Shown: in pieces, positions 1 through 25,891 of the stretch
How positions within the stretch are numbered: the first letter of the stretch is position 1
Layout: every line of letters starts with the position of its first letter
DNA from: a virus
DNA: 25,891 nucleotides
Strand: one strand, 5' to 3'
Virus record (IMG/VR): IMGVR_UViG_3300028025_001855
Coordinates: 1-25,891 of that record
Notes under the pieces: model-generated
Databases searched by the model: none
Told to the model about the DNA's origin: nothing
The model's input: the letters and a program-made list of their open reading frames with translations, nothing else
Translations under genes and position numbers: made by a program

Positions 1-416
1 GAGCAAAGACATTAGCTTCTGGTGGTAAATCAGTCATTGAAATGTTAGCCGAACACTTGAGCATAACAAAGATGGCAATCACTCCTAGCTTATCAATGCA
101 AGATGGTATACAAGCCACTCGTATGATGATGCCTAGAGCATGGTTTGACAAAGAGCGTTGCCATGATGGTGTAGAAGCACTCAAGCAATACCAGCGTGAA
201 TGGGATGAGGACAAGAAGATGTTTAGGGATAGACCTAGACACGATTGGACCTCTCACTCTGCTGATGCGATGCGTTACGCTGCAATCAATTGGAAAGAAG
301 AAGTTAAACCTGTTGTCGAGGAAATACCAATTAGAGGCATTAGCGTTGGTCAGACTGATGTCACACTAGATGAACTATGGGCTAGTCAGCCTAAACAAAA
401 AATGAAAAGGATTTAA
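1..416 (+). CDS. terL: Terminase large subunit, C-terminal part (5' truncated by window)
   Basis: The reading frame is open from the window edge (codons in phase from base 3), so the apparent ATG at 42 is internal. What remains is about 137 residues of the C-terminal RuvC/RNase H-like nuclease domain that cuts concatemeric phage DNA during packaging. The clearest family signature is HDWTSHSADAMRY near the end; in large terminases the Asp of this S-H-x-A-D-A-x-R-Y block is the last metal-binding nuclease residue. The stretch before it, with AWFD and an E-x-L-x-x-Y-x-R-E-W pattern, is also typical. The ATPase domain lies outside the window. Position directly upstream of a portal gene supports the call. 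The stop is followed one base later by the next ATG. Confidence 0.9.
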   Translation, partial: AKTLASGGKSVIEMLAEHLSITKMAITPSLSMQDGIQATRMMMPRAWFDKERCHDGVEALKQYQREWDEDKKMFRDRPRHDWTSHSADAMRYAAINWKEEVKPVVEEIPIRGISVGQTDVTLDELWASQPKQKMKRI

Positions 417-417
417 C

Positions 418-696
418 ATGTCAGGTATTGCATCTTATGTAGGTGGATATAAACAAATCACAGCAACAGGTAACGTATCACCTATCGGTTGTAAGCTATT
501 GGGTATCTTTGTATCTACATCTACAGTAGGCACGATAGCTATCTATGATTCAGCTACGACTACTACAACAACTAAAGTAATTGACACTACAGCAGCGTTG
601 ACAGGTAGCACATGGATTCCTATTCCTGTTGCCCTAGCTTCAGGTTGCTATGTCGTTGTTGGTGGCACATTAAGTGCAACAGTAGTATTTGCTTAA
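418..696 (+). CDS. Small Ser/Thr-rich protein between terminase and portal
   Basis: This 92-residue protein has no recognised family. It is rich in Thr, Ser, Gly and Val, has alternating hydrophobic residues suggesting an all-beta fold, and lacks a signal peptide or membrane segment. A run of threonines sits near residue 50. It starts one base after the terminase stop and ends nine bases before the portal gene, whose AAGGA ribosome binding site follows its stop. The location within the packaging/head block suggests a minor virion protein such as a decoration or fibre component, but this is only inference from composition and neighbours. Confidence 0.7.
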   Translation: MSGIASYVGGYKQITATGNVSPIGCKLLGIFVSTSTVGTIAIYDSATTTTTTKVIDTTAALTGSTWIPIPVALASGCYVVVGGTLSATVVFA

Positions 697-705
697 GGAT
701 AATTC

Positions 706-2871
706 ATGGCTAAAGTATCAGAGGTGACATCAGAGGTACAAACGTACCTTGACATGTTTAGCCAATACGACAAAGAGTTTGCTAAATGGGAAGGGCGTGT
801 TGAGAAGATTCTCAAGCGTTACCGTGATGACCGTACAACAACTACGGCTCAATCTCATTACAACATCTTGTGGGCTAACGTACAAACACTTAAAGCTGCT
901 ACCTTTAGCCGTATGCCTAAACCTGACGTATCACGTAGGTTCAAGGATAGTGACCCTGTAGCTCGTGTAGCATCTATGCTATTGGAACGTGCGCTAGACT
1001 TTGAGATTACACATACAGAGGACTTCCAACACTCACTAACAGCTTGCGTCTATGACCGCTTTTTGGGTGGCCGTGGTACAACATGGATTCGTTACGAGCC
1101 TGTGATTGAGTCAGCACAGTTCCAAGTATCAGAAACAGAAGAAGATACAGAGTCAGAGGGCGAATACCTTGACATCGAGCAAGCGCCTGTTGATTACGTA
1201 CATTGGCGTGACTTTGGTCATTGCTATGGTCGCACATGGGCAGAAGTAAACTGTGTATGGCGTAAAGTGTATTTAAATCGTGCAGCACTTAAAGAACGCT
1301 TCCCTGAAGACCAGTTCGACATGCTATGGAAACAGATTCCATTAGATGCGTCACCTGACGAGCCTCGCACAAAGATGACAGAAGGCACAGTCAAACAAGC
1401 GTTAATCTATGAAGTATGGGATAGAGAAGAGAAGTGCGTATATTGGATTAGCAAGTCAATGGGTAAAATCCTTGACAAGCGTGAAGACCCTCTACAATTA
1501 GAAGAGTTCTTCCCATGCCCAGAGCCTATTTACGCTACATTAACTAACGAAACATTAGTTCCTGTACCTGACTTTACTTTATACCAAGACCAAGCTAACG
1601 AGCTAGACACATTATCTGACCGCATCAAGGGTCTAGTAGATGCTATGAAGGTTCGTGGCTTCTATGACGCTGCTAACGCTGACCTAGGACGTTTATTTAC
1701 AGAAGGTGATAACAATACACTTATCCCTGTTAAGAACTACGCTGCGTTTGCTGAAAAAGGTGGCATTGGTGGTTCAGTACAGTTCGTAGATTTAGCACCT
1801 ATTGCTGCTGCATTGAACATGGCTTATCAAGCGATGGGTCAAGTTAAGAACCAAATTTACGATATTACAGGTATCTCTGACATTATTCGTGGTGCGTCTG
1901 TAGCTTCTGAAACAGCAACTGCACAGCAAATCAAGGGTCAGTACGCTACATTACGTCTAAAGACATACCAAGACGAAGTGGCTCGCTTTGCATCACAAAT
2001 CTTACGTATTAAAGCGCAAATTATCTGCCAACACTTCCAACCTGAAACCATTATGAAAATTGGTGGCGCAGAGTTGTTGAGTGATGTAGACAAACAGTTA
2101 GTTCCTCAAGCGATTGCATTATTAAAAGACAATCCTATGCGTACATTCCGTGTAGAAGTGTCAACTGACTCTATGTTGTACGCTGACGAGATGCAAGAGA
2201 AAGCAGACCGTGTAGAGTTCTTACAAGCTACTAGCGCATTTATTGAGAAAGCTATACAAGGCGCACAACAAGTACCTGAAATGACACCATTATTGATGGA
2301 CTTGCTTAAGTTTGGCGTACAAGGCTTCCGTGTTGGTCGTACTCTTGAAGGTGAATTTGATACATTTGCTGATAAAGAGAAAGAAAAGCAAGCACAATTG
2401 GCTGCTAATCCTCAACCACCACAACCAACGCCTGAACAGATTAAAGCGCAAGCTGAAGCACAGAAAATGCAGATGGAAGCACAACTTGAACAGATGCGTA
2501 TGCAACTTGAAACGCAGAAACTTGAGTTTGAACGATATAAAGCTGACTTGGATAACCAAACTAAAGTCGTTGTGGCTGAAATTAATGCTAAAACTGACCT
2601 ACACCTTAAGTCACTTGATATTAATGCGTCTAGAGAGCAGGAAACGCTTACAGAGGTCACTCCTGGTGGCATCGAGCAACCTACTTCTGCACTATCAAGC
2701 CTAGTTGAAGCAATTAACAACAACATGGCCTCTATGGTCGCTGTTCAAGCTCAACATAATCAAGACTTAATGATGCAACAACAAGCTGCACATAGTAACT
2801 TGGTACAACAATTAACAAAGCCGAAACAGGTCGTTCGTGGAGCTGATGGCAAAATCATAGGCGTTCAATAA
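706..2871 (+). CDS. Portal protein (podovirus, P22-like size)
   Basis: At 721 residues this matches the large portal proteins of P22-like and related podoviruses, which form the dodecameric DNA channel at one capsid vertex. Family features visible are a charged N-terminal helix region, YNILWANVQTLKAATF near residues 50-70, the segment around VYDRFLGGRGTTWIRYEP, and a helical core with DITGISDIIRGAS. The C-terminal part, roughly residues 568-635, is a Gln/Glu/Met-rich coiled coil that could form a barrel extension or contact ejection proteins. The start is set by an AAGGA motif just upstream of ATG 706. The order terminase, small ORF, portal is normal for head modules. Confidence 0.9.
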   Translation: MAKVSEVTSEVQTYLDMFSQYDKEFAKWEGRVEKILKRYRDDRTTTTAQSHYNILWANVQTLKAATFSRMPKPDVSRRFKDSDPVARVASMLLERALDFEITHTEDFQHSLTACVYDRFLGGRGTTWIRYEPVIESAQFQVSETEEDTESEGEYLDIEQAPVDYVHWRDFGHCYGRTWAEVNCVWRKVYLNRAALKERFPEDQFDMLWKQIPLDASPDEPRTKMTEGTVKQALIYEVWDREEKCVYWISKSMGKILDKREDPLQLEEFFPCPEPIYATLTNETLVPVPDFTLYQDQANELDTLSDRIKGLVDAMKVRGFYDAANADLGRLFTEGDNNTLIPVKNYAAFAEKGGIGGSVQFVDLAPIAAALNMAYQAMGQVKNQIYDITGISDIIRGASVASETATAQQIKGQYATLRLKTYQDEVARFASQILRIKAQIICQHFQPETIMKIGGAELLSDVDKQLVPQAIALLKDNPMRTFRVEVSTDSMLYADEMQEKADRVEFLQATSAFIEKAIQGAQQVPEMTPLLMDLLKFGVQGFRVGRTLEGEFDTFADKEKEKQAQLAANPQPPQPTPEQIKAQAEAQKMQMEAQLEQMRMQLETQKLEFERYKADLDNQTKVVVAEINAKTDLHLKSLDINASREQETLTEVTPGGIEQPTSALSSLVEAINNNMASMVAVQAQHNQDLMMQQQAAHSNLVQQLTKPKQVVRGADGKIIGVQ

Positions 2872-2872
2872 C

Positions 2873-5800
2873 ATGGCATTAGTTCTAGCGGATAGAGTAT
2901 TAGAAACAACTGCTGTTGCTGGTACAGGTGATGCCGTACTTCTTGGCGCTCAAACTAACTATCAGCCATTCTCTGTTGTTGGTAACGGCAACACTACTTA
3001 CTACACAATTGTAGACAACACTAACAGCGAGTGGGAAGTAGGTATTGGTACTTACATTACTGCTGGCAACTTGTTACAACGTACAACTGTATTGTCATCA
3101 TCTAACGGTGGCGCATTAGTTTATTTCGGTAGTGGCACAAAGGATGTTTTCCTAGACTTACCTTCAGAGGCTGTATTGCTGTCTGCTGGTGATGTAACAG
3201 GCCCTGCTAGTGCTGTAGCTAATAACTTTGCAGCATTTAACTTGACAACAGGTAAGCTAATTAAAGATAGCGGATATAATTCGTCATCATTTGCTACTGC
3301 TGCTCAAGGTGCTAAAGCTGATACTGCTGTGCAACCAGGCTCACTTGGTACTGCTGCTTACTTAAACGCAGGCTCTGCTAATGGTGTAGCAACACTTGAT
3401 TCAGGTGGCAAAGTGCCTGTAAGTCAAATCCCTGCAATGGGTGACTTAAACTATCAAGGCACATGGAACGCTACAACTAATACGCCTACATTGGTGTCTA
3501 GTTCAGGTACGAAAGGTTATTACTATGTTGTATCTGTTGCTGGTAATACTAATCTTAATGGCATTACTGACTGGAACATTGGCGATTGGGCTGTTTATAA
3601 TGGCTCTGTCTGGCAAAAGATAGACAATACTGACTCTGTTACAAGTGTAAACGGATATACAGGTACTGTTGTACTATCGTACACAGACGTTGGCGCTTTC
3701 CCTGCTGCCTCAACAACAGGTTCAGGTAATGTAGTATTGGCTACAGGCGCTACGCAAGCCAGCCCAACTATTAGCGATTATGAAAACTTCACTCCTACAA
3801 CTGCCCCTGCTTATTTAGAGGGTCGTGTTTGGTATGACAGCACAGAGAAAGCTCTTGCTTTTTACAATGACTCATCTGCATTAGCAGTTCATATTAGCCA
3901 AGACTTAATTTTTAAGGTAATTAACAATACAGGTTCAACCATTCCTAATGGCTCACCTGTTTACGTTACAGGAACATCAAGCGGTCAAACATATCCTAAT
4001 GTTGCGTTAGCTAAAGCTGACGTAGCTGCAACATCTTCTGTAATTGGTTTAACTAATGGCGCTATTGCTAATGGTGCTATTGGCTATGTAACATCGCAAG
4101 GTACTATTGACAATGTAAACACAAGTACATTTACAGTAGGACAAGTGCTTTACTTAAGCCCTTACTCTGCTGGTCAATTAATGAACACAATTCCACCTAC
4201 AGGAATTACAGTTCAAGTTGGCGTGGTAACTTTTGTTAATAGCTCTACAGGTCACATTTACGTTAAGCAAACAACTCCATTATCAGTACCTGCAAGCATT
4301 ATTACAGGCACGCTAGGCGTTGACCATGGCGGTACTGGAGCTACAACCTTAACTGGTTACGTTAAAGGCTCTGGCACGTTAGCATTGACAGCAAGCTCAA
4401 CGATTCCTACAACGGATTTGTCAGGCACAATCACTAACGCACAGTTAGCTAATAGCTCAATTACAATTAATGGAACGCCAACATCATTGGGTGGTTCTGC
4501 AAGCGTAGGCACAGTTACTAGCGTAGCGGCAACAGCAGGTACGGGAATTAGCGTATCAGGAAGCCCTATTACATCTAGTGGTACGTTTACTATTACAAAT
4601 ACAGCTCCTGACCAAACAGTAGCATTGACAGCAAGCACAGGTATTAGCGTTACAGGAACTTATCCTAACTTCACTATTACCAATACTTCTCCATCAAGCG
4701 GTGGCACAGTAACTTCTGTTACAGGTACAGCTCCTGTCGTGTCTAGTGGTGGTACAACACCTGCTATCTCTATGGCAGCAGCTAACACATCTACCAATGG
4801 TTATTTGACATCAACTGATTGGAATACGTTTAATAGCAAAGGCTCTGGTACTGTTACTTCAGTATCTGTTGTAAGCGCTAATGGTTTGGCAGGAACTGTA
4901 GCAACATCTACAACTACTCCAGCTATTACTTTATCAACAACCGTCACAGGATTGTTAAAGGGCAATGGAACTGCTATTTCTGCTGCTACATCAGGAACTG
5001 ATTATGCTCCAGCGACATCAGGAACATCTATCTTATATGGTAATGGTTCAGGTGGATTTAGCAATGTAACGGTAGGCTCTGGATTAACATTTAGTGCTGG
5101 CACATTAAGTGCGGCAGGCAGTTCAGGTACAGTAACTTCAGTAGCTGCTGGCAATGGTATGAATTTCACTACTATTACAGGTAGTGGAACAGTAACGCTT
5201 GGCACTCCAAGCACAATTACAGGTTCAACAACTAATAGTGCTTCTGGAACTACGCATACTCATGCTTTAACTGTAACTCCAACTAATGTATCAGACCAAG
5301 CAAATTCAAGCACAGGTTATTTAGGTTTGCCTTCTGGTACAACAGCACAAAGACCTGGAAGTCCTGCTAATGGCTACTCAAGATATAATACAACTTTATC
5401 TGCATTTGAATTTTATAACGGAACTTCATGGATTGGTATAGGTGCTAGCTTTTTATCATACACTTTAACTTATGCTGTTGTTGCTGGTGGCGCTGGCGGT
5501 GCATCAGGTGGTGGCGGTGCAGGTGGATTAATAACTTCATTCGGGTCAGTTACTCCTGGTCAAGTTTATACGGTAACCATTGGTGCTGGCGGTACAGGTG
5601 GAACTGGCTCAACAAGCGGTGCGGCTGCAACAAATGGTGGAAATTCATCATTAATTGGGAGTGGAATTTCTGCAACTGCAATAGGTGGTGGCGCTGGCGG
5701 TAGAACAGGTAATGCTGGTGATTTAAGTGGATATTCAGGTGGTTCAGGTGGTGGCGGTGGCGGATATGCTTCTGGAACTACTAATGGCGGTTCAGGAACT

Positions 5801-6265
5801 TCAGGTCAAGGAAATGCTGGTGGTAGCAATGGCGGACAAATTGCTGCACCATATCCAGCAGGTGGTGGTGGTGGTGCTTCTGCCGTTGGTGGAAATGCAA
5901 ATACTATTACAATTTCAGGAAACGGTGGGGCTGGAACAACACTTTCATCTACTTTAGGTAGCGCAACCTATGCTGGTGGTGGTGGTGGCGGCTCTTATGG
6001 AGGAGGTACTGCTGGAACTGGTGGTTCAGGTGGCGGTGGTGCAGGCTCTGGCACTACAACAGGAACTTCTGGAACAGTAAACACAGGCGGTGGTGGTGGC
6101 GGTTCGTATGCTAGTGGTACAGGTGGTGCAGGTGGTTCAGGCGTAGTTATTATTTCAGTTCCTACTGCAAATTATTCAGGCATCACTACAGGAAGCCCTA
6201 CAATTACTACAAGCGGTTCAGACACTATTATTAAATTTACAGCTAGTGGGAGTTATACATCGTGA
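2873..6265 (+). CDS. Large tail fibre / adhesin with glycine-rich C-terminal region
   Basis: This 1130-residue protein is a modular receptor-binding fibre. Residues 1-105 form an N-terminal module (ADRVLETT, then NTTYYTIVD) that I know from many phage fibre proteins and that probably docks to the virion. About 190-275 is a small domain with GTWNATTNTPTL and GDWAVYNGSVWQKID. About 310-465 is a beta domain, followed by GVDHGGTGATTLTGYVKGSG. From about 545 to 790 there are irregular repeats beginning GTVTSV, with DNA-level echoes such as agcattgacagcaagc at two places. A GTTAQRPGSP module lies near 820. Residues about 868-1098 are strongly glycine-rich, with GGGGG runs, resembling polyglycine sandwich adhesins such as T-even gp38. 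It is placed directly after the portal gene. Confidence 0.85.
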   Translation: MALVLADRVLETTAVAGTGDAVLLGAQTNYQPFSVVGNGNTTYYTIVDNTNSEWEVGIGTYITAGNLLQRTTVLSSSNGGALVYFGSGTKDVFLDLPSEAVLLSAGDVTGPASAVANNFAAFNLTTGKLIKDSGYNSSSFATAAQGAKADTAVQPGSLGTAAYLNAGSANGVATLDSGGKVPVSQIPAMGDLNYQGTWNATTNTPTLVSSSGTKGYYYVVSVAGNTNLNGITDWNIGDWAVYNGSVWQKIDNTDSVTSVNGYTGTVVLSYTDVGAFPAASTTGSGNVVLATGATQASPTISDYENFTPTTAPAYLEGRVWYDSTEKALAFYNDSSALAVHISQDLIFKVINNTGSTIPNGSPVYVTGTSSGQTYPNVALAKADVAATSSVIGLTNGAIANGAIGYVTSQGTIDNVNTSTFTVGQVLYLSPYSAGQLMNTIPPTGITVQVGVVTFVNSSTGHIYVKQTTPLSVPASIITGTLGVDHGGTGATTLTGYVKGSGTLALTASSTIPTTDLSGTITNAQLANSSITINGTPTSLGGSASVGTVTSVAATAGTGISVSGSPITSSGTFTITNTAPDQTVALTASTGISVTGTYPNFTITNTSPSSGGTVTSVTGTAPVVSSGGTTPAISMAAANTSTNGYLTSTDWNTFNSKGSGTVTSVSVVSANGLAGTVATSTTTPAITLSTTVTGLLKGNGTAISAATSGTDYAPATSGTSILYGNGSGGFSNVTVGSGLTFSAGTLSAAGSSGTVTSVAAGNGMNFTTITGSGTVTLGTPSTITGSTTNSASGTTHTHALTVTPTNVSDQANSSTGYLGLPSGTTAQRPGSPANGYSRYNTTLSAFEFYNGTSWIGIGASFLSYTLTYAVVAGGAGGASGGGGAGGLITSFGSVTPGQVYTVTIGAGGTGGTGSTSGAAATNGGNSSLIGSGISATAIGGGAGGRTGNAGDLSGYSGGSGGGGGGYASGTTNGGSGTSGQGNAGGSNGGQIAAPYPAGGGGGASAVGGNANTITISGNGGAGTTLSSTLGSATYAGGGGGGSYGGGTAGTGGSGGGGAGSGTTTGTSGTVNTGGGGGGSYASGTGGAGGSGVVIISVPTANYSGITTGSPTITTSGSDTIIKFTASGSYTS

Positions 6266-6609
6266 GCCACTTCGCTAAAGTTTTAAATGGCAAAGTAATA
6301 CAAGTTATTGTAGTTGAACAAGAGTTTTTTGATACTTTTGTAGATTCCACTCCTGGCGAGTGGATTCAAACATCTTACAATACTTTTGGAAATAAACATC
6401 CAGAAAACAATCCTTTGCGTGGCAATTATGCAGGAATTGGTTATACATACGACACAACAAATGATGTGTTTTACGCTCCAAAACCATTTGAATCATGGAT
6501 ATTAAATGAATCTACATGGCTATGGGAAGCTCCTGTAGCTATGCCTGAAAATGGATTTTATACATGGGATGAAACAACAACATCATGGATTGAAATTATA
6601 AAAGAGTAG
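6262..6609 (+). CDS. Conserved small phage tail-associated protein (MSHFAKV family)
   Basis: This 115-residue protein starts at GTG 6262, overlapping the previous stop (GTGA), which implies coupled translation. Its sequence (MSHFAKVLNGKVIQVIVVEQ, then WIQTSYNTFGN, NYAGIGYTYD, PKPFESW, WLWEAP) matches a family seen repeatedly in cyanophage and other aquatic phage genomes near fibre genes, usually annotated as hypothetical or structural. Motifs are dominated by aromatic residues and Trp, consistent with a beta-rich carbohydrate- or fibre-associated protein. I recognise the family but not a demonstrated function. The GTG start is favoured because MSHFAKV is the usual N-terminus of this family. 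Confidence 0.85.
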   Translation: MSHFAKVLNGKVIQVIVVEQEFFDTFVDSTPGEWIQTSYNTFGNKHPENNPLRGNYAGIGYTYDTTNDVFYAPKPFESWILNESTWLWEAPVAMPENGFYTWDETTTSWIEIIKE

Positions 6610-6631
6610 CGCAAAACAAAAGGAATAGTTA

Positions 6632-8266
6632 ATGGGTATTCTAGCTAACGAAAATGCTATTAGTAGCGGTGGGTACAATATTAGTAACTCTTTGCGCTTT
6701 CAAAGTGCAAGCAGTCAATATTTAGCTCGCACTCCTGCAAGTGCTGGAAATAGACAAACTTGGACTTGGTCTGCTTGGATTAAAAAATCTCAAATATTGG
6801 CAGATAGTACAGACCAATTTTTACTTCACGCATATTCTGGAAGCGGAAATACCCAACAAACTGGTTTTGCATTTGCTTCATATTCACCGTCTGGAATAAT
6901 TGACTCAATTAGAATCCAAAGCGGAACGCAAGGTGTTAGTCAAGATTTTGACTATGGCTTTGCAAATACTTATCGTGACCCTGCATCTTGGTATCACATA
7001 GTTGTTGCTTTTAATACTACTAATGCAACTGCATCCAACAGATGTAAAGTATATGTAAATGGAAATCAACTTGGCTCTCCTGTTTCTTATGCAGGTCGTT
7101 CAACAACAATTTCACAAAATTATCAAACTGCAATTAATAATAATATTTCTCAAAATCTTGGAAGAAATGTATCTGGTAGTAGTTATTTTGATGGCGACAT
7201 GACAGAAGTCAACTTCATTGACGGTCAAGCCCTCACTCCATCATCATTCGGCAATACAGACGCTACATCAGGTCAATGGGTAGCCAAGAAATACACAGGC
7301 ACATACGGCACTAATGGCTTTTACTTGCCATTCTCTAACGGCACAAGCACAACAACACTAGGTGCAGATTCAAGCGGTAACAGTAACAACTGGACGCTGA
7401 CTAACTTTACTCGTAGTGCAGGTGTAAGTGATTGTTGGATGAAAGATGTGCCTAGTGGTAATGGTTCAGCAGGTACACAGCCTAACAGTAATTATTGCGT
7501 ACTAAATCCACTTGATAAAGATTCTAGCGTTACTATTAGTAAAGCAAATTTAACTCAAACATCAAGTTCTGGAGGTCAAGCAGATTGCTCAATAGAAATT
7601 CCTTCTACGGGAAAATGGTATGTTGAATATATAAATACTGTAGGCTCAACAATTTCATTAAAAATTGCTAATGATGCTGGACAGTATATTGGTTATTTAA
7701 ATAACGGAAACAAAGAAACATCTTCAGGTGGTGCATCTGCTTATGGTTCTTCATGGACTACTAACGATGTTATTGCTGTTGCTGTTAATTGCGATGCAAG
7801 TACCGTTACATTCTACAAAAACAATGTAAGTCAAGGTGCGTTAAACTTTTCTATTGATAGTATAAGTTCAACAAACGTGTTCTTTAGAAACTATACAGCA
7901 AACTCATCTGCTATTATTAACGCTAACTTTGGTCAGCGCTCATGGGCTTACACTCCACCTACAGGCTTCAAAGCACTATGTACATCTAATCTTGCAAGTA
8001 CAACAGTTGCCACATCGGGAAGTTTTGTAGGAAATGTAAGCACAGATGGTCCATTTATTTGGTGCAACGGAACTCCTGAAACATTAACAATTAATGGTAA
8101 TGCTGTGACATTTGGAACTCAAGCCGATAGATTGTCTAATGGATTTAAGTTAATTACAACATCTACAAGTTATAATTCTACAGGCACAAATACTTGGACT
8201 TCTACAATTTTAAGTCCTTCATTAAAATCTGCATTTAAAAATCAAAACGCTAAAGGGAATCCATAA
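6632..8266 (+). CDS. Tail fibre with LamG (ConA-like) and SPRY-like modules
   Basis: This 544-residue protein carries a concanavalin A-like LamG domain at about residues 20-235 (LRFQSASSQYLARTP, WTWSAWIKKS, VYVNGNQLG, NFIDGQALTPSSFG). It is followed by a second jelly-roll with SPRY-like features at about 325-420 (GKWYVEYIN, then TVTFYKNN) and a C-terminal tail starting YTPPTGFKALC. Such proteins occur as receptor-binding or fibre components in marine and freshwater phages and probably bind cell-surface glycans. Base composition is patchy: the middle (about 7190-7500) is less AT-rich than its flanks, suggesting mosaic exchange. It overlaps the next gene by one base (TAATG). Confidence 0.85.
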   Translation: MGILANENAISSGGYNISNSLRFQSASSQYLARTPASAGNRQTWTWSAWIKKSQILADSTDQFLLHAYSGSGNTQQTGFAFASYSPSGIIDSIRIQSGTQGVSQDFDYGFANTYRDPASWYHIVVAFNTTNATASNRCKVYVNGNQLGSPVSYAGRSTTISQNYQTAINNNISQNLGRNVSGSSYFDGDMTEVNFIDGQALTPSSFGNTDATSGQWVAKKYTGTYGTNGFYLPFSNGTSTTTLGADSSGNSNNWTLTNFTRSAGVSDCWMKDVPSGNGSAGTQPNSNYCVLNPLDKDSSVTISKANLTQTSSSGGQADCSIEIPSTGKWYVEYINTVGSTISLKIANDAGQYIGYLNNGNKETSSGGASAYGSSWTTNDVIAVAVNCDASTVTFYKNNVSQGALNFSIDSISSTNVFFRNYTANSSAIINANFGQRSWAYTPPTGFKALCTSNLASTTVATSGSFVGNVSTDGPFIWCNGTPETLTINGNAVTFGTQADRLSNGFKLITTSTSYNSTGTNTWTSTILSPSLKSAFKNQNAKGNP

Positions 8267-8772
8267 TGTATTACAGACAAGAAAGCAATCAATATATTGT
8301 AGATGGAACACAATTTGTTATTGATGGCATTACATATCCTTTAGCCTGGTTACAACAAGCTAGCGAACAAGATTTGCAAAATTTAGGATTAGTTTTAGTT
8401 GTTACGGTTGGTGAATTTAAAGATGGAAAATATTATAACAATTCAGAAATTTTAAATGAAGCAACTTTAACAATTACATCAGTTGCAAAACCTTTAATTG
8501 ATGTAAAAACTCAAGCCTTAAAAGATTTAAACGCTACTGCTTATTCTTTGCTATTTCCTACAGATTGGATGGTAATTAAAGCTGTGGAAACATCTACAAC
8601 TGTTGACCCTGCATGGAGTGCATGGAGAGAGTCTATTCGCACTACTGTTGCTAACGCTGTAACAGCTATCAATGCTTGCACAAATGTAGATGAAATAGCT
8701 GCTTTAACAATTAATTGGCCTGCTGACCCTAATGCTCTTGTTATTACAGAGCCTGTAGCTGAAGCGGTTTAA
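8266..8772 (+). CDS. Tail fibre assembly-like / fibre-associated protein
   Basis: This 168-residue protein begins at ATG 8266, overlapping the preceding fibre stop by one base. Its C-terminal half contains LKDLNATAYSLLFPTDWMVIKAVET followed by W-x-x-W-R-x-x-I-R. This pattern resembles the C-terminal region of phage tail-fibre assembly and related tail proteins that accompany receptor-binding genes. The N-terminal half (YIVDGTQFVIDGITYPLAWL) looks like a small beta domain. The position immediately after the LamG fibre supports an assembly or chaperone role, but the family assignment rests on motif similarity only. It could also be a minor structural component. Confidence 0.7.
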   Translation: MYYRQESNQYIVDGTQFVIDGITYPLAWLQQASEQDLQNLGLVLVVTVGEFKDGKYYNNSEILNEATLTITSVAKPLIDVKTQALKDLNATAYSLLFPTDWMVIKAVETSTTVDPAWSAWRESIRTTVANAVTAINACTNVDEIAALTINWPADPNALVITEPVAEAV

Positions 8773-8774
8773 TC

Positions 8775-9134
8775 ATGTTTGGCTTTAGTGCCTTTGCAAC
8801 AACTGCGTTTAACTCCCTAGTAAAAGCTGTAACACCTAATCCTGATGTATGGGGTTCTAAAGGTGGTATTGGTAAGAAGAAAAAAGAACACATTAAGCTA
8901 TCTGCTCGTGCAGAGATGAAAGAATATCTTGCTAGTGTGTTTGCAGACCCTGTAGCACAAGAGTTAAAAGAAGAAGTAGCAGAATACGTCAAGCCGTCAC
9001 AAGGTTTATCAGTCAACTCCATTGATTACGGCAAGTTAGCTCAAAACGCAGAGCTAGTTAGTCGCATTATGGATAAGATTCGTGGAATACAGCAAGAGCA
9101 AGAAGATGAAGCTCTTTTACTAATGTTAATGTAA
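8775..9134 (+). CDS. Hypothetical protein, helical C-terminus
   Basis: No family was recognised for this 119-residue protein. The first 30 residues are mildly hydrophobic and aromatic (FGFSAFATTAFNSLVKAV), followed by a lysine-rich patch GKKKKEHIK near 33-41. A charged helical segment comes next, and the end is a Glu/Gln-rich coil finishing LLLMLM. It lies between the receptor-binding cassette and the scaffold/capsid block and is transcribed with them. The basic patch and amphipathic ends would suit a small virion or assembly factor, but nothing more specific is supported. Confidence 0.7.
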   Translation: MFGFSAFATTAFNSLVKAVTPNPDVWGSKGGIGKKKKEHIKLSARAEMKEYLASVFADPVAQELKEEVAEYVKPSQGLSVNSIDYGKLAQNAELVSRIMDKIRGIQQEQEDEALLLMLM

Positions 9135-9142
9135 GGAACTAT

Positions 9143-9484
9143 ATGTCATTTTTCCCTGAAGGTTGGTCACAAGGCACTAATGCCTACACACCTGAAAACA
9201 AGTTTGGTCAAGCTGGTATGTTTGACAAGCCTAATGCTCAACAACAAGGTAACTTTGGTGGCTTTGGCGACAAGATTTCAGCTCTAGTGTCTATGCTACG
9301 TGGTGGTGATAAGAATTTATCTGGTGGCGATATGTCAATGCCTGAATCAAACACTATGCCACAAATGACACCAATGCAACAACAGTCTATTGGCCCTAAC
9401 ATGGGTCAAGTAAACAATCCAAACACGATGAGTCCTAACGGTCAAATCATGCCTAATTGGAATAGAACGTATGGCGGCTATTAA
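9143..9484 (+). CDS. Hypothetical Met/Gln/Asn/Gly-rich protein
   Basis: This 113-residue low-complexity protein is rich in Met, Gln, Asn, Gly and Pro, for example MPQMTPMQQQS near the middle. It has aromatic residues at both ends (FFPEGWSQG at the start, WNRTYGGY at the end). It has a TAAGGA ribosome binding site before ATG 9143. Such composition is common among virion proteins lying between scaffold and portal genes in podoviruses, and it may be a disordered minor head or internal protein. No catalytic motif or membrane segment is present. It overlaps the next reading frame by 14 bases. Confidence 0.7.
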   Translation: MSFFPEGWSQGTNAYTPENKFGQAGMFDKPNAQQQGNFGGFGDKISALVSMLRGGDKNLSGGDMSMPESNTMPQMTPMQQQSIGPNMGQVNNPNTMSPNGQIMPNWNRTYGGY

Positions 9485-9872
9485 TGACATCACAGGCGAT
9501 TCTATACAGACTCGCACGATAACAAAAGAATTTCAAGACAATCACGAAAAGATATTTGGTAAGAAAGAAAAGTCAGGCTCTAAACGCTGGATACAAGACC
9601 CAATTACTTTCAAGCTAATACCTGCTGACGAATACTACGGCCCAAGAGAAAACGCAGGCCCTTACATTCAAGACGATGTTAAACCTTATCAGTCAATGAT
9701 TGATGGTCGCATGATTGAGGGTAAGCGTGACCACAGAGAACACTTAAAGCGTAACAACTGTATTGAGGCAGGTGACATGCCTATCAAGAATCCTGAACGT
9801 CCAAAGGATAACAGCTTGAAAGAGCGATTAATTTACGAAGTAATGGAACGCCACAGAGGTAAGTGGAAATAA
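9471..9872 (+). CDS. Hypothetical charged protein
   Basis: This 133-residue hydrophilic protein is rich in Lys, Arg, Glu, Asp and Pro. Recognisable stretches are FGKKEKSGSKRWIQDPITFKL, a Tyr-Gly-Pro-Arg block, and HREHLKRNNCIEAGDMP, which resembles a conserved segment in small phage head proteins next to scaffolds. The ATG at 9471 overlaps the preceding gene's last 14 bases, so translation is likely coupled. Internal ATGs near 9696 or 9711 would give a much shorter protein and are less likely. I cannot assign a function. Its placement immediately upstream of the capsid block suggests an assembly or virion role. Confidence 0.7.
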   Translation: MAAINDITGDSIQTRTITKEFQDNHEKIFGKKEKSGSKRWIQDPITFKLIPADEYYGPRENAGPYIQDDVKPYQSMIDGRMIEGKRDHREHLKRNNCIEAGDMPIKNPERPKDNSLKERLIYEVMERHRGKWK

Positions 9873-9890
9873 CTTAACAAGGAGCAACAA

Positions 9891-10256
9891 ATGGCATTAG
9901 TAAAAACATTAACAGGTTCAGGTAACGCTGGCCTATCAGCACAAGCAATCGTAGGCTTTGTATCTTTGGCGCAAACTGCATCAGCAGCAGCTCAAGGTGG
10001 TCAAACTCTACCAACATCAATCGTTGAATACACAACCTCAACTGCTAACTATGGCCCAACATTACCATCAGATGCAGCGCCAGGTGATACATACACAGTA
10101 TTTAACAACACAGCTAACACAATTAAAGTTTGGCCTGCTTCAGGTTACAAATTAAACGGTGGCACAGCAGATGCAGCACTTTCATTGACAACATTGAAAG
10201 TTGCAACATTCACTTCACTAGGCAATGGCAATTGGGCTTACGTATTAACAGCTTAA
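9891..10256 (+). CDS. Small beta-rich virion protein, possible head decoration
   Basis: This 121-residue protein is preceded by a good AAGGAG site. The sequence is Ala/Thr/Gly-rich with many short hydrophobic strands. The second half (GDTYTVFNNTANTIKVWPASGYKLNGG, then LTTLKVATFTSLGNGNWAYVLTA) is a beta-module that I also know as a repeat unit inside phage tail and capsid-fibre proteins. Here it stands alone, just before the scaffold gene. A decoration, head-fibre or other exterior virion role is plausible from this position and fold type. No enzymatic residues are seen. Confidence 0.7.
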   Translation: MALVKTLTGSGNAGLSAQAIVGFVSLAQTASAAAQGGQTLPTSIVEYTTSTANYGPTLPSDAAPGDTYTVFNNTANTIKVWPASGYKLNGGTADAALSLTTLKVATFTSLGNGNWAYVLTA

Positions 10257-10287
10257 TGTAAAATATATTTGACACAAGGAAAGCAAA

Positions 10288-11310
10288 ATGGAAAACCAGA
10301 CTACTCTGGATGAACCAATTAGCCTTCGAGATACAATCGAAAATGCTATTGAATCAACAGAACCAGAAGTAACACAAGAATCGACCTCAACAGAAGCTGT
10401 AGAAAGCGTTAAAAGCGAACGACCTAGGGATACATCAGGAAAGTTTGCAAAAACGTCACAGCAGAGCGAGGCAAGCGTTACAGAGGCATCTGATGATAAT
10501 TATGAGCAAGAAGAAGTAAAAGTTGAAGCAAAACCTCGTCCTAGTTCATGGAAAAAGGATTATGAGGAACATTGGGGCAAATTAGACCCTACTTTGCAGG
10601 ATTATATTCAGCAACGTGAAGCTGATTATGCAAAAGGTGTGTCAACTTACAAAAACCAATGGGATATGGCAGCTCCAATCGTTGAAGCTATCCGTCCTTT
10701 TGAACCATTATTAAGGCAATATGGTGTAGCACCACAACAATGGGTTACACAATTAGGTAATGCTCATGCTCAATTAGTAGCAGGAACACCTGAACAGAAG
10801 TTAAATGTGTTTCAACAATTAGCTAATGACTACGGTATTAATCTAGGTGCTATTACAGGCCAAACAGGTTATGACCCACAATTCTCGTCAATAGCGCAAG
10901 AGTTGAATCAAATAAAGAATCAATGGGGTCAATTCCAGCAACAACAAGAAATGCAGGAACAGACTCAATTGCAGAATGAGATTGCATCTTTCAAAGATGA
11001 CAAGCCTTATTTTGACGAAGTGCGTGAAACCATGGCTGGATTACTCCAAAGCGGAATGGCAAACGACCTTCAATCAGCTTATGACAAAGCTATCCGATTA
11101 AACGATGACGTATTTCAGAAAGTAAATGCAACACATGCACAGAAATCTGAAGCGGCTCAACGAGAAAAGGTAGCCCAAGCCAAAGCAAAGGTACTCTCAC
11201 CAAAATCAACAACGCCTACAGCGTCAGCGACCAATGGTGGTAAGACCGCAAGTTCTGCTAGAGAAGCAATCATGGCTGCCATGGAAGCACATTCTAGCGG
11301 TTTAATCTGA
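10288..11310 (+). CDS. Capsid scaffolding protein
   Basis: This 340-residue protein is very acidic in its first 90 residues and Gln/Glu-rich and predicted helical throughout. A PSSWKKDYEEHWGKLDP motif near residues 85-105, then IQQREADYAKG, is a block I recognise from podovirus scaffold proteins. The C-terminus becomes basic and Ala-rich, as expected for a scaffold segment that binds the inner coat surface. The gene sits immediately upstream of the major capsid protein, the usual arrangement. A TTGACA string lies upstream, but no matching -10 follows, so I do not call a promoter. The ribosome binding site is AAGGA. Confidence 0.88.
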   Translation: MENQTTLDEPISLRDTIENAIESTEPEVTQESTSTEAVESVKSERPRDTSGKFAKTSQQSEASVTEASDDNYEQEEVKVEAKPRPSSWKKDYEEHWGKLDPTLQDYIQQREADYAKGVSTYKNQWDMAAPIVEAIRPFEPLLRQYGVAPQQWVTQLGNAHAQLVAGTPEQKLNVFQQLANDYGINLGAITGQTGYDPQFSSIAQELNQIKNQWGQFQQQQEMQEQTQLQNEIASFKDDKPYFDEVRETMAGLLQSGMANDLQSAYDKAIRLNDDVFQKVNATHAQKSEAAQREKVAQAKAKVLSPKSTTPTASATNGGKTASSAREAIMAAMEAHSSGLI

Positions 11311-11331
11311 CAATAAATAAGGAGTGACATT

Positions 11332-12327
11332 ATGGCATTTGCCAATTCAACCGTGTCAGACATTATTGCAACTACCATTCAAAGTCGTAGTGGCAAATTG
11401 GCTGACAACGTAACACTAAACAATGCGGTTCTAGACCGTTTACGCAAACGTGGTAACGTACGCCCATTCTCTGGCGGTAACGTGATTTTAGAAGAAATCA
11501 TGTACAACGATACTAACACTAACAACACTAACTCATACAGCGGTTACGAAACTTTGAACATTGCGCCTAACAGCCCAATTTCAGCAGCTCAATTCCCTAT
11601 CGCTCAATATGCGTCAGCAGTTACAATCTCTGGCCTTGAAATGTTGCAAAACAGTTCAAAAGAAGCAATCATCGACTTGTTAGAAGGTCGTGTTCAAGTT
11701 GCTGAAGGTCAATTGCTTAACCGTATCCAAACAGACATCTATGGTAACGGTACAGGTAACGGTGGTAAGAACTTGACAGGTTTGGCTGCTGCTGTAGCTG
11801 ATAGCCCATCAACAGGTACTTATGGTGGTATTAACCGTGCTACATGGTCTTTCTGGCGTAACCAAGCTTTCTCTGGCGTAACTAACGGTGGTGCTGCTGT
11901 TTCTGCTGCTAACATTCAATCTTACATGACACAATTGGCTATCAAGCTAGTTCGTGGTAATGACAAGGCTGACTTGATTGTTGCTGATAACAACTACTAC
12001 TCATTGTATGTAAACTCATTGCAAGCTATCCAACGTGTAACTTCTGCTGAAGAAGGCGCTGCTGGTTTCGCTTCATTGAAATTCTATGGTGGCGGTACAT
12101 CTGCTGACGTAGTATTAGGTGGCGGTATTGGTTCGCAAGCAACTGCAAACCACATGTGGTTCTTGAATACAAACTACATTTACTTCCGTCCACACGCAGA
12201 CCGCAACTTTGCTCCTATCGGTGGCGAACGTCAATCTGTAAACCAAGACGCTGTAGTGAAATTGATTGGCTGGGCTGGTAACATGACAAGCTCTGGTCCT
12301 CAATTCTCTGGCGTTCTAACTGCTTAA
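11332..12327 (+). CDS. Major capsid protein (HK97 fold)
   Basis: This 331-residue protein has the size and composition of a coat protein: rich in Asn, Ala, Gly and Thr, with strongly biased codon use and a near-ideal AAGGAG site. Family-like stretches are the N-terminal arm (MAFANSTVSDIIATTIQSRS), the E-loop-like region GNVILEEIMYNDTNT, helices in ALIDLLE-type sequence around 105-135, and P-domain segments ending MWFLNTNYIYFRPH and FAPIGGERQSVNQDAVVKLIGWAGN. It follows the scaffold gene and precedes connector genes. No processing protease gene is seen nearby, so maturation cleavage by a separate protease is not indicated. Confidence 0.93.
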   Translation: MAFANSTVSDIIATTIQSRSGKLADNVTLNNAVLDRLRKRGNVRPFSGGNVILEEIMYNDTNTNNTNSYSGYETLNIAPNSPISAAQFPIAQYASAVTISGLEMLQNSSKEAIIDLLEGRVQVAEGQLLNRIQTDIYGNGTGNGGKNLTGLAAAVADSPSTGTYGGINRATWSFWRNQAFSGVTNGGAAVSAANIQSYMTQLAIKLVRGNDKADLIVADNNYYSLYVNSLQAIQRVTSAEEGAAGFASLKFYGGGTSADVVLGGGIGSQATANHMWFLNTNYIYFRPHADRNFAPIGGERQSVNQDAVVKLIGWAGNMTSSGPQFSGVLTA

Positions 12328-12338
12328 GGAGATATAAC

Positions 12339-12638
12339 ATGGCATATTCAGTAACCCCTATCTCTGGCGTAGACCTTACTTCTGCAACATCAACTAACCT
12401 AGCTCAAGACGGCTCAACATTAATCCCTACATTTGGTCCATTGGGTAATGAAGTGTTTGGTTCAGACGGCTTGCGTTATGTTTTTGCTAAAGCTGGTAAT
12501 GCGTTTACTGCTAGTGAAACATCTTGCTCAATCAACACTACTACATTTGTAGCGACTTCAACAGGTGGCGCTTATATCGCTCCATCTACAGCGCTTGCTT
12601 CAGGTGAGTACGGTTGGTTCGGTAAAGCTTCAGTTTAA
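12339..12638 (+). CDS. Small capsid-associated protein, unknown family
   Basis: This 99-residue protein begins 11 bases after the capsid gene behind TAAGGAGATATAAC, a ribosome binding site very like that of T7 gene 10, so high expression is expected. The sequence is Ser/Thr/Gly/Ala-rich and beta-like (TLIPTFGPLGNEVFGSDGLRYVFAKAG). It ends EYGWFGKASV and has no membrane or catalytic motifs. Strong translation, co-transcription with the coat gene and location just before a terminator-like hairpin suggest a stoichiometric virion component such as a decoration protein. The family itself is not recognised. Confidence 0.75.
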   Translation: MAYSVTPISGVDLTSATSTNLAQDGSTLIPTFGPLGNEVFGSDGLRYVFAKAGNAFTASETSCSINTTTFVATSTGGAYIAPSTALASGEYGWFGKASV

Positions 12639-12649
12639 TCTGATTGATT

Positions 12650-12671
12650 CTCACCTCTTTCGGGAGGTGGG
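12650..12671 (+). terminator. Hairpin after capsid genes, likely (partial) terminator
   Basis: The arms CTCACCTC (12650-12657) and GAGGTGGG (12664-12671) can pair with one wobble around the loop TTTCGG. The stem is followed by TTTCTAGG and later TTTTC rather than a clean U-run. It lies 12 bases after the stop of the small capsid-associated gene. It could partially terminate or stabilise the abundant capsid mRNA while allowing read-through into connector genes. Confidence 0.6.
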
Positions 12672-12709
12672 TTTCTAGGTAGTTTTCATTCCGAGAGCTA
12701 TCTACAAAC
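12671..12709 (+). other. Second hairpin in capsid/connector intergenic region
   Basis: The arms GTTTCTAGGTAG (12671-12682) and CTATCTACAAAC (12698-12709) pair at 11 of 12 positions (one G-U, one C-C mismatch) around a 15-base loop. It abuts the terminator-like hairpin before it, and a third small dyad, CCAAA/TTTGG at 12711-12724, overlaps the next ribosome binding site. The array may tune termination, RNA processing or translation of the following gene. Confidence 0.55.
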
Positions 12710-12732
12710 CCCAAACCACTTTGGAGATTCTA

Positions 12733-13326
12733 ATGTATCAAACTGATTTAAATAACCCAGATTCACGATTAAACGTGAAGTTTTATCAACGTGCAATTAA
12801 CAACGAGTTCAAAAGCGCTTTAGAAGGCCGTCCTATTATGGAGATGCGTGACTTCATCTTGATTGAAGTGCCAGGCGATAACTTAACTGTAATTGACACA
12901 TTTGCTGTTGATGAACACAAACAACGCTTCCCTACACAATGGGCAAGATACCAAAATGAAAAGACTGATGGCGATATTGAAGGTACGTTACTTAATGATT
13001 GGCCTGTCTTAAATGCAGCGATTGCTGCTGAATTAAAACACTTCAAATTTTACACAGTAGAACAGGTAGCGGCAGCTTCTGATGCTCAATTAAATACATT
13101 GGGTATGGCAGCAGGTATGTCACCTCTTGCTCTACGTGACAAAGCAAAGGCTTACTTGGGAAGCGCAAAAGACACAGCATTGGTACAACAACAAGCTGAT
13201 GAATTATCTAAACGAGATGAAATTATTGCTCGTATGGAATTGCAAATTGCCGAGTTAGCTCAACAAGCAAACAAACCCAAAGCCGTGCCTAAAAAGGCAC
13301 AGGCAGAGCAAACTGTAGAGGAATAA
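12733..13326 (+). CDS. Conserved-type post-capsid protein with C-terminal coiled coil
   Basis: This protein has 197 residues when started at ATG 12733, which has GGAG seven bases upstream (12723-12726). A longer frame from TTG 12721 would consume that ribosome binding site and is rejected. The N-terminal part contains PIMEMRDFILIEVPGDNLTVID and RFPTQWARYQN. The middle has a helix-turn-helix-like segment VEQVAAASDAQLNTLGMA that resembles small HhH/SAP-like folds. The C-terminal 50 residues are a Lys/Gln/Glu coiled coil. I know similar proteins immediately after coat genes in environmental podoviruses, but the function is not established; a head-completion or internal role is possible. Confidence 0.8.
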   Translation: MYQTDLNNPDSRLNVKFYQRAINNEFKSALEGRPIMEMRDFILIEVPGDNLTVIDTFAVDEHKQRFPTQWARYQNEKTDGDIEGTLLNDWPVLNAAIAAELKHFKFYTVEQVAAASDAQLNTLGMAAGMSPLALRDKAKAYLGSAKDTALVQQQADELSKRDEIIARMELQIAELAQQANKPKAVPKKAQAEQTVEE

Positions 13327-13327
13327 T

Positions 13328-14245
13328 ATGGCAACAACTCTCTTGCAATTAGTGCAACAAGCGTCAGCAGAAATGGGCTTGGCTATCCCTAATACGGTAG
13401 TCGGTAACGTAGCAACTGACGTACAGCAAATGTATTATTTAATTAATGCAGCAGGTAACGAACTTGCGAGAGAGTATCCATGGGAAGCTCTAAACGTAGA
13501 GTATGATTGGTACTCACAATACGTGCAATCTGATGGTGCTATTCTTGAAGGCACATCTGTAATCACAGGTGTTGATTCAGCAGCAGTCGCATTTCTTAAC
13601 GCTAATGGCGCATCTAACTTTCAGGTGCAAGGTTTAGGCGTTATTCAAAGCACACAGGTAGTATCCGCAGTAGGTACAACAGTTACCATTAATAGTGCAG
13701 CAACAGGTGACGGCAACGGTGAATATACCTTTGGTCAAGTCATGTATAGCTTGCCATCAGGCTTTGACCGTATTACAGACCGCACACAATACGACAAGTC
13801 TAAACGCTGGGAAATGTTAGGCCCTGAAACTCCACAACAATGGCAATGGCTCAAGTCTAGCTATATCTCAACAGGCCCTCGTATCCGTTGGCGCATTATG
13901 GGTCAAAAGTTTCAGATTTGGCCTTTAACATCTACAAATGAATATTTAAGTTTTGAATATATCTCTGCTAATTGGGCAGACTCGGCAGCAGGTGTAGGCC
14001 AACCTCAATTCCTAGCTGATACTGACACATGTATATTCCCTAATCGCTTAATTGTGTTAGCATTGAAAAAGAAATACTTTGAAATTAAAGGCTTTGATAC
14101 ATCAGCCTTCCAACGTGATTATGATATGCAACTTAACATTGCTAAAGCTAACGATGCAGGTTCACCAACACTATCACTCGCACCAAGAACAGCCAATGTG
14201 TTAATTGGTTGGGAGAACATTCCAGACGCTAACTACGGAGCATAA
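13328..14245 (+). CDS. Head-tail adaptor (tail tubular A / P22 gp4-like)
   Basis: This 305-residue protein opens with a helix TTLLQLVQQASAEMGL and then VQQMYYLINAAGNELAREYPWEAL, a pattern typical of podovirus adaptor proteins that bind below the portal ring. A beta domain follows (about residues 60-140). A segment DRITDRTQYDKSKRWEMLGPETPQQWQWLKS near 155-185 and a C-terminal helix complete it. The Trp-rich middle block is characteristic of this family in my experience. Its place between the post-capsid gene and the gp10-like protein matches P22/T7-type tail order. Confidence 0.78.
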   Translation: MATTLLQLVQQASAEMGLAIPNTVVGNVATDVQQMYYLINAAGNELAREYPWEALNVEYDWYSQYVQSDGAILEGTSVITGVDSAAVAFLNANGASNFQVQGLGVIQSTQVVSAVGTTVTINSAATGDGNGEYTFGQVMYSLPSGFDRITDRTQYDKSKRWEMLGPETPQQWQWLKSSYISTGPRIRWRIMGQKFQIWPLTSTNEYLSFEYISANWADSAAGVGQPQFLADTDTCIFPNRLIVLALKKKYFEIKGFDTSAFQRDYDMQLNIAKANDAGSPTLSLAPRTANVLIGWENIPDANYGA

Positions 14246-14247
14246 TC

Positions 14248-15768
14248 ATGGCAAGAGCAAAACGAGCTGTATCACAGCCAGTATCATTGCCAGCGCCAGT
14301 AGGTGGTTGGAACGCAAGAGATTCACTTACAGCAATGGCCCCAAATGAAGCTGTAACACTACAAAATTGGTTTCCTGCAACGACAGAGTGTACATTACGT
14401 GGTGGCTATGTTAATTGGGCTACAGGTATTTCAGGTCAAGTAGAAACTATTATGGCTTACTCTGGTGCAGCTACAGACAAGCTATTTGCAATTGCTGGTA
14501 CTAGAGTATATGACGTAACATCTCAAGGTGCTGTAGGGGCTGCTGTAGTAACAGGCTTAACTAACGCACAATGGGGCTATTGTAACATTGCAACGGCTGG
14601 TGGTAACTTTTTATCAATGGCTAATGGTGTAGATGCACCTCGCAACTATGACGGCACTACATGGACGACTCCTACTATTACAGGGGTTACAGCTTCTACA
14701 TTAAAAGACCCTATTTTATACGCTGAACGTCAATTCTTTATACAAAAAAATACACTTAAAGTATGGTATTTAGGTGTTGATTCTATTGCAGGTGCAGCAA
14801 ATGCTGTAGACATTGCACCATTTATGAATAGAGGCGGTTACATTGTCGCTCACGGCACATGGACGATTGATGCTGGTACAGGCGTTAATGACCACTACGT
14901 TATTATGACCAATCGTGGTCAAGTTATTGTATATCAAGGTATTGACCCTTCAGACCCTAATAATTGGTCTATGGTAGGTGTATGGGATATTGGCGCACCT
15001 ATTGGCGCTAGAGCTTTGTATAAGTACGCTGGTGATATGCTTATTATCTGTCAAGATGGTGTAGTGCCATTGTCAGGCGCTTTACAATCATCACGTGTTC
15101 AACCTCGTGTTGCTATTACAGACAAGATTCAATACGCTATTTCAGAGTCTATTACACAATATGCTGCTAACTTTGGTTGGCAACTTATGTACGTTCCTAC
15201 AATCAATCAACTATGGTTAAACGTGCCTGTTCAACAAGGTGCAAATCAACAACAATATGTAATGAACACTATTACAGGCGCTTGGTGCAACTACACAGGT
15301 TGGCAAGCTAACTGTATGGAAATGTATCATGATGAGCCTTTTATGGGCTTCAATGGCTCTGTAGTAAAGGCTTATACAGGCACTTCTGATGGTGGTAATA
15401 ACATTACTGCTTTTGGCTTACAAGCATTTAACAGCTTTAATAGTGCTGGCTCATTAAAACGCTTTACTATGTCACGCCCTATTTTCCGTACAGATGGTAG
15501 CCCTGCTATTTACGCTGGCATTAACATTGACTTTAACATTGATGATACTGCTGCACCTTTAACATTTGCACCTTCTACCTATGGTACATGGGATTCCTCT
15601 TTATGGGATGCTACATCATGGGGTGGCTCATTAACTGTATTGCAAAATTGGCAAGGTCTAAATGGCGTTGGTTACTATGGCGCACCTATTGTTAAGGTGT
15701 CAGCTCAAAACTTGCAAGTACGTTGGGTAGCAACTGACATTGTAATTGAAGGTGGCGCAATCCTATGA
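14248..15768 (+). CDS. Tail nozzle / packaged DNA stabilisation-type protein (P22 gp10-like)
   Basis: This 506-residue protein begins with a basic N-terminus followed by LPAPVGGWNARDSLTAMAPNEAVTLQNWFPAT. That motif (GGWN-x-R-D-x-x-x-x-M-x-x-x-E-A) is a hallmark of the gp10-like/tail tubular B-type proteins that form the tail nozzle and seal packaged DNA. The rest consists of short repeated beta units consistent with a propeller (for example KLFAIAGTRVYDVT, GNFLSMANGVDAPRNYDGTTW). It overlaps the next gene by four bases (ATGA). Neighbouring adaptor and ejection genes support a short-tail role. Confidence 0.82.
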   Translation: MARAKRAVSQPVSLPAPVGGWNARDSLTAMAPNEAVTLQNWFPATTECTLRGGYVNWATGISGQVETIMAYSGAATDKLFAIAGTRVYDVTSQGAVGAAVVTGLTNAQWGYCNIATAGGNFLSMANGVDAPRNYDGTTWTTPTITGVTASTLKDPILYAERQFFIQKNTLKVWYLGVDSIAGAANAVDIAPFMNRGGYIVAHGTWTIDAGTGVNDHYVIMTNRGQVIVYQGIDPSDPNNWSMVGVWDIGAPIGARALYKYAGDMLIICQDGVVPLSGALQSSRVQPRVAITDKIQYAISESITQYAANFGWQLMYVPTINQLWLNVPVQQGANQQQYVMNTITGAWCNYTGWQANCMEMYHDEPFMGFNGSVVKAYTGTSDGGNNITAFGLQAFNSFNSAGSLKRFTMSRPIFRTDGSPAIYAGINIDFNIDDTAAPLTFAPSTYGTWDSSLWDATSWGGSLTVLQNWQGLNGVGYYGAPIVKVSAQNLQVRWVATDIVIEGGAIL

Positions 15769-16160
15769 TTGTTACAGGCGAACATGTTGCTCGCTGGGTT
15801 ATGGAAAAAGTCGGTGCTTTTACTGAAGGCATGACTGCTCTTGGATGGGAGGTAGACGGTGTTATTGTCGCTGGTACGGCATTTGAGAATTACAACGGTA
15901 ACAATATGTTTGGTCATCAACGCATTGATTCACCGCCTACGAGAGAATATTGGTTTGCAGTAGCTAACTATATTTTTAATCAAGTTAAGGTTAAACGCTT
16001 TACCGCTACCGTTGAAGCTGACAACCTAAAAGCAATAAGACTCAATCATAAGATTGGTTTTGTAATAGAAACAACTTTAAAAGATGCAGGTCGTAACGGT
16101 GACTTGTTAATAATGACATTGTGGCCTGAAAACTGCAAAATGCTTAATTGGAATAGATAA
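15765..16160 (+). CDS. GNAT-fold acetyltransferase-like protein in tail operon
   Basis: This 131-residue protein shows the C-terminal half of the GNAT fold clearly: residues 83-99 (VEADNLKAIRLNHKIGF) followed by ET-x-x-K-D-A-x-x-x-G-D-L-L-I-M. This is the alpha4/beta6 region that closes the acetyl-CoA site. The usual R/Q-x-x-G-x-G/A pyrophosphate loop is not obvious in the middle section, which may mean weak or altered catalysis. Such GNAT proteins occur between tail and ejection genes in several podovirus lineages, and the target is unknown. ATGA overlap with the tail gene implies coupled late expression. Confidence 0.8.
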   Translation: MIVTGEHVARWVMEKVGAFTEGMTALGWEVDGVIVAGTAFENYNGNNMFGHQRIDSPPTREYWFAVANYIFNQVKVKRFTATVEADNLKAIRLNHKIGFVIETTLKDAGRNGDLLIMTLWPENCKMLNWNR

Positions 16161-16171
16161 AGGAATTAAAT

Positions 16172-17200
16172 ATGGGTAAAGCCTCTGCACCTCCAGCACC
16201 AGACTATACAGGCGCTGCTACAGCTACTGCTGCTGGTAATTTAGAAGCCGCAAGAGCAACTGCTGCTGCAAACCGTACTAATCAAGTAACACCTTATGGT
16301 AACTTAACTTACACGGCTAATCCTGGCACAGACCCGTATGGCAATACTTTATATACTGCCACACAAACATTAGCTCCTGAACAGCAAGCTATTCTTGATA
16401 AAACAACTCAACTAAATGCTGGGTTAATGGATACGGCTAACACAGGCTTGCAATATGCTAACCAAGTGTTAAGTCAGCCTGGTGTTGATATGTCTACATT
16501 GCCTTCTTATGGCATCGACCCTGGTCAATCATACTCTGACGCTATTATGGCTCGCCTAGCCCCACAAATTGCTCAAGAACAGCAATCATCTGATACTCGC
16601 TTGGCTAATCAAGGTATTGCGGCAGGAACAGAGGCTTACGAAAATGCTAAACGTCAATTAGCTATGAGTCAAAATGACCGTCAATTGGCTGCTATTACAG
16701 GTGGCATGGGCATGGGTCTTAATGCTAACCAACAAGCGTTTAATCAACAAGCCTACAATCAAATGCAACCTATTAACGTCATTAATGCGTTACGTACAGG
16801 CTCTCAAGTGCAAAACCCAAATTTTGCTCCAACACCTCAACAAGCTAACGTAGGTGGTGCTGATATTCTTGGTGCAACACAAGCAGGTTACAACGCTCAA
16901 TTGGGGGCTACTAATGCACAAAATCAAGCATCTGGTAACTTTATGGGTGGATTAATGAATTTGGGTGGCATGGCAGCTTTTGGCAAATCTGATGAGCGTT
17001 TAAAAGAAAATATTAAAAAGATTGGAACATTGGATAATGGTCTTAATCTTTATTCATACAATTACAAAGATGGCTATGATTTACCAGAAGGCAGACAAAT
17101 TGGTGTTATGGCTCAAGAAGTTGAAAAAGTCATTCCTGAAGCTGTTGTTATGGAAGCAGATGGATTTAGAGCTGTTAATTACGCATTGTTAGGGGTGTAA
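16172..17200 (+). CDS. Internal/ejection-type virion protein with C-terminal S74 domain
   Basis: This protein has 342 residues. The first part (GKASAPPAPDYTGAATATAAGNLEAARA, then TPYGNLTYT) and an Ala/Gln/Asn-rich helical middle match DNA-transfer or tail-needle region proteins of environmental podoviruses. Residues 273-342 form a peptidase S74-type intramolecular chaperone domain: SDERLKENIKKIG, then GRQIGVMAQEVEKVIPEAV and a terminal GFRAVNYALL. In this family the chain is cut just before the Ser of S-D-x-x-L-K, using that Ser (273) and the Lys (278). The domain normally trimerises fibres and spikes, so finding it here hints that this protein may be a trimeric needle or spike. An AAAGGA site precedes ATG 16172. 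Confidence 0.82.
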   Translation: MGKASAPPAPDYTGAATATAAGNLEAARATAAANRTNQVTPYGNLTYTANPGTDPYGNTLYTATQTLAPEQQAILDKTTQLNAGLMDTANTGLQYANQVLSQPGVDMSTLPSYGIDPGQSYSDAIMARLAPQIAQEQQSSDTRLANQGIAAGTEAYENAKRQLAMSQNDRQLAAITGGMGMGLNANQQAFNQQAYNQMQPINVINALRTGSQVQNPNFAPTPQQANVGGADILGATQAGYNAQLGATNAQNQASGNFMGGLMNLGGMAAFGKSDERLKENIKKIGTLDNGLNLYSYNYKDGYDLPEGRQIGVMAQEVEKVIPEAVVMEADGFRAVNYALLGV

Positions 17201-17201
17201 T

Positions 17202-18407
17202 ATGGGAATTATGGATTTCGGTCAAACTCAAGACCAAATGCCTCAAGATGACACAATGATGCAACTTGAGCTACAACGTAGATTAAGGTTTGCTGATGCG
17301 TTACGTCAACAAGAAGCCCCTCAAGGTCAAATGGTGTCAGGTCATTATGTAGCTCCTAGCTGGACGCAACAATTATCTAACTTGTATGGTAAGTATCAAG
17401 CAGGCCAACAAGAACAAGGCGCTATGAAGCAATATGGCGAATATCAAACATCTAAAGCTAAAAAATATGCTGAAGCATTAAGTGAAACTGACCCTGTTAA
17501 ATTTCAAGAAAAATTATCAGCAATGCCAGAGTTTGCTCCTGAATTAGTTAAAGCTAAATTGGCAGGAAAAGATAGACAATTACTTAAAGGCGCTCCAGGT
17601 GAAGTATTTATTGACCCCGTTACACGTCAACCCGTTTATTCTGTTCCTAAAGATGCAACAGAAAAATCAATGTTTGGCACAGTAAGCCCTTCAGATTTTA
17701 CTTCACAATCTTTAGCTAAATTTGCACAAACAAAAAATTATATGGATTTAGTAGCTGTTCCTAAACAATCTACACCAGCAACTCCTTATTATCAAGCAAT
17801 TCCTACAGGTCAAGGTTATGCTAGATTTAATGCTCGCACAGGTCAAATGGAAAATATGCCATTAAATGGTCAAGCTGTTTTACCTGCTGCACAAACTCCA
17901 CAATTGCAAAGTGATATTGCAGCCGCTAAATTTGGTGGAGAAGCTAGTGCTAAACGTGAATTTAATATGGCTGGCGCTCCTGACATTGTTAATGAAGCTC
18001 GTTCTATATTAACAGGCAAAGTAAAACCAACAGGTAGCGGATTAGGAACTATTGCTGACGTTGCTGGTGCTATGGTTGGAGTTTCTCCTTCTGGCGCTGC
18101 TCAAGCTGACCAATTGCGTGCCATTGGCGGTCAATTAGTAGCTAAAATGCCTCGTATGGAAGGCCCACAGTCTGACCGTGATGTTCAACTTTACACACAA
18201 ATGGCTGGTCAAATTGGTGACTCTACAATTCCTGTTTCTCGTAGACTTGAAGCGCTTAAAACTGTTGAAGGAATTATTACTAAATATGCTCCAAAACAAC
18301 AATCAAAGGGAATGTCAGGTCAAGACCAACAAGCATTACAATGGGCTAATTCAAACCCTAATGACCCAAGAGCAAAAGCGATTAAGCAAAAATTGGGAGT
18401 TCAATAA
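17202..18407 (+). CDS. Putative internal virion (DNA ejection) protein
   Basis: This 401-residue protein is Gln/Ala/Lys-rich and mostly helical, without membrane segments. The N-terminal region has MMQLELQRRLRFADALRQQ and SGHYVAPSWTQQLSNLYGKYQAGQQ, a pattern I know from ejection-block proteins in environmental podoviruses. The C-terminus ends with ALQWANSNPNDPRAKAIKQKLG, a short motif common at the ends of phage virion proteins. It lies between two other putative ejection proteins and its stop overlaps the next start (TAATG). The role as an inner-capsid protein delivered with DNA is inferred from position and composition. Confidence 0.75.
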   Translation: MGIMDFGQTQDQMPQDDTMMQLELQRRLRFADALRQQEAPQGQMVSGHYVAPSWTQQLSNLYGKYQAGQQEQGAMKQYGEYQTSKAKKYAEALSETDPVKFQEKLSAMPEFAPELVKAKLAGKDRQLLKGAPGEVFIDPVTRQPVYSVPKDATEKSMFGTVSPSDFTSQSLAKFAQTKNYMDLVAVPKQSTPATPYYQAIPTGQGYARFNARTGQMENMPLNGQAVLPAAQTPQLQSDIAAAKFGGEASAKREFNMAGAPDIVNEARSILTGKVKPTGSGLGTIADVAGAMVGVSPSGAAQADQLRAIGGQLVAKMPRMEGPQSDRDVQLYTQMAGQIGDSTIPVSRRLEALKTVEGIITKYAPKQQSKGMSGQDQQALQWANSNPNDPRAKAIKQKLGVQ

Positions 18408-19753
18408 TGGCTGATTTTAACCCTGATGAATATTTAGGCAATTTTAATCCTGATGCTTATCTTGGAGTTAAGCCACAAAAACCTCAAGAAAAAGTATCGC
18501 AAAATTATCTATCATTACTTAAATCTGGAGTAATGGATTTAGGTGATATTGGTCGTGGCATGATTGGCGAAACTGCTAAATTTGCAGGCCGTGTATTGCC
18601 TGGCGTTACAGGTGAAGAATTACAATCAAGAGTTGAATCAAGGTTAGCACCAAAGCAAGTTGATGATAATCGCATGATAACATCAAAAGACTTTGCTAGT
18701 ATTGGTCGTGGTGCAACAGACGTTGGCGCTGCTTTTGCAATTCCTGGCGCATTAGGCTCTGTCGCATCTAAAATCCCTCAAGCTGCTAAATATGCTGAAT
18801 TGCTATCTAGTGGTGGTTTTAACATGGGCAATGCTGCAACTAAATCTAAACTTGCTGACGCTTTAATTCGTGGTGGTGTAGGTGCTGTTGAAGGTTATGG
18901 TATTGGTGTTTTAGATAATCCTGAAAATGCAACCACGGCAGCTATGGTTCAAGGTGGTTTATCATCAGCGCTTCCAGCCGCAGCTCAACTAACAAATAAA
19001 ACAGCTAAAGTCTTAATGCAAAGCGCAATTAAGCCAACTGAAAAGCAATTAAAATCAGGTCAAGCACAAACTGCAATTGATACATTGTTGGAACTAGGAA
19101 TCAATCCTACAAATGCAGGCGTTGAAAAATTAAAAGGTAAAATTGGCGATATTAATGAGCAAATTGCAAACGCTTTAACTTCATCAAATGCTGTTATTAA
19201 CAAGCAAAATGTAATGCAAAGACTTGGTGATGTAGAACAAAAGTTTGCTAATCAAGTAGCACCTGTTTCTGACGTAAATGCAATTAGAAATATTGGTGAA
19301 GAATTTATGGCTTCTAATAAACCTATGCTTGAAATGGCTCAACAAAATATTCCTGTGCAACTTGCTCAAAAACTTAAGCAAGGAACATATAAAGTTTTAT
19401 CAGGCAAATATGGCGAAGCTGGTTCTGCATCAACTGAAGCTCAAAAAGCTTTGGCTCGTGGATTGAAAGAAGAAATTGCAAAAGAAGTACCAGCTATTGC
19501 AGGATTAAATGCACAAGAATCAAAAATTATTGATACATTAAAAGTAGCAGAACGTAGAGCATTGTTAGAAATGAACAAAAACCCTGCTGGCCTTGCATTG
19601 TTAGCAGGTGACCCTAAAGCAGCATTAGCATTTATGGCAGACAAAAGCGCTGCATTTAAATCTTTAGCAGCAAGAATGATTAATCAGGCTGGCAAAGTAA
19701 ATGCTCCTGTATCAACTTTACCAGCGTTAGCAGTATCACAAGGAGAGCAATAA
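18407..19753 (+). CDS. Putative internal virion (DNA ejection) protein with N-terminal FNPDxYLG repeat
   Basis: This 448-residue protein starts with two copies of F-N-P-D-x-Y-L-G (residues 4-11 and 13-20), a short linear motif often duplicated in phage ejection proteins. A glycine/alanine-rich amphipathic region follows at about 95-190 (ATDVGAAFAIPGALGSVAS, GGVGAVEGYGIGVL), resembling membrane-active segments. The remainder is helical, with QSAIKPTEKQLKSG and several coiled segments. Gene order after the S74 protein and the 401-residue protein suggests a P22 gp7/gp20/gp16-like set that forms an ejection conduit, but sequence identity to those proteins is not visible. Confidence 0.75.
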   Translation: MADFNPDEYLGNFNPDAYLGVKPQKPQEKVSQNYLSLLKSGVMDLGDIGRGMIGETAKFAGRVLPGVTGEELQSRVESRLAPKQVDDNRMITSKDFASIGRGATDVGAAFAIPGALGSVASKIPQAAKYAELLSSGGFNMGNAATKSKLADALIRGGVGAVEGYGIGVLDNPENATTAAMVQGGLSSALPAAAQLTNKTAKVLMQSAIKPTEKQLKSGQAQTAIDTLLELGINPTNAGVEKLKGKIGDINEQIANALTSSNAVINKQNVMQRLGDVEQKFANQVAPVSDVNAIRNIGEEFMASNKPMLEMAQQNIPVQLAQKLKQGTYKVLSGKYGEAGSASTEAQKALARGLKEEIAKEVPAIAGLNAQESKIIDTLKVAERRALLEMNKNPAGLALLAGDPKAALAFMADKSAAFKSLAARMINQAGKVNAPVSTLPALAVSQGEQ

Positions 19754-20620
19754 ATGGCACGTAACGGTTCAGGGACGTATAACCTCCCAGCAGGTAATCC
19801 TGTAGTTACAGGTACTACCATATCATCAACATGGGCGAACTCTACGCTATCAGACATCTCTACTGCTCTTACAGGCTCTATTGCATCTGATGGTCAGACT
19901 GTGCCTACCGCTAACTTGCCTATGGGTACTTATGCTCATACAAACGTAGGTGTTGCTACTGTGCGCTCTATGTACGCAGGCGCAAGTCAAGTGCAAGATA
20001 ATACCCTGCAATACTTAACTCCTGTATCGGGTACAGACACTATCACAGCAACTGCTACTTTAGGCATGACAGCTTATGCAACAGGTCAGCGCTTTACATT
20101 TGTTGCGGCAGGCACTAACACAGGTGCTACAACGCTCAATATTAACTCTATTGGCGCTAAAAATATTACTAAAAATGGCACAACTGCTCTTGTTGCTGGT
20201 GACATTACTTCAGGTCAAGCAATTGAGGTTGTTTATGATGGCACACAGTTTCAGTTATCTAGTCGTGTAGCAACGCCTGTTTCAGCTTATACTGCTTACA
20301 CTAACGCACTACAAACATTCACCACATCACAACGTGGTACTGTGACTACCGATGCTGACTTGTCTTTTGACATGAATGTGACTAATAATTTTTCATGTAC
20401 GCCTACAGGTACAGGAACGCTAACCTTTACCAACATTACTGCTGGTCAATCAGGTTACGTTTTACTAGACAACTCTGGTGGATATGCAATTAGTGCTGCC
20501 GCTACTACAAAAGTAGATTCAAGTTTCTTAACAGTAGTTTCTACTGCTGGCGTATATCTTATTTCTTACTTAAGTAATGGTACTAACGTATACTTGACTA
20601 CATCACAGGCGCTTGCATAA
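19754..20620 (+). CDS. Tail fibre/spike-type structural protein
   Basis: This 288-residue protein has the N-terminal module NGSGTYNLPAGNPVVTGTTIS followed by W-A-N-S-T-L-S-D-I, ending near SDGQTVPTANLPMG. I recognise this module as a capsid/tail-docking start shared by many phage tail fibre and tailspike genes. A beta module (GQRFTFVAAGTNTGATTLNINSIGAKNITKNG) comes next, common in such proteins. The C-terminus lacks an obvious enzymatic or chaperone domain, so this is a short fibre or a docking adaptor for another receptor-binding protein. It begins directly after the ejection gene. Confidence 0.82.
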   Translation: MARNGSGTYNLPAGNPVVTGTTISSTWANSTLSDISTALTGSIASDGQTVPTANLPMGTYAHTNVGVATVRSMYAGASQVQDNTLQYLTPVSGTDTITATATLGMTAYATGQRFTFVAAGTNTGATTLNINSIGAKNITKNGTTALVAGDITSGQAIEVVYDGTQFQLSSRVATPVSAYTAYTNALQTFTTSQRGTVTTDADLSFDMNVTNNFSCTPTGTGTLTFTNITAGQSGYVLLDNSGGYAISAAATTKVDSSFLTVVSTAGVYLISYLSNGTNVYLTTSQALA

Positions 20621-20853
20621 TGGAAGACCAACAAGTAATTAATCTTATTATTGGCGCTGTCCTGTCTGTTCTAGGCTGGTTTGCTAGACAGTTATGGGAT
20701 GCTGTTCAAGACCTTAAGAAAGACGTTAAGCAGATTGAGGTTGACCTTCCTACACATTATGTTCGCAAAGAGGACTTGGATGTTCGCCTAGACAGACTAG
20801 AGGCCGTGTTAAATCGTATATTTGAGAAACTAGACCATAAGGCTGACAAATAA
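20620..20853 (+). CDS. Small membrane-anchored coiled-coil protein (possible holin or spanin-like)
   Basis: This 77-residue protein has one membrane segment near residues 6-26 (VINLIIGAVLSVLGWFA core) followed by a charged helix ending LNRIFEKLDHKADK. The tail (HYVRKEDLDVRLDRLEAVLNRIF) is typical of small phage proteins placed between tail genes and lysis genes. Single-helix anchoring with a cytoplasmic or periplasmic coiled coil fits a class III-like holin, an antiholin, or a virion membrane protein. A separate holin candidate lies at 23326-23490. The start overlaps the previous stop by one base, as does its own stop with the next gene. Confidence 0.75.
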   Translation: MEDQQVINLIIGAVLSVLGWFARQLWDAVQDLKKDVKQIEVDLPTHYVRKEDLDVRLDRLEAVLNRIFEKLDHKADK

Positions 20854-21038
20854 TGGATGACCAAGAAGCGGTAGAATCACTTTTACAGCGAATGGTTGGT
20901 CAGACTATAGAAGAAGCATGGATAGAGAACGATGAATTTGTATTTGTGCTTTCTGACGATACAAAAATAGTTCTCTTTTCAGACGAAGATTTGCAATTGT
21001 ATTATGAAATGGGTGAACATCTAGACAATTTGCATTAA
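20853..21038 (+). CDS. Small acidic hypothetical protein
   Basis: This 61-residue acidic protein is coupled to the upstream gene through TAATG. The sequence IEEAWIENDEFVFVLSDDTKIVLFSDEDLQLYYE reads as alternating strands with acidic turns, like a compact beta sheet. I know similar short acidic proteins in other phages but no function. The promoter-like sequence for the downstream exonuclease lies within its last codons and just after its stop. Confidence 0.7.
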   Translation: MDDQEAVESLLQRMVGQTIEEAWIENDEFVFVLSDDTKIVLFSDEDLQLYYEMGEHLDNLH

Positions 21039-21050
21039 CTGTGCTAGGGT
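21022..21050 (+). promoter_or_regulatory. Probable sigma70 promoter, extended -10, for exonuclease gene
   Basis: TAGACA (21022-21027), a 17-base spacer and TAGGGT (21045-21050) are preceded by TGC in the extended -10 position. It shares the string TGTGCTA with two other promoter candidates in the window. The predicted start is near 21057, 20 bases before the exonuclease ATG. TCTTT (21054-21058) and AAAGA (21065-21069) can pair and would cover part of the ribosome binding site. Confidence 0.5.
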
Positions 21051-21076
21051 AAGTCTTTCACCAAAAAGAGTAAATA

Positions 21077-21820
21077 ATGAAAATTTTACTGCTTGATATT
21101 GAAACAGCTCCTAATATAGCGCATGTATGGGGTCTTTGGCAACAAAACGTATCTATTAATCAAATTGTAGCTTCTGGATACATCATGTGCTGGGCTGCAA
21201 AGTGGTATAACGATGAGAAATTGCATTTTGATAGCGTACATCATTCCAAGCCTAAAAAGATGCTTACACGCATTTATGACATGTTAGAAGAAGCTGATGC
21301 TGTTATTCATTACAATGGCACAAAGTTTGATATTCCTACGCTAAACAAAGAGTTTTTATTGTATGGCATGACACCACCAGCTCCATACAAGCAAATTGAT
21401 TTACTCCGTACCGCACGTTCTCAATTCCGTTTTCCATCTAATAAATTAGACTATATTGCACAGGCTTTAGGGCTTGGCAAGAAGGTCAAACATACAGGGC
21501 ATGACCTTTGGGTGCAATGTATGGCTGGAAATGCTGAATCATGGGAAATGATGGAGGAATACAACCGTCAAGATGTAATATTGCTTGAAAAGGTGTATGA
21601 AAAGCTTAAGCCGTGGATTAAGAATCATCCTAATCATGGCGTATACGAAGGCGGTGTATGCTGTACTAACTGTGCTTCTACAAAGTATCAACGTAGAGGT
21701 TGGGCTTACACTAATGCTAACAAATATCAGCGTTATCGTTGCAATGAATGTGGTAGTTGGTTTAGGGGTTCTCGCAATAACTTGTTTGATGAGCCTAAAA
21801 AGTTCTTGACATTCTCATGA
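21077..21820 (+). CDS. DnaQ/YprB-like 3'-5' exonuclease with C-terminal zinc ribbon
   Basis: This protein has 247 residues. The exonuclease domain spans about 1-180 with Exo I D7-I-E9-T, Exo II HYNGTKFD85, and Exo III Y162-N-R-Q-D166-V, giving the four metal-binding acids of the DEDD ribonuclease H-like superfamily (closest to the YprB-type RNase_H_2 group). After a linker comes a zinc ribbon, C196-x2-C199 and C222-x2-C225, with the RYRCNECGSWFRG pattern seen in transposase-type zinc ribbons. That fusion suggests nucleic-acid targeting. It could act in phage recombination, host DNA degradation or proofreading, but no polymerase lies in the window. It has its own likely promoter and AAGAG ribosome binding site. 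Confidence 0.85.
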   Translation: MKILLLDIETAPNIAHVWGLWQQNVSINQIVASGYIMCWAAKWYNDEKLHFDSVHHSKPKKMLTRIYDMLEEADAVIHYNGTKFDIPTLNKEFLLYGMTPPAPYKQIDLLRTARSQFRFPSNKLDYIAQALGLGKKVKHTGHDLWVQCMAGNAESWEMMEEYNRQDVILLEKVYEKLKPWIKNHPNHGVYEGGVCCTNCASTKYQRRGWAYTNANKYQRYRCNECGSWFRGSRNNLFDEPKKFLTFS

Positions 21821-21834
21821 TTATGTGCTATAAT
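21806..21834 (+). promoter_or_regulatory. Perfect-consensus sigma70 promoter with extended -10
   Basis: TTGACA (21806-21811), a 17-base spacer and TATAAT (21829-21834) match both consensus hexamers fully, and TGC precedes the -10. It overlaps the last codons of the exonuclease gene. The predicted start near 21840 gives a very short leader for the HNH-like gene at 21866. Confidence 0.85.
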
Positions 21835-21865
21835 CACGACTCCAACAATGCAAAAGGAGTTGTAA

Positions 21866-22267
21866 ATGAATCAAGAACAACGCAACGCAAAGCAAAGAGA
21901 AAAAAGAAAGCTTGATGGCAATTTGCATACAAAGAAATATGAGAAAACAAAAAAAGGTTTTCTTATGCGTCTTTATAGAAATATGGAGTCACGTGTCACA
22001 GGCGTTCAAAAACTTAAAGTTCATTTGTATGAAGGCAAATCATTACTTACTCGTGATGAATTTTATGCCTGGACTGAAGCAAATGCGGAATTTCATAAAT
22101 TATTTAAGGAATGGGAAAATTCTAATTACGAAAGACGTTTAACGCCTTCTGTAGATAGAATAGACTCATCTTTAGGATATGAAGTGCATAATATGGAATG
22201 GATACCTTTTCATGAAAACTGTAGGCGAGGCGCACTTTCTAAACTTAAACTTTATTATGGAAAATAA
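21866..22267 (+). CDS. HNH-like (homing-type) endonuclease
   Basis: This 133-residue basic protein has an N-terminal Lys/Arg/Glu helix. Its C-terminal half carries LTPSVDRIDSSLGYEVHNMEWIPFHENCRRG, the D-R-I-D-x-x-x-G-Y-x-x-x-N-x-x-W pattern of HNH-family phage endonucleases. The first histidine of a classic HNH is not clear, so the nickase active site may be divergent. The gene is a self-contained unit: perfect promoter inside the upstream gene, AAAGGAG ribosome binding site, and its own strong terminator. This is the behaviour of a free-standing homing or moron gene. Homing activity itself is inferred. Confidence 0.75.
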   Translation: MNQEQRNAKQREKRKLDGNLHTKKYEKTKKGFLMRLYRNMESRVTGVQKLKVHLYEGKSLLTRDEFYAWTEANAEFHKLFKEWENSNYERRLTPSVDRIDSSLGYEVHNMEWIPFHENCRRGALSKLKLYYGK

Positions 22268-22270
22268 CAC

Positions 22271-22292
22271 AAGGGGCTAATGCCCCTTTTTT
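22271..22292 (+). terminator. Strong intrinsic terminator after HNH-like gene
   Basis: AAGGGGC (22271-22277), loop TAAT and GCCCCTT (22282-22288) run into a T-tract to 22292. The seven-pair stem and U-run are a textbook rho-independent terminator placed four bases after the HNH stop. Confidence 0.92.
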
Positions 22293-22295
22293 ATT

Positions 22296-22430
22296 ATGAT
22301 ATTACATCAAATACGTAGATTAAACGGCAAGCTAATGATTGATGGCAGACATACTATTGTCAGACGGCTTGATAAACAAGCACGTAAAATTGCACGATTA
22401 TACAAGTTTCGAGGATATAAACAGTTATGA
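22296..22430 (+). CDS. Small basic protein, unknown
   Basis: This 44-residue basic protein is rich in Arg and Lys (QIRRLNGKLMIDGRHTIVRRLDKQARKIARLYKFRGYKQL). The stop overlaps the next ATG by ATGA, which supports real, coupled translation. No clear ribosome binding site precedes ATG 22296 because the terminator lies directly upstream, so an internal ATG near 22335 might be used instead. Its charge suggests nucleic-acid binding, but no family was recognised. Confidence 0.5.
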   Translation: MILHQIRRLNGKLMIDGRHTIVRRLDKQARKIARLYKFRGYKQL

Positions 22431-22564
22431 AGCAGTTTAAACTATGTAGCGAATGTGGCGAGCCATACGAGGTAGATGACGCTGACCCTGACTTTCACGT
22501 ATGCCTAGAATGTAACGTGTATGATGAAGATTTAATTGGACTTTACGAGGAAACAAATGATTAA
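22427..22564 (+). CDS. Small zinc-ribbon-like protein
   Basis: This 45-residue protein has CSECGEPYEVDDADPDFHVC followed by L-E-C, that is C7-x2-C10 and C26-x2-C29 spaced as a compact zinc ribbon. The C-terminus is acidic. ATGA coupling to the preceding gene and overlap with the following one (its TAA lies inside the next gene's first codons) support translation. Similar short zinc-knuckle proteins are common in phage early or middle regions and may be adaptors for host proteins. The target is unknown. Confidence 0.7.
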   Translation: MKQFKLCSECGEPYEVDDADPDFHVCLECNVYDEDLIGLYEETND

Positions 22565-22919
22565 CGAATTTATAGCAACAATATTCCTAGCACGTGATGT
22601 AGCACACAGAGAGCATTTACGCACTAAAAGCTACTCACAGCATAAAGCCCTTGGTCACTTTTACGAAGATATTGCAGAGCTTGCAGACAAGCTAACAGAG
22701 GCTTATCAAGGCCGTTATGGGATTATTAAAGACATTCCTATTCTTACAGAAGAAGAAACTTACAAAGAGCCACTTTACTGTATTGCTGACAAACTAGCTT
22801 ACATTGAGAAAAATCGTTACAAGTGTATTCCTAAAGAGGATAGCGCATTACAGAACATTGTGGACGAGGTAGTTGGTGAGTTCTTATCTGTTATTTACAA
22901 ACTTGAGAATCTTAAATGA
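22557..22919 (+). CDS. Helical phage protein resembling DUF5856 (ferritin-like fold)
   Basis: This 120-residue protein starts at ATG 22557, with GAGGA just upstream. A longer frame from a TTG at 22536 is less likely. The pattern IATIFLARDVAHREHLRTKSYSQHKALGHFYEDIAELADKLTEAYQGRYG closely resembles a family in T4-like and other aquatic phages that I recall as DUF5856, predicted to be a four-helix Dps/ferritin-like fold. Conserved His and Glu residues in the first helices (AHREH, HKALGHFYEDI) could be metal ligands. Its role in phages is unknown. It ends with ATGA overlap onto the endolysin gene. Confidence 0.75.
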   Translation: MINEFIATIFLARDVAHREHLRTKSYSQHKALGHFYEDIAELADKLTEAYQGRYGIIKDIPILTEEETYKEPLYCIADKLAYIEKNRYKCIPKEDSALQNIVDEVVGEFLSVIYKLENLK

Positions 22920-23329
22920 TTAACAGTCGTAGCTTAACTGACCTTAATCCTAAAGTAGCAGCTATGTGTAGTGAGTTTATCAATAGCTGTAAAAAGCAAC
23001 ACATCGACATTCTTATTACTTCAACTTATCGTGATACAGAATCTCAAAACGCTTTGTATGCTCAAGGTCGTACAGCGCCAGGCAAGAAAGTTACTAATGC
23101 TAAAGGCGGTCAATCGTTTCACAATTGGAAAGTGGCTTTTGATTTTTGCCCTATTGTTAATGGCAAGCCTAATTGGAATGATGTGGCTTTATATACCAAG
23201 TGCGGTGAGATTGCTGAAAGCGTTGGCCTAGAATGGGCTGGACGCTGGAAAAGCTTTAAAGAATTGGCACATTGTCAATATACAGGTGGTTTAACTTTAC
23301 ATGACTTTCAACAAGGAAAAACATTATGA
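22916..23329 (+). CDS. Endolysin, M15-type L,D-peptidase (L-alanyl-D-glutamate peptidase-like)
   Basis: This 137-residue single-domain lysin has no signal peptide, so it needs a holin. The zinc site of the VanY/M15C group is visible: H69 and D76 in SFHNWKVAFDF and H119 in ELAHCQY, with E116 at the place of the catalytic acid. SRSLTDLNPKVAAM at the start and TSTYRDTESQNALYAQGRT are typical family blocks. It would cleave the peptide part of Gram-negative peptidoglycan. It overlaps upstream and downstream genes by four bases each, forming a small lysis operon with the holin candidate. Confidence 0.88.
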   Translation: MINSRSLTDLNPKVAAMCSEFINSCKKQHIDILITSTYRDTESQNALYAQGRTAPGKKVTNAKGGQSFHNWKVAFDFCPIVNGKPNWNDVALYTKCGEIAESVGLEWAGRWKSFKELAHCQYTGGLTLHDFQQGKTL

Positions 23330-23490
23330 TTCAATATTTATTAGAACGTGCTAAAGAGCCTTCTTCATGGCGTGGTGCTGTATTTTTACTAGCTTCTGCT
23401 GGTGTTGGTATTGCTCCTGAATTAAGCGATGCTATCATCACTACAGGCGTAGCTGTAGCTGGTTTGTTAGGTGTAGTTACTAAAGGTTAA
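23326..23490 (+). CDS. Small two-helix holin candidate
   Basis: This 54-residue protein is coupled to the endolysin through ATGA. After a short charged start (LLERAKEPSSWRG) come two hydrophobic stretches, GAVFLLASAGVGIAP (about 17-31) and AIITTGVAVAGLLGVV (about 36-51), joined by a short acidic turn. The protein ends TKG. The K-E-P-S-S-W-R-G lead-in followed by two helices is a pattern I recognise in small phage holins next to endolysins. It would permeabilise the inner membrane and time lysis. Confidence 0.82.
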   Translation: MIQYLLERAKEPSSWRGAVFLLASAGVGIAPELSDAIITTGVAVAGLLGVVTKG

Positions 23491-23703
23491 TTTTTACAGG
23501 CGGTTAAGCCGACATCAGAGGATATAGCAAGTAACGAGTTTTTCGGCTTTCTGCGTTACATGTAACAGCTATCAAATCTGCGCCAACTTCATGTTAATCA
23601 CTAGACGCAATCCATGATTGCCCCGATGTGTAAAAAGTGCATTTATGTTAATATGTTTACTACAATATACATTCCGTATATTTTGTAAATTAGGAGATAC
23701 ATT
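23491..23703 (+). promoter_or_regulatory. Structured leader upstream of pqqA
   Basis: There is no convincing gene in this 213-base gap, but several foldable elements. ATAGC (23524-23528) pairs with GCTAT (23568-23572), enclosing GTAACGAG (23531-23538) paired with CT-g-CGTTAC (23551-23559). The string GTTACATGTAAC (23555-23566) is a perfect palindrome. GCAATC (23607-23612) and GATTGC (23616-23621) make a tight hairpin. AATATAC and GTATATT (23664-23670 and 23676-23682) form a perfect dyad just before the pqqA ribosome binding site. A weak -10, TACAAT (23661-23666), overlaps this dyad. Regulation of the following gene by protein or RNA structure is inferred. Confidence 0.45.
23664..23682 (+). 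promoter_or_regulatory. Operator-like inverted repeat before pqqA
   Basis: AATATAC-N5-GTATATT is a perfect 7-base inverted repeat centred 31 bases before the pqqA ATG. It overlaps the best -10 candidate, TACAAT. It could be a repressor site or a short RNA hairpin. Confidence 0.4.
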
Positions 23704-23775
23704 ATGTGGACTAAACCAGCAGCTACAGAGTTAAGATTCGGATTTGAGTGTACGATGTATATTTGCAATCGTTAA
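23704..23775 (+). CDS. pqqA: PqqA, precursor peptide of pyrroloquinoline quinone
   Basis: The reading frame encodes 23 residues, the same length as Klebsiella-type PqqA. It begins MWTKPA, continues through E9-L-R, and contains the family core RFGFECTMY (residues 11-19), ending ICNR. In PqqA the Glu and Tyr of E-x-x-x-Y supply all carbon and nitrogen atoms of PQQ. Here they are E15 and Y19, at the expected positions. PqqD presents the peptide and the radical SAM enzyme PqqE cross-links Glu to Tyr. No other pqq gene is in the window, so host PqqB-E would be needed. TAGGAGA seven bases before the ATG is a strong ribosome binding site. Unusual residues are Cys16 and Cys21, where I recall Val and Ser/Ala. 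The gene lies between the lysis genes and an endonuclease. Confidence 0.92.
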   Translation: MWTKPAATELRFGFECTMYICNR

Positions 23776-23789
23776 GATTGTGCTATAGT
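23762..23789 (+). promoter_or_regulatory. Probable extended -10 promoter inside the end of pqqA
   Basis: TGC-TATAGT (23781-23789) is a good extended -10 (TATAAT with one change), with TTTGCA 16 bases further upstream as a weak -35 (23762-23767). It shares TGTGCTA with the other two promoter candidates. The predicted start near 23796 coincides with the first base of the following hairpin. Confidence 0.5.
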
Positions 23790-23795
23790 AATAAA

Positions 23796-23859
23796 GCTAC
23801 CAGAGTGATTTAGCGGTCACGTTCGGCTTCAGTAACCGACTGGTAGCGCCTTAATTTTT
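23796..23859 (+). ncRNA. Putative small structured RNA / terminator after pqqA
   Basis: GCTACCAG (23796-23803) pairs perfectly with CTGGTAGC (23840-23847). The 36 bases between them can fold into GTGA/TCAC and TCGG/CCGA hairpins, giving a three-way junction, or alternatively CGGTCAC with GTAACCG. The stem is followed by GCC and then TTAATTTTT. Together with the promoter just upstream, a transcript of roughly 60 nt that starts and ends with this structure is predicted. It may instead simply terminate pqqA transcription. It is not a tRNA: no anticodon arm or CCA-type acceptor is visible. Confidence 0.4.
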
Positions 23860-23886
23860 ACTGACCTTAAACTGAAAGGTATCAAA

Positions 23887-24312
23887 ATGCCACACAAAGA
23901 CCCAGAAGTAAAAAAAGCCTATCTTAAAGCTTATCATAAAGAATGGTATGCAAAAAACAAAGAAAAAAGATTAGCTCAAATAGAAGAATATCAATTAACA
24001 AAATCTGATGATTGGAGAAAGTTAATTGGTCAAAAGCATCATTTAAGAACTAGATATAATTTAACTCCATCAGAATATAACGCAATGGCAAAGCAACAAG
24101 ACTACAAATGCGCTATATGCAATATTGATGTTTCTGAAAATATAAGAGCTAATAAACAAATAGCATTAAGTGTTGACCATAATCATGCAACAGGTGAATT
24201 AAGAGAATTGCTTTGTATGAAATGCAATTATGGTTTGGGTTATTTTAAAGATAATGCAGATGTTTTAGAAAAAGCATCTAAATATATATTAAAACACACC
24301 CGTTATGAATAA
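23887..24312 (+). CDS. Endonuclease VII-like HNH nuclease
   Basis: This 141-residue protein is highly basic at its N-terminus (helical, Lys-rich, residues 1-55). It then has the His-Me finger core of the recombination endonuclease VII family: zinc ligands C75-x2-C78 and C110-x2-C113, the LSVDHNHATGELRELLCMKCN block with D97/H98 and H100, and N114. In T4 the related gp49 resolves branched DNA before packaging; many small phage copies act as free-standing homing enzymes. A-AAGG lies upstream of ATG 23887. Its last ten bases overlap a small gene on the opposite strand, so the two transcripts converge here. Confidence 0.88.
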   Translation: MPHKDPEVKKAYLKAYHKEWYAKNKEKRLAQIEEYQLTKSDDWRKLIGQKHHLRTRYNLTPSEYNAMAKQQDYKCAICNIDVSENIRANKQIALSVDHNHATGELRELLCMKCNYGLGYFKDNADVLEKASKYILKHTRYE

Positions 24313-24413
24313 GTAAGTTTTATATAGACGTAAGCTAGTGTCGATGCGGTACAGAATCCTAATGCAAAGGCACTAGCGTAACAAATTGCGTATTCTATAA
24401 TAGCACTAATCAT
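24303..24413 (-). CDS. Tiny membrane protein at the end of the - strand operon
   Basis: This 36-residue protein starts at 24413 with ATGA overlap on the preceding gene's stop. It has a hydrophobic, Cys/Ala-rich stretch (AIIEYAICYASAFALGFCTA) and then a short tail YVYIKLTYS, consistent with one membrane helix. Tight coupling to the upstream gene is the main support for translation. Its end overlaps the convergent endonuclease gene by ten bases. A 9-pair inverted repeat, GCTAGTGTC/GGCACTAGC (24334-24342 and 24369-24377), lies inside it. Function unknown. Confidence 0.55.
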   Translation of the reverse strand: MISAIIEYAICYASAFALGFCTASTLAYVYIKLTYS

Positions 24414-24763
24414 GTGTTCTTTTCCTTTAGCTTGGCTTCAATCTCACGGACAACTTCAATTGTTTCATCCCCGTCCATGTAATCCATAAATCCAATCTTA
24501 AATATTTCATCATCCGTTAATCCTTGCCATTGATGCTTTGGACTAAAGTTTCCGTTTTCATTTCTTATCAATTCCACAGGTTCTTGCACTTGCTTATCAG
24601 CCCATCGTGCTATTTCTTTACCTCTTTCAAAAAACTCTTTGCCTTCTGGTTGTTTTAGTGCTTCTTTGCAAGCGTTGATAACTTCTGTGCAATCTGATTT
24701 ATATGTATCTTCCCATCTTACAAACGCTTCAATCGCCATCTTTAATGCTTCGTCTTTAGTCAT
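24410..24763 (-). CDS. Modular small phage protein (KDEALKMAIEA / WQGLTDDE family), copy 1
   Basis: This 117-residue protein begins MTKDEALKMAIEAF, continues with INACKEALKQPEGKEFFERG, and has HQWQGLTDDEIFKIGF in the C-terminal half before ending EAKLKEKNT. This start, the Lys-Glu-Ala-Leu-x-Gln-Pro segment and the W-x-G-L-T-D-x-E block are shared with a widespread family of small phage proteins of unknown function, and with its two neighbours here. No enzymatic motif is visible. It overlaps the upstream gene by eight bases and the downstream tiny gene by four. Probably early-expressed and host-interacting, by position only. Confidence 0.8.
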   Translation of the reverse strand: MTKDEALKMAIEAFVRWEDTYKSDCTEVINACKEALKQPEGKEFFERGKEIARWADKQVQEPVELIRNENGNFSPKHQWQGLTDDEIFKIGFMDYMDGDETIEVVREIEAKLKEKNT

Positions 24764-25093
24764 GATTCTTTTCCTTTAATGCTTGTTCAATAGCACGGCA
24801 AAGTTTTATATATAAATCATAATAATGGTCATCTAAAGACAATTGAAATGATTGTTGGCAATGTTTCCAAATCTCATCATCCGTTAATCCTTGCCATTGC
24901 GGTTTTAAATTATTTTTGTCACACAAGGTACATACACCTAAAGGCACTCCATGTTTACAAAATTGCATCATGTGTTCTTTTCCTTTAATGCTTGTTCAAT
25001 GGCACGACATAAATCAGCATATGAAGAACCATTTAGTTCATTCCATGTTGAACAAATTTCTATTACATCATCATCCGTTAATCCTTGCCATTG
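24507..25093. repeat. Three exact 26-base direct repeats
   Basis: Identical 26-base copies lie at 24507-24532, 24874-24899 and 25068-25093, and encode the W-Q-G-L-T-D-D core on the - strand in three neighbouring genes. A second shared unit of 22 bases (24738-24759 and 25384-25405, with a near copy around 25290) encodes the K-D-E-A-L-K start. Exact DNA identity suggests recent duplication or ongoing recombination. Confidence 0.9.
24756..24971 (-). CDS. Modular small phage protein, copy 2, with N-terminal zinc-finger-like start
   Basis: This 71-residue protein has, instead of the KDEALK start, MMQFCKHGVPLGVCTLCDKN, with C5-x-H7 and C14-x2-C17 suggesting a small zinc-binding knuckle. The WQGLTDDEIWKHC block follows, then LYIKLCRAIEQALKEKNHD, nearly the same end as copy 3. 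The family module is therefore joined to a different head. It is coupled by four-base overlap to the upstream gene and by eight bases to the downstream one. Function unknown. Confidence 0.75.
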   Translation of the reverse strand: MMQFCKHGVPLGVCTLCDKNNLKPQWQGLTDDEIWKHCQQSFQLSLDDHYYDLYIKLCRAIEQALKEKNHD

Positions 25094-25315
25094 ATGAGGG
25101 TGAGTGTAGAGTGGAATATTTAATGCTTCATTTTTATCAGACCTAATTGCTTGAGGAATAATAATAGGCAATGATGAAACAAATCCAACAGGTTCTTGCG
25201 CTGGTTGTTCTAGTGCTTCTTTGCAGGCGTTGATTATTGGTTCTAAACGAGCATATTGTGTTGAGAAATCTTCTAACGCTTCAATCGCCATCTTTAATGC
25301 TTTGTCTTTATTCAA
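24968..25315 (-). CDS. Modular small phage protein, copy 3 (TTG start)
   Basis: This 115-residue protein starts with TTG at 25315, chosen because MNKDKALKMAIEALED matches the family N-terminus and a GGGGG run lies just upstream. It contains INACKEALEQPAQEPVGFVSS, then IPLYTHPHQWQGLTDDD and ADLCRAIEQALKEKNT at the end. The Q-P-A-Q-E-P-V and L-Y-T-H-P strings are highly characteristic of this phage family, which has no known function that I can name. Its stop overlaps the next start by four bases. Confidence 0.8.
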   Translation of the reverse strand: MNKDKALKMAIEALEDFSTQYARLEPIINACKEALEQPAQEPVGFVSSLPIIIPQAIRSDKNEALNIPLYTHPHQWQGLTDDDVIEICSTWNELNGSSYADLCRAIEQALKEKNT

Positions 25316-25409
25316 AATACCACCCCCTTACATCGCATCTGTTTTTAATCACCATCCATCTTAATTTACAAATTACTTTTGTTATCTTTAATGCTTCGTC
25401 TTTAGCCAT
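25308..25409 (-). CDS. Short ORF carrying only the family start module
   Basis: This 33-residue product starts MAKDEALK like the modular family, then switches to an unrelated basic, Trp-rich tail (KLRWMVIKNRCDVRGWYFE). The DNA identity to copy 1 (22 bases, at 25384-25405 and 24738-24759) ends where the proteins diverge. It could be a genuine chimeric gene or the remnant of a deleted copy. A one-base TGATG overlap with the upstream gene and an eight-base overlap with copy 3 support translation. ATG at 25412 is an alternative start. Confidence 0.5.
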   Translation of the reverse strand: MAKDEALKITKVICKLRWMVIKNRCDVRGWYFE

Positions 25410-25501
25410 CATTTCATCCCATAAGTGAAGTCATAAGCTACAAACCATAAGCAAATAACAATGCTAATCAATATTAAATTCAACACCGCAATAGGTTTCA
25501 T
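25409..25501 (-). CDS. Tiny one-helix membrane protein
   Basis: This 30-residue protein has a hydrophobic core AVLNLILISIVICLWFVAY that would cross the membrane once, flanked by MKP at the start and DFTYGMK at the end. It overlaps the upstream gene by ATGA and the downstream gene by TGATG, so it sits in a coupled chain. No family recognised; possibilities include superinfection exclusion or lysis inhibition. Confidence 0.55.
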   Translation of the reverse strand: MKPIAVLNLILISIVICLWFVAYDFTYGMK

Positions 25502-25569
25502 TTAATAGCCCACCATATTGCATAAGTAATCACTCCAGCAAATGCTAACAATATTAATGTATCAATCAT
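25498..25569 (-). CDS. Tiny one-helix membrane protein
   Basis: This 23-residue protein (MIDTLILLAFAGVITY, then AIWWAIK) is essentially a single membrane helix with a Trp-Trp interface and a terminal Lys. ATGA overlaps at both ends, with the 57-residue gene upstream and the 30-residue gene downstream, make chance occurrence less likely. GGGAGG lies about 12 bases upstream and could serve as ribosome binding site. Function unknown. Confidence 0.5.
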   Translation of the reverse strand: MIDTLILLAFAGVITYAIWWAIK

Positions 25570-25739
25570 TTGTTCTGCGCCTCCCTCAAATCTCTGTTAC
25601 GTTCAGCCTGCACAAAGTTTGTCACCATCCAGGCATAGCTACCTAAATTTAGCCACATCTCTTGCGGTAAATCTAATCCCAATTCCAAAGCAATATTCTT
25701 GCCTATTGTCTTGTAATACTTATCTTCTAATTGTTCCAT
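25566..25739 (-). CDS. Small hypothetical protein
   Basis: This 57-residue charged, helical protein contains YYKTIGKNIALELGLDLPQEMWLNLGSYAWMV and a polar C-terminus AERNRDLREAQNK. The start at 25739 has GGAGG six bases upstream within the end of the preceding gene. It overlaps the 23-residue membrane gene by four bases. No family recognised. It could form a complex with the tiny membrane proteins encoded after it. Confidence 0.65.
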   Translation of the reverse strand: MEQLEDKYYKTIGKNIALELGLDLPQEMWLNLGSYAWMVTNFVQAERNRDLREAQNK

Positions 25740-25886
25740 TTAGCCTCCGTAATAATCTAACAATTGTTTGCAAGCCTTAATGTTGCGCTTATACATTTTT
25801 ACATCGTCAGGGTGCTTAAATTTTGGCAATGCTTCTTTGCTATTTTTTAATTCCTGCTGCAACAAAGCAACAAAAACACCACCCAT
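25740..25886 (-). CDS. Small hypothetical protein, possibly truncated at window edge
   Basis: This protein has 48 residues from ATG 25886; the frame stays open to the window edge, so a longer upstream start is possible. The first residues are hydrophobic (GGVFVALLQQEL), followed by a Lys-rich segment (KNSKEALPKFKHPDDVKMYKRNIKACKQLLDYYGG). Its stop codon directly abuts the next start and its last codons supply that gene's GGAGG site. Function unknown. Confidence 0.6.
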   Translation of the reverse strand: MGGVFVALLQQELKNSKEALPKFKHPDDVKMYKRNIKACKQLLDYYGG

Positions 25887-25891
25887 AATAT

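Follow-up and report, generated by a model that had tools for sequence, protein, structure and literature searches.

A 23-codon pqqA gene in phages of Methylophilaceae, usually accompanied by a version of a candidate host PQQ operator

Introduction

Auxiliary metabolic genes of phages are exemplified by cyanophage psbA, which encodes a full photosystem protein and thereby a fast-consumed part of a host pathway. For the cofactor PQQ, the closest described case is the Lake Baikal virus population VP_266, a T4-like metagenomic phage reported to carry pqqA (PMC7678222, 2020), and on the bacterial side Methylophilaceae are known to combine 3-12 pqqA genes with one pqqBCDE (PMC4109929). Viral pqqA, pqqD and pqqE have in addition been listed by annotation from reservoir sediment (PMC13188868, 2026), where the entries concerned are grouped with phosphate solubilisation and appear to receive no further analysis.

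Here we analyse a 25,891-base virus record (IMG/VR IMGVR_UViG_3300028025_001855; its whole length is referred to below as the window), in which a 23-codon frame had been proposed to encode the PQQ precursor peptide. We compare this locus with public phage records, with viral contigs and with the genomes of candidate hosts.

Results

The coding part of the locus consists of two features:

23692-23696, plus strand: ribosome binding site AGGAG, 7 nt 5' of the ATG
23704-23775, plus strand: pqqA, 23 codons, encoding the PQQ precursor peptide MWTKPAATELRFGFECTMYICNR (PF08042, TIGR02107)

The initial annotation had taken this frame for pqqA from its length, its layout and its strong ribosome binding site, and had named a PqqA profile search as one way to check it. 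That search returned significant matches above both curated cut-offs, with E=5.6e-9 and 36.2 bits against Pfam PqqA PF08042 (cut-off 21.1) and E=1.1e-9 and 37.9 bits against the NCBIfam equivalog TIGR02107 (cut-off 20), and the frame is the sole PqqA match across the whole record. The E-x3-Y of PqqA is present in the 23-residue peptide as E15 and Y19, while residue 16 is C, where nearly all other PqqA have V, alongside L10 and I20. The ribosome binding site, likewise as annotated, has counterparts before 202 of 210 viral pqqA copies, compared with 5% in shuffles. It is close to certain that 23704-23775 encodes a PqqA of the Methylophilaceae type on a phage.

Selection was evaluated on 149 distinct viral sequences among the matches listed, in codons 12-23, which are free of search-pattern constraint. 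E15 and Y19 are invariant in all 149, and pN/pS in these free codons is 0.076, as opposed to 2.6 and 6.0 in the other two frames; a value of 0.16, obtained from a set in which the search patterns dictated part of the sequence, is superseded by this one. The frame and its two core residues, whose loss in related phages would have spoken against the annotation, are thus both kept, and the substitution pattern indicates that viral pqqA is under strong purifying selection. Viral PqqA peptides are often exactly those of hosts, and five viral/host gene pairs are even identical in nucleotide sequence; we excluded these pairs as evidence of exchange because a bin and a viral contig can be mistaken for each other. 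The same data bear on a decoy or brake, in which the phage peptide would occupy PqqD/PqqE or feed back on the regulator and so lower host PQQ. An excess of substrate analogue can titrate enzymes, and C16 of the window peptide adjoins the cross-linked E15, but a decoy needs neither cross-linked residue, yet both are invariant, and peptides so often identical to those of hosts are hard to reconcile with it; we regard this explanation as improbable.

The record itself is a virus contig with genes for terminase, portal, major capsid protein, tail, exonuclease and endolysin, and its virus is a podovirus. Its capsid protein reaches at best 54% identity with cultured phages (Stenotrophomonas BUCT555 and Myxococcus Mx8), and megablast of the window DNA against 50,697 phage records gave no close match, so the virus stands outside the lineages of the cultured methylophages. 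Among records with related capsid proteins, many of which are fragments, pqqA is found in 12 of 50, all 12 inside a clade of at least 86% identity, and two of these records hold two copies each.

To map the gene more broadly, the 50,697 public phage records were searched by tblastn with three PqqA queries, one of them from Acinetobacter, and all three retrieved the same 12 records: nine cultured Methylophilales phages (P19250A, Venkman, MEP301, MEP401, MEP402 and four Melnitz), one uncultured podovirus from Manatee Spring, and two mislabelled chromosome contigs. The latter, CAKLQF020000010.1 and CAKLQH020000055.1 ("Acinetobacter phage MD-2021a"), were left out as bacterial; the first was examined, holds a full bacterial pqqABCDE operon and appears chromosomal. 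With the same three queries, no pqqA was found in phages of other named hosts among these records. The cultured carriers span Kyanoviridae, Zobellviridae and P19250A-like phages, and blastn with MEP402 DNA finds pqqA as its sole match in P19250A and Melnitz. The peptide MWTTPAATEMRFGFEVTMYVMNK is named, together with that of the window, as a further phage PqqA. None of the phage records annotates the gene, which in those examined lies either in an unannotated gap or beneath an ORF predicted on the other strand; it goes unmentioned in the published descriptions of these isolates, and PHROGs has no PqqA family. The suspicion that such a gene is widespread and overlooked is thereby borne out: all cultured methylophage records found carry it (nine of nine, counting those that surfaced rather than a full list of the methylophages in the collection), and in none is it annotated.

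IMG/VR was searched by two degenerate-DNA patterns, each with at least 120 matches. Some viral contigs (L010, L019, L024, L030, L031, L034, L081, L085) encode other types of PqqA and have no pqqB; their hosts may be different methylotrophs, or methanotrophs. The gene also occurs on a viral contig of 356 kb that encodes a DnaB-type helicase (L529, G080), which suggests that jumbo phages have it as well.

A chance frame or bacterial contamination might be considered, as 23 codons are few and public phage records leave the frame unannotated. Both are ruled out by the equivalog-level TIGR02107 match, by the selection expressed in pN/pS, and by a tblastn distribution that includes complete cultured phage genomes. 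The structural genes of the window, the cultured carriers and the host signature described below together place a host-type metabolic gene within true phage genomes.

The proposed methylotroph host is supported. The cultured carriers are phages of Methylophilales, and the peptide pattern MWTxPxAxEMR, run against 84,980 species genomes, gave listed matches nearly all titled Methylophilaceae or broader ranks containing them (Methylotenera, Methylophilus, Methylobacillus, Methylovorus, OM43, Methylopumilus). The nearest host peptide among the matches listed differs from that of the window at 2 of 23 residues. Linkage of pqqA to pqqBCDE is common rather than defining; the window gene stands without it, neither PqqE nor PqqB exceeding its cut-off in the searched phage records, and in Methylophilaceae hosts the additional pqqA genes are likewise orphans. 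The initial annotation had also left the enzymes to the host, in agreement with the absence of PqqE matches above cut-off in 49 pqqA-bearing virus records and of PqqB matches in 35, sets that comprise many fragments as well as complete cultured phages. A PQQ alcohol dehydrogenase was detected in one of the 49, a 72-kb contig. Because PqqE and PqqB were not found, and methanol dehydrogenase in a single record only, the phages appear to bring only the consumable substrate. In these Methylophilaceae hosts pqqA is present in 1-12 copies, a multiplicity that fits a limiting precursor.

On that 72-kb contig (L528, G059), which carries viral pqqA, the PQQ alcohol (methanol) dehydrogenase gene lies at 3990-5864, a combination like that of the Lake Baikal virus, and a neighbouring gene matches a DmsA-like phage family.

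Upstream of pqqA in Methylophilaceae lies a palindrome, CTMATGAWWWTCATKAG, common to pqqA and pqqBCDE. A strict pattern of it occurs 19 times in 18 host genomes and not once when reversed as a control. With 14 of these 19 just upstream of pqqA and 3 upstream of pqqBCDE, the palindrome looks like a PQQ-regulon operator, and we offer it as the candidate operator of a regulator of Methylophilaceae PQQ synthesis. The other two (L462 at 2703, L463 at 2701), from two Methylophilaceae genomes, precede a gene for an exported pentapeptide-repeat protein that weakly matches YHS.

A matrix built from 44 host sequences of strictly chosen loci, leaving out the window's own copy (L001), was then applied to 109 viral pqqA upstreams, 55% of which score above the 99th percentile of shuffles (p 8e-49); the share is 52% relative to random windows (p 2e-45) and 57% relative to upstreams of other genes (p 6e-34). 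Five of six annotated phages scored exceed background (Melnitz, Venkman, Manatee, P19250A and MEP301, at 10.9-19.5 bits), the sixth, MEP402, having no site above background with this matrix (-0.5 bits). Hosts carry a second site at +23 bp and a -10 box at +61, and in most viral copies the -10 lies at +38/39 as counted from the site, a spacing derived from 58 viral loci (L464 and L465 are host loci) that would put an activator near -41 relative to the start, in a class II position. From these scores, Methylophilaceae phages seem usually to keep a version of the host pqqA/pqqBCDE operator. In the window, the candidate counterparts are:

23588-23605, plus strand: distal operator-like site TTCATGTTAATCACTAGA, 13.2 bits with the host-trained matrix (p=0.00085 in 20,000 shuffles)
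23611-23628, plus strand: degenerate proximal site TCCATGATTGCCCCGATG, operator-like and 23 bp past the distal one, as in hosts
23649-23654, plus strand: -10-like box TAATAT, 61 nt from the start of the distal site and 38 from the proximal one, matching host and phage spacings
23664-23682, plus strand: inverted repeat AATATAC-ATTCC-GTATATT in the mRNA leader, read from the sequence

Candidates for the site, the second site at +23 and the -10 at +61 thus all occur at these spacings, but both sites are degenerate and the distal one is weaker than most viral copies; it is one of the two best operator-like sites in the record, the other sitting inside a gene. Operator-like sites upstream of most viral pqqA could also be read as a means of drawing off the host PQQ regulator onto replicated phage operators, with the peptide of lesser importance. 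This titration would leave the conserved coding sequence unexplained, the sites were found via their link to pqqA in the first place, and the site is weak in the window and missing in MEP402, so that we consider it very unlikely. Inverted repeats upstream of the gene are enriched in viral copies (37 of 159, with 6.8 expected), as are intrinsic terminators downstream (57 of 154, with 0.8 expected).

The surroundings of the gene comprise four further elements:

23498-23587, plus strand: pseudoknotted element, beside pqqA in the clade
23796-23847, plus strand: two-hairpin stem-loop closed by GCTACCAG/CTGGTAGC, with T-rich sequence after it (fold -19.9 kcal/mol, z=-1.7, which is weak alone)
23887-24312, plus strand: recombination endonuclease VII-type nuclease (Pfam PF02945, E=5.7e-21)
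23604-24317, no strand assigned: block of pqqA, stem-loop and endonuclease, approximate extent from blastn against G002

The predicted stem-loop at 23796-23847 is a possible transcript end. The pseudoknotted element is 87 nt long, sits where late and early genes meet, and folds as an enclosed pseudoknot of 21 pairs present in 13 of 13 sequences, 6 of the pairs with compensatory double changes; it may end transcripts arriving from both sides or represent a new RNA family, and Rfam gave no RNA family match for the flanking structures. Loci of the element were sampled at window 23498-23587 and in L027, L071, L216-L228 and L466-L527. In well-flanked loci sampled by the element, pqqA stands beside it in 31 of 37, and because it is absent from the other 6, of the same clade, the gene is not essential. 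Two copies of pqqA, each with a separate element behind it, are seen in G008 (L231, L232) and G012 (L234, L235), near contig ends where assembly effects are possible. By their arrangement, pqqA and the element behave as if they formed a cassette.

By blastn, a relative with 98% capsid identity (G002) has the same junction without the block of about 0.7 kb that holds pqqA and the endonuclease VII gene in the window. Such a block speaks for a passenger, with pqqA riding to no benefit on other cargo or on a mobile block of the endonuclease VII type. Against this stand the strong purifying selection, the kept operator, and the recurrence of the gene in unrelated phage lineages, mostly with no adjoining nuclease, and we hold the passenger explanation to be unlikely.

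In sequence, the gene forms a small unit of its own, with its ribosome binding site and promoter-like elements. Overall, these data make it quite probable that the window carries a functional pqqA of Methylophilaceae origin that would supply PQQ precursor during infection, and service of the peptide in that capacity is likely. In this model, host polymerase and the host PQQ regulator would transcribe phage pqqA on infection; host PqqD would bind the peptide, host PqqE would cross-link E15 to Y19, and PqqB and PqqC would complete the conversion to PQQ. Because one PqqA is spent per PQQ and the enzymes are catalytic, the precursor would be the part that runs short as host expression falls. Maintained PQQ would keep periplasmic methanol dehydrogenases charged and thus sustain the energy and carbon supply of the infected cell.

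Discussion

Taken across lineages, the evidence inclines us, with some reserve, to a broader reading: Methylophilaceae phages may repeatedly have taken pqqA together with the host PQQ-regulon operator, such that the viral gene is read by the regulator of host cofactor supply, and PQQ precursor may be a near-universal bottleneck of infection, overlooked as a 23-codon gene goes uncalled. If so, phages of globally abundant bacteria, in freshwater and in the sea, converge on one tiny gene that standard annotation misses, cultured isolates included, phage pqqA stays under the host's own cofactor control, and methanol oxidation by infected cells is limited by PqqA supply. Suitable phage-host pairs exist in Venkman and Melnitz on H5P1 and P19250A on IMCC19250.

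The likeness to cyanophage psbA is that the phage supplies what a host energy pathway uses up quickly and leaves the rest to the host; the difference is that psbA provides a full photosystem protein, whereas pqqA provides a 23-residue substrate of cofactor synthesis. The orphan pqqA genes of Methylophilaceae hosts (PMC4109929) are scattered single genes with the same type of peptide and usually the same operator, but they are chromosomal, whereas the phage copy sits between late and early genes. VP_266 shares with the window a phage pqqA, a predicted Methylophilaceae phage and a proposed support of methanol dehydrogenase (PMC7678222), but it is T4-like and was reported with a phage methanol dehydrogenase, whereas the window belongs to an unrelated podovirus clade that is without one. 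The kind itself has thus been reported once (PMC7678222), and, as far as the literature consulted shows, what is new is the breadth, the missing annotation and the common operator: beyond VP_266, pqqA is present in every cultured methylophage record found, unannotated and usually with an operator in common with the host.
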